Part shown: in pieces, positions 1 to 64,000 of the stretch
Position numbering within the stretch: position 1 is the first letter of the stretch
How the letters are laid out: each line of letters begins with the position of its first letter
NCBI GenBank assembly: GCA_020852275.1
Contig: JADZBE010000026.1
Span: forward strand, 1 to 64,000
DNA from: Phycisphaerales bacterium
GTDB lineage: Bacteria; Planctomycetota; Phycisphaerae; UBA1845
Direction: 5' to 3'
DNA: 64,000 bases
The notes under the pieces: model-generated
Seen by the model: only the letters and a program-made list of their open reading frames with translations
What the model was told of the DNA's origin: nothing
Database searches by the model: none
Program-made: the position numbers and the translations under genes

Positions 1-105
1 CTCCGAGGGGGCTTTTCACATGACCAGGAATCTGGCTTGCCATCCATTGCAGTTGTTCATCCGTGAGTGTGAGCATGGTGGCATTGTACATCAAAACAAC
101 AGATG

Positions 106-1376
106 TCAAGTTTTGGGATAGGTTCTAGTCTTTCCTGCATTGTTTTGGCGCCCCGATGATCCCCATGCCTTTGTGATCTCCTGACCCAGGCGAGTCTGCA
201 ACTCGTTAAACTGCTTCGCCAGCTGCCTCCGCGCAATTCTGCTTGCCTCATCGGTTCGATCCAAGTATTGAAGCGCAGCTGCCTCATACTGCAGCCGTAA
301 GGTACCTGTGCGGTCAAGGTACACGGCCGCCACGAGTACGGTAGAACCTCCACCGCAACAGCTTTGTACCTCGACACTAATAGTACCCACTTGCTGTTCG
401 AGCGACCCAGTCGAGTGTTTGTCTTCGGAATCTGATTGCCCCTCACGCGGCCAACTCCAATCTTCAGGTGGAACCAATCCAGCTGGGTCAGTTAACTTAG
501 GAGGCGAGGAAGAAACGTACTCATACAACACGAGGCCTGCAACGTATCTTAGCGGATCCCTCTGCAACCATCTCCCCTCGAGCGGCGCGTAGTGCCGGGC
601 GCGGTTGTGTTGGAGCTGCTGGTTGGCGGTGGGGGTGGTGTCGGATTCGGGGAGGGTTTCGAGCATGTAGAGTCTGCGGCCGGTGAAGTGGAACGGGTTG
701 CCGGCGGCGGAGGTGAACAGTTGCGTCATGGCGCCGCCGCTGTTTTTTATGGTGGTGAACGTGGCCGAGTCGGCGAGGTCCACGTCGCCGTCGAGGTCGA
801 GGTCGGCGAGTGGGTCGGTGGCGGGTTTTCCGTTGGCCGGCGAGGGGCCCAGGGCGGCGGTGAAGCGCGCCTGGTCCGTGGCGTTGACCGCGGCGTCGCG
901 GTTGAAGTCGCCGTCGCTGTAATGCCACAGCCGCACGGCCCCGTAGCCGTCGTAAGTCTGGGCCTCCGTCAGCGTGCCGTTGACTTTCATCACGCCCGTC
1001 ACGGTGTACAGTTCCTGCGTCAAATAATAAAACGTCTCGGCATCGACCGGCACCGAGGATACATGCTCACGCGGATTACCGCGAGAGCATGGCACCCGCC
1101 GGCCTCGCCCTCGATCAGCACCGCCCGCTCGTCGATGTACTGCGTGCCATTGACAAACCGCCGCGCGAGCGAGCCGTCGCCATGATAGTCCGCGATCTCC
1201 ACCTGTCCATCATGGTGCAAGCGCAGGTCCGACGTATTCGAATCGCCCTGCGTCCCGCCTTGAACGTCGTACGGCGTCCCGCCTTGAACGTCATACTGCG
1301 TCCACGCGGTGATCTTCCGCCCCAGCGCGTCATATGCAAACGTCGCCAGCGGCACGTCGCCGCCCGTGGCCCTTGC
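106..1376 (-). pseudogene. RHS-repeat protein C-terminal fragment with embedded dockerin, frameshifted
   Basis: On the minus strand an RHS segment begins near 1376 (FAYDALGRKITAW) and runs through YIDERAVLIEGEAGG. It then changes reading frame between about 1095 and 1060 and continues as DAETFYYLTQELYTVTG. Next comes a dockerin-like pair of calcium loops (GDFNRDAAVNATDQ and LDLDGDVDLADS). The conserved RHS core follows (RARHYAPLEGRWLQRDPLRY, then LTDPAGL) and a variable tail ends at 106. The N-terminal bulk expected of an RHS protein is absent; upstream is repeat DNA and then pabB on the other strand. An in-frame duplication of 24 bases at 1250-1297 repeats YDVQGGTP/Q. RHS proteins are large surface or toxin-delivery proteins. 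This copy looks truncated and frameshifted, so it is probably not functional. A sequencing error could explain the frameshift but not the missing N-terminus. Confidence 0.75.
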
Positions 1377-1578
1377 GCCTTGGCCCGGAAAGAAGGGCCC
1401 GAGCCCGCGCGGCAAAGCGAACGCCGCTTGCAGGGGGAAGCCGGCAGCCCGTGGTGAGAGTAAACCGGAACGACTCTTCAGCATATTCACCCCCAATTCG
1501 AGCGGAAGAAACACCGGCTGGAAAGCCGGTGCCCCACAGGGAATGGCTTTCGCCACACCGTGCCAGGGCCGCTTGCGC

Positions 1579-1671
1579 GAAGAAGCGAAGACCGCTCGGG
1601 CGGAGAAGCAAACGCCGCTCGGGCGGAGAAGCAAACGCCGCTGGGGCGGAGAAGCGAACGCCGCTCGCGCG
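1579..1671. repeat. 23-bp tandem repeat, about four copies
   Basis: A unit of the form GGAGAAGCAAACGCCGCTCG plus three bases recurs with a 23-base period: unit starts at 1602, 1625 and 1648, with a degenerate copy before them. It fills part of the gap between the RHS remnant and pabB (1377-1728), where I see no gene. Because 23 is not a multiple of three, open frames across it are unlikely to be coding. Confidence 0.7.
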
Positions 1672-1728
1672 GCAACATGGGCATTCGCCGCGCTGCGGGA
1701 AGCGTGTCCGGCGACTATAGTGCGGGCG

Positions 1729-3273
1729 ATGTCCACGGTGTCCGCCGCATCTTTCGCTCGACTGCTGTACGAGCCGCTCGACGCCGCGGCGAGGCTCGAA
1801 GCGGTGATCTCGCGCCTCTCTCCCGCGCGGCGCCCGGTGGTGTTCGATTGCGGCGATCCGGCGACGGGCGGCGGTCGATTCACCGTCATCGGCGTGGATC
1901 CCCTGGAGCGATTCATCCTGAACCCGCGCGATCCGGGCTGCCCGTTTCGATCACTCGAAGCGGCCATCCGCCGCTGGCCGCGCGTCGAGAGACTTTGTGG
2001 GGACAGCTCGAACGCGGCGGGCGGCGGGCCTTTTTCCGGCGGATGGGTGGGCTTCTTCACCTATGAGTCCGGGCTTCGGACGGAGAACGTTCGCGCATCG
2101 CGTGCTGAAGAGCTGCGCGTTCCGCTGATGGAGTTCGGTTTGTACGACCACGCGCTGGTGTACGACGCGGACGCACGGCGCTGGCATGCGTCGGCGGTGG
2201 TCTGGCCCGCCGGAATCACCCGCGGCCCGCGCAGCCCCCGCGAGCGGATCGACTCGCTCAAGGAGATTCTCGCGGGCGCGGGCGCCGGAGATCCTCGCGG
2301 GGACCCGGCGCCGGTCGGCGCGCGGCCACTTCGTTTCCCGCCCGAGGGAGGTGAGTTGATCGCCCGCCGCGACGGGGATGATTTGATCGCCCGCCGCGGC
2401 GCAGCCGATTGGAGCGCGGGCGGCGACGTTTCCTCGCGGACGTGTTCACCGTGCCTTTCGCGCGCGGAGTACACGTCCAAGGTCGAGCGCATCCGTGAGT
2501 ACATCGCCGCCGGAGACGTTTACCAGGTGAACCTCACGCAGCGCTTCGATGCAACGACCCGCCTTTCTCCGGTCGAGTTGCATCTGCGACTGCGCGAAGT
2601 GAACCCCGCGCCGCACGCCGCGCTGATCCTCCGCGAAGAATATGCGATCCTCAGCGCGTCGCCCGAGTTGTTCCTGGACATCGAGGATCGCCGAATCGTC
2701 ACGCGCCCCATCAAGGGCACGCGGCCGCGAATCGGGCGCGCGGATGCGGATGCGCAGGCGCGGCGGGAGCTGGCCGCCAGCGAGAAGGACCGGGCCGAGC
2801 TGGTGATGATCGTGGATCTGCTGCGCAACGACCTGGGTCGCGTCTGCGAGCATGGCAGCGTGCGCGTTGTGGACGACGGCGTGATCGAAGAACATCCCAC
2901 CGTGTTTCACCGCGTCGCCACGATCGAGGGCCGGCTGCGCGAAAGCGCGGGGCTTGCCGACGTGCTGCGCGCGACGTGCCCGGGCGGCTCGATCACCGGC
3001 GCGCCGAAGATTCGCGCGATGCAGATCATCGACGAGCTGGAGCCGGCGCCGCGCGGCGCGTACTGCGGGTCGATCGGCTTCATCGGCCTGGACGGGCGCG
3101 TGCGGCTCAACCTGGCGATCCGCACGATGACGCAGATCTGGAGCACGGTGCACGTTCACGCCGGGGGCGGGATCGTGGCGGACAGCACGGCGGACGCGGA
3201 GTTTGAGGAAACGCTGGCGAAGGCGCGGGGGATGTTTCAGGCGTTGGGCGTGACGCACGCGCCCTCGGAGTGA
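1729..3273 (+). CDS. pabB: Aminodeoxychorismate synthase component I
   Basis: A chorismate-utilising enzyme of about 514 residues. It should convert chorismate to 4-amino-4-deoxychorismate on the way to 4-aminobenzoate and folate. The C-terminal half carries the family core in order: DVYQVNLTQRF, ASPELFL, PIKGTRPR, LVMIVDLLRNDLGRV, GGSITGAPKIRAMQIIDELE and HAGGGIVADS. The lysine in PIKGT is typical of PabB; TrpE usually has alanine there. A low-complexity insert (about residues 190-245, two copies of LIARR) separates the N-terminal domain from the core. I chose the ATG at 1729 because the sequence upstream is tandem repeat. The glutaminase subunit (PabA) is not nearby. The next gene downstream looks like pabC, which supports the assignment over TrpE. 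Confidence 0.88.
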   Translation: MSTVSAASFARLLYEPLDAAARLEAVISRLSPARRPVVFDCGDPATGGGRFTVIGVDPLERFILNPRDPGCPFRSLEAAIRRWPRVERLCGDSSNAAGGGPFSGGWVGFFTYESGLRTENVRASRAEELRVPLMEFGLYDHALVYDADARRWHASAVVWPAGITRGPRSPRERIDSLKEILAGAGAGDPRGDPAPVGARPLRFPPEGGELIARRDGDDLIARRGAADWSAGGDVSSRTCSPCLSRAEYTSKVERIREYIAAGDVYQVNLTQRFDATTRLSPVELHLRLREVNPAPHAALILREEYAILSASPELFLDIEDRRIVTRPIKGTRPRIGRADADAQARRELAASEKDRAELVMIVDLLRNDLGRVCEHGSVRVVDDGVIEEHPTVFHRVATIEGRLRESAGLADVLRATCPGGSITGAPKIRAMQIIDELEPAPRGAYCGSIGFIGLDGRVRLNLAIRTMTQIWSTVHVHAGGGIVADSTADAEFEETLAKARGMFQALGVTHAPSE

Positions 3274-3439
3274 GGGTTGTGCACTGCGGCGCATCTTGAA
3301 AGTCGTGAAGGGCGGAGCCTCCTGAAGGTCGTGCGAGGCGGAGCATCCTGAGGTTCGGCGGCGCGGAACATCATGAAGGTCGAGCGGCTTGGCGCGTCGC
3401 CAAGCGTGCGCGGCATGGGGCGTGGCGAGGCGGTGCGGC

Positions 3440-4303
3440 TTGGAGCGTTGGGCTTATCTGAACGGCGAGTTCGTGCCGACGGGCGAGGCTCGCGTGAGCG
3501 TGTTCGACGGCGGGTTCCTGCACGGCGCGGGGCTGTTCGAGACGATGCGCGCCCAGAATGGGCGCGTCTTCCGGCTGGAATCGCACATGCGCCGGCTGCT
3601 GCGCTCAGCACAGGCGCTGCGGCTGCCGATCACGTCCGGCGCGATGCCGGGCGGGGCGGTGTTCGAGCAGCTCCTGGCGCGCAACGGACTGCGCAGCGCC
3701 CGCGTGCGACTGACGGCGACGACGGGCTCGGTCTATTCCGGCGATGGCGCAGGCTCCGGTCCCACCTTGTGCATCATGGCCGACGAGTTGATCGAGTACC
3801 CGCGCGAGTTGTACGAGAAGGGCGCGACGGTGATGATTTCCCGCCGCCCTCAGACGTCCGCCGATCCGCTCGCGGGGCACAAGACCACCTGCTATCTGCC
3901 GAGACTGCTGGCGCTGCAGGAGGCACGCGCGGCGCAGTGCGGCGAGGCCGTCTTCTTCGATGAAGCGAACCACCTCGCCGAAGGGGCGGTGAGCAACGTC
4001 TTCGTCGTCAAGCAGGCAGCGCTGCTGACGCCGCCGCTGTCCACGCCGGTTCTCCCGGGGATTGCCCGTGCCCTGGTGCTGGACCTTGCGCGCGAGGAAG
4101 GCATCGCCGCCGGCGACGAGGAGCCGCTGACCATCCACGACGTCCTCGACGCCGAGGAAGTGTTCCTCACCAACTCCCTCATGCAGGTCATGCCCGTCAC
4201 CCGGGTCGAACGCCGCGACATCGCCGAAGGAAAGCCGGGCGAAACCGCGAAGCGCCTGCTCGCCGCGTATCAGGCCAAGGTGCGCGAGGAGTGCGGCGGA
4301 TGA
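3440..4303 (+). CDS. pabC: Aminodeoxychorismate lyase (class IV aminotransferase fold)
   Basis: A PLP-dependent class IV fold protein of about 287 residues. It has the N-terminal YLNGEFVP, the SVFDGGFLHGAGLFETMR stretch, HKTTCYLPRLLALQEAR (the PLP lysine is the K) and LAEGAVSNVFVV. TNSLMQVMPVTRV resembles the CNSLMxVxPV motif of PabC more than the branched-chain aminotransferase motif. Expected reaction: 4-amino-4-deoxychorismate to 4-aminobenzoate plus pyruvate, following pabB directly upstream. No ATG fits the N-terminus. I chose TTG 3440 because it places five residues before YLNG, with a GAGG ten bases upstream; GTG 3422 and TTG 3389 are alternatives. The 166 bp gap to pabB holds degenerate direct repeats containing CCTGAAGGTCG. 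A D-amino-acid or branched-chain aminotransferase role is the main alternative. Confidence 0.78.
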   Translation: MERWAYLNGEFVPTGEARVSVFDGGFLHGAGLFETMRAQNGRVFRLESHMRRLLRSAQALRLPITSGAMPGGAVFEQLLARNGLRSARVRLTATTGSVYSGDGAGSGPTLCIMADELIEYPRELYEKGATVMISRRPQTSADPLAGHKTTCYLPRLLALQEARAAQCGEAVFFDEANHLAEGAVSNVFVVKQAALLTPPLSTPVLPGIARALVLDLAREEGIAAGDEEPLTIHDVLDAEEVFLTNSLMQVMPVTRVERRDIAEGKPGETAKRLLAAYQAKVREECGG

Positions 4304-4697
4304 GGGCCGCGGCGAGCGCGGGACGCTGCCAGCGGACGGATGCCCCAACCCCGAAGGGGTTGCGGCGAATATGCGTCTGCCCTCGAGCCGCATTGCAAAT
4401 GGAATGAAGTCCATTGCCGCGACGTCATGGAAACCGTGACGAGATCCGGTGATCGCGCCGCAACCCCGTTGGGGTTGATTTGGACTCGGCCATCGTTGAC
4501 CCAGGGTAGACCGCCGCGCGGTCAACCTTGGGCTTGAGGCCGCGACCCCGTTGAGCTTGGGATTTTTTTGGTACGACCCCTCATGAAAGACCGTTTTTGC
4601 TCTCCGTAGGCAGTGTGCCACGCCCGTGCCGGGGCGTTGCCGCGGCACACTGTCAAAAGAATCCCAAACTCGTTGGGGTCGCATCATCGGTTCCCGT
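4304..4697. repeat. Intergenic block of short palindromes
   Basis: No gene is seen in this stretch. It contains several short inverted repeats of the AACCCCGAAGGGGTT and CAACCCCGTTGGGGTTG kind, plus TTGACCCAGGGT...GGTCAACC and GTGCCACGCCCG. It leads directly into the larger dispersed element starting near 4698. The open frames running through it are driven by the repeats and have no domain content. Confidence 0.55.
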
Positions 4698-4978
4698 GCG
4701 CGCACCTGAATCGCAGCAGACGTACAACCCCTTTCGGGGTTGGGTTTCCCCGCGCTCGGGAATCCGTGGGCTGCGCCCACGGCTACTCACGTGGATCCCC
4801 TGCGGGGATCAGGCTGACGATGCTGCGGGGATCAGGCTGAAGCTGATTCGAAGATCAAGCTGAATCGGCTTCACGGATCGGCTTGCCTCGACCTCGGAAA
4901 ATAGGCCGACTCTCACTGGACGAGATCGAACCCGGCGCAGCTCGAAACTGAATTGCCAAAATCCTCGGCCAGACCCGA
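4698..4978 (+). repeat. Dispersed ~270 bp palindrome-containing element, copy 1
   Basis: This block is closely similar, along its whole length, to the reverse complement of 27921-28180. Shared landmarks in order: CGCAGCAGACGTACAACCCC, a GGGGTT arm, CCGTGGGCTGCGCCCACGG, GATCCCCTGCGGGGATC, the repeated GGGGATCAGGCTGA units, TTGCCTCGACCTCG and GACGAGATCGAACCC. It contains several perfect or near-perfect hairpins and no plausible gene. It lies in the gap before the LolC/E-like gene. Confidence 0.8.
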
Positions 4979-5039
4979 CGGCCCCGAGCTGCCCGGTCGC
5001 CCGCTCCCCCGCGGACTCGATGCGGGTAGGATGCACGCG

Positions 5040-6653
5040 ATGTACAAGTGGTTTCTCGTCGGGCGCTATCTTCGGACGAAGCTGATCGCGTTCTTCGCCA
5101 TCTGCGCGGTGACGCTGTGCGTGGCGATGATGCTCGTCGTGCTCAGCGTCATGGGCGGGTTCCTCGACATGGTGAAGGAGCGGTCGCGCGGGCTGCTCTC
5201 CGACATCATCGTGGACAATGGCTCGCTTCAAGGGTTTCCGTACTACGAGGAGTTCATCACGCACGTCCGCACGCACGCGCCCGACATCCTGCGCGACGCC
5301 ACGCCCGTCATCCAGAATTACGGCATGTTGCGCTCTCCGCGGAACTTCTACACCAAGCCCGTGCGCATCGTGGGCATCCGCCTCGACGAGTACGGCAAGG
5401 TCAACACGTTTGACGAAGGGCTTTTCTTCAACGGCTACTACCCCGGCACGACCAACCTCGGCGAGCAGCAGCAGCCCCTCGCCGGCGCGGGCGAGGCGGG
5501 TCGGTTCGACCGGCTGCCTCCCGAGTATGAGGAGGCCAACCGGCGCTGGCGCGAGTCAAACCCGGATCGCGAAGAACTCGAAAAGTATCTCAAGCAGCCT
5601 TTCGTCGTGCTGCGCGGCGCGGGGGAGCGCGTGTTCGCCAGCCCGATGGACCTGGAGGAATGGAGCGACCTCTCGAAAGAGCCGGACCTGACGCCCCGTT
5701 ACGAGGGCGATCCCTACCGCGGCATCATCATCGGCGTGGACGTGCTGCACGAACGCCAGCAGGACGGCACCTACCTGCGGTACTTCAAGAAAGGCGAACT
5801 GCTCACGCTCACGGCCCTGCCGATCTCCGAGAAAGGCTCCGTGGGGACGGGACTTGACGCGCGCACGGAGCTGGTTCGATACGCGGACGATTCGCGCACC
5901 GGCGTCTTCGAGATCGACGAAATCTGCGTGTACGTGGATTTCGACTGGATCCAGAAGCTCCTGGACATGCACCGTTTCGAGTACGAGGACGGCACCTTTC
6001 AAAACGCGCGCGCGTCGCAGATTCTCATTCGGCTTCAGCCGGGCGTTGGCGACGACGAAGGGCGCCGGCGCCTCACGGACCTGTGGAACGAGTTTCGCGC
6101 CCGCCTGGCGCTGGAGCCCGGCTCGCCCGAGGCCGAGATGCTCACGTACGTGCGCGTCCAGACGTGGGAGGACATGCAGGCGCGGTTCATCGCCGCGGTC
6201 GAGAAGGAGAAGAACCTCGTCACCGTGCTGTTCGGCGTGGTGATGCTCGTGGCCGTGGTGCTGGTGGGGCTGGTGTTCTGGATGATCGTGGAGAAGAAGA
6301 CCAAGGACATCGGCATTCTCAAGTCGATGGGCGCGTCGAGCGAGGGGATCGCGGGCATCTTCGTAACGTACGCGGTGGCGATCGGGCTGCTCGGCGCGGT
6401 GCTGGGATCCTCGATGGGCGGCGTGTTCGTCTTCTACATCAACGAGATTCAGGACTGGCTGGCGGGCATCAACCCGAGCCTGCGCGTGTGGAGCCCGGAC
6501 GTGTACACCTTCGACCGCATCCCGAACGTCGTGAAGCAGGCGGACGTGATCTGGATCAGCATCGGTGCGATCTTCGCCTCGATCCTCGGCGCGCTGATCC
6601 CCGCGATCCACGCCAGCGCGGTGTGGCCCGTGAAGGCGCTGCGGTATGAGTAG
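5040..6653 (+). CDS. LolC/E-type ABC transporter permease (FtsX/MacB family)
   Basis: An inner-membrane permease of about 537 residues. A transmembrane segment lies near the N-terminus (IAFFAICAVTLCVAMMLVVL) and is followed by VMGGFLDMVKERSRG. A large periplasmic region of about 350 residues comes next. Three C-terminal segments carry the FtsX-domain signature (EKKTKDIGILKSMGAS) and the tail ends PAIHASAVWPVKALRYE. Family members extract lipoproteins from the inner membrane or act as mechanotransmission permeases with a LolD-type ATPase. No ATPase gene is adjacent, so it must pair with one elsewhere. ATG 5040 has GGTAGG nine bases upstream; ATG 5031 lies too close to that site. Confidence 0.82.
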   Translation: MYKWFLVGRYLRTKLIAFFAICAVTLCVAMMLVVLSVMGGFLDMVKERSRGLLSDIIVDNGSLQGFPYYEEFITHVRTHAPDILRDATPVIQNYGMLRSPRNFYTKPVRIVGIRLDEYGKVNTFDEGLFFNGYYPGTTNLGEQQQPLAGAGEAGRFDRLPPEYEEANRRWRESNPDREELEKYLKQPFVVLRGAGERVFASPMDLEEWSDLSKEPDLTPRYEGDPYRGIIIGVDVLHERQQDGTYLRYFKKGELLTLTALPISEKGSVGTGLDARTELVRYADDSRTGVFEIDEICVYVDFDWIQKLLDMHRFEYEDGTFQNARASQILIRLQPGVGDDEGRRRLTDLWNEFRARLALEPGSPEAEMLTYVRVQTWEDMQARFIAAVEKEKNLVTVLFGVVMLVAVVLVGLVFWMIVEKKTKDIGILKSMGASSEGIAGIFVTYAVAIGLLGAVLGSSMGGVFVFYINEIQDWLAGINPSLRVWSPDVYTFDRIPNVVKQADVIWISIGAIFASILGALIPAIHASAVWPVKALRYE

Positions 6654-6654
6654 G

Positions 6655-6777
6655 AGTCAGGGTTCGGGGTTCAGGGTTCCGGGTTTTGGATCGACGGCTC
6701 GGCTCTTGGGACGGACGCAGGTCGTGTCTTTCAATCGAATGACGGGCACCGTCATTCCCGCGCAGGCGGGAATCCAG
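6655..6777. repeat. GGGTTCAGG-type heptamer repeat plus REP-like palindrome
   Basis: Right after the permease stop comes a run of near-tandem GTTCAGG/GTTCCGG units (about 6657-6688). An inverted version occurs near 26990-27030. At 6751-6777 lies GTCATTCCCGCGCAGGCGGG followed by AATCCAG, a dispersed palindrome also found at 15371, 22744, 22775, 26800, 26861 and 49823. Confidence 0.7.
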
Positions 6778-6814
6778 AGGTCCTACGGTGCGGCCCGAAC
6801 GCCCACGGGCCTTG

Positions 6815-7249
6815 TCATACCCGGCCGTGCAGGTACTCGTGCAGGTACTCGATGGTGTGCGCCTGCTGCGCGCTTTCCGCGGCCAGGATGTCGCCGATGG
6901 AGACAATTCCGTAAAGCTGCCCGTCCTCGACGACCGGCAGGTGGCGGATCTTCCGGGCCGTCATGACCGAGCGGCATTCGGAAAGCGCCGTCGCGCGGCG
7001 GCAGCAGGCCATCGGCGCGGTCATGACTTCGCCGACGCGCGTGGCGCCGGGCGGAAGCTGCGCGGCCACGACGCGGTTGAGCACGTCGCGCTCGGTGAAA
7101 ATGCCAACGGCGCGATCGCCCTCCGTGACGACCAGCGCGCCGATGCGCCGCTGGTTCATCAAGCGCGCCGCCTGCAACACGGTCTCGTCACGCGTAATCG
7201 TGGCGACTTCCGCCCCCTTGCGCTCCAGGACAGTCTGAACGGTCGGCAT
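6815..7249 (-). CDS. CBS-domain pair protein
   Basis: A cytoplasmic protein of 144 residues made of two tandem CBS motifs. The first runs about residues 8-60 (QRRIGALVVTEGDRAVGIFTERDVLN); the second runs about 73-130 (MTARKIRHLPVVEDGQLYGIVSIGDIL). CBS pairs bind adenosyl nucleotides such as AMP, ATP or SAM and act as sensors; the two repeats are all there is here, with no effector domain. The ATG has GGGAG about eight bases upstream. No operon partner is evident, because the next leftward gene upstream ends almost 400 bp away. Confidence 0.88.
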   Translation of the reverse strand: MPTVQTVLERKGAEVATITRDETVLQAARLMNQRRIGALVVTEGDRAVGIFTERDVLNRVVAAQLPPGATRVGEVMTAPMACCRRATALSECRSVMTARKIRHLPVVEDGQLYGIVSIGDILAAESAQQAHTIEYLHEYLHGRV

Positions 7250-7638
7250 GTGTCAATCTCCCGGGAGACAGGCCCGGCAAGCGTCGGCGTCGAGACGACG
7301 CGAATGCCCGAGACGATGTGAATCTACCGGCTCACGCGCAAGCCCGCGGAGACCGCCGCCGCTCGGTCCAAGCGGAACTCCGCGGCCACCGGAGCCTCAA
7401 GCAGCCGTCTGTGTATTCTATCCCCGCGGATTCACTTGGAAAATATTTTCCGCGTTGAAGGGCGAAGCGTGCTTTCCGTTGAGGAGTGCGCCTGATGGGA
7501 ATGGACGCTGATCGGGATGAATGCCGCCGGGATCGAGCCGGGATGCCGAGTTCGTGCCTTCATTCACGAAGGCGGCGCATTCTGCCCGCGCTTCACAAGG
7601 ATTTCGCCCGTGTGAACATCTGGGCAAGCGCGGCAGCT
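7250..7638. other. Intergenic region with nothing recognised
   Basis: This 389 bp gap separates the CBS gene start from the end of the zinc-ribbon membrane protein gene. I see no credible coding frame, tRNA or clear terminator. The long plus-strand frame entering at 7486 is antisense to the next gene. Confidence 0.4.
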
Positions 7639-8229
7639 TCAAATCAGGATGGCCACGGCGATCCCCAGGCAGAAGCTCCAGTACGCGCGCCGCCGTGGAC
7701 GCTGCACCGCCGGACTGAAACTCGAGACCAGCGCCGCCGGCAGTTGCGGGAATGGGCGGCGCAGGTCGAACAGCCTCAGCGCCATCTCCGCGACGAGCGC
7801 CCACTGAGAAACCTCGAACCATCCAGCGGAAAACCACGCCGTGCCGACAAGCGCCAGGGGCAAGCCCCAGTCGATGAGCAGTTCCGAGGACGAGCGCGGC
7901 GAGCCATATTCCCGTTGCAACAGCCAGACGGCCACCACCACCAGCACCGCCGCACCTGCGGCGCTGCTGTAGAAGCCGAACGGGATAGGCAGGACCGGGG
8001 CGATCGAGAATCCGATCAGCCATGCTCCACGCCAGAAGACGGCCTCGTACGCGCCCATCACCATGAGCGCCGCTCGATGAGCCAGGTCCCGCAGCGCAGG
8101 CACGTCGAATCCGAAGCCGCACTCCGGACACCGCTCCTCCGGAATGCCGCGCAGGTCGTAACCGCACTGCGGGCAATGCAGCTCGATGTCGAGCGGGATC
8201 ATGCGGCGCTTCGGCGGATGCATACGCAT
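7639..8229 (-). CDS. Zinc-ribbon integral membrane protein, unknown function
   Basis: About 196 residues. A zinc ribbon close to the N-terminus (CPQCGYDLRG and CPECGFGFD) is followed by several hydrophobic stretches: LIGFSIAPVLPIPFGFY, AAGAAVLVVVAVWLL, LPLALVGTAWFSAGW and a C-terminal YWSFCLGIAVAILI. This layout, a CPxCGYxLRG ribbon fused to membrane helices, is common among uncharacterised planctomycete proteins. The start is uncertain: ATG 8229, ATG 8223 and ATG 8202 are all in frame. The gene follows another zinc-ribbon protein on the same strand, about 220 bp away, so co-transcription is possible. Confidence 0.68.
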   Translation of the reverse strand: MRMHPPKRRMIPLDIELHCPQCGYDLRGIPEERCPECGFGFDVPALRDLAHRAALMVMGAYEAVFWRGAWLIGFSIAPVLPIPFGFYSSAAGAAVLVVVAVWLLQREYGSPRSSSELLIDWGLPLALVGTAWFSAGWFEVSQWALVAEMALRLFDLRRPFPQLPAALVSSFSPAVQRPRRRAYWSFCLGIAVAILI

Positions 8230-8450
8230 GGGGTTACCCCACAGGGAACCGGGTGGGTGGGCGAAGATTCGTCGATGCTCCAGCCGCATGCGATGCACAC
8301 GGCAATCGCGCCGGCGGGACCCTGTTCCGATGCGCTCGATCCTGCTCGCGCCGCAGGGATGCTTTCGAGGCGCGTTCTTGGCGCCGTGACCAGACTGACA
8401 TGCCGCGCGCGGGCGCGTGTGGCTGGATCCTCTCTGGATTCGGTGTTCCG

Positions 8451-8942
8451 TTACCAGTTCCGCCCCGGCGCCCGCTCGATGGCCGCAAGCTCCCCGCTGT
8501 CCAGCCAAAGGACCTTGCAGTGGGAACAGGAGTCGATGACCTGGTTGCCGGGTCCGTAGTAGGGATGCGTCTCCATCCGCTTGCCGCAGGTGGGGCAGTC
8601 CGTCGCGCGCTGAAGGCTCGCCGCGTCGAGCGGCTGCGGTCCGGCCGAGGGACGCTCGCACGCCGCGCGGCGGAGGCGCACGACCATTGCGAAGTCGTCG
8701 TTGGTCAACAGCAGCCCCGCGCATTCCGGGCACTGCAGCGCCGGGTAGCCCTCGACGGCGGCCTGCACCAGACCTTGCCTGCACACCGGACACAGCGCGT
8801 CGCCCACGTCGCCCAGCACGATCACCCGATCCACCGAGTTGTCGGGCGGGGCAACCTGGTGCAGGGCGCCGCAGTGCCCGCACGTGAGGAGGGTCCGACC
8901 GGGCACAGGTGACAGCGGCGCGGCACAATTGGGACAGTTCAT
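8451..8942 (-). CDS. Double zinc-ribbon (zf-TFIIB-like) protein
   Basis: About 163 residues with three cysteine knots: CPNC...CGHC at the N-terminus, CPVC...CPEC in the middle, and a C-terminal CPTCGKRME...DSCSHCKVLWLDSGEL. The last segment is the typical zf-TFIIB-like module of small bacterial proteins of unknown function. ATG 8942 puts the first zinc ribbon at residue 3 and has GGAG eleven bases upstream; the longer frame adds a non-conserved leader. There is no signal peptide, so it is probably cytoplasmic. A structural metal-binding or nucleic-acid-binding role is possible but unproven. Confidence 0.75.
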   Translation of the reverse strand: MNCPNCAAPLSPVPGRTLLTCGHCGALHQVAPPDNSVDRVIVLGDVGDALCPVCRQGLVQAAVEGYPALQCPECAGLLLTNDDFAMVVRLRRAACERPSAGPQPLDAASLQRATDCPTCGKRMETHPYYGPGNQVIDSCSHCKVLWLDSGELAAIERAPGRNW

Positions 8943-9262
8943 CACGGACGCTCCGTTCCACGGCGGCGGGTGTCGGGTACCAGGGATTCGGCGACGGACC
9001 GCTCCCGTCAACGACCCCCACGGATATCGACCGAACGCGGCGGGGGAGGAAATGAACGGAACGACCGAGAATCGAGGCATCCAGGGTTCCCGGTCGGCGA
9101 AAAGGTCCCTTGCGGATCTCGATCAGGCTGTGTTGAAAGTCATTCCGGGCTGGGGCACCGGCTTTCCAGCCGGTGATTCGCCGCGATAGTGCAGGGGTTT
9201 ACACGCGGGGAAGTTCTGTAAGCGGACTTTCACCACGGGCTGCCATGGCGGCTCGCGGTGCG
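8943..9262. other. Intergenic region with one CACCGGCTTTCCAGCCGGTG palindrome
   Basis: No gene seen. Near 9150-9178 is a perfect hairpin core CACCGGCTTTCCAGCCGGTG. The same core occurs inverted at about 1508-1545, and it is related to the ACCGGTTGAAAACCGGT arrays at 29.9 and 47.8 kb. Confidence 0.5.
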
Positions 9263-10006
9263 CTAGTCCGCGCCCATCAGCCCCAGCCCTTCCGCCCAGA
9301 CTTCGGCGACGTGCTTGATGGTCATCGGCGAGCCGAGGCGATGGGCCGTGCCGCCGAGGGTCATGCCGCAGCCGCCTTCGTTGCACACCAGCGTGGTCGC
9401 GCCTGTCTGCCGGACGTGCGACACCTTGTCGCGCGTCATGCCGTCGCTGATCTCGGGGTATTGCAGGTTGAACGCGCCGCCGAATCCACAGCACACGTCC
9501 AGCCGATCCAGAGGACGGTAGTCCACGCCTTCCATCTCGCTGACGAGCCGGCAGGTGAGGGACGGGTCGGCCAGCTCGCGCATATGGCAACTGTAGTGCA
9601 CGGTGTACGACTGCCCCGGCGGCGCGGGGATCGTCGCCGGATCCACGTGCAGGACCTTCGTGACGAACAAACCAAACTCCCACGTGCGTGCCGCGAGGTC
9701 CTTCGCCTGCCCCGCATAGGCCGCGTCGTGCTCCAGCAGGTGCGGCAGGTGATGTTTGACCAGCGCCGCGCACGAGCCGGACGGCGTGACGACATGAGGA
9801 TACCCCGCGAACACGTCGATGAGCCGCCGCCCGAGCCGCGCCGCCTCGTCGTGATAGCCGTTGTTGTAATGCGGCTGCCCGCAGCACGTCTGCTCGCGCG
9901 GGAAGTGAACGGTGCAGCCGAAGTGCCGCAGGAGGCGCACGGCGGCCACGCCCACGCGCGGCGTGAACGTGTCAGTCAGGCATGTTATGAAGAGCGCGAC
10001 GTCCAA
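9263..10006 (-). CDS. LutA/YkgE-like (Fe-S)-binding protein with two CCG domains
   Basis: About 247 residues with two cysteine-rich CCG domains. The first has FITCLTDTF...QTCCGQPHYNNGY; the second has SCHMREL...VCCGFGGAFNLQYP. This is the architecture of LutA/GlpC-type electron-transfer subunits that help oxidise lactate or glycolate. The usual partners (LutB, LutC, a lactate permease) are not adjacent. No ATG fits: GTG 10042 gives 12 extra residues, while TTG 10006 places the start right before the conserved DVALFITC, which is why I prefer it. An uncertain start does not affect the domain call. Confidence 0.8.
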   Translation of the reverse strand: MDVALFITCLTDTFTPRVGVAAVRLLRHFGCTVHFPREQTCCGQPHYNNGYHDEAARLGRRLIDVFAGYPHVVTPSGSCAALVKHHLPHLLEHDAAYAGQAKDLAARTWEFGLFVTKVLHVDPATIPAPPGQSYTVHYSCHMRELADPSLTCRLVSEMEGVDYRPLDRLDVCCGFGGAFNLQYPEISDGMTRDKVSHVRQTGATTLVCNEGGCGMTLGGTAHRLGSPMTIKHVAEVWAEGLGLMGAD

Positions 10007-10134
10007 GCTTTCACTCTCAAGCCGGCGGGTGGCATGGTCCACGGTACTGCGTGGACCCTGCTTGGGTCCCGCTCGCCACGGTCAGGCGAGTACGCCAGAC
10101 GGCGCCACTCGGTTTTCCTTCGGCGAGCGTCCAA

Positions 10135-10704
10135 TCAGTTGGCGGCCTTGACGTTGTCGATGGCGAGCAGCGCGCCGCCGACGGAGAACTGAGTGATGAG
10201 CGCGGGGTTGCTCTTGAGCCGCACGCGGCAGCCGTTGTCGTTGTAATTGACGCCGCCGTACGTGCCGTTGGCCAGACCGCCGAACGTGGGCCGCGTGAAG
10301 CACATGCCGTTGAAAACGATCTGAACGTTGCCCGTCATGCGCAGGTAGCGGAAGACGATCTTCTTGACCGGCCCGCCGAGGATGCCCGCGTAGTCCGTCA
10401 TGTCGAAATCGACGAGCACGCTGCGCGCGACAAGCTGGTTGGGCGGCGAACCGTTGGGGCAGGGGGCGAAGGACTGCGTCGTGAGGATGCACACGCCGAA
10501 CGCCGTCGGGGCGCACGCGTTGCCGACCGTGTCGGTGTAGGGCGTCTGAATCATGTCCACGCCGTTGCTGGTGAAGTTGGCGGGCAACTGGCCTTGCGGC
10601 AAAGCGTCGAACTTGACCGTGTGCGAGGCGCCGAACGCGCCGGCGCAACACGTCGACACTCCCAGGGCGATCAACGCGTGTCGGACTCGATGAAAACTCT
10701 GCAT
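10135..10704 (-). CDS. Secreted protein of unknown function
   Basis: About 189 residues with a signal peptide (hydrophobic ALIALGVSTCCAGAFG, likely cleavage after GAFGA). ATG 10704 has a strong GGGAGAG seven bases upstream. The mature part begins HTVKFDALPQGQLPANFTSN, reads as a beta-rich domain and holds several cysteines. The pattern of an opening FDxLP...G and a C-terminal IDNVK resembles the jelly-roll style of many planctomycete exported proteins, but I recognise no specific family. No sorting tail such as PEP-CTERM is present. It has no obvious operon partner. Confidence 0.7.
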   Translation of the reverse strand: MQSFHRVRHALIALGVSTCCAGAFGASHTVKFDALPQGQLPANFTSNGVDMIQTPYTDTVGNACAPTAFGVCILTTQSFAPCPNGSPPNQLVARSVLVDFDMTDYAGILGGPVKKIVFRYLRMTGNVQIVFNGMCFTRPTFGGLANGTYGGVNYNDNGCRVRLKSNPALITQFSVGGALLAIDNVKAAN

Positions 10705-10911
10705 GGCAATTCTCTCCCGTGTCTGCCGGCCGCCGCGATCGCTCCGAACCGTCGGAGCCGCCGCAAATGGTGGCGGACGCGCACCCAACCATTCTACACG
10801 AATCCGGCGCGACGGCTCAAGCGAGCTTCCGAATGCAAGCGAGGGGCGTCGGTGGACTTGCATGATCCGGCTCGCCGGGCGGGCGAGGTCCTGGACAGAC
10901 CACTCGCCGGC

Positions 10912-11153
10912 GTGCCACGGCTCTGTGAGCCGTGAGAGCGCGAGATCAGGTCTACGGTAGGCCGCGAGATGGCGTGCCACTGCTCTGTGAGCAGTGAGAT
11001 CGCCAGGTCAGGCCCGCGGCAGGCCGCGGGATAGAGTGTTCCGCAGGCAGCTGGATGCCCAAGACAGTGCTCGCAGAGCCGTGGCACATGCCCAAGACAC
11101 TGCTCGCAGAGCAGTGGCACATGCCCGGGACACTGCTCGCAGAGGAGTGGCAC
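10912..11153. repeat. Array of CTGCTC-CAGAGCAG hairpins
   Basis: Five imperfect palindromes built on GTGCCACTGCTCTGTGAGCA occupy the gap before the AI-2E transporter. Two face one way (about 10912 and 10973). Three are inverted (about 11064, 11097 and 11130), and these last three have a 33-base period. The same hairpin family recurs at 51442-51603 and in weaker form at about 54740. The rest of the 10705-11340 gap shows no gene. Confidence 0.75.
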
Positions 11154-11340
11154 GCGCGTAGAGACCTTGGAACGTCGACCGCGCCCCTCGGATGCTCCGC
11201 CCGCGCGGGTCGGACGTCGAAGCGCCAACGATGCAAGCCGTCTGCTCGCCCGAAGAAACAAGCTGCTCTATAATCCCAGCGCGGGGCCGCGCATCGAGGC
11301 AGGAGGGCGAGCGATGCGCCGGCGCTGAACCCGCGCACGG

Positions 11341-12777
11341 ATGGAGCCGCTCATGAAGGAGACCCTGAGTCTTCCGGAATCCAAAACACAGCGCACCGGC
11401 GCGCCTCCCACGGCCGCCAGGCCCGCGCTGCCGCCGAGCCGGGCGACGCTGCGCGATCGTCTCGGGCGGCGGGGGTTCAGCTTTCTGCGCACGCAGTGGC
11501 GCCCGCTGTCGCTGATCGGGTTCGTGCTGCTCGTCCTCATCGTCTTCCAGGCGGTCCTGACCCCGTTCATCATCGCCTTTGCCCTCGCGTACGTGCTATA
11601 CCCGGCCGTGCTGCGCCTGACGCGCATTCGCTTTGGTGCGTTTCATCTGCCGGTGTGGGGGTCGATCCTTGTCGTCTATTTCGCGCTGATCGGCAGCGCG
11701 ACGCTGCTGACGTCGCTGGCGGGGCCGCCCGTCGTGGGTCAGCTTCAGAAGCTCATTGACAACGTGAAAGTTTACGCCGATCAGCTCGACAAAAGAAGCG
11801 GCGCCATCATGACCCGGCTGGAAGGCTACTTGGCGGCTTGGGAAGAAAAGCGCAAGGAGTCGGCCTCGTCGGAGGAGGTGCAATCGTCGCCCGCCGCGAG
11901 CAACGCAGAGTTGACGTCCAACGACGCCCCGTTGGATCCGAAGGCTGAGACCGCGCAAGACCCGGCGCCGTCTGCGGCGCGCACGGACGCTCCGCCGGGC
12001 GACGCTCAACCTTCCGCCGGCTCCAACGCCGATGCCAACCCGCCGTTGTACATTCAGGGCATCAAGTCCGCGCGCGACTTCATGCAGGGGTACAAGGAAA
12101 AGCTCGTCGGATGGGTCGCGCAGTTCGGCGCGGCCATGCCCGCGTTCATCGAAGGACTGGTGCGATCGATCTTCAACTTCTTCCTCGTGCTGATGCTGAC
12201 GTTCCTGTTTCTGCTGCACTTTCCGAAGATTTTCAGCTTTGCGCGCAGCCTCGTCCCCGCGCAGTACCAGCCGGAGTTCGAGAACATCGCCGAGGAGATC
12301 AACGAGCGGCTGGCCGGCGTGGTGCGCGGGCAGCTCATGATCTGCCTGGCGAACGGCATCCTGACCTACATCGGGTTCGCGATGATCGGCGTGCGGTTTG
12401 CCAGTCTGCTGGCGTTCGTGGCGGGCGTGCTGTCGCTGATCCCCATCTTCGGCACGATCATCTCGACCATCCCCGCCGTGCTGCTGGCGCTGACGCAGTC
12501 GGCGACGATCGCGCTGCTGGCGCTGGGATGGGTGGTCATCATCCACATCGTCGAGGCTTACGTGCTCAATCCGCTCATCATGGGCGACGCGGCGCACATG
12601 AACCCGCTGCTGATCGTCTTCGCCCTGCTCGTCGGCTCGCACTATTTCCATCCCATCCTCGGACCGCTGCTGGCGGCGCCGATCGCGGCCATCATTCAGA
12701 CGGTCTTCCTGCACTTCCTGACGCGCAGCGAGGAGCCGCCGGACTCGGACGCTGAGCCGGCGCCCGCGAGCAGTTGA
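11341..12777 (+). CDS. AI-2E family transporter (PerM-like membrane protein)
   Basis: About 478 residues. Membrane segments lie at the N-terminal third (LIGFVLLVLIVFQAVLTPF, then IIAFALAYVLYPAVL, then WGSILVVYFALIGSATLLTSL). A hydrophilic loop is enlarged here by a low-complexity Ser/Ala/Asp stretch (about residues 175-225). A cluster of C-terminal segments contains VRGQLMICLANGILTYIGF and SHYFHPILGPLLAAPIAA, typical of the family. Members export small molecules or act as sodium-proton antiporters; the substrate cannot be told from sequence. The ATG at 11341 is followed by a second at 11353; neither has a clear binding site. It stands alone. Confidence 0.85.
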   Translation: MEPLMKETLSLPESKTQRTGAPPTAARPALPPSRATLRDRLGRRGFSFLRTQWRPLSLIGFVLLVLIVFQAVLTPFIIAFALAYVLYPAVLRLTRIRFGAFHLPVWGSILVVYFALIGSATLLTSLAGPPVVGQLQKLIDNVKVYADQLDKRSGAIMTRLEGYLAAWEEKRKESASSEEVQSSPAASNAELTSNDAPLDPKAETAQDPAPSAARTDAPPGDAQPSAGSNADANPPLYIQGIKSARDFMQGYKEKLVGWVAQFGAAMPAFIEGLVRSIFNFFLVLMLTFLFLLHFPKIFSFARSLVPAQYQPEFENIAEEINERLAGVVRGQLMICLANGILTYIGFAMIGVRFASLLAFVAGVLSLIPIFGTIISTIPAVLLALTQSATIALLALGWVVIIHIVEAYVLNPLIMGDAAHMNPLLIVFALLVGSHYFHPILGPLLAAPIAAIIQTVFLHFLTRSEEPPDSDAEPAPASS

Positions 12778-13062
12778 CCCAAGCCCGTCCCGGCGAGCAC
12801 GCGGCGGAACTACCCGTTGCGAACGGAGTGGCACGAAGGCGGTGGCACGAAGGGGGTGGCACGAAGGCGGTGGCACGGACCTCCGGGACGTGCTCTTTCC
12901 CGGGAGATTCCTTGCCAAACCGCGCGAATCGGGGTTCCCCAACGGGCTGCCGGGTCTCATAAGGTTTGCTCCCCCGTTGCGCAATAAGCGAGGTTTCTGT
13001 TATCATATGGAGTCATGCCTCCGGGGCAGGGGGTTCGTCATACCAGTTTAGGGGAGTCGCAC

Positions 13063-15345
13063 ATGCGGTCATTGAACACACACGCGCGGTCGGCGCTGCG
13101 GGTCACGCTTTCACTGTTCGCCACGGCGGTCGTGGAGGTCCGCGCCACGGACCTGACGGTCTCGAGCATCGAGGTCAACCAGGCGGTGCAGTATGGCACG
13201 AGCACGCTGGTGGGAGATCAGGTGACCTACGTTCGCGCAACCATCGGCGTCAGCGATTCCGCGGTGGACGTGGACAATGTCGATGCCGTGCTGCGCGTCT
13301 TCGCCGGCGGGGTCGAGCTGCCGGAGTCGCCGATCGCGTCGCTCAACGGACCGATCAAGGCCCCGCGCACGCCGCAGCGCAGCGAGCTGAACCACACGGT
13401 CAACTTCCTGCTGATCGTCCCGCAAAGCACCGACGTGGACTTTCAGGTCGAGGTCAATCCCGACCGCTACGTCGTGGAAACGAACTACGGCAACAACCTC
13501 GGGACGTCGAGCAACCTCAACTTCCAATGCCGCGGCACCGTCGAGGTGGCGTATGTCCCCATCGACTACCGCCCCGGCGGCAACGGCGGTCCGCCGGACG
13601 CCACGCTGATGGAGCCGGGCATCGGCGACGGCTTCTTCCGCGCGATCTACAAGGCTGAGGAATGGAACTACCACAAGTCTCCGCTGCCGGACCTGCTCTG
13701 GACGCAGGACGTGAACAACTCGGACACGGCGCTGCTCAATGCCCTGCGCGACATCCGCCTCAACCAGCTTCCGGGCGCCGGATACCCCGTGCCCACGTTG
13801 ATTTACGGCTGGCTCCCCGGCAATCCTTACTCCGGCAATGGCCGCGCGATCGGCATTCCCGGCGACGCCGCCTTCGGCAACACCCAGACCATCCGTCACC
13901 AGCGCACCATGGCGCATGAATGCGGGCATCTGTTCGGCCAGGTTCACAACAGCCGCACGATCGGCACCGTCGGCGTGGACGTCGAGCACCATCTGTGGGA
14001 TACCGAGAGCCTGCCCGTGCTGCACCAGAGCGGGCAGTGGGACATCATGGTCGGCGGTCAGCTCACCAACACCGCCTACGTGGACCGCACGACGTACGAA
14101 GCGGTCGAGGCCGACAGCCGCCTGCGCTGCTCCTCGCCGTCGCGCCTGCCCGCGCCGGTGCTGCGCATCAGCGGGGAGTTCATCCACGCCACGGGCGGGC
14201 TTCGCCTGGATCCGATCACGCGCTTTGAGGACGGCGACGCCGATGCGACGGACCCCAACGGGGCGATCTCCATCGTCGGGTATGCCATGCCGGGCGAGGA
14301 GCGGATCTACAACGTCGAGCTTCCCGCGCCGCAGGCATGGGAATCCTGCGCCGGACCGGATGAACAGGGCAACGTGCACTTGGCCGCGACGTCTGCGCTC
14401 TACGCGCTGATTCCTGAAAGCGTGGAAGGGCGGCGCATCGACGGCATCCGCATCATCGACGTGGCGACGGGCGTGGTGCTGGCGGAGCGCACCCGATCCG
14501 CCAACGCGCCGGAAGCGAGATTCACGCAGTCGTGGGTCGACGGCAAACTCAGCGGTCGCGTGACGATCGCTTGGACTTCCAGCGACGCGGACGGCGATGC
14601 GTTGACGACGACGCTGCTGTACAGCCCCGACGCGGGCAACTCATGGGTCCCGCTGGTGGTGAACACGCCCGCGGAGTCGTTCGAGTTCGACACCGCGTCC
14701 GTCGCCTACAGCCGCGGGGCGAACGGACGCCTGCGGCTGGTGGTCACCGACGGCTTCAACGTAACCACAATCGAGGATGACGACGGCGGCACGATGGCCG
14801 GCCCGACGCCGCCGTGGACCTATCTGCTCACCCCGAACGACGACTCCGTCCACCTGCTCGGAGCGCCGATCCCCTTCCATGCCGCCGTCTGGGACAAGGA
14901 AGATCTCATGCTGTCCGGCGGGCGGGTCGCGTGGACGTCCGACGTGGACGGTCCGCTGGGCACGGGGCTGCTGCTGACGCGCGACGATCTTTCGCTGGGC
15001 ACGCACGTCATCACCGTCACCGGCACGGACACCGACGGCGATTCCAGTTCCAAGCAGATTTCGATCACCATCGAGAACCGCCGGTTCAGCGGCATCCCGT
15101 GCAGCGAGGTCAAGAAGTTCGTCGGCTCGTGCAGCAACGGCGGCGCGCTCAAGGCCAAGCTCGTGCTGCGCACGGAAGCGTTCGACGGTGCGTCGGTGGT
15201 GTTCTCATTCGACGGCTCTCCGCGGACCACGCAGGTCAGCGGTCGCCGCGCCAAGCTGACGGATTGCTGCTTCATCGGAGTTCATCAGATAGGCCTGGAA
15301 AGCCCGGCCGGCTGTGCGGACCCGGTGACGACGACATGTCCGTAA
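13063..15345 (+). CDS. Large secreted protein with metzincin-type zinc motif and beta-sandwich domains
   Basis: About 760 residues with an N-terminal signal peptide (SALRVTLSLFATAVVEVRA). ATG 13063 has GGGGAG seven bases upstream. Residues 25-150 resemble a CARDB-type adhesion domain (YVRATIGVSD, VVETNYGNNLGTSSNL). HECGHLFGQVH at residues 285-295 fits the HExxHxxGxxH zinc site of metzincin peptidases. The following part has Ig/PKD-like segments, including SDADGDALTTTLLYSPDAG and LGTHVITVTGTDTDGDSS. A cysteine-containing C-terminal module shows no sorting signal. Exported zinc peptidase activity is an inference from the motif. It is flanked by intergenic repeats and has no operon partner. Confidence 0.75.
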   Translation: MRSLNTHARSALRVTLSLFATAVVEVRATDLTVSSIEVNQAVQYGTSTLVGDQVTYVRATIGVSDSAVDVDNVDAVLRVFAGGVELPESPIASLNGPIKAPRTPQRSELNHTVNFLLIVPQSTDVDFQVEVNPDRYVVETNYGNNLGTSSNLNFQCRGTVEVAYVPIDYRPGGNGGPPDATLMEPGIGDGFFRAIYKAEEWNYHKSPLPDLLWTQDVNNSDTALLNALRDIRLNQLPGAGYPVPTLIYGWLPGNPYSGNGRAIGIPGDAAFGNTQTIRHQRTMAHECGHLFGQVHNSRTIGTVGVDVEHHLWDTESLPVLHQSGQWDIMVGGQLTNTAYVDRTTYEAVEADSRLRCSSPSRLPAPVLRISGEFIHATGGLRLDPITRFEDGDADATDPNGAISIVGYAMPGEERIYNVELPAPQAWESCAGPDEQGNVHLAATSALYALIPESVEGRRIDGIRIIDVATGVVLAERTRSANAPEARFTQSWVDGKLSGRVTIAWTSSDADGDALTTTLLYSPDAGNSWVPLVVNTPAESFEFDTASVAYSRGANGRLRLVVTDGFNVTTIEDDDGGTMAGPTPPWTYLLTPNDDSVHLLGAPIPFHAAVWDKEDLMLSGGRVAWTSDVDGPLGTGLLLTRDDLSLGTHVITVTGTDTDGDSSSKQISITIENRRFSGIPCSEVKKFVGSCSNGGALKAKLVLRTEAFDGASVVFSFDGSPRTTQVSGRRAKLTDCCFIGVHQIGLESPAGCADPVTTTCP

Positions 15346-15370
15346 CAGTTCGCGGCGAAACGTAAACCTC

Positions 15371-15397
15371 GTCATTTCCGCGCAGGCGGGAATCCAG
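15371..15397. repeat. REP-like palindrome
   Basis: GTCATTTCCGCGCAGGCGGG followed by AATCCAG, one base off the copies at 6751, 22744 and 26800. It lies in the 286 bp gap between the secreted metzincin-like gene and nadB. Confidence 0.75.
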
Positions 15398-15631
15398 CCG
15401 GCGGCTTGCGCGGAGGCACGAAACGAGCGACCGGGTGGCACGGCCTGGCGTACTCGCCAGGCCGTGGAGACAGGGGTACTCGCACGCGCACTCGCGCCAC
15501 ACGGGTCCGCTGCCGAGGACCCGTGGCGCCCGATGGCGCCAGGCTGGTAGAGTCGCGCTGGTGCGTCATCGCAAACCGCGGCGCGGGGCGTCGATTGCTC
15601 GAGCCGCGCGCGCCGTTTACCATGCCGCGCG

Positions 15632-17269
15632 ATGAGCAGCCTGTTCGAAACCCGGCGGCACCTCACCGACTTTCACGCATCCCGCATCGGACACGTCGTC
15701 ACCGACGTGCTCGTCGTGGGCAGCGGCGTGGCCGGGGCGCGGGCGGCCATCGAAGCGGGCCGAAACGCCCAGGTCATCCTCATCAGCAAGAAGGACTTCG
15801 CCGCCGGCTCGACGCGTTACGCGCAGGGGGGCATCGCAGCCGCGCTGGGCGACGACGACAGCGCCGAGCTGCACGTCGCGGACACGCTGCGCGTGGGATG
15901 CAACCTGGGCAGCCGCGCCATTGTCGAGCACGTTGTCCGCGCGGCCCCGCGCCGCATCGACGAGCTGGTCGAGTGGGGCTTCGCCGTGGACCGCCGCGAT
16001 GCGACGATCGCCCTGACGCGGGAGGGCGGTCACTCGCGCCATCGCGTGGTGCACGCGCGCGGCGACGCCACCGGCGCGGAACTCAGCGAGACCCTCCGCC
16101 GGCGCATCCTCTCAACGTCCTCCGTCCGTGTGTTCGAAAACTGCTTCCTCATCGACCTCGTGACGCTCGACGGCGCCTGCGTCGGCGCGATCACCTGGCA
16201 CGCCAAGTACGGTCACCAGATGATCTGGGCGCACGAAACCGTGCTCGCCGGCGGCGGATGCGGGCAGGTGTACCGCGAGACCACGAACCCGCCGGCCATC
16301 ACCGGCGACCTCGTCGCCGCCGCGTATCGCGCCGGCGCGGGCGTCCGCGACATGGAGATGGTGCAGTTCCACCCAACGACGCTGTACGTGGCGGGCGCGG
16401 GGCGGGCGCTGATCTCCGAGGCCGTTCGCGGCGAGGGCGCGCACCTCGTGGACCGCGCCGGCGAGCGGTTCATGCAGCGCTATCATCCCGACGGCGAACT
16501 GGCGCCGCGCGACGTCGTCAGCCGCGCCATCACCCGCCACCTGCGCGAAACGCACACCAACAGCGCCTTCATCGACGCGCGCCACGTCAGGAACTTTGCG
16601 CAGCGGTTTCCATCCATCACCCGCCTCTGCGCCGATTTCCAGATCGACGTGGCGACGGACCTGATCCCCGTCCGCCCGAGCGCGCACTACCTCGTCGGCG
16701 GCATCGAGACGGACCTTGCCGCCTCAACGAACGTGCCGGGACTGCTGGCGTGCGGGGAATGCGCCTGGACCGGGCTGCACGGGGCGAACCGGCTGGCGAG
16801 CAACTCGTTGCTGGAAGGTCTCGTCTTCGGCGCGGCCGCGGGGGAAACGGCGGCGCGGCGCGCCGGCGGGCGCGATCGTGGCACGACCATCCGCTTCATG
16901 GAGAATCAGAACCCGCGCTCGGACCGGACGGAGCTGGACCTTGCGGACATCCGCAACTCGCTGCGCAGCGTCATGTGGCGCAACGTCGGCATCGAGCGCA
17001 GCGGCGATCGCCTCGACGAAACGGTGCAGATTCTCGACTTCTGGGGGCACTACGCGCTGGACAAGACGTTTGACTCGCCGGAGGGCTGGGAGTTGCAGAA
17101 TCTGCTGACCGTCGCCCGGCTTGTGGCGCTCTGCGCGCGGGAGCGGATGGAGTCCATCGGGGTGCATTACCGATCCGACGCGCCGTCCGATCAGGCCCAC
17201 TTGTCGCGCTATCACACCGCGGTGCAGCGCGGCCCCAGCGACGGCGTCCGTCGCGTCCCGGCGGATTGA
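15632..17269 (+). CDS. nadB: L-aspartate oxidase
   Basis: A flavoprotein of 545 residues that should oxidise L-aspartate to iminoaspartate in de novo NAD synthesis. The FAD-binding motif is near residue 27 (VLVVGSGVAGARAAIEAG). TRYAQGGIAAALG, GGHSRHRVVHARGDATG, EMVQFHPTTL and the C-terminal ECAWTGLHGANRLASNSLLE are all characteristic. The helical C-terminal domain is present, so length is normal. The fumarate-reductase-like alternative is disfavoured by HSRHRVVH and RLASNSLLE. The start ATG at 15632 lacks a strong binding site but matches the family N-terminus. nadA and nadC are not in the window. Confidence 0.93.
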   Translation: MSSLFETRRHLTDFHASRIGHVVTDVLVVGSGVAGARAAIEAGRNAQVILISKKDFAAGSTRYAQGGIAAALGDDDSAELHVADTLRVGCNLGSRAIVEHVVRAAPRRIDELVEWGFAVDRRDATIALTREGGHSRHRVVHARGDATGAELSETLRRRILSTSSVRVFENCFLIDLVTLDGACVGAITWHAKYGHQMIWAHETVLAGGGCGQVYRETTNPPAITGDLVAAAYRAGAGVRDMEMVQFHPTTLYVAGAGRALISEAVRGEGAHLVDRAGERFMQRYHPDGELAPRDVVSRAITRHLRETHTNSAFIDARHVRNFAQRFPSITRLCADFQIDVATDLIPVRPSAHYLVGGIETDLAASTNVPGLLACGECAWTGLHGANRLASNSLLEGLVFGAAAGETAARRAGGRDRGTTIRFMENQNPRSDRTELDLADIRNSLRSVMWRNVGIERSGDRLDETVQILDFWGHYALDKTFDSPEGWELQNLLTVARLVALCARERMESIGVHYRSDAPSDQAHLSRYHTAVQRGPSDGVRRVPAD

Positions 17270-17402
17270 AGCAGCCGCGATCCGGCGACATCCGTCCCCG
17301 CCGCGCCTGTCCCCAACCGCGCCCGAACTGAGCCGCGCCCGCAAGAAGCCGAAACGCTGAGAGACTCCTCACGGGCGTGAGGGGTTCCGGTTTCGGCGTT
17401 GG

Positions 17403-17532
17403 CCATTCGCCATTCGCCATTCGCCATTCGCCATTCGCCATTCGCTATTCGCTACTCGCCCTTTCGCGCTCTCCCTCGCTGGCGCTACGGGTTCTGATTG
17501 CTGCATCCGGCATTCAGCATTCTGCATTCAGC
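17403..17532. repeat. CATTCGC heptamer array
   Basis: CATTCGC is repeated head to tail from about 17403 to 17458, then decays to CTATTCGCTACTCGCC. After a spacer, a related CATTCAGCATTCTGCATTCAG run covers 17510-17532. The same units appear inverted at 29812-29898. The 384 bp gap (17270-17653) contains no gene. Confidence 0.8.
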
Positions 17533-17653
17533 TTTCGCCGCTGCGGTCCCTCAAGCCCGCCGCCCCATCTGGTCGAAGCAGATTGACAGGGCTTTCGACT
17601 GGGGATACTCGTGGAGCCTGCGGGCCGATCCACGGAGGGGAAGTGAGGGCGTC

Positions 17654-18007
17654 ATGTCGGTTCAGAGCTGGTCAGAAACCATTCGCGTCGCCGAGTTGCA
17701 GGATGACCCGGCGTTTTCCGACGACATCGTCGCCCTCACCGAACAGCTCGAGCAGGAGCAGGCGTTCGACGTCGTGCTCGACTTCCGCGGGGTCCGCTAC
17801 CTCAACTCGTCCAACATCACCAAGCTGCTGCGGCTGCGCAAAACGATGATCAGCCGCCACCGCCGTCTCGTTCTTTGCAACGTCGCCACGCAGGTCTGGA
17901 GCATGTTCCTCGTCACGGGGCTGGAAAAGGTCTTCGAGATGACGGACAACGTCGAGACCGCGCTGATGGGCGTGCAGCTCGCCGCCGGAGTCTCGGGCGA
18001 GGCGTGA
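17654..18007 (+). CDS. STAS-domain protein (anti-sigma factor antagonist family)
   Basis: About 117 residues forming one STAS domain: DVVLDFRGVRYLNSSNITKLLRLRK is followed by LVLCNVATQVWSMFLVTGLEKVFEMTDN. The serine in LNSSNITKLL aligns with the phosphorylated serine of SpoIIAA-type antagonists. Proteins of this type bind or release anti-sigma kinases in partner-switching cascades. No anti-sigma kinase or PP2C phosphatase gene is adjacent, so partners are elsewhere. ATG 17654 has GGGAAGTGAGGG just upstream; the longer frame would begin in repeat DNA. Confidence 0.85.
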   Translation: MSVQSWSETIRVAELQDDPAFSDDIVALTEQLEQEQAFDVVLDFRGVRYLNSSNITKLLRLRKTMISRHRRLVLCNVATQVWSMFLVTGLEKVFEMTDNVETALMGVQLAAGVSGEA

Positions 18008-18054
18008 CCTGCGTCCGTTGCGCCGCAGACGCGGGTCGCCCCCCGTCGTCCTTC

Positions 18055-19509
18055 TCAGAGCTTGACCGCCTCGCGCTTCAGCGCGCCGCCCGCCGAGCCG
18101 CTCAGCACGACAGGCCGCCGCCGCGAGTGGCACTCATACTCCGCACAGACGCTCTCGATGACCTGCTTCGTCGTGCCTGATTCAGCTCCCAGGGCCACGA
18201 CCAGTCCGCCGCAGCCCCGACCGGACGTCTTGGCGCCGAAGATGCCGCAAGCCGGTCCTTGCCGGCGCAGCAGCGTCACCAGTCGATCCGTCGCCACCGA
18301 ACCCATCCCACAGCGCTGACCATAACTCCAGTGTGAAGCGTGCATCAGCTCGCCCGCCTCGTGCAGCGCGATCGGATCTTTGGTGCGGGCGTAGCGGGAT
18401 AGCCGTTCGGCAAACTGAACGGAGCGGCTGTTCTCGTAGATGTGGTGCTCGGTGCGCGAGCGAACCTTGTACACCTCGCCGGGCTGGATGCGCGTGCAAG
18501 GGTCGGCGGGCGGACCGAACCGCTGCAGAAACTCCGCGCCGCCCAGCTTCATCGGCAGCCGGTCGCGGAAGCGCTCGACGAAGTCATTCATGGTCAGGCG
18601 CGCCAGCAGCCCGTCCATGCGGATGTCGGAGGCGCCCTCATGCGCGAGGATGCGTTCGATGAGCACGCGCCCCATGTGCGACGCCGCACGCGCATGGTGG
18701 TACGCGTCCAGCCGCCGGGGATCGCGATACCCGCAGTCGAACCCGATGATCGCAACGCCGTCGGGAATGCGAAGCGTCGAGCCGGCCTGACAGGGCTGAC
18801 AGCGCGCCTGCCACAGACAGGCTTCCTCGCCCGCCAGCGCGCTGAGCGCGTCGCCCACGTCGCACGGCAGACCGGTCAGGGCGTATTCCACGTCGCGGCA
18901 CACGCGCGCGGCCGCCGCCGTCTCAAGCTCCGCGCCGTAAACGCGGGCACACGCAGTCAGGCTCGCGGCCCCCAGGGCGGCGCACAACCCGATGTCCGCC
19001 ACGACTTCCGGGTGGTTCACCACGGAAAGCGAAATGCCGCCGACCCGGCCGGGAAGCAGTCCGCAGCGGCAAGCCTCCAACCATGCGCCGAGCGTCACGC
19101 CCCACGCCGCGTCGGGCAACTCGCGCAGCTTGGCGCTAAGTTCGGCAAGCTGTCGCGGTTGACCCGCAGCATCCGTCAGGTGCGCCAGCGGCAGCGACAG
19201 GCTGCGTCGCGGACCCTCCGAGGCGGCGTCCTGCGACTGCATGAAGACGTTGCCGTCATCGCGTCGCCGGGCGGCCACGACCGCGCCGACGGAGAGGGGC
19301 AGATTCAGCACGAGCGCTCCACTGCACTCGGCGACGCCGCCCATGACGTCCAGCCGTCCCGGCGCGAAGACGACCCACGTCGGGCCCACGCCCGGCACAT
19401 CCGAAGGCGACCGCCCGTGACCGTTGGTCGGCGCTTCGATCACGTCCTGCCGAACGGGCCGCGATACCGGTGCATCCTGCGGTAAGACCAGCCCGGGATT
19501 GGTGTTCAT
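18055..19509 (-). CDS. GHMP kinase related to L-arabinokinase/galactokinase
   Basis: About 484 residues. FAPGRLDVMGGVAECSGALV closely matches the galactokinase-type signature in the variant seen in L-arabinokinases (APGRLDVMGG). The second GHMP motif is degenerate (IGLCAALGAASLTA), while the C-terminal glycine motif is clear (CGIFGAKTSGRGCGGLVVAL). It probably phosphorylates a sugar at C1 with ATP; arabinose or galactose are candidates, not proven. ATG 19509 was chosen over an upstream TTG at 19548 that would overlap the neighbouring gene. It follows a DUF151 gene on the same strand by about 30 bp, so they may share a transcript. Confidence 0.78.
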   Translation of the reverse strand: MNTNPGLVLPQDAPVSRPVRQDVIEAPTNGHGRSPSDVPGVGPTWVVFAPGRLDVMGGVAECSGALVLNLPLSVGAVVAARRRDDGNVFMQSQDAASEGPRRSLSLPLAHLTDAAGQPRQLAELSAKLRELPDAAWGVTLGAWLEACRCGLLPGRVGGISLSVVNHPEVVADIGLCAALGAASLTACARVYGAELETAAAARVCRDVEYALTGLPCDVGDALSALAGEEACLWQARCQPCQAGSTLRIPDGVAIIGFDCGYRDPRRLDAYHHARAASHMGRVLIERILAHEGASDIRMDGLLARLTMNDFVERFRDRLPMKLGGAEFLQRFGPPADPCTRIQPGEVYKVRSRTEHHIYENSRSVQFAERLSRYARTKDPIALHEAGELMHASHWSYGQRCGMGSVATDRLVTLLRRQGPACGIFGAKTSGRGCGGLVVALGAESGTTKQVIESVCAEYECHSRRRPVVLSGSAGGALKREAVKL

Positions 19510-19541
19510 AAGTCTGGGTATTCCGCCGATGTTGATGGGAG

Positions 19542-19934
19542 TCAGCAAACCTCGCGCAGCACGGACTCGTCCACGAAGAGCGGGACCTCAAGCCCCGCGG
19601 CGACGGCGATGGCGTCCGACGGTCGAGAGTCGATCTCGATCACCTCGCCATGGCGCCGAACGACCAGCTTGGCATAAAAGGTGTGGTCCTGCAACTCGCT
19701 GATGACCACCTTTTCCAGCGTGCCGCCCATCAGCTCGATGATCGACAGTGCCAGGTCGTGCGTCATGGGACGCAGGGTCTTTTCCCCCTTGACACGCCGA
19801 TCGATCGCCAGCGCTTCATACTTGCCGATGATGATCGGAAACGCGCGCTCCCCCTTCACCTCGCGCAGCAGAATCATGTGCTGCTCGTCCGGCTCGACGA
19901 TCACGATGCGCGCCAGTCTCATCCTCACCAGCAT
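19542..19934 (-). CDS. DUF151 / bifunctional nuclease-like protein
   Basis: About 130 residues covering one DUF151 domain: LREVKGERAFPIIIGKYEALAI, then RPMTHDLALSIIELMGG, then EIDSRPSDAIAVAA. These are the conserved blocks, including SRPSDAIAVA. Family members were described as bifunctional nucleases in plants; the bacterial role is unclear. ATG 19934 has GGAG about nine bases upstream; TTG 19949 would add five residues. It sits upstream of the arabinokinase-like gene and downstream of panB, all leftward. Confidence 0.85.
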   Translation of the reverse strand: MLVRMRLARIVIVEPDEQHMILLREVKGERAFPIIIGKYEALAIDRRVKGEKTLRPMTHDLALSIIELMGGTLEKVVISELQDHTFYAKLVVRRHGEVIEIDSRPSDAIAVAAGLEVPLFVDESVLREVC

Positions 19935-20175
19935 GAACGAAGGCTCCAAACATCATGGAACCCCACTCTTATCCGGCGGGGGACAAGGCGTCAAAGAGAA
20001 CTCCCCCGGGGCGCTCGCGCGGGGGGCAGGGGCCCGCAGCAGCCGACCCGTGGAGCGCGGCAACGCGGGTCGGCGGCTCGATCACCCCGGGCCGTTGGGT
20101 AAGGTAAGCACCGCCACGCAGGCTCGCCGTCAGAATGCGGTTGCCCTGCCGCGCCGTCCGACTCCGATACGCGTT

Positions 20176-21051
20176 TCATGCGTCCAGGGGAGGCGCCTCC
20201 GCGTCCGGCGGATGCTGAAGCTTGCCCAGCGCTTCCGCTGTCATGCGCGTGCTGAACTCCTCCAGTGGAAACCGCGCCTCGCGTACGTCTTTCGCGTAAG
20301 CACGAAACGCCTGAACGAGCGCATCGTTGAGTTTCGCGTACGTGCGCACGGCCCGTGGCGGATGCCCCGCGCCCAGCCCCAACATGTCGTGCAGCACCAC
20401 CACTTGCCCGTCCGTCTCCGCGCCCGACACGCACCCGATCACCGGCAGCGCCGTGCCCTGTGAGATGATCCTGCCCAACTCCACCGGAACGGCTTCCAGC
20501 AGGAGCGCCACGGCGCCGGCCTGCTCCATCAGCTTGGCGTCCTCGATCAGCCGCCGCGCGGATTCCGCGTCGCGCCCCTGAACCTTGTATCCGCCGATCG
20601 AATGCACCGACTGCGGACGCAGACCCAGGTGCGCCATGACCGGGATCGAGGCCGTGCACATCGCCTCCACCGTCCCCAGAAGGCGGCGGTCCACCTCGAC
20701 TTTCACGCAGTCGCACCCCGCCTCTGCCATGAACCGCCCGGCGTTGTGGATCGCCTCCGTCTCGCTCGCCTGATAGCTGAGGTAGGGCATGTCGCCGATC
20801 AGGTACACGTGCGGCGCGCCGCGTCGGACGGCGGACGTCACCGTGATCATCTGATCCATCGTGGCCGGCAGCGTGCTGGCGTGCCCGAGGCAGACCTCCG
20901 CGTACGTGTCCCCGACGAGGATACAGTCCAGCTCGGCCGACTCGATCAGCCGGGCGATGGCCGCGTCGTAGCAGGTCAGGACGGTGATCTTGACCCCCTC
21001 GCGCTTGCGGGTTTGAAGCGTGGACAGCGTGGTTTTGGTGCGCGTGGACAT
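20176..21051 (-). CDS. panB: 3-methyl-2-oxobutanoate hydroxymethyltransferase
   Basis: About 291 residues. It makes ketopantoate from alpha-ketoisovalerate and methylene-tetrahydrofolate in pantothenate/CoA synthesis. The TIM-barrel motifs are in order: VLTCYDAAIARLIE, CILVGDTYAEVCLGHASTLP, DCVKVEVD, PVMAHLGLRPQSVHSIGGYK, ALLLEAVPVELGRII and GAETDGQVVVLHDMLGL. Length matches the family. ATG 21051 begins MSTRTKTTLSTLQTRKREG, a normal PanB N-terminus. panC is not adjacent. It is separated by about 240 bp from the DUF151 gene. Confidence 0.93.
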   Translation of the reverse strand: MSTRTKTTLSTLQTRKREGVKITVLTCYDAAIARLIESAELDCILVGDTYAEVCLGHASTLPATMDQMITVTSAVRRGAPHVYLIGDMPYLSYQASETEAIHNAGRFMAEAGCDCVKVEVDRRLLGTVEAMCTASIPVMAHLGLRPQSVHSIGGYKVQGRDAESARRLIEDAKLMEQAGAVALLLEAVPVELGRIISQGTALPVIGCVSGAETDGQVVVLHDMLGLGAGHPPRAVRTYAKLNDALVQAFRAYAKDVREARFPLEEFSTRMTAEALGKLQHPPDAEAPPLDA

Positions 21052-21671
21052 GGCTGAGCGTGACGGCCTGCCAGCGTATCCCCGAGCCTCAGTCTGGACA
21101 ACCCGGATTGGAGCCAGCAGGGTGTGGTGGTACGGCACCTGAATACGGCAAGGAACCACCGTGGCACGCTTTGGCGTACTCGGCGGACTGTGGAGGATGC
21201 AGAGGCAAGGCCTCCCCGTGGCGTGCACGAATTTGCAGATCAGGCTCCCTGCTTGCATTCAGAGAGAGCCGACCCGGTCCTTGCTGCCGCGTAGAACCAC
21301 CGTCATGGCGCACAGCTTCGGGCCTTCCCGGCTTTGAATCCGCGCATCGCAGCAGCGCGATCGGCTGGCGGCGCTACCTACAGGCCGGCTCAAAACCCGC
21401 GTGGCTGGTTGGAAAAACACGCTCCCTCACGGTCGCGGCTCGGTTCTGCAGGCGAGGCTTGGCGTTGGACATGCGGTCATTCCCCGACCTTTGGGAATGG
21501 GAACCCCGCAATGAGCCGACGGGTTCCGGCGTTCAACTCCTTGAGGGAGACCGCGCCCCCGCGCGCCGCACCGGGTGATGAGACGACCGCGCGGCGCCGG
21601 CGGCTTGACGCCGACGCCGTATTGGGGTCATGTGAGCCGTGCCCTCGAGGTTCAGTGCAGAAAGGCCGGGT
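21052..21671. other. Intergenic region with a GCTCCCTCACGGTCGCGGCTC motif
   Basis: A 620 bp gap between divergently oriented panB and a lipoprotein gene. No credible gene. Near 21419-21441 lies GCTCCCTCACGGTCGCGGCT, similar to the 38-bp tandem units at 31665-31778. A small hairpin CCCCGACCTTTGGGAATGGG is near 21483. Confidence 0.45.
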
Positions 21672-22718
21672 ATGGGTTCCAGAAAGCTCAGCGTCATGAT
21701 GGTTTCGCTTGGGGTCCTCTGCGTCCAGGCGGTCTTGGTGGGTTGTCGAAAGGACGCACCCTCCGAGTCCGGGCAGCACTCCACCGCGCCCGCGGCTTAT
21801 GCGGAAACAGCTCCGGAGTCGACGCAAGAGAAGGATCCGCCCTCGCCGGATTCGTCGATTAGCGCAGCGCCGGCCTCGAACGTTCAGCCCCCGTCTACCG
21901 ACGGGCCGAAGCAACCGGAAGCATCGCACGGCGCCCAAGCGCCGGATCGGAAGCCCTCCAAGGATGCGTCGGAGAAGAAATCTCCGGAGAAGAACGCATC
22001 GTCGAAGAAGAAGGGAACGGCGGGCAAGATCGCTGAGAAGCAGACCGGGTCGGCGGGCGCTGCCGGCGCGGGTCCGCTTGTTCCTCGCGACCCGAAGATT
22101 GCGTTCATTGAGTTCACCGAGCCGATCGCTTGGCCCGTCTCCACGGCCGCAAGCGGCGGAGAGAAACTCCTTTATGCGTTCAAGCTCACGGATGCGAAGG
22201 ATAAGAAGAAAAAGGCCACGCTCACCGTGAGCTTCATGCCGGACCGCAAGGGCAAGACGACGACCGTACTGAAGAACTGGTGCGAGGACTTCCTGCTCAA
22301 AGGCGGCGGGCATCCCAGCGTCGGCGAGCTGGCCAAGGATGAGGAAATCAACGGGCTGAAAGTGACCACGCTCGAGTTGCAGGGCGCGGTCAAGCAGGCA
22401 AAAAGCGGCGACCTCGCTACCGGGCAGCGGCTCATCGCCGCAGTGGTGCAGCACCCGAAAGGTCCGTTCTTCATCCGCGCAAGCGGTCCGGCGGAGTTGA
22501 TCGACCCGCGCCGCGACGCCATCCTGAAGTTCATCCGCAGCGTCCGCAAGGCCACGCCTGCGCCGCCCTCGAGCGAAGAGCCGGCGCTCAAAGCCCCCGC
22601 CGACAAGGAGGAGGGCGCATCAGATCCCGGCGTGAAGGTGCCGGAGCCTGACGAGCAGGCAGATGCCCCCGCGCCGCAGCCGGCGCAGCCCGAGTCGTCC
22701 GATCCACCCAAACCCTGA
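21672..22718 (+). CDS. Lipoprotein with charged low-complexity linker, unknown function
   Basis: About 348 residues with a lipoprotein signal: hydrophobic segment and lipobox LVGC at residues 22-25. Residues 26-135 are low complexity, rich in Ser, Pro, Ala and Lys (KKSPEKNASSKKKG), probably a flexible tether. Residues 140-295 form the only folded part (IAFIEFTEPIAWPVSTAASG, KLTDAKDKKKKATLTVSF, HPKGPFFIRASGPAELID). The C-terminal 50 residues are again Pro/Glu/Ala rich. The folded part resembles proteins of unknown function that planctomycetes anchor to a membrane. ATG 21672 directly precedes the signal peptide. Confidence 0.72.
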   Translation: MGSRKLSVMMVSLGVLCVQAVLVGCRKDAPSESGQHSTAPAAYAETAPESTQEKDPPSPDSSISAAPASNVQPPSTDGPKQPEASHGAQAPDRKPSKDASEKKSPEKNASSKKKGTAGKIAEKQTGSAGAAGAGPLVPRDPKIAFIEFTEPIAWPVSTAASGGEKLLYAFKLTDAKDKKKKATLTVSFMPDRKGKTTTVLKNWCEDFLLKGGGHPSVGELAKDEEINGLKVTTLELQGAVKQAKSGDLATGQRLIAAVVQHPKGPFFIRASGPAELIDPRRDAILKFIRSVRKATPAPPSSEEPALKAPADKEEGASDPGVKVPEPDEQADAPAPQPAQPESSDPPKP

Positions 22719-22743
22719 CAGCCCGCGGTGAAAGGCGGCGCTC

Positions 22744-22801
22744 GTCATTCCCGCGCAGGCGGGAACCCAGCTTCGTCATTCCCGCGCAGGCGCGAATCCA
22801 G
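22744..22801. repeat. Two tandem REP-like palindromes
   Basis: Two adjacent copies (22744-22770 and 22775-22801) of the GTCATTCCCGCGCAGGCGGG-type palindrome, four bases apart. They lie between the convergent ends of the lipoprotein and histidine kinase genes. A partial inverted copy (CCCCCGCCTGTGCGAGGGTG) follows near 22820. Confidence 0.75.
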
Positions 22802-22888
22802 CCTTTCCACATGCGTGCTGGCCCCCCGCCTGTGCGAGGGTGACGGCGCTTCGGCCCGGTTTCCAGTTCGACCCCGGTCTGCGAAGCG

Positions 22889-25309
22889 TCAAGGTGCGCC
22901 GACCGGTTGCGGCGGCGCATGGGATTGGGTGCGCCGCGCAGAGAGCGAGGCGCACGTGGTGAGCAGGCAATCCCGGTCGATGGGCTTGGTCAGGTAATCG
23001 CTGCAGCCGGCATGGATGCACTTGTCACGATCGCCGGCCATGGCGTGCGCCGTCAAGGCGATGATTGGACCGCGGAATCCTTCCGCCCGCAGCAGGCTCG
23101 CCGCCGTGTAGCCGTCCATCTCCGGCATCTGCATGTCCATGAGGATCACGTCAAACGGACGTCCCTCGCGCAGCGCGGTCAGCGCACGTTCCACGGCGAT
23201 GCGACCGTTCTCCGCGATCGTGACCGTGGCGCCTGACTTGCGCAAGTGATAGGAAATGAGGCGCTGGTTGTCGGGTCCGTCCTCGGCCAGAAGGACGTTG
23301 GCGCTGAGGCGGATGTGTTCGGCAGAGGACCGAGCGGACGCGCCGGTGGCTTCCGCCAGGGGAGGCTCGAAACGCACCTCGTCCTCGCCGGCGCCCTCGC
23401 AGGCGACCCACACGCTGAACGTGCTGCCCTCGCCCGGCGTGCTCTCGACGTCGATGTCGCCGCCGAGCATCGTGGCCAGCCGCTTGGAGATGGTCAGCCC
23501 CAGCCCGGTTCCGCCGAAGCGCCGCGTCGTCGAGGCGTCGGCCTGCGTGAAGGGCTGGAACAGATTGGCGAGCGCGGACGGATCGATGCCGATGCCTGTG
23601 TCCTTCACGGAGAAGCGCATGCGCGGCTGCGGCGAAGCGACGAAGCTCGTCCGCACCGTCACCGCGCCCGACTCCGTGAACTTGATGGCGTTGCCGACCA
23701 GGTTTACGAGGATCTGGCGCAGGCGCGTGGGGTCGGAGCGGATGCGCACGGGCTGCGGAAAGACCAGGTCGTTCACGAGGGACAGCCCCTTGCCTTTCGC
23801 GCGAACCTGCATGAGCGAGAAGACTTCTTCGATCACCGTGAGCGGATCCACGTCGATCTGCTCGATAACCATGCGCCCCGCTTCAATCTTCGACAGGTCG
23901 AGGATGTCGTTGATGATCGACAGCAGGTGCTCGCCGTTGCGCCGGATGGTCTGGACGGCGTCAAGGCGGTCCTTCGGCGTCTGCGCCGGTTCCAGCAGCA
24001 GATCGGCGTAACCGAGGATGGCCGTCATCGGCGTGCGGATTTCGTGGCTCATGTTTGCCAGGAAGGCGCTCTTGGCGCGGTTGGCGGCATCGGCGGCGGC
24101 GAGCGCGACCTCGAGGTGGACCTTTGCATCCTCGATGATGCGCACTTGCTCACGAATGCGAGCGGCGATGCGCCCCGTCATGAACATGAACATCAGCGCG
24201 CCCAGCGCCGCCACGAGCATGACGCTGCGCATGGCCGATGTGGCGAACGCCTCCGACTCCGCGCCCAGCCGGCGCGCGAACGCATCGGCCTCGGCCGTGA
24301 GTTGAGTTTGGCCCGCCCGGACTGAGTCAATCGTCTTGACGGCGCCGTCCAGCAGCCGCCTGGCCTCGACTCGAAGCTCCGCGCGACGCTTGGCCAGGGA
24401 GCACAGGCTTTCATCCGGCGCCGCGCCCGACGGGCCTGCGGGTGCCACCAGCCCCGCCTCGACCTCAACCACCACGTCAGGGGGCAGCCCGGCGTCGGTT
24501 TCATGCCCGCTGACGGCCTGCGCCTGCCGCAACAGTCGCGCCAGCGTCGGGGCCACCTGGTTCTTCTCCAAGTCCGTCAGCGCATCCAGCGACTCCGCGG
24601 CTGACACCCGCTCGCACAGAAGCATCAAGTCGCCGAGCGTGGCCTTGAGGTCCGCGAAGCGCAGCGTCGGATCCGTCTGTCCAAAAAGCTCCTTCGCGCG
24701 GGCCTCGTTGGAAGCGACGCCGTCCGTGACGAGTTTGCGCACGTCCGCCGTTCGCGTCAGCCGAACGCGCCCTTCCGCCTGGGCGACAACGCCCCGCAGG
24801 TATTCGAGGTTTCCCAAAACCTTGCCGCGCGTTCGCGCGAACCGTTCAAGGGTGAGGTCGTACCCGCCCGCCCATTCGAAGCCCCCACTCACCTGGCTTG
24901 TGAGTAATTCCAACAGGGGAAGCAATTCCTCCAGCACGCGGACCATGCCATCCGCGGATGCGCTCACCCTGGCCAGTGAGACTGACGCCTGGTGGATCAG
25001 TTCGAGCGCGCTGTCATCCTGGACCTTCTGGACGTCAGAGTGGTCGGTCTTGCTGGCGTCCAAGGTCTGGCGGATCGAGTCGCGCAGCACCAGGATGCGC
25101 TGGTCGATGGCGCGCACCAGCGCCAGCGCCTGGGCCCGCGCCTGATCGCTTTTTTCTCGCGCGGCGCGAATGCGGCTCTGCGCAACGTGTCCCGCGCCCA
25201 GAAGCATCAACCCTACGCCGATCGCCAGCGCGGCGAGGAGCCACACCCGCCGGACCGTCGAGTCCTGGGCGTTGCGCGGCGAGGGCGGTGTGGGCAGGTT
25301 CGCCGTCAT
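22889..25309 (-). CDS. Hybrid sensor histidine kinase/response regulator
   Basis: About 806 residues. The first membrane helix is at about residues 22-43 and the second at about 358-380, with a long helical periplasmic sensor region between them. The HisKA box follows (FLANMSHEIRTPMTAILGY, phosphorylated His at 422). The HATPase_c domain shows NAIKFTESG, DTGIGIDPSAL, FGGTGLGLTISKRL and STPGEGSTFSV. A C-terminal receiver domain has DVILMDMQMPEMDG (phosphoacceptor Asp at 725) and YLTKPID. Its start codon overlaps the stop of the upstream ligand-binding protein gene (ATGA), so the two are translationally coupled. The ligand-binding protein may present its ligand to the sensor region. Output must go through another protein, since no DNA-binding domain is present. 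Confidence 0.9.
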   Translation of the reverse strand: MTANLPTPPSPRNAQDSTVRRVWLLAALAIGVGLMLLGAGHVAQSRIRAAREKSDQARAQALALVRAIDQRILVLRDSIRQTLDASKTDHSDVQKVQDDSALELIHQASVSLARVSASADGMVRVLEELLPLLELLTSQVSGGFEWAGGYDLTLERFARTRGKVLGNLEYLRGVVAQAEGRVRLTRTADVRKLVTDGVASNEARAKELFGQTDPTLRFADLKATLGDLMLLCERVSAAESLDALTDLEKNQVAPTLARLLRQAQAVSGHETDAGLPPDVVVEVEAGLVAPAGPSGAAPDESLCSLAKRRAELRVEARRLLDGAVKTIDSVRAGQTQLTAEADAFARRLGAESEAFATSAMRSVMLVAALGALMFMFMTGRIAARIREQVRIIEDAKVHLEVALAAADAANRAKSAFLANMSHEIRTPMTAILGYADLLLEPAQTPKDRLDAVQTIRRNGEHLLSIINDILDLSKIEAGRMVIEQIDVDPLTVIEEVFSLMQVRAKGKGLSLVNDLVFPQPVRIRSDPTRLRQILVNLVGNAIKFTESGAVTVRTSFVASPQPRMRFSVKDTGIGIDPSALANLFQPFTQADASTTRRFGGTGLGLTISKRLATMLGGDIDVESTPGEGSTFSVWVACEGAGEDEVRFEPPLAEATGASARSSAEHIRLSANVLLAEDGPDNQRLISYHLRKSGATVTIAENGRIAVERALTALREGRPFDVILMDMQMPEMDGYTAASLLRAEGFRGPIIALTAHAMAGDRDKCIHAGCSDYLTKPIDRDCLLTTCASLSARRTQSHAPPQPVGAP

Positions 25310-26544
25310 GGCTGGGCTTTAAGCTCCTCCCACTTCATCGGCTGCGGCGACCCTCCGCGCAACACCGTGGGCCAGACGCGCATGCTCGCCTGGTGGCGTT
25401 CCGCCGAGAGCACCAACGGCTCGCCCAGCCCGATGTCATGCTCGCCCAACCCCTCCATCGCCTGCACGATGCTTTCTGGAGTCACCGCGCCGGGAATGCG
25501 ATCCACCGCGTGCAGGAACATCTTCGCGGCCACGAAGCCCTCCAGCGCGCAAAAGTCCTTGTGGAAAGCAGCGTCCGCCGGCAGCGATGCGTGGAACTCC
25601 TTCACGATCGGCAGGTCCGCGTCGTAGTGCGGAACCACTTGCGTGACGACCACGCCATCGCCGATGTCGCCCAGTTCGGAAGCCAGCTTCGCCGTACCCA
25701 CGAACGAAACGCTCAGGAATCGCGTCTCCAGCCCGTATTCCCGCGCCAGCCGGATGAACTTCGCCGATGCGATGGCCGTGCCGACCATGATGACGGCTTT
25801 GGGCGGATCGCCGCTGGAGATCATGTCCGCCAGTGCGTGCTCCACGGCGACCGAGTTGCGCTCGTAGCGCCCGTGAATGATGGCGTTTTCGTCTTCAAGC
25901 CCGTGCCGCTTCATCGCCATCATCGCGGAGTTGTAGCCGTCGTCGCCGTAGGCGTCGCGCTGCGTGAAAAGCGCGATGTCCTCCGGCTTCAGACCCGCGT
26001 GCGCCACCAGCGCGTCCACCATGGCCGCGCATTCTTCCGCGTAGCTTGCCCGGTAGTTGATGACGTAACGGTTCGGTGGGGTGGGGCGCAGCACACGCGC
26101 GCCCGTGAAGGCGCCGATGAACGGAATCTTCGACTCAGAAGCGATCGGGATCGAGACCACCGCCGTCGGCGTTCCGACGTTGCCCAGAATCGCCGCGACA
26201 TGGTGCGTCTCGATCAGCTCGCGCACGTTCGGGGCCGCCCGGCTCGGCTCGTAGCCGTCATCCAGCGCCTTCAGCGTCAGCGCGACCTTCGCCGGCTTGT
26301 CCGTCCGGCGGTTGTACGCCGCGAAGGCCGCCTCGACGCCGGCGCGCATGCCCAAACCCAGATCCGCCGCCGGTCCGCTTAGAGCCGTGGACATGCCAAC
26401 CAGCACTTCCGCCCGCGGTGTCGGCTCCTCCGATGCGGCAACCGGCACATACGGTGCGCCCCTGACGGTTGTAAGCCCGACGGTTGTGAGAATGAGAATG
26501 GCGAACAGCAACGAACTGAGGCGGAGAAACCGATTGGCCGGCAT
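25306..26544 (-). CDS. Periplasmic ligand-binding protein (branched-chain amino acid/urea SBP fold)
   Basis: About 412 residues with a signal peptide (LLFAILILTTVGLTTVRG). The fold motifs match Leu/Ile/Val-binding or receptor-type periplasmic proteins: LVGMSTALSGPAADLG, AAILGNVGTPTAVVSIPIA, PFIGAFTGARVLR, IALFTQRDAYGDDGYNSAMM and FCALEGFVAAKMFLHAVD. ATG 26544 has AGGAGG about ten bases upstream. No permease or ATPase genes follow; the next gene overlaps by four bases and encodes a hybrid histidine kinase. A sensory rather than transport role is therefore likely, by analogy with binding-protein-dependent sensor kinases. The ligand is unknown. Confidence 0.85.
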   Translation of the reverse strand: MPANRFLRLSSLLFAILILTTVGLTTVRGAPYVPVAASEEPTPRAEVLVGMSTALSGPAADLGLGMRAGVEAAFAAYNRRTDKPAKVALTLKALDDGYEPSRAAPNVRELIETHHVAAILGNVGTPTAVVSIPIASESKIPFIGAFTGARVLRPTPPNRYVINYRASYAEECAAMVDALVAHAGLKPEDIALFTQRDAYGDDGYNSAMMAMKRHGLEDENAIIHGRYERNSVAVEHALADMISSGDPPKAVIMVGTAIASAKFIRLAREYGLETRFLSVSFVGTAKLASELGDIGDGVVVTQVVPHYDADLPIVKEFHASLPADAAFHKDFCALEGFVAAKMFLHAVDRIPGAVTPESIVQAMEGLGEHDIGLGEPLVLSAERHQASMRVWPTVLRGGSPQPMKWEELKAQP

Positions 26545-26799
26545 GATTGGGTTGCCTCCTGAAACTCGGGGTTCTTGCACCTTGGCGCCGCGCACGACTG
26601 CGCGGAGTCGGCCCCTGACGCGCCACGCGCGGCGCTTCATTGCACTATCGACACTCCAGGGTGCTGGTTTTCGCGCAACGCGGAAGCCGGCGAATCATCC
26701 CCCGTTATCGGCGGCGGGGACTGCGTTGGGGGGCGCGGCGCTGGGTAGGCGAGGCAGTGGCCGGGAAGAGTTAGCGGTCCGTGCTCAGCGGCGCCGCTC

Positions 26800-27033
26800 G
26801 TCATTCCCGCGCAGGCGGGAATCCGCCTCGTCAATCCCGCACAGAGAGGAATCTAGGTTCGCCATTCCCGCGCAGGTCGGAATCCAGCCGGTGACTTGCA
26901 AGGACGCACGAATCCAGCGGTTTTCCGGGGAGGACTGGACCCCCGCCTGCGCGGGGGTGACGGGTATCGTGTCCGGTTTCAAGTTCCACCCTGAACCCTG
27001 ACCACTGAACCCTGAACCCTGAACCCTGGGTGA
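26800..27033. repeat. Cluster of REP-like palindromes and CCCTGAA heptamers
   Basis: Three direct copies of the TCATTCCCGCGCAGGCGGGA palindrome type (about 26800, 26830 degenerate, and 26861) are followed by an inverted copy (CCCCCGCCTGCGCGGGGGTG, about 26937-26956). Then comes a CCCTGAA/CCTGAAC heptamer run to about 27030. The rest of the gap (26545-27071) shows no gene. Confidence 0.75.
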
Positions 27034-27071
27034 CAGAGCCCATGTCTTGCCTCGAGTTCCACCACAAGCCG

Positions 27072-27512
27072 TCAAGCGGAAGGCGCGCCGGCATCGCCCA
27101 CGAGGCTGATCACAATCGTCCGTTGACGCGGGCGGGTGTCGAAGTCGATCAGCACGATCTGCTGCCATGTTCCCAGCACCAGTTCGCCGCGCGACAGGGG
27201 AACCGTGATCGAAGGACCGAGCATCGACGCGCAGACGTGGCTGTGACCGTTGTCGTCGTGCCACGTTTGCTCGTGCAGGTACTCGCCGTCGCGGGGCGCG
27301 AGCCGCTCGAACGCCGCGGCCAGGTCGCGCGTCGCCAGACCCGGCTCGAACTCGGTCGTCGTGATCCCCGCGGTGGAGCCGACCACGCAGACGTTCGCCA
27401 GTCCGTCGGTGATGTCTGACCCGCGGACAAGTCTGCGGACCGAATCCGTCAGGTCCACAACCTGCGATCCGCCTCGCGTGGAGACTTCTATCCGATGGGT
27501 CTCAACCGGCAT
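27072..27512 (-). CDS. YjbQ family protein (UPF0047)
   Basis: About 146 residues matching the YjbQ/UPF0047 family: VCVVGSTAGITTTEFEPGL, NGHSHVCASMLGPSITVPL, LGTWQQIVLIDFDTRPRQR and a final RTIVISLVG. Family members show weak thiamine-phosphate synthase activity in vitro; the physiological role is unclear. HSHVCASMLG contains the conserved histidines. ATG 27512 has GGAAG six bases upstream. The longer frame starting upstream runs through the tRNA region and is unlikely to be coding. Confidence 0.85.
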   Translation of the reverse strand: MPVETHRIEVSTRGGSQVVDLTDSVRRLVRGSDITDGLANVCVVGSTAGITTTEFEPGLATRDLAAAFERLAPRDGEYLHEQTWHDDNGHSHVCASMLGPSITVPLSRGELVLGTWQQIVLIDFDTRPRQRTIVISLVGDAGAPSA

Positions 27513-27722
27513 GACCGCTTCCAAGGGGCGCGCTCCGAGCCGGCAGGCAAGGCACCGCATCGCCGGACATAGCACCGCACCGACGCACATGGCGTGGCGT
27601 CGCAGAGCGCCAAGGCATGCTGCGCTCCGGTCCGATGCGTCGGCGCGCGCCGAAACACGTCGCGTCCGGCGAATCGCGCCGCGCGGGGTCGCGACGCCCA
27701 TCGTCGCAACGTGCGGAAAAAA

Positions 27723-27806
27723 TGCCCGGAAGAGGACTTGAACCTCCACAGCCTTGCGGCTACATGGCCCTCAACCATGCGCGTCTGCCAATTCCGCCAC
27801 CCGGGC
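27723..27806 (-). tRNA. tRNA-Leu (anticodon GAG)
   Basis: On the minus strand the sequence folds as a class II tRNA of 84 bases. The acceptor pairs GCCCGGG with TCCGGGC and A is the discriminator. The D-arm is GGCGGAATTGGCAGACGC. The anticodon stem CATGG/CCATG carries the loop TTGAGGG, giving anticodon GAG. A long variable arm (TAGCCGCAAGGCTG) and a T-arm with GGTTCAAGTCC follow. The terminal CCA is not encoded. Six T residues follow directly downstream and may help terminate transcription. Confidence 0.95.
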
Positions 27807-27920
27807 AGGGTTCACCAAGCCGCCGCCCCGTCGCCGCAGGCAGGCACCCCGATGGGAGAACCCTATTCATACCCATCCGGCAGCCGCGCGCCAAGGTCGA
27901 CGCCTTGCCTAGCAGGCAAC

Positions 27921-28180
27921 GGGTTTGGCCAAGAGGTTTGGCGATTCAGTTTTGAGGTGCGCCCGGGTTCGATCTCGTCCGGTGAGACTCGGCCTTGTTC
28001 CTCGAGGTCGAGGCAACTCAATCTCCGAAGGCGATTCAGCCTGATCTCCGCAGCAGCGTCAGCCCGATCCCCGCAGGGGATCAACGTGGGTAGCCGTGGG
28101 CGCAGCCCACGGACTCTCGAGCGCGGGGAGACGCAACCCCGGAAGGGGTTGTACGTCTGCTGCGATTCCGGCGCACGCCG
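27921..28180 (-). repeat. Dispersed ~270 bp palindrome-containing element, copy 2 (inverted)
   Basis: The reverse complement of this block matches 4698-4978 throughout, with the same order of landmarks: CAGACGTACAACCCC, CCGTGGGCTGCGCCCACGG, GATCCCCTGCGGGGATC, TTGCCTCGACCTCGA and GACGAGATCGAACCC. It lies in the 640 bp gap between tRNA-Leu and the beta-propeller gene, where no other feature is seen. The two copies are diverged but colinear. Confidence 0.8.
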
Positions 28181-28446
28181 CGGGAACTGAGGGTGCGACC
28201 CCTTGCGGGGCAGCGGTCCGATGCGAATCGGGATTACGGGTTTCGCTCCACGCGGAAGGTCGTCGCTCCAGCCGCGACTACAGTCCTCGGCCCAGATCGG
28301 GTCGCCGAATTTGTCGCGGACCCGGACGCATCACGTCCCCGGGTAAGAAGTTGTGCCTCGGTCGCGCCCGCTTGCGGCAGATTCGCGCCGTCCGGTAGAA
28401 TCTCCACTTCGGGACCGGAATCCTGTCATTTCTCGGGGAATGCTGT

Positions 28447-29793
28447 ATGGCACCGCTGAAATCGCATCGGTGGGCGTTGTCGGATTGCGCGCGATTCTCG
28501 CTTGGGGCGGCGCTGACGCTGGGCAGCGCGGCCTGGGCGGGGGACATGGACTGGCTGCAATGGGGCGGTCCGATGCGGGACTTCACGTTCCGATCGGCGA
28601 AGAACATCGCCGCCACGTGGTCGGACACAGGCCCGCCCAAGTTGTGGAGCCGCGAGCTGGGCGACGGATACTCGTCCATCCTTGTCGAGGGCGACACCCT
28701 CTACACCATGTGCCGCCGCGGCGACAGTGACGCCGTCCTGGCACTCGAGGCCAAGACCGGCAAGACGCTCTGGGAGACGACCTACGACGCGGCGACGAAG
28801 ACCGAGCAGAACACCGCCTTCGGTCCCGGCCCGCACGCCACGCCGCTGATCGTCGGCGACCGCCTCTTCACCACCAGCGCGACACTGAAGGTCAACGCCC
28901 TTGACAAGAAAACCGGCAAGATCCTCTGGACCCACGACCTCTATCAGGAGATGGAAGGCAGCGTCCTCATGTTCGGATACGGCGCCAGCCCGACCGCATA
29001 CAAGGACCTCGTCATTATCACCGTCCCCGTTCGATCTCCCGGCGACGCGGATCCCACCGCCGGCGCGCCCAAGGAGGCCAAGTGCTGCGTCGCCGCGTTC
29101 AAGCAGTCCGACGGCTCGAAGGCGTGGACCAGCGAAAAGTTCGTGCGCCTCGGCAACCCGTCGCCACTGCTGGTGAACATCGCCGGGCGCGACCAGCTCA
29201 TCATGCAGCTCGGACAGGACATCGCCGGGCTTGATCCGGCGGACGGCCAGACGTTGTGGAAACTCAAGGTCAGCAACGACAAGATCGGCTTCGCCATCAG
29301 CACGCCGCTGTACAGCGAGGACGGGATGCTTTTCGTCTCCGCGGCCTACGGCGGCGGGACGTGGGCCTTCAAGGTTGAGAAAAAGGGCGACGCGTTCGAG
29401 GCAACGGAGCTGTGGTTCAACAAGTACCTGCGCGTGCAGCACGGCAGCTTTGTCCGCGTCGGCGATCATCTGTACGGCTCCAGCGGCGACTTCGCGGCTA
29501 CGCTGCTGATGTGCGTGAATGTCAAGACCGGCGAGACGCTGTGGCGCGAGCGCGGGTTTGCCAAGGCCAACTGCCTGTACGCGGACGGCAAGCTCGTCAT
29601 CCTGGATGAAAACGGCGACCTCGCGCTGGCAGAGGCGAAACCGGAGGCGCTGAAGATTCTATGCCGCGCCAACATTCTCACGCATCAGGCGTGGACCGTG
29701 CCGACCATCATCGGCTCGACCATGTACGTCCGCGACCGCAAGACGATCATGGCGCTGGACCTGTCCGCCGGTGCGAGCAAGCCGGTGGGATGA
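28447..29793 (+). CDS. Exported PQQ-like beta-propeller protein
   Basis: About 448 residues with a signal peptide (FSLGAALTLGSAAWA). The mature protein is a set of PQQ-type beta-propeller blades. Recurrent units include ALEAKTGKTLWET, ALDKKTGKILWTHDL, GLDPADGQTLWKLK and VNVKTGETLWRERG. The opening DWLQWGGPMRDF is typical of the planctomycete PQQ-binding-like family. No catalytic quinoprotein residues (such as a vicinal Cys pair and active-site Asp) are obvious, so a structural or binding role is more likely than alcohol dehydrogenase activity. It stands alone, with repeat arrays downstream. Confidence 0.85.
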   Translation: MAPLKSHRWALSDCARFSLGAALTLGSAAWAGDMDWLQWGGPMRDFTFRSAKNIAATWSDTGPPKLWSRELGDGYSSILVEGDTLYTMCRRGDSDAVLALEAKTGKTLWETTYDAATKTEQNTAFGPGPHATPLIVGDRLFTTSATLKVNALDKKTGKILWTHDLYQEMEGSVLMFGYGASPTAYKDLVIITVPVRSPGDADPTAGAPKEAKCCVAAFKQSDGSKAWTSEKFVRLGNPSPLLVNIAGRDQLIMQLGQDIAGLDPADGQTLWKLKVSNDKIGFAISTPLYSEDGMLFVSAAYGGGTWAFKVEKKGDAFEATELWFNKYLRVQHGSFVRVGDHLYGSSGDFAATLLMCVNVKTGETLWRERGFAKANCLYADGKLVILDENGDLALAEAKPEALKILCRANILTHQAWTVPTIIGSTMYVRDRKTIMALDLSAGASKPVG

Positions 29794-29811
29794 TGTGGGG
29801 AATGTCCAATG

Positions 29812-29982
29812 CAGAATGCAGAATGCAGAATGCAGAATGGCGAATGGCGAATGGCGAATGCCGAGTGCCGAGTGCCGAGTGGCGAATGGCGAATGTTGAA
29901 TGCCGAAAGGGCATCAGGCAAGCCGAGTGTGGCACCGGTTTTCAACCGGTGGGTGTAGCACAGGTTTCCAACCTGTGCACTG
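29812..29982. repeat. GCAGAAT/GCGAATG heptamer array and CACCGGTTTTCAACCGGTG hairpins
   Basis: From 29812 to about 29898 the DNA is a run of heptamers, first GCAGAAT, then GCGAATG, then GCCGAGT, then GCGAATG again. These are the inverse of the array at 17403-17532. Two hairpins follow: CACCGGTTTTCAACCGGTG and CACAGGTTTCCAACCTGTG. Together they fill most of the 313 bp gap before the YceI-TPR gene. Confidence 0.8.
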
Positions 29983-30106
29983 TTGAAACCTGCCTTGGAG
30001 GTGGGATGACCCGATCGCCGAGGGCACGCCGCTTCGCGGGTGCCGCGACGACAGGCATTAAATCTTCCAAACAGGCGCCTTGAATGATCAGAAGAGGCCA
30101 ACTTCG

Positions 30107-31354
30107 ATGACTCAATCCCGTGTCTGGCTGCTCGCACCCGCTTTCATCGCTGTCGCCGGCGTTTCCGCCCAGGAGACGGCGCCGCAGGTTCCGTCCCGCA
30201 GCGATTGCGGGCAGACGCTCGTCATTCCGGACGCCGTGCTCGACTCGTGCGACATCTATCACGTCATGTCCGGCGAGGACGGGCAGCTTGTGGCGACGTC
30301 GGACGCCGCGATGAAGCGCGTCGTCGCCACGTGCAACCGCATCGTCGGCTTCATCGGCGTGCCGTTCGAGTTCAAGGCGGGGCAGAAGATGCTCGCGGCC
30401 GGGGCGTTCCGCGTGCCCGTCGCCTCGCTGACCACGGGCAACAGCGACCAGGACGATCAACTTCGCGGCGCGATGTTGCTCAACGGCGCCCAGCACGCCG
30501 AGTTGACGTTCCTTATCACCGACTGCACGCCCGCCGAGCAGACCGGCACGGATCAGGAGTTCGTCTCCTACTGCTTCACCGTGAAAGGCCGGGTGACGAT
30601 CCTCGGGGTCAGCAAGGACATCGAGTGTCCGGTGACGGCCACGCACATGCCGGTGAACTTCAAGCGCACGTTCCTGCGCTATCCCGGCGAGATGGTCTCG
30701 CTGCGCACCCGTTTCGAGCTGAAACCGGCGGATTTCGGCTGGAAACGCCCGCCGTTCATGACGAAGGACCTCCTTGCGGACACGATCGCCGTCGATGTAG
30801 CCCTGTTCCTCAACGAAATCCCGCCCACGCAGACGCTGGACCCGGAGTTCCCCGCGCGCGAGCGCACGGCTGAGTTGCAGTTCCTCACCCTGCTGCGCGA
30901 CTTCAACGAGCCGGACAAGGCTTACGCCTTCGCCCGCGAACAACTGAAAACTCAGCCGGAGAGCGCGCTGCTGCACAACCGCTTTGCCTTCTCCATCGCC
31001 GCCGAGCCGGGCATCCGCAAACGCAACCTCGACCTCGCGCTGGAGGCGGCGACGCGTGCCAACGCCTTGACACAGGAAAAGAAGGCGGGCTATCTCGACA
31101 CGCTCGCGCGCGTTCATTACGAGCGCGGCGACCTGAAGTCCGCGCTGGCGACGTCGCGCAAGGCCGTGGCGAACTTGGCGGGCGTCGACCCCATGACCGC
31201 CGGCGGCATTCAGCAGAGCCTCGCCAAGTATGAGGGAGAGGCAAAGGCCGCCGGGCTTGCGGACGCAGCTTCCGCCCCGGTGGGAGCGAACAAGCCCACG
31301 GAGTCCAAAGCCGACTCCACCACGGCGACTTCCGGGAAAGCCTCCGGTGGATGA
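30107..31354 (+). CDS. Exported YceI-like domain fused to TPR-like repeats
   Basis: About 415 residues with a signal peptide (LLAPAFIAVAGVSAQ). Residues 30-250 resemble a YceI lipocalin-like domain (FEFKAGQKMLAAGAFRVPVA, TGNSDQDDQLRGAMLLNG, GRVTILGVSKDIECPVTATH). YceI proteins bind isoprenoid-type lipids in the periplasm. Residues 265-390 are helical TPR-like repeats (ALLHNRFAFSIAAEPG, KKAGYLDTLARVHYERGDL). The tail is Ser/Thr/Lys rich. ATG 30107 has GAAGAGG ten bases upstream; TTG 30080 adds nine residues. The YceI-TPR combination is unusual and may tie lipid or redox binding to protein assembly; that is inference. Confidence 0.75.
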   Translation: MTQSRVWLLAPAFIAVAGVSAQETAPQVPSRSDCGQTLVIPDAVLDSCDIYHVMSGEDGQLVATSDAAMKRVVATCNRIVGFIGVPFEFKAGQKMLAAGAFRVPVASLTTGNSDQDDQLRGAMLLNGAQHAELTFLITDCTPAEQTGTDQEFVSYCFTVKGRVTILGVSKDIECPVTATHMPVNFKRTFLRYPGEMVSLRTRFELKPADFGWKRPPFMTKDLLADTIAVDVALFLNEIPPTQTLDPEFPARERTAELQFLTLLRDFNEPDKAYAFAREQLKTQPESALLHNRFAFSIAAEPGIRKRNLDLALEAATRANALTQEKKAGYLDTLARVHYERGDLKSALATSRKAVANLAGVDPMTAGGIQQSLAKYEGEAKAAGLADAASAPVGANKPTESKADSTTATSGKASGG

Positions 31355-31950
31355 GCACCTGAGCGATCAGCTCGATTGGACGAACGGGGTTGCCCCCGCT
31401 CCGAAGTGCCGTTCGCCCTTCCGAACGCGAAGCGCCGTTCGGTTTTCCGAGCTCGAAGCGCACGCGACGGCGTGACGGTCGGGCTGCGCGTGGAGTCTCG
31501 GCGCCCTCGCCGGCGCTTCGGATTCGGATGGCCCATGCGCGAAAGAGCCCTGGCGTTACTGGGGACGCTGTGCGGTGGACATGGCCCGCGTTCGCGAACT
31601 GCCCTCGCAAGGGTTGAAGCATGCGGCGGTCTCCTGAACCGGTTCCGGCACAGCGCGACATCGGTTCGCTCCCTGACGGTTGCGGCTCTGCCATACAAAC
31701 GGTTCGCTCCCTGACGGTTGCGGCTCTGCCATACAAACGGTTCGCTCCCTGGCGGTCGCGGCTCTGCCATTCAAGCCGATACACTGAGCCAACCGTATGA
31801 GTTCCTTGACTTTCGCTGGGCGCTTCTGTAGAAAAGAGCCGCGACCGTGATATGAAGCAACAATGGAAGGATTCCACACGGCATGTCATTCCCGGTTCGC
31901 GTCATGGCTGCTTATCTGACGCGCCATGGCTGCTTAACTAAGGTTGTATC
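31355..31950. repeat. Intergenic gap with a 38-bp direct tandem repeat (three copies at 31665-31778)
   Basis: Three units starting at 31665, 31703 and 31741 each read TTCGCTCCCTGACGGTTGCG followed by GCTCTGCCATACAAACGG. The first two are identical and the third is diverged. A similar single motif lies near 21419. No gene is seen in the rest of this 596 bp gap before the S1-domain gene; the first part carries GAAGCGCCGTTCGG-like short repeats. Confidence 0.78.
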
Positions 31951-33579
31951 ATGAGCGAAACACCGGCATGGGCCGACCGTCCGAACGACGGCTCCCTGGC
32001 GCCCAGTGCACCCGAGCACTCCGCGACCCGATCCCTTGCAGACCCGCCCGCGCCCGCGGGACCGGGCAGCGCCGGCGCGACCCCGCTGGCAGCGTCGTCC
32101 GGCGGGATGACCTCGGAGCTTGAGCGCGAGATCGCCGAGGCCATGAGCGAGATGTCCGCCGGGGATCTCGACGCGCTGGGGGGCGGGCTGGGTGGGTCGG
32201 GTGGCGGAAGGGTGCTGGAGCACGGCTCCGAGCTGACCGGCTCGGTGATCGGCATGCGCGGCGACGACGTCTTTCTCGACCTCGGCGCCAAGGATCAGGG
32301 CGTCGTCCCCCGCAACCAGTTCGGCAAGAACGAAGAGATCAAGAACGGGCGGCGCGTGGACGTCGTCATCGAGCGCTTCGACGCCGACAACGGGCTGTTC
32401 ATCTGCTACCGCAAGGGCGCCCTGCAGCGCGCCACCTGGATCAACCTTGAAAAAGGCATGATCGTCGAGGGCAAGATCACCGGCCTGAACAAGGGCGGGC
32501 TGGAAGTGGACGTCAACGGCATTCGCGCGTTCATGCCCGCGTCGCAGGTGGACCATCATTTCCTCAAGGATATCTCCACGCTGATCGGTCAGCCGGTGCG
32601 CTGCGAAATCACAGACGTGGAGCGCCGCTCGCGCAACGTGCTGGTCAGCCGCCGCCGCGTGCAGGAACGCGAGATGGCGGAGAAGAAGGAGGAGCTGCTC
32701 AAGACGCTGGAGGTCGGGCAGGTTCTTCCGGGGACCGTGCGGAACGTCACGGAATTCGGCGCGTTCGTCGATCTCGGCGGCGTCGAGGGCTTGATCCACA
32801 TCAGCGACCTGAGCTTTCGGCCCGTGGCGAAGGTGACGGACGTCGTCGACGTCGGGCACCACGTCGAGGTCAAGGTGCTGAAGATCGACCGCGAGCGCGA
32901 TCGGATTTCGCTGGGGCTGAAGCAGACCCGGCCGGACCCGTGGACCGGCGCGGCGGATCGATATCCGGAGGGCATGGGGCTTCGCGTCACGATCATGCGC
33001 GTCGTGGATTTCGGCGCCTTTGCGGAGCTTGAGGAAGGCGTCGAAGGGCTGATCCCGGTCAGCGAAATGAGCTGGTCGCGCATCGCCTCGCCTTCCGCCG
33101 TCGTGAAGGAAGGCGACGTGGTGGATGTGGTGGTCATCCGCAACGAGGCCGCCAAGCATCGCATCGCTCTTTCCATGAAACACGCTTCGCCGGACCCGTG
33201 GTCGGGCGTGATGGAGAGCTTCGCGAAGGGATCGCTGGTGAAGGGCACGGTGACGCGGCTGGAGAGTTTCGGCGTGTTCGTGGCCTTGGTGCCGGGCGTG
33301 GAGGCGATGATCCACATATCCGAGCTGTCGGACCAGCGCGTTCGCGCCTGCGGCGACGTGGTGTCCGTCGGGCAGGAGATCGAGGCGAAGGTGCTCGACG
33401 TGGATAGCGGCAAGCGAAGGATCGCGCTGTCGCTCAAGCAGGCTTCCGCCAGCGCGGTCCCGGAGGCGCCGGCCGGACACGGCGCACACGCGACGAAGGC
33501 GGCGAAAAAGAAGCGCCCGGCGCGCGGCGGACTCAGCTCCGATTGGGACTGGATGGGCGGCGGGGTAGGCCGATCGTAA
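31951..33579 (+). CDS. Multi-domain S1 RNA-binding protein (ribosomal protein S1-like)
   Basis: About 542 residues. After a disordered Ala/Ser/Pro N-terminus there are five S1-type OB folds. Markers in order: ELTGSVIGMRGDDVFLDLG, MIVEGKITGLNKGGLEVDV, LPGTVRNVTEFGAFVDLGG, VTIMRVVDFGAFAELEEG and VKGTVTRLESFGVFVALVPG. The tail is Lys/Ala rich. It likely binds mRNA at the ribosome as bS1 does, though other S1-repeat proteins (for example Tex-like accessory factors) have similar modules. It is ten bases upstream of a hot-dog dehydratase gene, so it may be co-transcribed with the acyl-chain cluster. Confidence 0.85.
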   Translation: MSETPAWADRPNDGSLAPSAPEHSATRSLADPPAPAGPGSAGATPLAASSGGMTSELEREIAEAMSEMSAGDLDALGGGLGGSGGGRVLEHGSELTGSVIGMRGDDVFLDLGAKDQGVVPRNQFGKNEEIKNGRRVDVVIERFDADNGLFICYRKGALQRATWINLEKGMIVEGKITGLNKGGLEVDVNGIRAFMPASQVDHHFLKDISTLIGQPVRCEITDVERRSRNVLVSRRRVQEREMAEKKEELLKTLEVGQVLPGTVRNVTEFGAFVDLGGVEGLIHISDLSFRPVAKVTDVVDVGHHVEVKVLKIDRERDRISLGLKQTRPDPWTGAADRYPEGMGLRVTIMRVVDFGAFAELEEGVEGLIPVSEMSWSRIASPSAVVKEGDVVDVVVIRNEAAKHRIALSMKHASPDPWSGVMESFAKGSLVKGTVTRLESFGVFVALVPGVEAMIHISELSDQRVRACGDVVSVGQEIEAKVLDVDSGKRRIALSLKQASASAVPEAPAGHGAHATKAAKKKRPARGGLSSDWDWMGGGVGRS

Positions 33580-33588
33580 GGCGGACGC

Positions 33589-34101
33589 ATGAGATTCGCG
33601 CTCGTAGATCGCATCGTGGAGCTGACGCCCGGCGAGCAGCTTCGCGCGATCAAAGCCGTTTCGGCGTCGGAAGAGTACCTGGCGGACCACTTCCCGACGT
33701 TCGCCGTTCTGCCGGGCGTGTTCATGCTGGAGGCCATGGTCGAGGCAGCAGCCTGGCTGGTTCGCGCCACGCAGGACTTTGCGCCGAGCCTCGTCTTGCT
33801 GCGCGAGGCGAAGAACATAACATACAAGAGCTTCGTCAGGCCCGGCGACGTGCTCGACGTGACCGTGCGGTGCCGTCGCCTGACGCGCGACGAGAGCGAG
33901 TTTTCCGGCGTCGGCGTTTGCCAGCAGCGCGAAGTCGTCAAGGGCCGGTTCAGCCTCATGCATGGTCGTCTGTCGGATCGCCATCCCATGCTGGCGCGGA
34001 TCGACGAGGATTTGATCCGGGGGCTTCGTGCGCGATACGCGGCGCTGCGGGATCTTACCGAGGGTGTGGGACCCCGTGCGGCTCGTGAGACGAAAGCGTG
34101 A
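33589..34101 (+). CDS. FabZ-like 3-hydroxyacyl-ACP dehydratase (hot-dog), first copy
   Basis: About 170 residues. The hot-dog catalytic block is HFPTFAVLPGVFMLEAMVEA, with histidine 34 and glutamate 48 matching the FabZ catalytic pair. A second conserved stretch is KNITYKSFVRPGDVLDVTV. It should remove water from 3-hydroxyacyl-ACP. It is the first of five closely spaced acyl-chain genes; the next is an acyl carrier protein. The C-terminal 40 residues (LTEGVGPRAARETKA) extend past the usual fold. It is a FabZ paralogue rather than an assured housekeeping FabZ, because a second copy follows two genes on. Confidence 0.85.
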   Translation: MRFALVDRIVELTPGEQLRAIKAVSASEEYLADHFPTFAVLPGVFMLEAMVEAAAWLVRATQDFAPSLVLLREAKNITYKSFVRPGDVLDVTVRCRRLTRDESEFSGVGVCQQREVVKGRFSLMHGRLSDRHPMLARIDEDLIRGLRARYAALRDLTEGVGPRAARETKA

Positions 34102-34190
34102 TGCCACCCGCGGATTTGAGGATTCGTTCGAACGGACGGCGAACATGAGCTCGCCGAGGTTGATTGTGGAACTCGGGAGGTAACGAGGAC

Positions 34191-34583
34191 ATGACCGCGA
34201 CTCGGGAGGAAGTGCTGGCCAAGGTGCGCGGCGTGCTCGTCGAGGCGCTCGGCGTGGACGACGATGAGATTACGCCGGAGGCCACGCTGGAGGGCGACCT
34301 CGGAGCGGAGAGCATCGACTTCCTCGACATCGTGTTCCGGCTGGAGAAAGCATTCGCCATCAAGGTCAACAAGGTCGAGCTGTTTCCGGACGAGATTCTC
34401 AACAATCCCGACTACGTCGAGGACGGCAAGATGACCGCGGAGGGCGTCAGCAAGCTCAAGGCCGCCATGCCTCACGCGGACTTCCGCGAGTTTGAAAAGG
34501 ACCCGCAGATCGAACGCATCCGCGATCTATTCACCGTGGCCACCATCGTGAACTATGTCGAGTTGAAGTTGAAGGCGGCGTAG
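34191..34583 (+). CDS. Acyl carrier protein
   Basis: About 130 residues. LGAESIDFLDIVFRLEKAF contains the phosphopantetheine-attachment serine (41) in the common D/E-S-I/L context; helix II and III follow. It is longer than a standard ACP (about 78 residues) by a C-terminal extension (PHADFREFEKDPQIERIRDL) that looks helical. ATG 34191 has a GAGGTAAC site about ten bases upstream. It lies between two dehydratase genes, which argues for service in a dedicated pathway rather than general fatty-acid synthesis. Confidence 0.88.
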   Translation: MTATREEVLAKVRGVLVEALGVDDDEITPEATLEGDLGAESIDFLDIVFRLEKAFAIKVNKVELFPDEILNNPDYVEDGKMTAEGVSKLKAAMPHADFREFEKDPQIERIRDLFTVATIVNYVELKLKAA

Positions 34584-34603
34584 CCGTCCTCTGAACCGAC
34601 GCC

Positions 34604-35095
34604 ATGCGCTGGATATGGATCGACAAGTTCACTCAGTTTGAGTCCGGTCGCCGCGCGGTGGCGGTCAAGAACGTCACCCGCGCCGAAGAGCATCTTCACG
34701 ATCACTTTCCCGCCTGGCCTGTCATGCCGCCCTCGCTCATCATCGAGGGCGTGGCGCAAACGGCCGGCATCCTCGTCGGCGAGGCTCGCGCGTTCGGCAT
34801 GAACGTCATCCTCGCCAAGATCCGCTCCGCGACGTTCACGGATTACGCCGTCCCGGGAGATACGCTGTCATACGAGGTTGAAATTGAGACGCTCGACGAT
34901 CACGGCGCCACGACGCGCGGAGTCGTGCGCCGCGGCCAGGAAGAGATCGCCCGCGTCGACCTGATGTTCTCGCACGTGGACGGCGCGGTGCATGCGGGGC
35001 TGCCGCGGCACAACTTCGTCTTCACCGGAACATTCACCGATCTGGTGCGTTCATTTCGACCCGCGCCGCCGGGCAGCGGGGGGGGGGATTCGTGA
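34604..35095 (+). CDS. FabZ-like 3-hydroxyacyl-ACP dehydratase (hot-dog), second copy
   Basis: About 163 residues. The hot-dog block HFPAWPVMPPSLIIEGVAQT has histidine 34 and glutamate 48 in the same places as the first copy; PPS replaces the usual PGV. The rest (ILAKIRSATFTDYAVPGDTL) fits the family. The C-terminus is encoded by a run of ten G residues (35078-35087), ending GSGGGDS, and its stop overlaps the GTG start of the next gene (GTGA). Slippage in that run would change this protein's tail and could alter coupling to the ketosynthase gene. Confidence 0.85.
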   Translation: MRWIWIDKFTQFESGRRAVAVKNVTRAEEHLHDHFPAWPVMPPSLIIEGVAQTAGILVGEARAFGMNVILAKIRSATFTDYAVPGDTLSYEVEIETLDDHGATTRGVVRRGQEEIARVDLMFSHVDGAVHAGLPRHNFVFTGTFTDLVRSFRPAPPGSGGGDS

Positions 35096-36432
35096 CCGGC
35101 GAACGACGCGTGGTCATTACCGGGCTGGGATTGGCGACGCCGATTGGCATCGGCGCGGACGCCTATTGGGAAGCGCTGCTGTCGCGCCGATGCGGTGTGG
35201 CGGCGATTCGAGCGTTCGACGCGTCCGCGCTGCCCTGCCGCATCGCCGCCGAGCTGCCCGAATTCTCGCTGGGCGACACGATTCCCAAGGCGTATCGCAA
35301 GGCCGCCAAGGTCATGTCGCGCGATACGCAGATCGCCGTGGTGTGCGCGTATCACGCGGTGCGCGACGCGGGACTGGTGACGTCGTGCATGATCGGGCGC
35401 GGCGAGGCGCCCGGACCGCCCAACCTCGACCCCGCGCGCTTCGGCGCCAATATCGGCGCGGGGCTGGTCTGCGCGGATCTCCCGGAACTTGCGGCCGCCC
35501 TGAACACCGCCGTCGATGAACGCGGGAAGTTCAGCCATGATCTCTGGGGATCGGTCGGCATGGGCAACCTCACGCCGCTGTGGCTGCTGAAGTTCCTGCC
35601 CAACATGCTGGCCTGCCACGTCACCATCGTGCACGACGCGCAGGCGAATTCGAACACCATCACCTGCGGCGAGGCCTCCAGCCATCTGGCCATCGGCGAA
35701 GCCTACCGCACCATCGCGCGCGGCTCGGCGGACGTGTGCATCTGCGGCGGAGCGGAGAGCAAGGTCAACCCGATGGCGCTCACTCGACCGCTGCTGTATG
35801 GCCGTTTGAGCACGAAAGGCAACGACGACCCGTCGCGCGCATGCCGCCCGTTCGCGGCGGATGCGCCGGGCACGGTGGCCTCGGAGGGCGGCGGACTGGT
35901 CATCCTTGAAGCGCTGGATCGCGCCAAGGCACGCGGCGCTCGCATCTACGGCGAACTGGTCGGCTTCGGCGCGAGCACCAACACGACGAGCTGGTCGGCG
36001 CCGGACCCGACGGGCGCGCCGGTCGCCTTGGCGGTCAACCATGCGCTCCGCGACGCGCGGCTGACCGCGCAGAACATCGATCTCATGGTCGCGTTCGGCA
36101 GCGGAGTGGACGCGTTCGATGCCTGCGAAGCGGCTGGTTGGAAAACCGTGATGGGCGATCGGATGGCTCAGTCGCACGCGGTGGCCGTCAAGGGCGCCAT
36201 CGGCGTGAACGGCGCCGGCAGCGGCGCGATCGACTTCGCAACCGGCGTCCTGTCGCTCCATCATCAGACTGTTCCACCTTCGTTGAACACGGAATCGGCA
36301 GCGACTTGCACAGGGCTGCGCTTTGCGCCGAAGGATCCGCTCGACGCCAGAATCGACACCGTGGCCAGCGTCGCCTATTCGCTGGTGGGATCGCAGGTCG
36401 CGGCGCTGGTGGTTCGCCGTTATCGAGAGTAG
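35092..36432 (+). CDS. Ketosynthase-like protein lacking catalytic residues (chain-length-factor-like)
   Basis: About 446 residues with a complete thiolase-fold ketosynthase frame (VVITGLGLATPIGIGAD, GSADVCICGGAE, ASEGGGLVILEALDRA, VAYSLVGSQVAALVV). The active-site region reads NTITCGEASSHLAIGEA. When IGEA is aligned with the neighbour, glutamate 194 sits at the nucleophile position and the only nearby cysteine (192) is offset by two. The two catalytic histidines are gone: SAHGTGT is replaced by AFGSGVD, and SMLGHLIAA by GAIGVNGAG. This pattern is that of a chain-length factor (KS-beta), which pairs with an active KS. It starts with GTG overlapping the previous gene, and the active KS follows 30 bp on. 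Confidence 0.82.
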   Translation: MTGERRVVITGLGLATPIGIGADAYWEALLSRRCGVAAIRAFDASALPCRIAAELPEFSLGDTIPKAYRKAAKVMSRDTQIAVVCAYHAVRDAGLVTSCMIGRGEAPGPPNLDPARFGANIGAGLVCADLPELAAALNTAVDERGKFSHDLWGSVGMGNLTPLWLLKFLPNMLACHVTIVHDAQANSNTITCGEASSHLAIGEAYRTIARGSADVCICGGAESKVNPMALTRPLLYGRLSTKGNDDPSRACRPFAADAPGTVASEGGGLVILEALDRAKARGARIYGELVGFGASTNTTSWSAPDPTGAPVALAVNHALRDARLTAQNIDLMVAFGSGVDAFDACEAAGWKTVMGDRMAQSHAVAVKGAIGVNGAGSGAIDFATGVLSLHHQTVPPSLNTESAATCTGLRFAPKDPLDARIDTVASVAYSLVGSQVAALVVRRYRE

Positions 36433-36462
36433 CGCGGAGTTCCGCCGGGAGGTTCAGCGAGC

Positions 36463-37767
36463 ATGTCGCGCAGAGTCGTCATCTCAGGCATGGGTTGGAT
36501 CACGCCGCTCGGGCACGACATCGAGGGCGTCTGGAAGAAACTGCTGGCCGGCGAAAGCGGCGTAAGCCCGACGGAGATCTTCGATGCGAAGCGATATCCG
36601 ACTTCCTTCTCCGCGCAGGTGAAAGGCTTCGACCTGGCCGCGTTTCTCGGCTCGGACGCCGCACGCCATGCCGGCGCCAGCCGCAATGCCGCGTTCGCAC
36701 TCGCTGCGGCGCAGATGGCCTGGTCACAGGCTGGACTTCAGCGGCACGATTCGCTCGATCCGGCCCGCGTGGGCATCTACCTCGGCGGGGGGGAAGGCCC
36801 GATCGACTTCGAGCCGTTCGTCGAGGCCGCCATTGCCGGCTGCCGCGACGACGAGGGGGGGGGCATTCCGCTCGATACGGTCCGTTGGGCGGCACGGGCG
36901 ATGAATGTGCTCGACGCGGTCCGCGAGTTGGAGCAGGATCCGAACCTCGCCGCCAGCCACCTCGCCGTTCAGTTCAACGCGCAAGGGCCGAGCCTCAACA
37001 CGCTCACCGCTTGCGCCGCCAGCACGCAGGCCATCGGCGAGGCCGCGCACATGATCCGCCGCGGCGACGCGGACGTCGTCATTGCCGGCGGCACGCACAG
37101 CATGATCCACCCCTTGGGCGTTACCGGGTTCAGTCGCCTCACCGCGCTGTCCACCCGGAACAACGAGTGCATCCGCGCATCGCGCCCGTTTGATCGACAG
37201 CGCGACGGCTTCGTCCTCGGCGAAGGCGCCGGCATGATCATTCTTGAGGTTCTGGAGCACGCGCAGGCGCGCGGCGCGAATCCCTCTTGCGAGATCCTTG
37301 GCTACGGCTCGACCGCCGACGCCTTCCGCATCACCGACATTCATGAGGAAGGTCGCGGCGCCGTGGCGGCCATGCGCATGGCGCTGGAGGCGGCGGGTGT
37401 AGCCGTCAGCGACATCGACTACATCTCCGCGCACGGCACCGGGACGCAGGAGAACGACAAGATCGAGACCCTCGCGATCCGCAGGCTCTTTGGCCCGCGG
37501 GCGAAGAGCGTTCCGATCAGCAGTGTTAAGAGTATGTTAGGTCACCTGATCGCCGCCGCCGGGGCCGTCGAATTCATCACCTGCGTGCTCGCGATTCGCG
37601 ATCAGGTCGTGCCGCCGACCATCAACTACGACTCTCCTGACCCCGCATGCGACCTCGACTATGTCCCGAACCAGGCTCGTCGCGCGCCGGTGCGGACGGC
37701 CATGTCCAACAGCTTCGGCTTCGGCGGTCAAAACGACACGGTGGTCGTTCGCCGTTTTGATGCCTGA
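36463..37767 (+). CDS. Beta-ketoacyl-ACP synthase (FabF-like), catalytically complete
   Basis: About 434 residues. The nucleophile Cys184 lies in NTLTACAASTQAIGEA; His324 is in SAHGTGTQENDKIE; His361 is in SVKSMLGHLIAAAGAVEF. N-terminal VVISGMGWITPLGHD and C-terminal SNSFGFGGQNDTVV are intact. It condenses malonyl-ACP with a growing acyl-ACP. It follows an inactive paralogue, so a KS-alpha/KS-beta heterodimer is the likely arrangement. A nine-G run occurs at 36855-36863 inside the coding region. Whether the product is a fatty acid, a polyene or another chain cannot be told; no ketoreductase or thioesterase is adjacent. Confidence 0.9.
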   Translation: MSRRVVISGMGWITPLGHDIEGVWKKLLAGESGVSPTEIFDAKRYPTSFSAQVKGFDLAAFLGSDAARHAGASRNAAFALAAAQMAWSQAGLQRHDSLDPARVGIYLGGGEGPIDFEPFVEAAIAGCRDDEGGGIPLDTVRWAARAMNVLDAVRELEQDPNLAASHLAVQFNAQGPSLNTLTACAASTQAIGEAAHMIRRGDADVVIAGGTHSMIHPLGVTGFSRLTALSTRNNECIRASRPFDRQRDGFVLGEGAGMIILEVLEHAQARGANPSCEILGYGSTADAFRITDIHEEGRGAVAAMRMALEAAGVAVSDIDYISAHGTGTQENDKIETLAIRRLFGPRAKSVPISSVKSMLGHLIAAAGAVEFITCVLAIRDQVVPPTINYDSPDPACDLDYVPNQARRAPVRTAMSNSFGFGGQNDTVVVRRFDA

Positions 37768-38129
37768 CCCATCAGGGTCCGTTGGCACGGCTGATTGGGA
37801 ACCCGACATCCGTCGCTCTGGTCACTCCCCCACGACGGCATGATTGAAGCGCCCCCGTCACGCAGGAGAGATTACGCTTGGAGCAGCTTGGGGTCGCCGG
37901 GATAATGTTTCGTATTTGTTAGGTATCCGCGTCCAGCTACGGTTGTCATCGCTTACCTCAGAGCGAAGACGAACATTTCCGGGTTGAGTGAACTACCAAC
38001 CTCCCATGATCCGAGGATAATCACGAAAGGGAGATGACGCCGGGTGGCAACCGCGGCGGGATCTGACGGCAATCAGGCCCGTTCGTGTGAAGACTTCTGC
38101 TTGACCGCGAACCAATAGGGGATTCTGAC
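37768..38129. other. Intergenic region with nothing recognised
   Basis: A 362 bp gap after the ketosynthase cluster. It is visibly less GC-rich than the genes around it. I see no gene, no strong terminator hairpin with a T-run, and no repeat shared with the rest of the window. It probably holds the promoter for the small exported protein gene that follows. Confidence 0.4.
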
Positions 38130-38606
38130 ATGCAAACACTCATGCTCGTCACCATGCTGCTTCATTTCTACGGTGCCCACCCGCAGGCGCAGACTCCCGC
38201 GGAGCCACCTGCGGAAAAGCAAGCGAAACCGCCCGCTCAGGCTGTTCTCGACGATATCCTGCGAGGCCGGCAGGGCCCTACGCTTGTACCGCCTACCAGT
38301 GCGGTGGCGACATCCTTGAAGAAGAAGCTGCAGCTCCTCCCGGATGGGTCGCACTTGGCGAATCGAGTCGGAAGACTGAACAAGGATGGAGACGATTGGA
38401 GGTTCGTATTCGAGGGAGATGAAACGCAGGCCTCGATCATTCTGCTCCCCAATCAGATGCTCGAGCGCATGATCCAGCGATCCGTATCGTCGCAGGCGCC
38501 GCTAGTGTTTCTCGTTTCCGGTCAGGTCACAGAGTTCATGGGAGACAACTACCTCCTGACGACCGTGGCGCTTGAGCGATCGGAAAGCCCTAACTTGAGA
38601 AAGTAG
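38130..38606 (+). CDS. Small exported protein of unknown function
   Basis: About 158 residues starting with a hydrophobic leader (LMLVTMLLHFYGAHPQAQ), probably a signal peptide. A Pro/Ala/Lys linker follows (residues 20-40). The folded part reads SHLANRVGRLNKDGDDWRF, EGDETQASIILLPNQMLERM and FLVSGQVTEFMGDNYLLTT. The last pieces suggest an OB-fold-like beta barrel seen in other planctomycete exported proteins. ATG 38130 has AGGGGA seven bases upstream. No partner is evident; parB follows about 290 bp later. Confidence 0.72.
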   Translation: MQTLMLVTMLLHFYGAHPQAQTPAEPPAEKQAKPPAQAVLDDILRGRQGPTLVPPTSAVATSLKKKLQLLPDGSHLANRVGRLNKDGDDWRFVFEGDETQASIILLPNQMLERMIQRSVSSQAPLVFLVSGQVTEFMGDNYLLTTVALERSESPNLRK

Positions 38607-38854
38607 CCCTGGGATCCTGGACGCATCTCCAACCTGACTTCAATCTGGCTAGGGTCGCAGAGTCATTCTCTGGTTGGATCGAAAAAGGTGGCTGGCGAGC
38701 GTTCTCCGGGGCCTGGAAGCCGCACGGCAGATTAGTCGATTTGGGTCATCGACGGCCATTGAATGCGAAGCAGTGCAAATCGGAATCCCCGACATCGAGC
38801 TTGCAACGAGCGCACTCGCTTGGCATCATGCCATTCCGACGAGCTGATGAGTGC

Positions 38855-38870
38855 TGTTTCACGTGGAACA
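38855..38870. promoter_or_regulatory. parS centromere-like site
   Basis: TGTTTCACGTGGAACA differs by one base from the bacterial parS consensus TGTTTCACGTGAAACA and keeps the palindromic TTCACGTGGAA core. It ends 27 bases before the parB start codon, so ParB could bind it both for chromosome segregation and to control its own gene. parS sites usually cluster near the replication origin. Confidence 0.88.
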
Positions 38871-38897
38871 GGCTCGCTCGCACGAAGGATCGTTGGC

Positions 38898-39824
38898 ATG
38901 AGCGCTTCTACCAAACGACTGGGGAGAGGGCTGGATTCGCTGATTTTGTCGTCCACCAGCGTTCGACCAGACGCTGGCCGGCCACCCCATTCGAATATCG
39001 AAGGCAATGAAGATCAACCATCGGTTTCGCGCGTACCCATTGCGCAGGTCAAGCCGAACCGGCACCAGCCACGCCTGGCGGCGGATGAAGCTGGCATTGC
39101 TCAGCTAGCCCAATCGCTGCGGCAGACGGGGATCCTTCAGCCGATCCTCGTCCGACCCGCCGGCAACGAGTACGAGATCATTGCTGGCGAGCGGCGGTAC
39201 CGCGCCGCACGGCTACTTGGATGGACAGACATTCCCGTGCTCGTTCGGCGCGCTTCGGACGAGGAGATGTTGGAGATGGCTCTCATCGAGAACATCCATC
39301 GGGAGGACCTAAATGCCATCGACCGGGCGTCAGCCTATCGAGAGTACTGCACTCGATTTCGAGCAACGCCGGACGTGCTTTCCGAGAAACTGGGTGAGGA
39401 CCGAACCACGATCACGAATTACCTTCGGATCCTCGAACTTCCAGAGGCGGTCAAGAAGCTGGTTGCGTCCAAGCAGCTCAGCATGGGGCATGCACGGTGC
39501 CTGCTGGGGGTTGATGAAGCGGCGGATCGGGAAGCGCTGGCTCAGCGGATACTCCTTGAGCAGCTATCCGTCCGAGCTGCGGAGTCGCTTGTTCGAGGCC
39601 ACAAGCTGGCGGGGAGGGCAGCGGATCGCCTCAAACGAACTTCGGCAGGCGAAGCCGGAAAGCCCCAAGTCCTCGCGGTGCAATCCCAACTGGAGCGCGT
39701 ATTGGGGACCAAGGTGACGATCATCGAGTCCGCGAAGAAAGGCCAAGGACGCGTCATCATTGAGTACCAGTCGCTTGACGACTTCGATCGGTTGTGCCAG
39801 AAACTTGGCGTGGCGCTCGAATAG
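38898..39824 (+). CDS. parB: Chromosome-partitioning protein ParB
   Basis: About 308 residues. The N-terminal KRLGRGLDSLI tail is the usual ParA-interaction end. The CTPase domain shows VPIAQVKPNRHQPR, AGERRYRAARLLG and ALIENIHREDLNAID. The central HTH (KLGEDRTTITNYLRILELPE) and a C-terminal dimerisation region follow. ParB binds parS, slides as a CTP clamp and recruits SMC. A parS-like site lies directly upstream. ATG 38898 has AAGGA nine bases upstream; the longer frame reads through parS and is not real. No parA (soj) gene is in the window. mobA ends tail-to-tail with it at 39825. Confidence 0.93.
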   Translation: MSASTKRLGRGLDSLILSSTSVRPDAGRPPHSNIEGNEDQPSVSRVPIAQVKPNRHQPRLAADEAGIAQLAQSLRQTGILQPILVRPAGNEYEIIAGERRYRAARLLGWTDIPVLVRRASDEEMLEMALIENIHREDLNAIDRASAYREYCTRFRATPDVLSEKLGEDRTTITNYLRILELPEAVKKLVASKQLSMGHARCLLGVDEAADREALAQRILLEQLSVRAAESLVRGHKLAGRAADRLKRTSAGEAGKPQVLAVQSQLERVLGTKVTIIESAKKGQGRVIIEYQSLDDFDRLCQKLGVALE

Positions 39825-40436
39825 TCAGGCGGATTGATAGGATGAGATTGCCAGGTGCTCGCTGGGAGTATTCACGTTTGTGAGCGAGCGAGCGGAGCAA
39901 CCACCTTGAGTGAGTTCAGCCTCCGATAGGACTCGCACCCGCAGCGTTGCGACAAAACCCAGCACTCGCGGCACCTGAGTGTTCAGGTAGCCACTCACCG
40001 AATCGGCAAGCGACGTCTTGTAGCAAGCCGCGAGCGGGTGCAGACGGCCCTTGACCTCCGGAACCACCGCGTCGAAATCGCCGATGTTGGAAAGCAGCAA
40101 GCCGAGCAGCGTTGGCTCGATCAACGGATAGTCACAGCCAATCACAATCGCGACGCTCCGGTGGCTCGACGCCTCCCGCAGAGCTGCCTCCAGCCCACCT
40201 AGCGGTCCGACCCCCTGGATTCGGTCGGCAACAAAGATCACCCCGTTCGGAACGTGATGCAACTTCTGATGCGGCCGTGTTGAGACTATGATCGGCGCGC
40301 ATGCGGACGCCAAGACCACTTCAATGCGTTGAAGATAGGTACGTCCAGCAATCTCCAAGTCGCTTTTCGGACACCCCATTCGCCGACCCAGACCACCGCA
40401 GAGGATGATGCCAGCGGTTCCTTGTTTTGTGTTCAT
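39825..40436 (-). CDS. mobA: Molybdenum cofactor guanylyltransferase
   Basis: About 203 residues. GIILCGGLGRRMGCPKSDL is the nucleotidyltransferase signature (LxGGxSxRMGxxK), VGPLGGLEAALREA comes next and VIGCDYPLIEP is the metal/GTP site. It should attach GMP to molybdopterin to form the bis-MGD-type cofactor. Related nucleotidyltransferases (for example CofC or MocA-like proteins) are alternatives, but the motif order fits MobA. Its stop codon touches that of parB in convergent orientation. Other moa/mob genes are not in the window. Confidence 0.85.
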   Translation of the reverse strand: MNTKQGTAGIILCGGLGRRMGCPKSDLEIAGRTYLQRIEVVLASACAPIIVSTRPHQKLHHVPNGVIFVADRIQGVGPLGGLEAALREASSHRSVAIVIGCDYPLIEPTLLGLLLSNIGDFDAVVPEVKGRLHPLAACYKTSLADSVSGYLNTQVPRVLGFVATLRVRVLSEAELTQGGCSARSLTNVNTPSEHLAISSYQSA

Positions 40437-40640
40437 GGTCTGCGACGAAATAAAGTGTAAAGCGAATTAGTTTATTGTGAATCACACCAGCAGAAAAACC
40501 GAGGTCTGCACGTTTCGGTCCGTTACGTTGTTGATCCGGCGATTCTGGGTTCGCCGGTTAATCCGGCAACGCACCCAAGCATGGCCCTGCGGACAGGACA
40601 CCCCTCTCTCGGATATAAACAGCGGCCTTGGAGAGGTCAA

Positions 40641-42023
40641 ATGCGCATCCTGTTTCTTGCGGCGGTCGGCATCCTATTCATGGACTCAGCGCGCATCGAG
40701 AGGCGCGCCTTTCAGGAGCCGGTCAAGCGATCTGCCAAACTTGAAGTCGAGAAGGCCTCGATCGAGTTGGGGGAAGTGCTCGACGGCGACAAGGTGCCGC
40801 TGGAGTATCGGTTGCGCAACATCGGCGATGGCGATCTCATCATCGGGCAGGTATCGCCCGATTGCGGATGCACCGTGGTGGAGCTTACCGAACAGGACCG
40901 GCTGGTACGTCCTGGCGAGTCAAGGCTGCTGAAGCTGACGTTCGATTCGACAGGCCGGGCTACGGATGTGGTGCAAAAGAAAACGATCCGCGTAGAGACG
41001 AACGATCCGGCGAAGCAGCAGGTCACGCTGGATTTCTCCGTTGTGGTGAAGTCGCTGTTCCGGCTCAGTCCTTCGGGCAGCTTTCATCTGCAGGCGCTGC
41101 GCCGCGGGGATGAGTCGCGGCGTCCGCTGGATGTGTTTCCCGGTTCCCACGGCAAAGATGTGCACATACTGAGCGCTGATATTCCCGCCGCGCTCCCGTT
41201 GTCAAAGCGCCAAGAAGCCATCACCGAGAAGGGCGTGAAGGGAACGCGGCTGACGTTTCGGGCCAACGAGGACGCGCCGCTTGGGCCCGCGGAAGCGCCG
41301 TTGACGCTGAAGCTGGAGGTGGATGGTCAAACGATCGAGCGCAAGGTCACGTTGCAGGTTACGATCGTCGGAGACATCGAGTTTCGACCGACGATCATCA
41401 ACCTGGTGAATCAGCGCACGGCGCCGGGTCGCAAGCTCGCGCCGATCACGCTGACCTCGACCACGCGCCGCCCGCTGAAGGTGTTGAAGGCTGAGGGCGG
41501 TCCCGTGCTGGAGCTGGAGGTTCGTCCCGGCACGCGCGCGGACCAGACGGAGCAGGTGGTTCAGCCGGTGATCCGCGGCGACGCGCCGACCGGGCCGTTC
41601 GCGGCCATGGTGCGCATCACGACCGATTCGATCGACCAACCGGTCGTGCGGATCCCCGTCTATGGTCATGTTTCCGCACCCGTGGAAATCGAACCGGATC
41701 TGGTGATACTCCGCGATGACGGCAGCGTTGTCGGCGCGAGCCGCTTCGTCCGCCTTCTGTACACCCGGACCGGCGGTGAGTTCCACGTGAAGAACGTCGA
41801 GTCCAGCCTGTCGCTGGTGGCCGCGAAGCGCGGGGCGGAGCCTGGAGAGGATCAGCCTCAAGTGGAGAACCTCGTGGTGTATCTTCTGGGTGAGGCGCCC
41901 GCCGGCGTGCAACGTGGCACGCTGACGATTGAGACGACGCTGCCGGAGTCGCCCACGCTGACCCTGCCGTTCGTGGTGTTGAGCAAGTCCGCGGATCTGG
42001 CCGAAGTACTGGGAAAGGAATAG
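40641..42023 (+). CDS. Exported DUF1573-domain protein
   Basis: About 460 residues with a short hydrophobic leader (ILFLAAVGILFMDSARI). Residues 30-130 carry the DUF1573 domain: ASIELGEVLDGDKVPLEYRL, IGQVSPDCGCTVVELTE and VRPGESRLLKLTFDSTG. The DCGCT motif is the family hallmark. The rest is repeated immunoglobulin-like beta sheets (KRTGGEFHVKN-like segments). Such proteins are abundant in planctomycetes, but the role is unknown. ATG 40641 has GGAGAGG seven bases upstream. A small membrane protein gene follows after three bases, so they are likely one transcript. Confidence 0.82.
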   Translation: MRILFLAAVGILFMDSARIERRAFQEPVKRSAKLEVEKASIELGEVLDGDKVPLEYRLRNIGDGDLIIGQVSPDCGCTVVELTEQDRLVRPGESRLLKLTFDSTGRATDVVQKKTIRVETNDPAKQQVTLDFSVVVKSLFRLSPSGSFHLQALRRGDESRRPLDVFPGSHGKDVHILSADIPAALPLSKRQEAITEKGVKGTRLTFRANEDAPLGPAEAPLTLKLEVDGQTIERKVTLQVTIVGDIEFRPTIINLVNQRTAPGRKLAPITLTSTTRRPLKVLKAEGGPVLELEVRPGTRADQTEQVVQPVIRGDAPTGPFAAMVRITTDSIDQPVVRIPVYGHVSAPVEIEPDLVILRDDGSVVGASRFVRLLYTRTGGEFHVKNVESSLSLVAAKRGAEPGEDQPQVENLVVYLLGEAPAGVQRGTLTIETTLPESPTLTLPFVVLSKSADLAEVLGKE

Positions 42024-42026
42024 CGC

Positions 42027-42230
42027 GTGAGCGAAGGAACGGATGCGAAGCGGACGAGTGGCGAGGCGGAGGCCCCGAAGGCGCAGCGTGAGCTCTCGGT
42101 CTGGGAGGATCCGAACGTTCCGGTCGGGTTGTCGCCGCCCCGACCGCGAGTTCTCCTCTTTTGTTCCGTGGTGCTTTGGATGGCATGGGTCGTCGTGCTG
42201 GTGACAATGGCTTGGCACGCTCGGGCGTAG
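42027..42230 (+). CDS. Small membrane protein
   Basis: 67 residues, starting with GTG three bases after the DUF1573 gene. The first 40 residues are charged (EGTDAKRTSGEAEAPKAQRE), followed by one hydrophobic helix (VLLFCSVVLWMAWVVVLVTM) and a short tail. A single-pass cytoplasm-facing topology is likely. I know no family for it. The close spacing to the upstream gene and the plausible transmembrane pattern argue it is real. Confidence 0.62.
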   Translation: MSEGTDAKRTSGEAEAPKAQRELSVWEDPNVPVGLSPPRPRVLLFCSVVLWMAWVVVLVTMAWHARA

Positions 42231-42285
42231 CCGGCGGCCATGCCCCGCCGGGCGCCGGTCCCTGGAGAGTGGCTGGGGTGCAAGG

Positions 42286-44160
42286 ATGACGTCGGCCACG
42301 GATGACATTTCACGCCCAAGCGAAGATCCTGCCACGCTGTCGCCCCCCCCCCGCGATGGGCTGCTGGACGGCAACCTGGAAGCGCTGCGCGCCCTTCAGC
42401 CTGAACTGGCGGACGCGCTGCAGGTCGGCCCTCGGTTGCCCGGGGTTCAATTGCATCGTTCGCGCGACGGCGGCTGGACGTTTCGCATTCCGGACGAATC
42501 CGGCGCATCCTCATGGATGGGCGCATCGTCCATGCCGCGGGTCAGCGCGGAGGCGCAGTTCGGCAGCCGCAGCGACTCGGGATCCAGCGCTGTGCTGCCC
42601 GGCATGTTGACGGGAATCGAGCCGCTGGTGGTGGCGCGAACGTTGGCGGCCTCGTGCGCCGTGTTTGTTTGCGAGGCGGACTTGGCGCGGGTCCGCCTGG
42701 CGCTGGAGCTTTACGACTACCGCGAGTTGCTGAGGTCGCGCCGGCTGGTCTTCCTGACCGATCCGCATGCGCGGGACGACTTCCTGCGATTCTTCAGGGG
42801 TCACGCGGGCTTTGAGTTTCCGCGTCGGTTGCTGCGGACTCCGCAGGTCGGCGCGGAGCGATTCGATGCGCTGCAGCGAGAAGTTGAGGAGGCCGCGGCG
42901 CAGGTGCATCGCCTTCAGAATGAGCGCGTCGAATCGCTGCGAGCGGCGCTGACCGCTGTGCCGAAAGCGCGGGCGCGACCGCCCGCCGTGGTGGCGATTT
43001 CCGCCGAGGCCGACCCGGCGCGCTGCGCGTGGATGGCGCATGTTGAACGCGCCATGCGGCGCATCGGGTGGTCGGGAACCGTTCTTGCGCCCAGCGATCC
43101 AAGCTCGCGCCACAGGGTCGCGATCCTCTCGGCCGTGCAGCAGCATGACGCGGACGCCGTTCTTCTGTTGGATGGCGCGGCGCAGGCACTTGCCCCGCTG
43201 CTGATGCCGGATCGACAGGTGGTTGCGTGGCTCTCGCCTGCCGTCTCACCTGGAAGCGCGGCGGCGTTGTGCCATGGAATGGAGCATTCGACGTTTGTTT
43301 CCACCCGCGCGCAGCTTGCGGCCGTGCACGCGGCTCATCCACATGCGCGGTGCGTTGAACTGCTGGAGCCTCCGATCGATGACGAAGCCATCGAGGGGGG
43401 GGGGAAGCCGCGACCTGCCGAGGGGCCCGGCGTGCAGTTTCTCGTCCATGCCGCGGACGACCGGCCTGAAGCGGTCGGCATTCGGCTGGCGAGTCACGAA
43501 TCGCTGGTGGCGGCGATGCAGCGCATCTGCCTGGAGCGCGTGCAGAGCGGATCGACCGTGCCGGCACAGGGGATTCTGGCGGAGGCCGAGCGTCGCGCCG
43601 GCTTCGCGCTGCAGGACGACGAGCTTCGCGCGCGGTTGGAGGAATTGGTGTCGTCGCGGCTGGTGCCCGCTGCCTGGACGCGGGCGGTTTGGGCGAGCCT
43701 GACGCGCGCGGGAGTGTGCCCCGTGGCAAGCGGAGACCTGGCGTTTCCCCTTTCGCTGGAAGGCGCGGGAGTGGAAGTGTCAACAGATCGGCACTCACGC
43801 GGCGGCGCGGAAGCGGCCGGGCGCGCCGTTGCCGTCTGGCCGGTGTGCGGGGCAGCGGATGCGGTGGCGCTGATCGAGACGCTGGCGACGGGAAGCGCCG
43901 TGGTCGCGCGGCGTTACGCGGAGGATCTTGCCGCAACGCACCCGATGCTGCACAAGTTGTTGGGCGCTGTGCATTGGTTTGATCGACCGGAAGAGGCCGC
44001 GCGAATCGCGCGCAAGCTCGTGAGTGCGCCGGACGCTACCCCTCAGCGTCCTATGTGGGAACCCTCTGAAGTTGAGCGACACTCGATGGCCGCGCGTCTG
44101 ACGCACCTGATGGCGCGTGTTCGAGCCATGCGGGATTCGGCGGCGGCGCCTTGCCGGTGA
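42286..44160 (+). CDS. Large protein of unknown function, weakly glycosyltransferase-like
   Basis: About 624 residues, no signal peptide. The N-terminal half includes AVLPGMLTGIEPLVVARTLA and LRSRRLVFLTDPHARDDF. A middle part has WMAHVERAMRRIGW and DADAVLLLDGAAQALAPLL, and the C-terminal third has LIETLATGSAVVARRYAEDL. The last resembles the nucleotide-sugar end of GT-B glycosyltransferases such as the CgeB/spore-maturation group; this is a weak impression only. Two ten-base homopolymer runs (C10 at 42343-42352, G10 at 43395-43404) lie in the coding sequence. It precedes a PilX-like gene and the GspE-type ATPase gene. Confidence 0.55.
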   Translation: MTSATDDISRPSEDPATLSPPPRDGLLDGNLEALRALQPELADALQVGPRLPGVQLHRSRDGGWTFRIPDESGASSWMGASSMPRVSAEAQFGSRSDSGSSAVLPGMLTGIEPLVVARTLAASCAVFVCEADLARVRLALELYDYRELLRSRRLVFLTDPHARDDFLRFFRGHAGFEFPRRLLRTPQVGAERFDALQREVEEAAAQVHRLQNERVESLRAALTAVPKARARPPAVVAISAEADPARCAWMAHVERAMRRIGWSGTVLAPSDPSSRHRVAILSAVQQHDADAVLLLDGAAQALAPLLMPDRQVVAWLSPAVSPGSAAALCHGMEHSTFVSTRAQLAAVHAAHPHARCVELLEPPIDDEAIEGGGKPRPAEGPGVQFLVHAADDRPEAVGIRLASHESLVAAMQRICLERVQSGSTVPAQGILAEAERRAGFALQDDELRARLEELVSSRLVPAAWTRAVWASLTRAGVCPVASGDLAFPLSLEGAGVEVSTDRHSRGGAEAAGRAVAVWPVCGAADAVALIETLATGSAVVARRYAEDLAATHPMLHKLLGAVHWFDRPEEAARIARKLVSAPDATPQRPMWEPSEVERHSMAARLTHLMARVRAMRDSAAAPCR

Positions 44161-44170
44161 CCGCACGGTC

Positions 44171-45853
44171 ATGCTCCGGACTTCCAGCGCGGCAGCGGCG
44201 GGAATGTTAGACTTTCCTGCGATGCCCGTACTTCGCCGCCGACAAGTTGCGTCCGCAAGAAACGTCCGCGCCGCCCGCGGACGCGGCGTATGCCTGATGA
44301 TGGTCCTCCTCGTCGTCGCCGTGTGCGGCGTGTTATCGGTCACGTTTCTGTCGGCGCAGTCCACTTCGATCGGATTGGCGCACAACATCCAGCGGCGCGG
44401 GCAGGCGGCCCACATCGCCGAGTCCGCCGTCGCACTGGGCATGGGCTACATCCGCGGCAACGCCGACTGGCGCGATCGCCTCACGAACGGCGCGTGGGTG
44501 TCCGCGGCGCCGCTCATGGGCGGCACGGTGGATATGTCGATTCGAGACGGAGTTGATCTCGATGGCGACGGCGTCGTGGACGGCGACGCCGATCTGAAGG
44601 ACGACCCGCGCGATCCGTTCACGCTGAAGGTCACGGCTTCGCGCGACGGTTTCGCGCGATTTATCACCGCCGAAGTCACGCCGATCGACCCGGAGACGAT
44701 TCGCGTCGCCCTGGTCGTGGTCAATGCTTCCAACCTGACGGCGGAGGAGCAGGCGCGGCGCGATTTGCTCGAAAGCTGGAACTGGGACGTGCGGATCTTC
44801 GACGACGACGCCAGCGATGCGGCGTTTGCCAATGAAGTCAAGGCCGGCGCGGATGTGCTCTACGTCACAGGCAGGGTGAACCCGCGCAAGCTCTCGTGGG
44901 CGCAGGGCAAACTGGCGGTCGGGCTGGCGTGGGAGAAAGGCCGGCTTTGCCGCACGTTCCGGCTGTCCAGCAGCAACGGCACGTTCAGCGACGACGACCT
45001 CGACATTGTCACCACGGGCCATGAGATCACCGAGGCGTTCAGCCCAGGCGCGCTGCGACTCGTTGCCGGCGCGGCCACGATGGAACACCCGAAAGGCACG
45101 CTCGCGCCCTCGGCGATTGTGCTGGCGACGCGCAGCGGGGTTCCCTCGACACCGGCGCTGGTCATGCTTGAAAAGGGCGGAACATTGACCGGAGGGCGCA
45201 TCGCGGCGGATCGGCGAGTCGCGCTGCCGTTCGCGGCGATGCCCACGGCGTCATTGACGGATGACGGCAAGAACCTGCTGAAGGCGGCGCTGCTGTGGGC
45301 GGGTCAGTCGGACTTGGCCGCGCTTTCACTGCTGACCAACGGCGGATTGGAATCCTCGACCTCGGATGGCGACAGTCTGATCGACCCCGGCTGGAAGGAA
45401 TACGAAGCGCGGTACGTTCAGCTTGCCGACAAGACGACCGGCATGGTCCGCGGCGGCGTGTATTCCGTGAAATTCGACGCCCTGTTCCAAGGCGGAGACG
45501 GGCAGCAGATGCTCCAGCGCGTCACGAACCTTGCGCCGAACAAGGATTATGAGGTGACGGCGTACGTGCGCATGACGGCGATCGACCACAAGGGTTGGGC
45601 CGGCTCGGGCTTGCAGATCACGGCCGCGCACACGGAACTTGGCGCGACCCTCGCGCGGCATGTGCAGGATGCCGTCACGTCGGACTGGAAGAAGGCGACG
45701 TTCACCGCCGCGGCTTCCGACCAGGGTGAGCTGTGGATCCGCGCGAACTGGTACGGCGTGAACTCCGGCGTGTGCTATCTCGACGACGTGACGCTTGTGG
45801 ATCCCATCAAGGGGGCCGGCGCGTTTGAGTACCAAGTCCAATGGCGCGAGTGA
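44171..45853 (+). CDS. PilX/PilK-like pseudopilin with C-terminal beta-sandwich module
   Basis: About 560 residues from ATG 44171 (ATG 44222 is an alternative). A single N-terminal hydrophobic helix (MMVLLVVAVCGVLSVTFLSA) is followed by a polar start (RRGQAAHIAESAVALGMGY), the pattern of PilX-type minor pilins. The central region has DGVDLDGDGVVDGDADL, a calcium-loop-like stretch. The C-terminal 170 residues look like a carbohydrate-binding-type sandwich (YSVKFDALFQG, SGVCYLDDVTLVDP). A type IV pilus/type II secretion role is supported by the GspE/PilB ATPase gene just downstream (46077). Confidence 0.65.
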   Translation: MLRTSSAAAAGMLDFPAMPVLRRRQVASARNVRAARGRGVCLMMVLLVVAVCGVLSVTFLSAQSTSIGLAHNIQRRGQAAHIAESAVALGMGYIRGNADWRDRLTNGAWVSAAPLMGGTVDMSIRDGVDLDGDGVVDGDADLKDDPRDPFTLKVTASRDGFARFITAEVTPIDPETIRVALVVVNASNLTAEEQARRDLLESWNWDVRIFDDDASDAAFANEVKAGADVLYVTGRVNPRKLSWAQGKLAVGLAWEKGRLCRTFRLSSSNGTFSDDDLDIVTTGHEITEAFSPGALRLVAGAATMEHPKGTLAPSAIVLATRSGVPSTPALVMLEKGGTLTGGRIAADRRVALPFAAMPTASLTDDGKNLLKAALLWAGQSDLAALSLLTNGGLESSTSDGDSLIDPGWKEYEARYVQLADKTTGMVRGGVYSVKFDALFQGGDGQQMLQRVTNLAPNKDYEVTAYVRMTAIDHKGWAGSGLQITAAHTELGATLARHVQDAVTSDWKKATFTAAASDQGELWIRANWYGVNSGVCYLDDVTLVDPIKGAGAFEYQVQWRE

Positions 45854-46076
45854 CGCGGGGCGTGCCAACCGGAGTCGCCCGATCCTGCCCGCCCCGTCCC
45901 TCAGCGCCGGGATTGCACTCGCGGATGGATGCTCACGACTTAAACGACGTGCTCCGACTTGCCACTTCCGGGTTCCTCCCTGAACATCCTTGGCGGGCGC
46001 GCCTGCGGCTCGGCGCCGCGTGTGCGAAATCTCCGCACTCGGCGACGCGCCGCGATGCCCCCCTGTGAGGCGACAG

Positions 46077-47765
46077 ATGATCGTCGATGAAGCCTGTGAA
46101 GCGGCGTTGCTCGCCTATCTCGCCAAGGAGCGTCCGCTCGATGCCCGCGCGCTGGTCGATGCGCGGCTCGAGTCGGAGCTGTCGGGGCTGCCTTTGGTGA
46201 CCATGCTGATCAAGCGCGACGTCGTCGGCGACGCGGACGTGGCGAAGATCGTGGCCGAGCAGAACGGGCTGCGATTTCTCGACCTGACGCGCCGCAAGCC
46301 GTCGGCGGCGTGGGCGCTGGTGCTGCCGGAGAACATCGCGCGGCGCAAGGGCTGCCTCGTGTTCGGCGAGGTGTCCGGGCAGCTCGTCATCGCCGTGGCG
46401 GATCCGGTGGACCCCTCCGTTCGCGCCGCGGTCTCGACGCGTTTCCAGCGTCCCCTGCAGTATGTCGTCAGCCCGCGTTACCAGATTCTCGACTGTATCG
46501 ACCAGATTTACGGCGAAGCCCGCGCCAAGGGGGCCCGGTTCGTCGATGCCGCGCCGATCTCCGAGGCCGTGGCGCGCATCACCGACACCGGGCTGAACAT
46601 GGTCGAGCAGCTCGACAGCATCATCGACGAGGCCGTGGACCGCCGGGCGAGCGACATCCACATCGAGCCGCAGGAGGACCGGGTTCGCGTGCGGCTCCGC
46701 GTGGACGGGCGGCTGCTGGAGGCTCGGGCGTACCCGCTGGAAACGCTGCCGTCGATGATCTCGCGCATCAAAGTGCTGGCGAAGCTCGATATCACCGAGC
46801 ATCGCCGCGGACTGGACGGGCGCATCAGCCACCGCAGCTTCGACCAGGACATTGACATCCGCGTGGCCATCATCCCGGCGGCCAACGGCGAGCGGATCAC
46901 CATGCGCCTGCTCTCGACGGACCGGTCGAACCTGACGCTGGACAAGCTGGGGATGGGACTGCAACTGCGGCAGGGGTTCGAGCGGCTCATCCGGCGCCCG
47001 CACGGGATCATTCTCATCACCGGTCCCACCGGCAGCGGCAAGAGCACCACGCTGTATGCGGCGCTGTCGGTCATTAATACGCCGGACAAACATATTATTA
47101 CCGTGGAAGACCCGGTCGAATATCGCATTGCCGGCGTCAACCAGGTGCAGGTGGACGAGGAATTCGGCGTGTCGTTCGCCTCCGCGCTGCGCAGCATTGT
47201 GCGCCATGACCCGGACGTCATCATGGTCGGCGAAATCCGAGATCAGGAGACGGCGCACCTGGCGCTGGAAGCGTCGCTGACCGGACATCTTGTGTTCGCC
47301 ACACTGCACACCAATTCCGCCGTGGGCGCGGTGACGCGACTGCTCGATATGGGCTGCGAGGCGTATCTTGTCGCCAGTTCGCTTGTGGGGAGCATCGCGC
47401 AGCGGCTTGTTCGTCGCATCTGCTCCCATTGTAAGCAGAAATACGAACCCAATGCGACGGAGAAAAGGATGCTGGGGATTCCGCTGGAGCGCGTCGGCGC
47501 AACCATTGCCCGCGGGGCGGGCTGCGCTCGCTGCCTGCGCACGGGTTATTATGACCGCGTGGGCATCTTTGAGTACGTCGCATTTGATGAAGGCCTCAGC
47601 GAGCTGGTCATGCAGAAGGCGCCGACGGAAACGATGCACAGGTACGCCGTCGCTCATGGCGCTATTACGCTGCGCGAGGACGCGATCACCAAAGTCAGGG
47701 ATGAGCTGACCACGTTGGAGGATGCACTGCGCGTCACCGTCGAAGCGGGCGCGGAAGTGTTGTAA
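46077..47765 (+). CDS. GspE/PilB-family type II secretion/type IV pilus ATPase
   Basis: About 562 residues. It has an N-terminal MshEN-type domain, then ASDIHIEPQEDRVRVRLRVD, Walker A GPTGSGKST (residues 316-324), the Asp box region and Walker B IMVGEIRDQETA. The tetracysteine zinc motif CSHC...CARC (ICSHCKQKY, GCARCLRTGYY) is present, which PilB/GspE use and most PilT proteins lack. It powers pilus extension or pseudopilus assembly at the inner membrane. ATG 46077 has GAGG six bases upstream. Other system genes (GspF, prepilins) are not adjacent except for the PilX-like gene upstream. Confidence 0.88.
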   Translation: MIVDEACEAALLAYLAKERPLDARALVDARLESELSGLPLVTMLIKRDVVGDADVAKIVAEQNGLRFLDLTRRKPSAAWALVLPENIARRKGCLVFGEVSGQLVIAVADPVDPSVRAAVSTRFQRPLQYVVSPRYQILDCIDQIYGEARAKGARFVDAAPISEAVARITDTGLNMVEQLDSIIDEAVDRRASDIHIEPQEDRVRVRLRVDGRLLEARAYPLETLPSMISRIKVLAKLDITEHRRGLDGRISHRSFDQDIDIRVAIIPAANGERITMRLLSTDRSNLTLDKLGMGLQLRQGFERLIRRPHGIILITGPTGSGKSTTLYAALSVINTPDKHIITVEDPVEYRIAGVNQVQVDEEFGVSFASALRSIVRHDPDVIMVGEIRDQETAHLALEASLTGHLVFATLHTNSAVGAVTRLLDMGCEAYLVASSLVGSIAQRLVRRICSHCKQKYEPNATEKRMLGIPLERVGATIARGAGCARCLRTGYYDRVGIFEYVAFDEGLSELVMQKAPTETMHRYAVAHGAITLREDAITKVRDELTTLEDALRVTVEAGAEVL

Positions 47766-47795
47766 ATGCGGAGCTCTTGCGGCGGTTTTCGGGCA

Positions 47796-47902
47796 ATGCA
47801 CAGGTTGAAAACCTGTGCTACACTCACCGGTTGAAAACCGGTGCCACATTGACCGGTCGGATGCCGGTGTCACATTCACCGGTCGAAAACCGGTGCCACA
47901 TT
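47796..47902. repeat. Array of CACCGGTTGAAAACCGGTG-type hairpins
   Basis: Four consecutive hairpins with the pattern ACCGGTTGAAAACCGGTGCC (the first reads CACAGGTTGAAAACCTGTG), spaced about 25-30 bases. They fill the gap between the ATPase gene and the first ABC permease gene. The inverted family is at 29931-29982, and single cores are at about 1508 and 9150. Confidence 0.8.
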
Positions 47903-47921
47903 GCGCCGAGGACTGCGGGCC

Positions 47922-48854
47922 ATGCGGCGAGGCGGATTCAACTGGAGCGCCCTGGGTTTCGCCGGACTGGCGACCATCTATCTCATTGCCTTCTCGCTTA
48001 TCCCCATGCTGGTGGCGGGGTACTTGAGCTTTCATCGCTGGCTGCTGGTCAAGGACGAAGCGACGTATGTGGGATGGGCGAACTACGCGGCACTGGCGCG
48101 CGATCCGTTGTTTCTCAATGCCGTGGGGAACTCACTGAAGTTTGTCGTGATGGCGGTGCCCTTGGGCATGGCGCTGGCGCTGGGGGCAGCGCTGCTGGTC
48201 AGTCAGCCGCTGCGCGGAACCTCGGTCCTCCGAACGATCTTGTTTGTTCCAGCGGTCAGCTCGCTCGTGGCGCTGTCGATGGTGTGGATGTGGGTCTACC
48301 TGCCGGACCGCGGGCTGATCAACAGTCTGGTCCGACTCTTGCGCGCGGGATGGGTGGCGCTGGGCGGGAGTGATCCGGGCTGGGCGACGGACACGGACTT
48401 TCTGCACGACCCGGCGTGGGCGCTGCCGGCGCTGGTCTTCATGAGCACGTGGATCGGGCTGGGGCCGCGCATGGTGATTTTCATCGCGGGACTTTCCGGC
48501 ATCCCCGCGAGCCTGCACGAGGCCGCGGCGCTGGACGGGTGCGGCACCTGGCGGCGATTCCGGTCGGTGACGCTGCCGATGCTGCTGCCGACGACGTTCT
48601 TCGTGCTCATCACCTCGACGATCGCGTGCTTCAAGCTCTTCACGGAGGTGTACGTGATGACGCAGGGGGGACCGCGCCGCACCACCGACGTCGTCGCGTA
48701 CCACATCTACCGGCAGGCGTGGCACAAGTTCGAGATCGGCATGGCCAGTGCGCAGTCGTATGTCCTGTTTCTGCTGATTCTCGCGGCGGCGCTGGTGCAG
48801 TTTCGTTTGATGCGGCGGCGCGTCCGCGAGACGGAGGAGGCGTGGGCGGCGTGA
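47922..48854 (+). CDS. Sugar ABC transporter permease, MalF type
   Basis: About 310 residues with six hydrophobic segments. The EAA loop is HEAAALDGCGTWRRFRSVTL, typical of MalF/UgpA-type permeases for carbohydrates. The N-terminal LIPMLVAGYLSFHRWLLV is also characteristic. It pairs with the MalG-type permease that overlaps it by four bases. No substrate-binding protein or ATPase gene is adjacent, so the carbohydrate cannot be guessed. ATG 47922 lies right at the end of the hairpin array; TTG 47901 is an alternative. Confidence 0.88.
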   Translation: MRRGGFNWSALGFAGLATIYLIAFSLIPMLVAGYLSFHRWLLVKDEATYVGWANYAALARDPLFLNAVGNSLKFVVMAVPLGMALALGAALLVSQPLRGTSVLRTILFVPAVSSLVALSMVWMWVYLPDRGLINSLVRLLRAGWVALGGSDPGWATDTDFLHDPAWALPALVFMSTWIGLGPRMVIFIAGLSGIPASLHEAAALDGCGTWRRFRSVTLPMLLPTTFFVLITSTIACFKLFTEVYVMTQGGPRRTTDVVAYHIYRQAWHKFEIGMASAQSYVLFLLILAAALVQFRLMRRRVRETEEAWAA

Positions 48855-49702
48855 AAGGGCGGAGGAAGATCGTCGGCAAGATCGCGACTTACGCCGCGCT
48901 GACGGCGCTGGGCGCTTTCACCCTGACGCCCCTGATGTGGATGGCGGCTACGTCGCTGCGCCCGGAAGGCTCTCCGCTGCCCACGTTGCGCGAGCTGGTT
49001 GACGGCGTGCTGCATCCGCATTTCGAGAACTACCGCTATGTGCTGTGGTTTCCCGAGCTTCCGGTGTGGCGGTTTGCGATCAACAGCGCGGTGGTCACGG
49101 CCGGCGTTGTGCTGCTGCAATTGGCGTTGTGCTCGACGGCGGGGTACGCCTTCGCGCGGCTGACGTTTCGCGGGCGGGACGCGCTGTTCGCCGCGTTCAT
49201 GCTGACCATGATGATCCCCTCGCAGGCGATGATCGTGCCGCTCTTCGTGATCGTGAAATGGCTGGGCTGGCTGAACACCTACGTTGGGCTGATCGTGCCG
49301 TATCCGTACCTGTCCACGGCCTTCGGGACATTCCTGCTGCGGCAGTTTTTTGCGACGATTCCGCTGGCGCTGGATGACGCGGCGCGGATCGACGGATGCT
49401 CGCACTGGGGCGTCTTTCGCCACGTCATCCTGCCATCGGCCAGGCCCGCGATGGCGACGGTGGCGGCGTTTGCGTTCATCTGGACTTGGACGGACTTCTA
49501 CTGGCCACTGCTCGCCACCAGTTCCGTGAACATGCGGACGCTGGAGGTGGGACTGTCGGTGTTCAAGCACGCGTACGGAATGACGAACTGGCCTCTGCAG
49601 ATGACGGCGGCGGTGATCGTCCTGCTGCCGGTGCTGACGTTTTTCCTTGCGATGCAGCGGTTCTTCGTGCGCGGCGTGGTGATGACGGGGATGAAGGCGT
49701 AG
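48851..49702 (+). CDS. Sugar ABC transporter permease, MalG type
   Basis: About 283 residues starting with GTG 48851, whose GTGA overlaps the stop of the MalF-type gene; GAGGAGG lies about ten bases upstream. Six membrane helices and the EAA loop (DDAARIDGCSHWGVFRHVIL) fit the MalG/UgpE family. With the upstream permease it forms the heterodimeric channel of a carbohydrate importer. The binding protein and the (possibly shared) ATPase must be encoded elsewhere. The gene ends before a repeat-rich gap. Confidence 0.88.
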   Translation: MKGRRKIVGKIATYAALTALGAFTLTPLMWMAATSLRPEGSPLPTLRELVDGVLHPHFENYRYVLWFPELPVWRFAINSAVVTAGVVLLQLALCSTAGYAFARLTFRGRDALFAAFMLTMMIPSQAMIVPLFVIVKWLGWLNTYVGLIVPYPYLSTAFGTFLLRQFFATIPLALDDAARIDGCSHWGVFRHVILPSARPAMATVAAFAFIWTWTDFYWPLLATSSVNMRTLEVGLSVFKHAYGMTNWPLQMTAAVIVLLPVLTFFLAMQRFFVRGVVMTGMKA

Positions 49703-49822
49703 CAGCCGGAGGCCGCAACGCGTCCCCGAAGGTCGCCGCAGCTTCCCGGAGCTTGCCGGACGTTGCTGGACGTTTCCGGTCAAGGCCGGCTACTCGTGGA
49801 ACAATCGCGGGGGCGTTTCCTC

Positions 49823-49896
49823 GTCACCCCCGCGCAGGCGGGAATCCGGCGGCCCCTTTCGGCTTTCCTGGACGCCCGTCTGCGTGGGGGTTACGA
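49823..49896. repeat. REP-like palindrome pair
   Basis: GTCACCCCCGCGCAGGCGGG (from 49823) and its rough inverse CGCCCGTCTGCGTGGGGGTT (to about 49892) form a head-to-head pair after the permease gene. The rest of the gap (49703-50180) contains a G-T-rich run and the terminator of the leftward PEP-CTERM gene; no gene is seen. Confidence 0.65.
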
Positions 49897-50086
49897 ATCG
49901 CGGCGGGTGGCACGGTCTGAGGTACTCGCCATGCCGTGGATGCTCTGGGATCAAGCCTCTCTGCTCGCTCCACGGGTCCACTGGTGCGGACCCGTGCCAC
50001 CCGAAGTGTAGCGGACCAGGCCCACCAGAAGTGCTGCGAACCAGACCCACCCCCCAAGAACCTGCTTCCCGCACGAAACCTGGCGC

Positions 50087-50121
50087 AAAAAAAAGACCGA
50101 CCCTCGAAGAAAGTCGGTCTT
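50087..50121 (-). terminator. Rho-independent terminator of the PEP-CTERM gene
   Basis: On the minus strand AAGACCGAC pairs with GTCGGTCTT across a short loop and is followed by eight T residues, a classical intrinsic terminator. It lies about 60 bases after the PEP-CTERM stop codon. Confidence 0.88.
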
Positions 50122-50180
50122 GAAATGCGATGATGCATGAGAGGCAAGTCGAGGCGGACGACTTGACTCTAACTCCCGGA

Positions 50181-50828
50181 TTAGCGGCTGCGGCGACGCA
50201 GCAGGGCCAAGGCGCCCAAGCCCAGCAGGCTCAGGCTCGCCGGCTCCGGCGTCAGCGGCAGGTTGCCCGACGTGTCGCTCTCGCCGCCAGGCAGGATATT
50301 GCCCTGCAGCATGTTGTACGTGACCAAGTCGTTGTTGAAGCCGGTCTGGAAGTAAAGACCCTCGTCACGGTGACCGTCGTCGTTCGGAGCGCCTACTACG
50401 TTCAGCGCGCCGGCCACGCCGTTGAACGTGAAGTTGTAACGGCCGATTGCGACCGGCGTGTCCGTCAGGTCGAGGATGAACCCGGGGATGGGATCGAAGC
50501 CGACGTAGTTGGCCCGGACGACGGTCGGAATATCGCTGTAGATTTCCTTGAAGTAAAGGCTGTCGTCGATCGTCCCGCCGCCGATGTTCCACGTGAAGCT
50601 GTTGAGGCCGATGTTCGACGTGAACCGGTCGTCCATCTGCATCAGACGCACGCTGGGAATGGTCGTGCCCTGCGGCGCGGCCAAGCCGATGAATGCATCG
50701 TAGCTCTGCCCACTGGTCAGCGCGTTGTTGGGCGTCCCGATCACGTGCATGTCGAGGATAATGTCGCCCGCGTACACGGCCGACGACATCGCCAGCATCG
50801 TCAACCCGAGAATCGTCTTCTTGAACAT
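50181..50828 (-). CDS. PEP-CTERM sorting-domain protein
   Basis: About 215 residues. It has a signal peptide (ILGLTMLAMSSAVYAG) and a beta-rich body (DIILDMHVIGTPNNA, FTWNIGGGTIDDSLYF, RYNFTFNGVAG). The C-terminal sorting tail is TPEPASLSLLGLGALALL, ending RRRSR. PEP-CTERM proteins are cleaved by an exosortase (EpsH/XrtA) and sent to the cell surface or matrix. ATG 50828 has GGGGAAAAG just upstream. No exosortase gene is in the window. A terminator follows. Confidence 0.9.
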   Translation of the reverse strand: MFKKTILGLTMLAMSSAVYAGDIILDMHVIGTPNNALTSGQSYDAFIGLAAPQGTTIPSVRLMQMDDRFTSNIGLNSFTWNIGGGTIDDSLYFKEIYSDIPTVVRANYVGFDPIPGFILDLTDTPVAIGRYNFTFNGVAGALNVVGAPNDDGHRDEGLYFQTGFNNDLVTYNMLQGNILPGGESDTSGNLPLTPEPASLSLLGLGALALLRRRSR

Positions 50829-51441
50829 CTTTTCCCCAAGCCTCCTATTGAGTCCCGCGTCGAATCCGCCTCACTTCTGCGCGAGCACCGACGCTGTGCC
50901 GGCACCCCAAAATCCGCCTCCGCGCAAGACACGCGGCCAGATCCTTCCTACCTCATGTGCGAAACGTCATACCGGCAAAAAGCCGAAATAAGCCGCCTCC
51001 GGAAAGGGAAACAGGCAGACCCGAACCACAGCTCCTCGATCCCCTCCCCGCCTCTGACGACGATCAAGCCCGCTGAGGCGACGCACGCCCGACCATCGTC
51101 TCCCTATGTTACTTGAACGCCGGTGGTGAATCAAGCCCAAAATCGACCGTGTGAAAAAAAATCACCTACCTCACCAGTGGGCCAGGGAGGTGGCTTAAAC
51201 CGGGTAAGCCGCACCGACCCGGCCGTCACGTCAACCGCTCCGTAAGATCGTCAATGACAAAAGGTTGCGATCACGCTCCGGGCATCTGGCAGCGGACTCC
51301 CCACCAAGTGGGGGAAGAACATAGACCGATAACCGTCAGAACCCCTCTGGTTTTCGGTCTTGTGGAGATCATCGGCAGGAAGCTGGAGTAGGCTCTTGCC
51401 CGGGCGGCGGCGGAAAGAAGCTTTGCCCGCAGCCTACCAGA
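50829..51441. other. Intergenic region upstream of the UbiB-like gene
   Basis: No gene is seen in this gap of about 600 bp between divergent genes. It presumably carries promoters for both. An A-rich tract (GTGAAAAAAAATCACC, near 51151) forms a small imperfect inverted repeat and could be regulatory. Palindromic arrays follow from 51442. Confidence 0.4.
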
Positions 51442-51603
51442 GGCACTGCTCACAGAGCAGTGGCACACCCGGAGGCACTGCTCACAGAGCAGTGGCACGC
51501 CTGGACGAGTCTCGGCCGGGAGAAGCTCCCTTTGGAGCTGAGCATGAGGCACTGCTCACAGAGCAGTGGCACGCTCGAAGGCACTTCTCGCAGATCGGTG
51601 GAA
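51442..51603. repeat. Array of GGCACTGCTCACAGAGCAGT hairpins
   Basis: Four hairpins of the GGCACTGCTCACAGAGCAGT + GGCAC family start near 51442, 51473, 51548 and 51579 (the last degenerate). They sit directly upstream of the UbiB-like gene. The same family forms the array at 10912-11153. Confidence 0.8.
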
Positions 51604-51655
51604 CGCCTGGAGGCGTTCATTGACGTCTTCCCCGACACGCCGGACGCTACGCCGA

Positions 51656-53353
51656 ATGACGCCCTTTCACGTGACTCGCAGCGTCCGCAGTCTGAACCGG
51701 ATTCGACAGATCGCCACGGTCCTGTCCCAGCAGGGATTCGGGCACGTGGTGGATCAGCTCGATCTGGGGCGCTATCTGCCCGTCTGGATCCGTCGCCGTC
51801 CCCGCAAGGATGATCGTCCGATCGCGCCGGGCACGCTGGTGGGGCGGCGGCTGGTGCGCGTGTGCGTCGAGCTTGGACCGACGTTCGTGAAACTCGGGCA
51901 GATGCTGACCACACGCCCCGACATCGTTCCGGGCGACGTGATCGCGGAGCTGCAGTCGCTGCAGGACGACGTGCCGCCGTTCAGCACGGAGGTCGCGCGG
52001 CGCATCCTCGAGGAGGACTTCGGCCGCCCGCTCGATCAGAGCTTCCCGACGTTCAGCCCTTCGCCGCTGGCGAGCGGCTCGATCGGACAAGTCTATCGCG
52101 CCACGGACGCGGAAGGCCGCGACGTCATCGTCAAGATCCGCCGGCCGGACATCGACGACACGATCCGCCTGGACATGCAGGTGCTGAGATGGCTGGCGCA
52201 TTCGATCGAGGAGTACGCGCCCGATCTGCGCATGTACCGCCCAGTGCTGCTGGTGGACGAGTTTGAGCAGGCGCTGACGCGCGAGCTGGACTACATCAAC
52301 GAAGCCTCGACGACGTCGCGATTCGCCGCGGCGTTCGAGGACGTTCCGCACGTGCGCTGCCCGAAGGTGTACTGGCCTTTGTGCAGCCCGCGCGTGCTCA
52401 CGATGGAACGGCTGCCGGGCGAAAACGTGGCCGCGCTGTTGGACCGCGAGCACTCGGGCGTGGATCGGCGCGTCCTCGCCGATCGCTTCGCCAACGCCTA
52501 TCTGCGGCAGATGTTCGAGATGGGCATGTTTCAGGCCGATCCGCACCCCGGCAATATTCTCGTTGAGCCGCCCGCAGACATCGGCATCATCGACTTCGGG
52601 CAGGTGGGGCTGATCACCGGCGAACTGATGACGCAGCTCGTGACCATGGTGTACGCGGCGGTGAATCGCGAAGTCGAAGTCATCGCCGACACGCTGGCGG
52701 ACATGGACACCTACGGACCGACGACGGAGCCGGGGCGGCTGGAGTCCGGGCTGCGGATGTTGGTGGACAAGTATTACGGGCTGCCGCTGAAGCGCATCGA
52801 CCTTACGCGGCTGTTCGACGAGGTTTCAGAGCTGATGCGGCGCAACGACCTGCTGCTGCCGCGCGACTTCGTGCTCATGATCAAGGCGCTTGCCACCGTG
52901 GCGAGCGTCACGCTGCGCATCGACCCGGAGTACAACCTGCTGCAATCGCTGGGTCCGCGCCTGCAGGCGCTGATGCGAGATCGCTTCTCCCCGAAAAGCG
53001 TCCGCCGCGCAGCCGTGCTGGGGGGCTGGCACCTGCTGACCCTCGCGCGCCGCACGCCGCGTCAGCTTAGACACTGGCTGCGGCACGTCGCGGCCGGCAC
53101 GTGGCAGTTCCGCCTGCGCCACGAGAACATCGACCATCTCGTGCGCGAGCTGGATCGCTCGAGCAATCGACTGGCGGTCTCGATCGTGATCGCCGCGATC
53201 ATCATCGGCAGCAGCGTCATCATCACCACGAAGGAGCACCTCAACCTGCTGAACGTGCCGCTGCAGTACTTCGGGATGGCCGGTTACGTCGTGGCGGCGC
53301 TGCTGGGGCTGACGCTCGTGTGGGCGATCTTCCGCAGCGGGCGGCTGCATTGA
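51656..53353 (+). CDS. UbiB/AarF/ABC1 family atypical kinase
   Basis: About 565 residues. Hallmarks of the ABC1 family are present: the KxGQ motif (FVKLGQMLTTRPDIVP), ASGSIGQVYRAT (Ala-rich nucleotide loop), VIVKIRRPDI (catalytic lysine), ELDYINEASTTSRF, FQADPHPGNIL and IIDFGQVG. Two membrane helices are at the C-terminus (VSIVIAAIIIGSSVIITT, GYVVAALLGLTLVWAIF). Members support ubiquinone or lipid metabolism. No ubi genes are adjacent, so the pathway is not assigned. ATG 51656 is preceded by hairpin arrays; a longer frame starts within them. Confidence 0.9.
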   Translation: MTPFHVTRSVRSLNRIRQIATVLSQQGFGHVVDQLDLGRYLPVWIRRRPRKDDRPIAPGTLVGRRLVRVCVELGPTFVKLGQMLTTRPDIVPGDVIAELQSLQDDVPPFSTEVARRILEEDFGRPLDQSFPTFSPSPLASGSIGQVYRATDAEGRDVIVKIRRPDIDDTIRLDMQVLRWLAHSIEEYAPDLRMYRPVLLVDEFEQALTRELDYINEASTTSRFAAAFEDVPHVRCPKVYWPLCSPRVLTMERLPGENVAALLDREHSGVDRRVLADRFANAYLRQMFEMGMFQADPHPGNILVEPPADIGIIDFGQVGLITGELMTQLVTMVYAAVNREVEVIADTLADMDTYGPTTEPGRLESGLRMLVDKYYGLPLKRIDLTRLFDEVSELMRRNDLLLPRDFVLMIKALATVASVTLRIDPEYNLLQSLGPRLQALMRDRFSPKSVRRAAVLGGWHLLTLARRTPRQLRHWLRHVAAGTWQFRLRHENIDHLVRELDRSSNRLAVSIVIAAIIIGSSVIITTKEHLNLLNVPLQYFGMAGYVVAALLGLTLVWAIFRSGRLH

Positions 53354-53515
53354 AGGACTGCTCGCGCCGGGGGGGGTAAGAGATTCTCGCGCAGAGACGC
53401 GGAGAGCGCAGAGAAGAGAAGAAAAACAAGGCAAGATGCGCTCTCGCACGAGTGGGTCTGAGCGGGTTTGAGTCGTCTGTTGTGGTTGGTTCTCGTCTTG
53501 GAGGTGGAAGGGGCT

Positions 53516-53926
53516 GTGGAGAACGAGATCACGAGGCAGATCGTCGATGCCGCGATTCATATTCACCGGACGCTGGGCCCGGGGCTGCTGGAGTCCGCGT
53601 GCCCGCACATCCTCGCGCATGCACTGCGGAAACGCGGGCTGGCCGTCGGATGCGAAGTTTCCTTGCCGCTCAGGTGAGACGAGCTTGAAATGGACTGCGC
53701 GTTTCGCGCCGATCTAATCGTTGAAGACACGGTGATTGTAGCACTGAAATCGGTTGAGCAGACCGCCCCTGTTCACCGCAAGCAACTCCTGACCTACCTG
53801 AAAGTAGCCCACAAACGAGTAGGCCTGCTGATCAACTTCAGCTCGCCCCTGCTGAAGGATGGAATCACCCGGATCGTCGACGGGCTGCCTGATTCCGCTG
53901 CCCCGGCGAGCATTCCGGGTCCGTAG
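53516..53926 (+). pseudogene. GxxExxY-family protein gene interrupted by an in-frame TGA
   Basis: Reading from GTG 53516, the first part has ITRQIVDAAIHIHRTLGPGL and LLESACPHILAHALRKRG. An in-frame TGA (53675-53677) then interrupts the reading. The same frame resumes with MDCAFRADLIVEDTVIVALK, then LLTYLKVAHKRVGLLINF and LLKDGITRIVDGLP. Together they cover a complete GxxExxY (PD-(D/E)XK-like) domain. A tryptophan or tyrosine is usual at the stop position (TGG to TGA would be one mutation). The usual GxxExxY motif itself is altered (ESACPHIL). TGA is used as a normal stop for many genes here, so recoding is unlikely. It is most likely a decayed gene. Confidence 0.75.
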
Positions 53927-54211
53927 CCGCCGACCGCAGGCGAACTCTGGAAAGCCCGTCGCAGACGCGCCATTCTCCTCACCCGTATTTCGGTTCTCGC
54001 TTGTGGCTGGGGCGACGTGCAGCGATCAAAGCAGCCGCCCTCGCCCCCTGTTCGCAATTCCCGCGACGGATTCTCGTTGCCGTATCGGAAGCCTCCAACT
54101 TCCCGCAGGATCGCCTCGTCCGTTCCTCTCTTCTCTGCGCTCTCTGCGTCTCTGCGCGAGACATTCTTCCAAGGGTGTCGGGAAGCGAAGAGCCTCGGAG
54201 CGGGCCTGTGC

Positions 54212-54580
54212 TCAGTAAAACATCCGGGCGAAGGCGTCGTCCGCACCCTGCGGGTCGCCCTGGATCATCTTGCGCAGGCGGGCGTTCCACACCGGCTGCA
54301 TCCGCCTCCACTTCTCGTCGCGGTCGATGCGGTCCTGCTCCAGCTTGTCGGTCATGGCCTTGAGCTTCTCCGGGCGGTCGCTGTCCATCTCCTCCAACTG
54401 CGAGAGCGTCTTGGCCACGCGCTCGTTGCGTTTGGCTTCTTCCCGCTCGTAGGAACTGACGACCTTCTCGATGCTGGCGTTGCGGCGCTGCCGGGATTCC
54501 TCGAAGCGCGGGTCCTGGCAGCCGCTCAAGAAGAGGAAGCTTGCTGAGGCCAAGACGAAGATTATCGGTATGCGTGTCAT
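54212..54580 (-). CDS. Small lipoprotein with coiled-coil region
   Basis: About 122 residues. ATG 54580 starts a lipoprotein signal (IIFVLASASFLFLSGC, lipobox with Cys21). The mature part is charged and predicted helical (RRNASIEKVVSSYEREEAKR, EMDSDRPEKLKAMTDK), probably a coiled coil. The longer frame adds 43 residues without conservation and lacks a binding site. Function unknown; a periplasm-facing structural role is likely. Confidence 0.72.
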   Translation of the reverse strand: MTRIPIIFVLASASFLFLSGCQDPRFEESRQRRNASIEKVVSSYEREEAKRNERVAKTLSQLEEMDSDRPEKLKAMTDKLEQDRIDRDEKWRRMQPVWNARLRKMIQGDPQGADDAFARMFY

Positions 54581-54798
54581 GGTTTTCACTGCCTGTAAGC
54601 CGGCGGAACTCGAATCCCTCATGCTGATGCAAGAGCCTGTGTGTACTGGCTTATACCGTACTGGAGCGTGGTCGGTTGTGCTGGATGCGGATGCATTAGT
54701 CCGCGTCATGGGCGGCGGATCGGGATCCCTGCGCGAAGCACCACCGGCTCGGAGAGCCGGTGAACCGGTGGCTGCTCAGAGAGCAGCCCCACGCTGCG

Positions 54799-55143
54799 TC
54801 ACCCCACGGCGCTGCCCGGCGAGGCGTCGCTCCACGGTCCGATCAGCACGACCTGCGTGTGATCGGCGTTGCTGGCGGCGAGCAACATGCCGTTGCTCTC
54901 TTCGCCGCGCATCATGCGCGGGGCGAGGTTGGCCACGACGACGATGCTGCGCCCGACGAGATCCTCCGGCTTGTAGAACGCGCGAATGCCGGCGCAGATC
55001 TGCCGCTGCTCGGTCCCCAAGTCCACCTTGAGGATCAGCAGCTTGTCCGCGTTCGGGTGCTCGCGCGCCTCCAGCACCCTCGCCACGCGAAGTTGCACGC
55101 GGGCGAAGTCGCCGATGGTGATGATGTCCGCCGTCTCGCTCAT
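54799..55143 (-). CDS. Stand-alone tRNA-binding domain (MetRS-C/Trbp111-like)
   Basis: About 114 residues. IGDFARVQLRVARVLEAREH and NADKLLILKVDLG match the OB-fold tRNA-binding domain of MetG-C/Trbp111. LAPRMMRGEESNGMLLAAS contains the conserved RG-E-S-GM block. ATG 55143 has GGAGG six bases upstream. As a single-domain protein it may bind tRNA in trans or be a split C-terminus of methionyl-tRNA synthetase. metG is not in the window. Confidence 0.88.
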   Translation of the reverse strand: MSETADIITIGDFARVQLRVARVLEAREHPNADKLLILKVDLGTEQRQICAGIRAFYKPEDLVGRSIVVVANLAPRMMRGEESNGMLLAASNADHTQVVLIGPWSDASPGSAVG

Positions 55144-55626
55144 GGGAACCTCCAGCAACCGGCGCGCCGGTCGCGCCGACACGGCCAAGCCGCTGCCTGC
55201 ATGAGCATAGGAGGGAACATCGCCGGACTCAACCGCGAGGACCACGAGCCGGATGCTGACTCAGGGCAAGCGCATTCAGACTGCGGGCAGGTGTGGCAGC
55301 GTTCGGCGCAGCCGTCAGGCCGTGGCGCCTGAGCCATGGACTCCCTCCCGCACCGCCCGCGGCTCCGAGGCCGCGGATCCCTGCCACGCTCGCATCCGGC
55401 CTGCCGTCGAGTCCCGTCGCGCCGGCATCCAACACACCCTTTATCGACCGACGTCGCATTGAGAGCCGCCGGGCGAATCGGTATGATGGACGGAAGTGGT
55501 TGGATGAGTTCGAAGCAGGACGCGCCGCGCTGCGGTTCGCCCCCGGCTTCGAGACAGCGGCTCATGTCGCCCCCCCTTGTGGCGGCTGATTCGGGGGACC
55601 GCCGGCACAAGGGGAAGGGGAACGCG
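55144..55626. other. Intergenic region with short GC-rich palindromes
   Basis: No gene is seen in this 483 bp gap. It contains several short inverted repeats, for example CCGCGGCTCCGAGGCCGCGG near 55358-55377 and a GGCCGTGGCGCCTGAGCC stretch. The plus-strand frame reaching back to 55336 is not supported by a binding site or conservation. Confidence 0.4.
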
Positions 55627-56529
55627 ATGTCATTTCGATATTCAGGATGGGCCTGCTCACTGATCGTCGCCTGCGCCGCGACCGCACGCGCTGAGTCCGT
55701 CCGTTACGACTGCCGATTCGACGCTTCCCGCAGCGGGCTGAGCGCCAACATCGGCCTGCACGTCGGCACAACGGGCGCGCTGATCGGCAACTGGGACGAA
55801 CTCAACAACCCTGAAGGCACCCGGACCAAGCCGGGCCTGTTCGGCGGCTTCGGCGACCGCGAGAACCTCGCCGTGGACCTCTCGTTCGATTTTGATCTTG
55901 GCGGTCGAGTCGATTCCGCCACGGCGGGCGCCTTCCGCCTTCGCGTCAAGCAGGGTCGCAACCTGATCCGAATCGCTGATCTGGACGCGGACTTGCTCGC
56001 CGGCGGGCCGGTCACGCTCCCGGCCGAGGTGACGCTCCTGACCGACAACTTCCGCACGCGCCAGCCGGACTCGGCGTACCTTGGCGGCATTCCGATCACG
56101 CTGCCGCTGGGTGAGATTTCGCTGACCGCGCTGCGGATGACGCAAACGGAGGATCGCGCCGTCGGCGCGCTGACGCCGATCGAGGGCAACCGCTACGCCT
56201 TCATCATCGTGCCGATCGTCAACCTCAGCGGCCAATTCACCGTGCTGGAGAACACCTTCGATCTGCCTCCCACGCCGCTGCCGCTGCCGCTGACCGGGGA
56301 AATCGAGATCGGCCCGATCTTCGTGCACCTGCTTTCGATCCAGCCGCTCGACCTGTCTCAAACGCAGCCGCTCGACCTCGAGCTTCCTGAGTTCCCGCTC
56401 GATCTGCCGACCATCCTCCCGCCGGGCGACACGGCGCACCTGCTCATGCGCCTGATCCTCGACGAAGTGGGCTTCGTGTTTCAGGGTGAGCTGCGCACGG
56501 AGGCGGACGGGGTCATCCATCATCCGTGA
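55627..56529 (+). CDS. Secreted protein of unknown function
   Basis: About 300 residues. ATG 55627 has AAGGGGAAGGGG just upstream and is followed by a signal peptide (WACSLIVACAATARA). The mature part is beta-rich and begins SVRYDCRFDASRSGLSANIG. A proline/leucine-rich region (DLPPTPLPLPLTGEIEIGP, LPEFPLDLPTILPPGD) lies in the C-terminal third. No sorting tail is seen. I recognise no family. Confidence 0.72.
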   Translation: MSFRYSGWACSLIVACAATARAESVRYDCRFDASRSGLSANIGLHVGTTGALIGNWDELNNPEGTRTKPGLFGGFGDRENLAVDLSFDFDLGGRVDSATAGAFRLRVKQGRNLIRIADLDADLLAGGPVTLPAEVTLLTDNFRTRQPDSAYLGGIPITLPLGEISLTALRMTQTEDRAVGALTPIEGNRYAFIIVPIVNLSGQFTVLENTFDLPPTPLPLPLTGEIEIGPIFVHLLSIQPLDLSQTQPLDLELPEFPLDLPTILPPGDTAHLLMRLILDEVGFVFQGELRTEADGVIHHP

Positions 56530-56733
56530 CAGCGGCCGCGAGGAGACGTTTGACCGACGCGGGGAGCGGCTCGATCGGGGCGAGGAGGGATTCGGTCGAC
56601 GCGAGCCTCCGTGCAGATGCCTGGCAAGCCGGCCCCGCGCGCGTTCACATTCGCCCCGGCAGATCACTGCACAACCCATGACCACGAACCGGCGGCGGGC
56701 CGCAGCGCGCCAAGCAGCGAAACCACGACTGAC

Positions 56734-56934
56734 TCAAGACGAAGGCAGGTCAACCACGATCTGGTCAGCCGGGATCCAGACCACTTTGCCGTCCTGCCAG
56801 ACGACGATGGGATCGCCGGTGCGCTGGTGGTCGAGCAGCGCGTCGCGCACGGCGTCCTGCATGGCCGCGTCCATGATGGCGTCGTCATCGAAGACGGCCC
56901 GAATATCGACCGATTCTTCAGTCTGTCGAATCAC
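56734..56934 (-). CDS. Small protein overlapping the zeta-like kinase gene
   Basis: About 66 residues starting with GTG 56934, which overlaps the end of the zeta-like kinase gene by 17 bases; AGGAGC lies seven bases upstream. Sequence: a helical acidic N-terminus (DIRAVFDDDAIMDAAMQDA) and a C-terminal strand region (IVVWQDGKVVWIPADQ). The overlap and same strand suggest a functional pair with the kinase, possibly as its antitoxin or regulator, but no known antitoxin fold is recognised. Confidence 0.62.
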   Translation of the reverse strand: MIRQTEESVDIRAVFDDDAIMDAAMQDAVRDALLDHQRTGDPIVVWQDGKVVWIPADQIVVDLPSS

Positions 56935-57517
56935 GGCTTTGCTCCTGGATCCGCTCCCAGAGGCTCTTTTCCCGAACAAGCGTTGCCCGCCCGACGCCAC
57001 CACGGGCGATAAGCAGGGGAATCGCCCCCGCGCTATCATACACCCGAAACGCCGAAACGATAGGGATGTACAAGGTGAAGAGGTTCTGAAGGCTTCGATC
57101 GTATCTCCGCCGTACCGTAGTCTCGTCGATTGAATGTCCCCCGCGGCTCGCTCGGTCCCGCACCCTCGCCACGGCCAAATCAGCCGATGGTAGCCAAAGG
57201 TACATCAAGCTTGTTTCGTATCCCTGGGTCATCCGTGCTTGGAGCCACGGTGCGAGTGTTCGCGCTGCCAACGTCGTCTCAAGAGCGAAGCTCACACCCG
57301 AGTCGGCCAGCGCATTGATTCGAGAGAGCATGATGCGTGAGGCCTCGTATGCCACGCTCTCGGGATCAAACCCTGCCAACCCGCGAGCGATGACATCGGC
57401 ATTAACGAACTGAGGAACATGCAACCTGCCGCGCAGCAATTTGGGCGCAGCGGTGGTCTTCCCGGCACCGTTGGGGCCGGCGAGGATGACGACGTGAAGT
57501 GACGCTGTGGATGGCAT
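56918..57517 (-). CDS. Zeta-toxin-like P-loop kinase
   Basis: About 199 residues. Walker A is AGPNGAGKTT (from residue 13), followed by FVNADVIARGLAGFDPE (Asp41 in the catalytic position), FALETTLAARTLAPWL and a distal YLWLPSADLAVARVRDRAS region. These match the zeta/PezT family, which phosphorylates UDP-GlcNAc-type substrates or acts as a poison. ATG 57517 precedes the P-loop. The small gene that overlaps its 3' end could be a partner. Not every zeta-like AAA protein is a toxin, so the role is inferred. Confidence 0.8.
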   Translation of the reverse strand: MPSTASLHVVILAGPNGAGKTTAAPKLLRGRLHVPQFVNADVIARGLAGFDPESVAYEASRIMLSRINALADSGVSFALETTLAARTLAPWLQARMTQGYETSLMYLWLPSADLAVARVRDRASRGGHSIDETTVRRRYDRSLQNLFTLYIPIVSAFRVYDSAGAIPLLIARGGVGRATLVREKSLWERIQEQSRDSTD

Positions 57518-57533
57518 TTCAGGCAGCAGGAGA

Positions 57534-58625
57534 TCAGGGTGTCCGCTTGTACGGGCCAAACCCGAGCGTTCCGACTATTCGATGGTAGAGTTTCTCCCTA
57601 AGTTGATCGGGTTCCTGCCATTTGATGGTATTGATTTGTTGGACATCAAAGTGCCTTCCTGGGAAGTGCGATTCGCGACATGTGTGTATTACCGGGATAC
57701 CAAGTCCACGAGCAAAGCCGGATTCAAAGTAAACGCCACCGCGATGTCCCGTAAAATCAGCTACCGCGAAGGGCGCGACGCGGATCATGCCCATGACCTG
57801 ATCCATCACGAAGTCGTTGTGCGGCCTCAAGTCCACCCTATCGGCCTTGTACCCTGCCTCTTCCACTGCCATGAGGATATGGTTCTGGTAAAGGTCACTC
57901 ATGAATGCTTGAGTCTCGGCCGCTGAGTCATCCCCGAACCACATCGCAACGAAGGCTGGCTGGCGGGGGTTAGCCCGCGTACGCTCAAGTTCGTCAATAC
58001 GACGCCAGCCCTTGGAGGTAATCACAACCATTAGACTGTTTGGTGGCTCTTGGAGAACTCCCTCTTCAATCAGAGCACTTAAACAACCGCGTGCTTCTCC
58101 GTCATCGGGTGCGAAACACATGCGTCGGAGGTCGTCGCGCGTCGAATCGTTCGTAAGGAATCCCCGACCGAGCGAAGTGACTCGACCGAGATTTTGAAGG
58201 ATTCGGTCAAATCGGTCGGCAACGGTGGATGGCCAACGATTGAGGAATTCTTCAAATGTGATGGCGGTGAAGGGTTCGAGCGGATATGTCTCGTGAAACG
58301 ACTCCCCATCAAATAAGAGATAGGGCGTCGGTAGTTTTCTAGATTGATGCTCTGCGATGAGGGCTTGGAGCTTATGCGCGTTTGATCGCAGTTGGTCTTG
58401 GAGCGAGCGCAGCTCAGGTTGTGAGGGACCGGCAGGCGTTCGCAGTGCCTGATCCGCCACTCTCGACACGGCATATTGGCCGCAACATTTACACCAGCAT
58501 TTCAGCGTTCCCAGATTGTTCTGCAGCATCGCTGTCGTGGGGTTCGCAAGAGATGCAACAGATTGCAAGGGAGTCTGCTGAGCACGCTCGTGCCCGCAGA
58601 TAAGACACGGCCTTGAATCAGGCAT
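57534..58625 (-). CDS. Zinc-finger protein with C-terminal nucleoside-deoxyribosyltransferase/TIR-like domain
   Basis: About 363 residues. The N-terminus has a cysteine cluster (PCLICGH and CWCKCCGQY), probably one zinc finger. The middle has a winged-helix-like tract (TRDDLRRMCFAPDDGEARGC). Residues 224-345 form the C-terminal domain: AFVAMWFGDDSAAETQAFMS, AVADFTGHRGGVYFESGFAR (Asp290, Arg295, Glu301), then GLGIPVIHTCRE. This matches a widespread group related to nucleoside 2-deoxyribosyltransferases and TIR-like NAD-consuming enzymes; Glu301 is the candidate catalytic residue. The combination and location in a defence island suggest a nucleotide-acting immune effector. Function not proven. 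It is less GC-rich than most genes here. Confidence 0.72.
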   Translation of the reverse strand: MPDSRPCLICGHERAQQTPLQSVASLANPTTAMLQNNLGTLKCWCKCCGQYAVSRVADQALRTPAGPSQPELRSLQDQLRSNAHKLQALIAEHQSRKLPTPYLLFDGESFHETYPLEPFTAITFEEFLNRWPSTVADRFDRILQNLGRVTSLGRGFLTNDSTRDDLRRMCFAPDDGEARGCLSALIEEGVLQEPPNSLMVVITSKGWRRIDELERTRANPRQPAFVAMWFGDDSAAETQAFMSDLYQNHILMAVEEAGYKADRVDLRPHNDFVMDQVMGMIRVAPFAVADFTGHRGGVYFESGFARGLGIPVIHTCRESHFPGRHFDVQQINTIKWQEPDQLREKLYHRIVGTLGFGPYKRTP

Positions 58626-58631
58626 CAGCGA

Positions 58632-58832
58632 TTATCCTTCAAACAACTCCTGAACCTTGCCGGAAAAATCCGGCAGCACGGCGTAATGGGTGATGGTGTC
58701 GTCTTCCGGGTACTCCAGCGGCGAGGCGTCGGCCTGAAAGTCGTGCAGCATGCGGCGTTTCGGGTCGATGATCCACGCGCGATCGACGACGTCGAGCATT
58801 CTCGTCGAGAATCGCTTGGCGTGTTGGAGCAC
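58632..58832 (-). pseudogene. Remnant of a Uma2-family nuclease gene
   Basis: The readable part has LDVVDRAWIIDPKRRMLHDF, then EDDTITHYAVLPDFSG and a final QELFEG. These match only the C-terminal end of Uma2-type PD-(D/E)XK proteins (VDPKRR... DDxL... VLPGF). The N-terminal catalytic half is missing. The hicB stop codon lies in the same frame 21 bases upstream, so this looks like a truncation or insertion scar. Confidence 0.65.
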
Positions 58833-58853
58833 GGCCGACCACCAGTAGTTCCG

Positions 58854-59060
58854 TCACGCCTCCACATACTCGCAAACGCTTGTCGGTTCCGGTGCATCCA
58901 TTCCGTCGGCCCGAAGGCCTTCCAGATGAAATCGGATAACTTTGCGGATTTCCTGTTGCGTTTCCTGAAGAGTCGCGCCGGTTGCGATGCACCCCGGCAA
59001 GTCGGGCACGAACGCAGAGTAGTTCCCGTTTGCTTTCTCGATGACGATGGCGTAACGCAT
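58854..59060 (-). CDS. hicB: HicB-family antitoxin
   Basis: About 68 residues in the HicB fold: MRYAIVIEKANGNYSAFVPD, DLPGCIATGATLQETQQEIR and a C-terminal IRFHLEGLRADGMDAPEP. It follows hicA with a one-base overlap (TGATG). HicB blocks the HicA mRNA interferase. ATG 59060 has GGAGAAG seven bases upstream. No C-terminal DNA-binding domain is present, unlike in some HicB proteins, so autoregulation may differ. Confidence 0.9.
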   Translation of the reverse strand: MRYAIVIEKANGNYSAFVPDLPGCIATGATLQETQQEIRKVIRFHLEGLRADGMDAPEPTSVCEYVEA

Positions 59061-59254
59061 CACGACTTCTCCTTGAGTCCCGCTTGCTTCAGGATGCTGT
59101 TCAGTGTGCCTGGTGCAAGCTCGTCCGATGGCTTGCCGGCGACTGTGACACGACCGGGCTTGGTTGGATGTTTGTATTGCCGATGGCTTCCCCTCGTAGC
59201 CACGAGGCACCAACCGTCGGATTCAATTATCCTGATGACTTCCCGAATCTTCAA
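59060..59254 (-). CDS. hicA: HicA-family mRNA interferase toxin
   Basis: About 64 residues with the double-stranded-RNA-binding-like fold of HicA: IREVIRIIESDGWCLVATRG, SHRQYKHPTKPGRVTVAGK and LAPGTLNSILKQAGL. The catalytic histidine is in GSHRQYKH. TTG 59254 is the only start that places the protein at the right size; GGCGAG is upstream. It forms a toxin-antitoxin pair with hicB directly downstream and may stabilise the island. Confidence 0.85.
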   Translation of the reverse strand: MKIREVIRIIESDGWCLVATRGSHRQYKHPTKPGRVTVAGKPSDELAPGTLNSILKQAGLKEKS

Positions 59255-59307
59255 ACCGGGCTCGCCCCCTATTGTATGCCGCAAGCTCGCCACAACGCCG
59301 ACGTACC

Positions 59308-60513
59308 TTACCGGATAACCCTCAGTGGCACCCCGCCATCCCCTCTCGGCAGCGGGTCCGGCGGTTTGATGTCCACGCTCGCGTTCTTCAGCGTGGCTTC
59401 GCCGCGGGCGACCTTCTCCGCGAAACTCCGGCACTCGCTCATCAGCGCGTCGAGCATCGACTCCGTCGGCACGATGGCCTTCTGTTCGCCCTGCACGTAG
59501 ATGATGCCCTTCCCCTTGCCCGCGAAGATGGCCACGTCCGCGCCTTCGCACTCGCCCGGGCCGTTGACCACGCAGCCCATCACCGCGAGCTTGATCGGCG
59601 GAAGCTTCTCCTGCGCCAGCTTGTGCCGCACGTCTGTCACCAGCGTGTACAGGTCCACCTCGATCCGCCCGCAAGCGGGGCAGGCGATCAGCTCCGGCTC
59701 CGTGCGGCTGCGAAGACTCAGGCAGCACAGAAGCTCCTTGCCGTCCTCGACTTCGAACACCGGGTCGGCCGCGTAAGAGATGCGGATCGTGTCGCCGATG
59801 CCGTTGGCCAGCAGCGTGCCCAGCGCGGTAATGCTGCGGATGCGCCCCGTCTCCGGCGGGCCGGCGTGCGTAACGCCCAGGTGCAGCGGAAAGTCGAAGC
59901 GCTGCGAGAGCGCGGTGTACGCGTCGATCACAATGCGCGGGTCGATCGACTTCGCGGAGATGACGATGTCGTGGTAGTCGGCTTCGTCGAAGATGCGCAG
60001 GTATTCCTCGGTCTTTTCGATCATGATGCGGATCAGCCCGCCGGCGTAGTCCTGCGTGAGCGAGGCCTTCTCCTCGGCACGGGCGTCCTTGTCGCGGCGC
60101 TCGACGATGCCGCCCTCATTGACGCCCACGCGGATGGGGATGCGCCGCTCCTTGCACGCGGCGATAACGCGAAGCACCTGCTTGCGGTCCTGAATGTTGC
60201 CGGGGTTGAGGCGGATTTTGTGCACGCCGGCCTCGATGGCTTCCAGCGCCCGCTGAAAATGAAAGTGCACGTCCGCGACGATGGGCACGGGCGACGCGGG
60301 GAGAATGTGCTTGAGCGCTTCCGTATCGGTCTTCTCCGGCACGGCCACGCGCACGAGGTCCGCGCCCGCCCGCGCGAGCTTCTGAATCTCCGCGATGCAC
60401 TTGTCGATTTCGTAGGTGTACCCGGACGTCATGGTCTGAAGCACGACCGGCGCCCCGCCGCCGAGCGGGACGGAGCCGACGAAGACCTGACGGGTTGGAT
60501 GACGAGGTGGCAT
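59308..60513 (-). CDS. ispG: 4-hydroxy-3-methylbut-2-enyl diphosphate synthase (GcpE)
   Basis: About 401 residues. It catalyses the penultimate step of the MEP isoprenoid pathway using a [4Fe-4S] cluster. The TIM-barrel part has VPLGGGAPVVLQTMTSGYTY, VRVAVPEKTD, PIVADVHFHFQRAL, HKIRLNPGNI and LHLGVTHAG. The cluster cysteines are in CPACGRIEVD and MGCVVNGPGE. It is the only housekeeping gene in the island. ATG 60513 gives the normal N-terminus. A diverged second 5' fragment of the same gene lies at 62657-62830, on the far side of the AAA/DUF4276 cassette. Confidence 0.94.
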   Translation of the reverse strand: MPPRHPTRQVFVGSVPLGGGAPVVLQTMTSGYTYEIDKCIAEIQKLARAGADLVRVAVPEKTDTEALKHILPASPVPIVADVHFHFQRALEAIEAGVHKIRLNPGNIQDRKQVLRVIAACKERRIPIRVGVNEGGIVERRDKDARAEEKASLTQDYAGGLIRIMIEKTEEYLRIFDEADYHDIVISAKSIDPRIVIDAYTALSQRFDFPLHLGVTHAGPPETGRIRSITALGTLLANGIGDTIRISYAADPVFEVEDGKELLCCLSLRSRTEPELIACPACGRIEVDLYTLVTDVRHKLAQEKLPPIKLAVMGCVVNGPGECEGADVAIFAGKGKGIIYVQGEQKAIVPTESMLDALMSECRSFAEKVARGEATLKNASVDIKPPDPLPRGDGGVPLRVIR

Positions 60514-60529
60514 AGAACGCTCTGGGCGA

Positions 60530-61132
60530 CTACGTGTCGGCTGTTAGCTGATCTACAAACCGAGCGCAGAACGGCATCTGTTCACGAACAACCATGACAT
60601 TCACGGCACCCAGTGCAGCAAAGGACGCTTTGCCCTTCGTATATTTACCCTTTGACGTGCGCTGGGTTGCTGATCGAAGTGCCTCGAATACTTTCCACCG
60701 CTCAACCGCCTCCAAGTCGGATGCGCTTGGTAAGCGACTCGAAGCAAAGCCCTGGCCATAGAATCGGTCCAGGGACTCGGGGTCTGCAATAAGCCATGAT
60801 TCCATGCACACGGCCATAAAATGAAGGTGTTTCTCAGAAGCATTGGCCGGACGGTCCCAGTTATCCCCGGGTCGGTTGCTTACGTGCTGCCAAACAGAGT
60901 TCTCGGAATTGACGCGATCCTCGGAGTCAACGAGCAACAGATAGGCTCCGCCCGGATTTGCCATCAGGGCAGTGCTTAGCCGTGAGAATGCATCTGCACG
61001 ACTGCCGCATGCGACGAGCTTCGGGCTATGAGGAAGGTTCAACCTCCCGAGGAAGTTTCGAAAACCCTCTCGACATCGAGTGCGGAGATCCTTGCTCTGC
61101 CCGCCTCCCTCAAGGAATATTGTCAAGCTCAA
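60530..61132 (-). CDS. DUF4276-like protein (possible TOPRIM/RloB-related partner)
   Basis: About 200 residues. LTIFLEGGGQSKDLRTRCRE (the EGGG box), AYLLLVDSEDRV and MAVCMESWLIADPESLDRFY match the DUF4276/RloB-type family, which shows TOPRIM-like acidic residues. It starts with TTG overlapping the stop of the AAA ATPase gene by four bases, indicating coupled expression. Such AAA-plus-DUF4276 or RloB pairs recur in defence islands, in the manner of OLD/AbiL-type systems. A nuclease role is inferred, not shown. It ends 17 bp before ispG. Confidence 0.74.
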   Translation of the reverse strand: MSLTIFLEGGGQSKDLRTRCREGFRNFLGRLNLPHSPKLVACGSRADAFSRLSTALMANPGGAYLLLVDSEDRVNSENSVWQHVSNRPGDNWDRPANASEKHLHFMAVCMESWLIADPESLDRFYGQGFASSRLPSASDLEAVERWKVFEALRSATQRTSKGKYTKGKASFAALGAVNVMVVREQMPFCARFVDQLTADT

Positions 61133-62301
61133 AATCGCCGCCCTCCAATTTGCCCGCTGTTCCAGAGTTCACCAAGTTGATACTTTTCCAGCCAAACTTG
61201 GAGATTCGCGCGGTTGAGGCGATTCAGCGTCGTTGCCCCGTCTTGCTTCTCGCAAACGACGATTGATTCCGGTTGATCGCTCAACGCATCGACGAGCTCG
61301 TCGGAATGGGTCGTCACAATAATCTGCATTCGCTTGCTCGCCTCTTGCAACAAATCGGATAGTGCGGGGATAATGTCCGGATGAAGTCCAAGGTCGGGTT
61401 CATCAAGGCAAACCACCTTCGGAGGAGAGGGATCCAACAATATCGCCAACAGAGCAAGCCATCGCATCGTGCCATCGGACAGCCGCGTGGCTGGCGTAAT
61501 CCATTGGTTCTCAGTCAGGTATATCTGAACGGTGCCGCCCTCGATCCGGACGTCCACGGCTTCAGCGCTGGGATAGAATCGCCTAAGCAAATCCTCCAGT
61601 CTCGTTCGCGACTCTCTGTGCGCCCGCAAACGGTTCAGAATGAGCCCGATATTTGAGCCGTCTTCGAGGAGCGCGCGTGAGGGCAGGTCGGTACGCTGAG
61701 GTTGACGCGTGGGCGATTTGGGACCGAAGTTAATATCTCGATAGGCACGAATTCCTTCGTAATCGGCTCGAATATGTGCGATCTCAGGATACTCGTCCGG
61801 ATCGTTCCGCTGGGCAAGGACCGATCGTTCAGGATCGAGATCTTCGCGGCGCAGTGATCGCTTCGGATTCCGATCGCTTTCGACACCGGCGAACCATGCA
61901 CGACCGTGCTCGTAGTGAAAATAAAAGAACGGACGTTGAGCCCGATGATCGGTCTTCTGGGAAGCCTCAATCAATTCATCCTCGACGGTGAACCGCTGAG
62001 CCGCTGATCGAAAGTCGAGACGGTGCCGGAGACACGGAGCGCGCGTCAGATCAATGCCCTCAAGTACAACTTCGATCCGCGCGATCGCGTCAACTGCCGA
62101 GCCTTTCCAAATCCAGTCAATGATTGGCAGTGAAACTTCAGGACCGGCCGCCGGCAACCGGCTCAGAAGATACATCGCCTCCAGTACGTTGGACTTTCCG
62201 CAGCCGTTCGGCCCGATGAGAACATTCAACGGCCCCAATTCCAAGTTCGTTTCATTTGGGCCAAAGGAGAGCAAGTTACGGAATAGAATCGACTTAAGCA
62301 T
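61129..62301 (-). CDS. AAA family ATPase (SMC-like, OLD/RloA type)
   Basis: About 390 residues with an ABC/SMC-type ATPase head. Walker A is GPNGCGKSNVLEAM (from residue 30); a signature LSDGTMRWLALLAI and Walker B VVCLDEPDLGLHPD lie in the C-terminal half; the switch histidine is in IVTTHSDELVDAL. The long middle helix region lacks an obvious coiled coil. ATG 62301 opens MLKSILFRNLLSFGPNE; the upstream extension runs through the broken nucleotidyltransferase gene. It pairs with the overlapping DUF4276 gene. Related pairs act in abortive infection; here the target is unknown. Confidence 0.84.
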   Translation of the reverse strand: MLKSILFRNLLSFGPNETNLELGPLNVLIGPNGCGKSNVLEAMYLLSRLPAAGPEVSLPIIDWIWKGSAVDAIARIEVVLEGIDLTRAPCLRHRLDFRSAAQRFTVEDELIEASQKTDHRAQRPFFYFHYEHGRAWFAGVESDRNPKRSLRREDLDPERSVLAQRNDPDEYPEIAHIRADYEGIRAYRDINFGPKSPTRQPQRTDLPSRALLEDGSNIGLILNRLRAHRESRTRLEDLLRRFYPSAEAVDVRIEGGTVQIYLTENQWITPATRLSDGTMRWLALLAILLDPSPPKVVCLDEPDLGLHPDIIPALSDLLQEASKRMQIIVTTHSDELVDALSDQPESIVVCEKQDGATTLNRLNRANLQVWLEKYQLGELWNSGQIGGRRF

Positions 62302-62440
62302 ACGATTTCTCAAATGCCTGAGGGGGTGCCGTTCCGCGGCAGTGGATGGTATACCCCCCGGCCAGCAGGTATTCAACCTTCACCAAGTTCAGCGAACTCA
62401 AAAACTCTCTGAAGTCGGCCGGTAATCGCGGCGTCGTCAT
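62294..62440 (-). pseudogene. Truncated nucleotidyltransferase gene
   Basis: Starting at ATG 62440 it reads PRLPADFREFLSSLNLVKVE and YLLAGGYTIH, which is the N-terminus of a DUF6036-type or minimal nucleotidyltransferase (GGYAvHYHG expected next). It then leaves the family sequence and ends with RGTAPPQAFEKSYA. The metal-binding Asp residues that should follow are absent. It stops exactly where the AAA cassette begins, so the cassette junction is probably within it (about 62340). Confidence 0.68.
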
Positions 62441-62603
62441 GATTGATCTGCCTAAGAAGCTCCGCTGCTTCGAGCCGCTCGTCCGGGGTTCGACCAAGCC
62501 AGTACTCGCGCTCGCCGTCGTCGAGCGTCCCGAACTCGAAGACCCTTCGATCCATCCGCGCGGTGGAAACCTGGTCAACATTTCGCGGACGTTCTTCGCT
62601 CAT
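62373..62603 (-). CDS. Small partner protein of a nucleotidyltransferase module
   Basis: 76 residues, ATG 62603. The sequence DDGEREYWLGRTPDERLEAA and ELLRQINHDDAAITGRLQRV matches a common small helical protein that precedes nucleotidyltransferase genes in genomic islands. Such pairs are suspected antitoxin/toxin or modification modules. Its partner downstream is truncated, so this gene is probably orphaned. It overlaps the start of that partner. Confidence 0.6.
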   Translation of the reverse strand: MSEERPRNVDQVSTARMDRRVFEFGTLDDGEREYWLGRTPDERLEAAELLRQINHDDAAITGRLQRVFEFAELGEG

Positions 62604-62656
62604 CTTCAGCCATTATACCACGAGGCACGAAGGTGGGGAGCGCAGGGCCGGTTCAA

Positions 62657-62830
62657 GCCGGTATCGGCCTCCGTCGGCACGGCCATGCGCACGGCGTCCT
62701 CCCCCGCGCGGGCGAGTTTCTGAATCTCGGCGATGCAGGCGTCGACGTCATGCGTGTAGCCGGCGGTCATGGTCTTAAGCACGATGGGCGCGCCGCCGCC
62801 GAGCGGAACGCGATCGGCGAAGGCGTAGCG
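62657..62830 (-). pseudogene. Second, diverged ispG 5' fragment
   Basis: In the frame from 62905 the segment RVPLGGGAPIVLKTMTAGYT, then IAEIQKLARAGEDAVRMAVP, mirrors the first 58 residues of IspG at 60513. The two differ at many positions (VVLQTMTSGYTYEID versus IVLKTMTAGYTHDVD), so it is not a recent exact copy. It stops abruptly at about 62657. Confidence 0.75.
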
Positions 62831-62874
62831 GATCCCTGTCGGCACGCTCTCCGAGCGCTCAATCCTATTCCACC

Positions 62875-63921
62875 CTATTCCACTGGGAAGCGGCTGAACG
62901 TCCATGGGACCAATAGCTCGGCCTTGCGCAAATACGGATTGTCCCAGAGGTTTGGAGCAGCCTCGTTCAACCCGGACGGATAACAGCCCGGAACAAGCAT
63001 CACGCCAATGAGGTTTTGGCCCAAGGCGCTTGCGGCATCATCCCAGATCGAGCTCGTTTTCGAGCCGTCTCTACTTGTGTCAGTTGCCCCATACAACACA
63101 CTCTTGATCTCTTCTAAATCGGGCAAGTTGGCGAAATCATTAAATGCAATCGCAACTACCAGGCGCTCACAGGACTTGTATCGCCTTACCTTTTCAGCAA
63201 TGGCGTCTCTTAGCTTCACCTCCCCGACGTCGCCCGTCCACGCTGCCGACGCCTGTCCGGCGATCACCTGCGCCAGCTTCTCATTACTATTCAGGTCAAT
63301 CAGGTAAAGCTTGAGCCTCCAACCTTCTGGTTCGCAATAGTCCCGGCTCCTCGGCACCATTGTGGAGTATCGAGCCTGAGTGAACCAATCATTCAAGAAT
63401 AACGCGAACTTTCGAGCGCTCGGATTGGCGTCGGACACTCTGCTTCCAGCCAAACTCAAGCCAACCGCGAATCCTTGCACGGTGATCAACGGTGAGGCCT
63501 CCATATTGAGCTGATGGATTCTCTTTGCAAGTTTGGAGGTCGCCGATGATTCGCGAATTACGGTGCATTCGACGATAGTGGACAACGAGTTTGCGTTGGT
63601 AACTCGAAAATCTGGTGTCAACCCTTGGTCAATCTGCGGATTCACTTCGATGTCAAAACCAAGGGATCGAAACACTTCATGCACGTAGAGCTCAAAAACG
63701 GCTGCTTCGAATGCGGATTCGTCCTTGGCGGTGAGCCTAGCGTAAAGGTGCTGTTTGGAGGCAGGAGGAAAGTCCTTCCAAAGTCGATTCAGCGTTTCCC
63801 GCGCCAAGACGGCGTGGGCGCGCTCCGAACGTGAGAGGTATTGGAACGGGGTCTCGCCTGGGCAGATCGCGCCCCCGGAGAGAAGTGCAGAACAGAATAA
63901 TTCAGCGGGAGCGGCGCTCAT
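62875..63921 (-). CDS. Unknown protein with a PD-(D/E)XK-like nuclease core
   Basis: About 348 residues, ATG 63921. Residues 71-125 look like a restriction-endonuclease-type core: FEAAVFELYVHEVFRSLGF, GLTPDFRVTNANSL and STIVECTVIRESS. PDF gives the first acidic residue and VEC the second; a following lysine is not in the usual place. The remainder (FALFLNDWFTQARYSTMV, LVVAIAFNDFANLPDLEEIK) is not recognised. It lies at the edge of the island and could be an orphan effector. The gene is complete, and only about 80 bases of the window lie upstream of it. Confidence 0.62.
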   Translation of the reverse strand: MSAAPAELFCSALLSGGAICPGETPFQYLSRSERAHAVLARETLNRLWKDFPPASKQHLYARLTAKDESAFEAAVFELYVHEVFRSLGFDIEVNPQIDQGLTPDFRVTNANSLSTIVECTVIRESSATSKLAKRIHQLNMEASPLITVQGFAVGLSLAGSRVSDANPSARKFALFLNDWFTQARYSTMVPRSRDYCEPEGWRLKLYLIDLNSNEKLAQVIAGQASAAWTGDVGEVKLRDAIAEKVRRYKSCERLVVAIAFNDFANLPDLEEIKSVLYGATDTSRDGSKTSSIWDDAASALGQNLIGVMLVPGCYPSGLNEAAPNLWDNPYLRKAELLVPWTFSRFPVE

Positions 63922-64000
63922 GGGAGAATCGGTCCTTCCAAGTGTTTCGCTGGTGGAGATGCGCGTCGTCCATATTGGCGAACCTCTCGGTGGTCGCTCG

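Follow-up and report, generated by a model that had tools for sequence, protein, structure and literature searches.

A catalogued HEC-01 operon beside ispG in a Phycisphaerales genome and its predicted split OLD-type nuclease

Genes at the ispG locus

The window, which is the whole 64,000-nucleotide stretch of DNA analysed here, comes from contig C26 of a Phycisphaerales genome of 5.05 Mb (G000). It includes an intact ispG gene that is flanked by the following features.

58854 to 59257, reverse strand: hicA-hicB toxin-antitoxin pair (HicA 84 bits, HicB-like 50 bits)
59308 to 60513, reverse strand: ispG (GcpE), intact, 401 aa (Pfam GcpE, 385 bits)
60530 to 61132, reverse strand: HEC-01B, DUF4276 protein and predicted OLD-type TOPRIM nuclease, 200 aa, TTG start
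61129 to 62301, reverse strand: HEC-01A, ABC/SMC-like ATPase, 390 aa, ATG at 62301
62302 to 62603, reverse strand: resident two-gene module cut by the HEC-01 block, 81% nucleotide identity to G002:C81:12751-12970
62659 to 62831, reverse strand: out-of-place ispG 5' fragment, residues ~8-66 (GcpE, 41 bits)

In Pfam, the ATPase matched AAA_21 (127 bits) and HEC-01B matched DUF4276 (60 bits). HEC-01A carries a Walker A motif (GPNGCGKS), a signature (LSDGT), a Walker B motif with DEPDLGLHPD and an H-loop (TTHSD). The ABC ATPase and the TOPRIM protein are encoded by two open reading frames and are not fused; as read from the window, the start codon of HEC-01B overlaps the stop codon of HEC-01A in the sequence TTGA. 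At 55%, the GC content of the block is below that of ispG (66%) and of the window (65%). Scans of the block for promoters and terminators gave hits at chance level only, and the block is probably co-transcribed with ispG.

The earlier note, made from the window alone, had taken the ATPase and the DUF4276-like gene for one unit, and this is borne out by the TTGA overlap and by an A-B order that is kept in other genera. Among the approximately 12 loci of other genera examined, most have this order with overlapping or near-overlapping ends, and the A-B junctions mostly overlap as NTGA. Relative to the orthologues in a genome from another family of the same order (G036), third codon positions differ about three times more than first and second positions (0.62 versus 0.22 and 0.15 for HEC-01A). 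A chance pairing is excluded, because the order and overlap recur in other genera and the third codon positions show this excess. As judged by codon position, the pair is under purifying selection, and as judged by the loci compared, it stays together across distant genera.

Identification and distribution of the HEC-01 pair

In PADLOC, the ATPase matched the HEC-01A model PDLC04177 with 485 bits (positions 4-393 of 393), and the DUF4276 protein matched the HEC-01B model PDLC04201 with 226 bits (positions 3-198 of 202). On these matches, the pair at ispG is already catalogued, as the candidate phage-defence system HEC-01. The view that the pair is of defence type is upheld. The earlier note had also held that the pair does not clearly match one system, and had named a precise match to a described system as the finding that would speak against it; the HEC-01A and HEC-01B scores are such a match, and this part of the note falls. 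The HECs are Hma-embedded candidates (PMC10855318), which, according to the citation in PMC12988326, originate in a 2024 preprint on 'guilt-by-embedding' by Payne et al. (doi 10.1101/2024.01.29.577857). Several HECs were shown to be active, and HEC-01 is not named among them (PMC12988326).

Across the phylum, HEC-01B was found in 12 of 294 genomes. G036 has the pair's nearest relative (75% and 59% amino acid identity), at a locus away from ispG. No relatives of HEC-01 were detected in plasmids, phages or viral contigs; the mobility of HEC-01 is therefore deduced from its patchiness and composition. The genome of the window has a further HEC-01 pair, which belongs to a different subtype (PADLOC HEC-01A 305 bits, HEC-01B 80 bits).

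G000:C22:52574-56225 (L108): second HEC-01 pair, flanked by an intact icd gene and a displaced icd 3' end of 86 nt

Predicted folds of HEC-01B and HEC-01A

The predicted model of HEC-01B (pLDDT 94.3) aligned best with the TOPRIM domain of BpOLD (Z 9.4, 166 residues aligned, 4.3 Å), followed by XccOLD (Z 8.7), TsOLD (8.1), GajA (7.7), AriB (7.5), PH0156 (6.2) and retron Eco8 (4.9). The nine top structural rows are OLD-type or TOPRIM-like (Z 9.4-6.2), and the first unrelated row has a Z of 4.4. The Z values for TOPRIM are moderate and the best Foldseek match has an E value of 0.012; a search of PDB sequences with the DUF4276 profile returned no match. Residues E8, D69, E71, E111, D117 and K166 are invariant across 11 aligned DUF4276 sequences. 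In the same alignment, the classical OLD motif EGxxE lacks a conserved second glutamate, EGGG being found instead, and metal binding by HEC-01B could therefore differ. According to the model, HEC-01B adopts a TOPRIM fold of the OLD type, the acidic residues listed above being invariant, and the likeness to split OLD systems proposed earlier is thereby confirmed for the DUF4276 protein. DUF4276 was not named in the open-access literature searched, and the TOPRIM assignment turns this family of unknown function into a testable predicted nuclease.

The Walker A motif, LSDGT signature, Walker B motif and H-loop are kept in 12 aligned HEC-01A sequences. On sequence grounds, HEC-01A bears all the motifs of an active ABC/SMC-like ATPase. 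Its predicted model (pLDDT 88.7) is closest to SMC and Rad50 heads, PtuA and TsOLD, and a profile search of the PDB retrieved PtuA, AriA, OLD and GajA.

Insertions at ispG

The ispG protein of the window is 92-93% identical to those of three congeneric genomes (G001 to G003). In G002, the small open reading frame of the resident module is followed by an intact nucleotidyltransferase gene (149 aa, G002:C81:12397-12846) and then directly by ispG, with no HEC-01. In the window, the module consists of the small open reading frame (62373-62603) and the first ~33 codons of the nucleotidyltransferase gene (to ~62345), and the match to this gene stops there, 44 bp before HEC-01A. At the other end, 16 bp lie between HEC-01B and the ispG ATG at 60513, and G002-like sequence may resume within ~20 bp before ispG. 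The break in the nucleotidyltransferase gene and the possible resumption before ispG indicate that HEC-01 replaced most of this gene. As mapped at both junctions by these alignments, HEC-01 at ispG is an insertion-replacement; the block would have entered a variable site at the ispG 5' end and replaced the tail of the resident nucleotidyltransferase gene. Both ends had been placed correctly before, one inside a broken nucleotidyltransferase gene and the other just before ispG. The accompanying claim of integration as a block stands in part: G002 has the site without the block, but the history is more layered than the arrival of a single block.

The ispG 5' fragment upstream of the small open reading frame, which is absent from the earlier note, is a 171-nt direct repeat (62661-62831) of 60323-60493, with 78% identity. 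It is nearer to ispG of G002 (89% nucleotide identity) than to the window's own ispG (78%). The hicAB pair directly follows the ispG stop codon in the window; in G003, this pair stands after a 3' fragment of ispG. In G003, two 5' pieces lie upstream and two 3' pieces downstream of the intact ispG, all on the same strand, and the locus also includes a DNA methyltransferase gene. On contig C22 of the window's genome, AlbA- and ParA-like genes are immediately followed by a 3' piece of ispG that contains stop codons; G036, which belongs to a different family, has sequence related to both genes downstream of an intact ispG.

G000:C22:85734-88319 (L055): Schlafen/AlbA and ParA-like genes directly before the ispG 3' remnant

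The arrangement of these pieces fits repeated insertions at the ispG locus, with the newest cargo closest to the intact gene. The HEC-01 block entered a site that was already layered and did so without a fresh ispG duplicate of its own, since it is bounded by ispG and the cut nucleotidyltransferase gene. An integrase-type island at ispG was rejected, as no recombinase is encoded between the gene and the fragment.

Several other genes were observed in this region. A 348-aa gene (62875-63921, reverse strand, GC 54%) has no Pfam family and a weak match to PADLOC PD-T7-5 (26.5 bits, residues 69-133), and is possibly an uncatalogued defence gene. The gene at 57534-58625 (reverse strand) encodes a protein of 363 aa, with a weak Nuc_deoxyrib_tr/TIR-effector-like match at its C-terminus, and overlaps a zeta-toxin-like kinase gene (56918-57559, reverse strand); the zeta-like region recurs downstream of ispG in G003. 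The ispG locus of G003 also encodes a candidate defence protein matching PDC-S39 (145 bits; G003:C9:116465-118255, L057:1465-3255). A dispersed repeat of ~100 bp is present in dozens of copies per genome in G001 to G003 (query L059:2447-2550).

Duplicated gene ends in the genus

Displaced copies of gene ends were counted, within 10 kb of the gene and outside other genes, in samples of the window's genome (849 kb) and of G003 (430 kb) that together held 796 genes as called by a simple ORF rule; the counts rest on partial samples, crude gene calls and mostly multi-contig drafts. Ten copies of 3' ends were found, all downstream and on the same strand, and five copies of 5' ends, all upstream and on the same strand, one of them from a doubtful open reading frame. 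None had the reverse arrangement in this sample. In the controls, which comprised 562 genes in 800 kb of two further genomes from the order, the corresponding counts were 0 and 1. For the 3' copies (11 measured), homology stops between -9 and +5 nt from the stop codon, and for the 5' copies it begins between -2 and +20 nt from the start codon; one pepT row was left out of these measurements as an artefact of overlapping windows. Small accessory cassettes of this genus (HEC-01, BrnT, PIN, HicAB and DUF2806) thus recur precisely at the start or stop codons of core genes, next to a displaced copy, 86-280 nt long, of the end of the gene concerned.

Host genes include icd, nuoF, nuoD, pepT, glyS, ispG and genes for an acyl-CoA dehydrogenase, an aminotransferase and an AMP-ligase. 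The cargo includes BrnT, whose start codon overlaps the stop codon of the host gene, PIN toxins, Fic/Doc, DUF6883 with DUF4926, DUF2806, HicAB and the second HEC-01 pair, and no recombinase was seen among it in the sampled loci. The pair at icd shows the gene-end pattern, as it sits between icd and the 86-nt icd 3' piece. The HEC-01 locus of G036 is without a gene-end fragment, hence HEC-01 is not tied to this mode of insertion. Further examples are as follows.

G000:C7:85121-87296, 105052-107988 and 302010-305103 (L083, L084, L094): core gene, toxin-antitoxin or other small cassette, displaced own 3' end
G003:C7:115902-118076 (L182): core gene, cassette, displaced own 3' end

Empty sites were available for two host genes. 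In G001 and G002, nothing separates the AMP-ligase gene from its native downstream sequence. In G003, a 1.3-kb BrnT cassette comes after the gene, and a 185-nt duplicate of the gene's end then leads into this native sequence. Identity between the two ends in G003 is 95.7%, versus ~87% between species. Similarly, nuoF is uninterrupted in G001 and G002, and G003 has a PIN cassette and a 202-nt duplicate. As far as can be read from these alignments, the AMP-ligase and nuoF loci show insertion with gene-end duplication.

Other origins were considered for these copies. Tandem duplication is ruled out at the AMP-ligase and nuoF genes: it would place identical sequence behind each of the two stop codons, but the sequences differ from the stop codon onward, and native downstream DNA is found after the fragment only. 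An assembly artefact was rejected, as the inserts and fragments at the pepT, AMP-ligase and acyl-CoA dehydrogenase genes are common to the separate genomes G000 and G003. The length of the fragment varies at one gene (pepT 115-182 nt, acyl-CoA dehydrogenase 140-160 nt), which makes a fixed att core unlikely. The copies could have arisen when circles bearing cargo together with a gene end integrated by a single crossover, by homology-assisted illegitimate joining, or through an unrecognised element.

It is possible, although we hold this only tentatively, that small defence and toxin cassettes without a recombinase of their own move by a distinct, repeatable route to the stop or start codons of core genes, such that the gene is left intact, 60-280 nt of its end is duplicated and the old end is pushed beyond the cargo; HEC-01 would then use such sites twice in one genome, on the 5' side of ispG and the 3' side of icd. 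Literature searches, of partial coverage, found no description of the pattern. If general, it would account for the arrival of small defence and toxin genes at core-gene ends without the help of transposons or integrases, and would provide a sequence signature for finding more uncatalogued cassettes.

Predicted action and comparison with known systems

The pair at ispG is probably HEC-01, a defence-type two-gene operon predicted from sequence and model to work as a split OLD nuclease. HEC-01A would bind HEC-01B and hold the nuclease idle until a phage component or an altered DNA or nucleotide state shifts its ATP cycle. The freed TOPRIM subunit may then cut nucleic acid, targeting phage DNA in the manner of OLD and Gabija or host tRNA in the manner of PARIS, and the infection would be aborted.

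It is unlikely that the pair is instead a DNA-repair or cell-cycle ATPase-nuclease of the Rad50/RecF or archaeal Cran1 kind. The top structural matches of HEC-01A are indeed SMC and Rad50 heads, and an archaeal OLD-family ATPase functions in cell-cycle progression (PMC12796447), but the patchy spread, the foreign GC content and the absence from the site in a sister species fit an accessory defence gene, as do the toxin-antitoxin and defence-type neighbours and the two unrelated copies in one genome. A toxin-antitoxin addiction module, with HEC-01B as toxin, HEC-01A as restraint and phage defence incidental, is judged quite improbable. The Pfam label for AAA_21 is 'putative AbiEii toxin, type IV TA', PDB entries of AriA and AriB are named antitoxin and toxin, and comparable gene-end cassettes in the genus are toxin-antitoxin modules; however, HEC systems were discovered by their embedding in defence loci (PMC12988326), and a plain antitoxin would not need the fully conserved ATPase motifs of HEC-01A. 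Membership of another two-gene ATPase system (AbiL, RloAB, PARIS or Menshen) is very improbable, as the matches of the ATPase to the PADLOC models AriA (124 bits), AbiLi (95) and NsnB (61) score far lower than HEC-01A, and its partner matched only HEC-01B models and Pfam DUF4276, with no match to the AriB, AbiLii, RloB or NsnC families (PADLOC and Pfam, E ≤ 0.01). The likeness to AbiL and RloAB noted earlier thus holds for the ATPase but not for its partner.

The pair at ispG and catalogued HEC-01 share the same two proteins, gene order and overlap; the only difference found is the place at ispG, and the fold of HEC-01B is assigned in the present analysis. OLD proteins of classes 1 and 2 (TsOLD, BpOLD and GajA of Gabija) share the two domains and the TOPRIM fold (Z 7.0-9.4), but there the domains are fused. 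No UvrD-like helicase of the Gabija type lies beside HEC-01, the neighbours being ispG and the nucleotidyltransferase remnant. PtuA of Septu and retrons is likewise an ABC ATPase without a long coiled coil (Z ~19 to HEC-01A), but its partner PtuB is an HNH nuclease, whereas HEC-01B has the TOPRIM fold.

With respect to the insertion sites, e14 and phage 21 insert in icd. These and the displaced 'orphan' ends of rhs/cdiA (e.g. PMC3150448) share with the genus loci an intact gene, cargo and a displaced original 3' end, but in the genus the cargo spans 0.3-2.3 kb and includes no integrase, many core genes are affected and the fragment length is variable at one gene.

PARIS, which consists of the ABC ATPase AriA and the TOPRIM protein AriB and is proposed as class 4 OLD (PMC10568477, PMC12409363), resembles HEC-01 in that one gene encodes an ABC ATPase and another an OLD-like TOPRIM nuclease; on sensing a trigger, AriA releases AriB, which cuts tRNA (PMC12409363). 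The HEC-01A model fits the ATPase far better than AriA does, and HEC-01B matches no AriB model, so that the pair is said to work like PARIS and not to be PARIS. HEC-01 would thus become a second split-OLD design besides PARIS.
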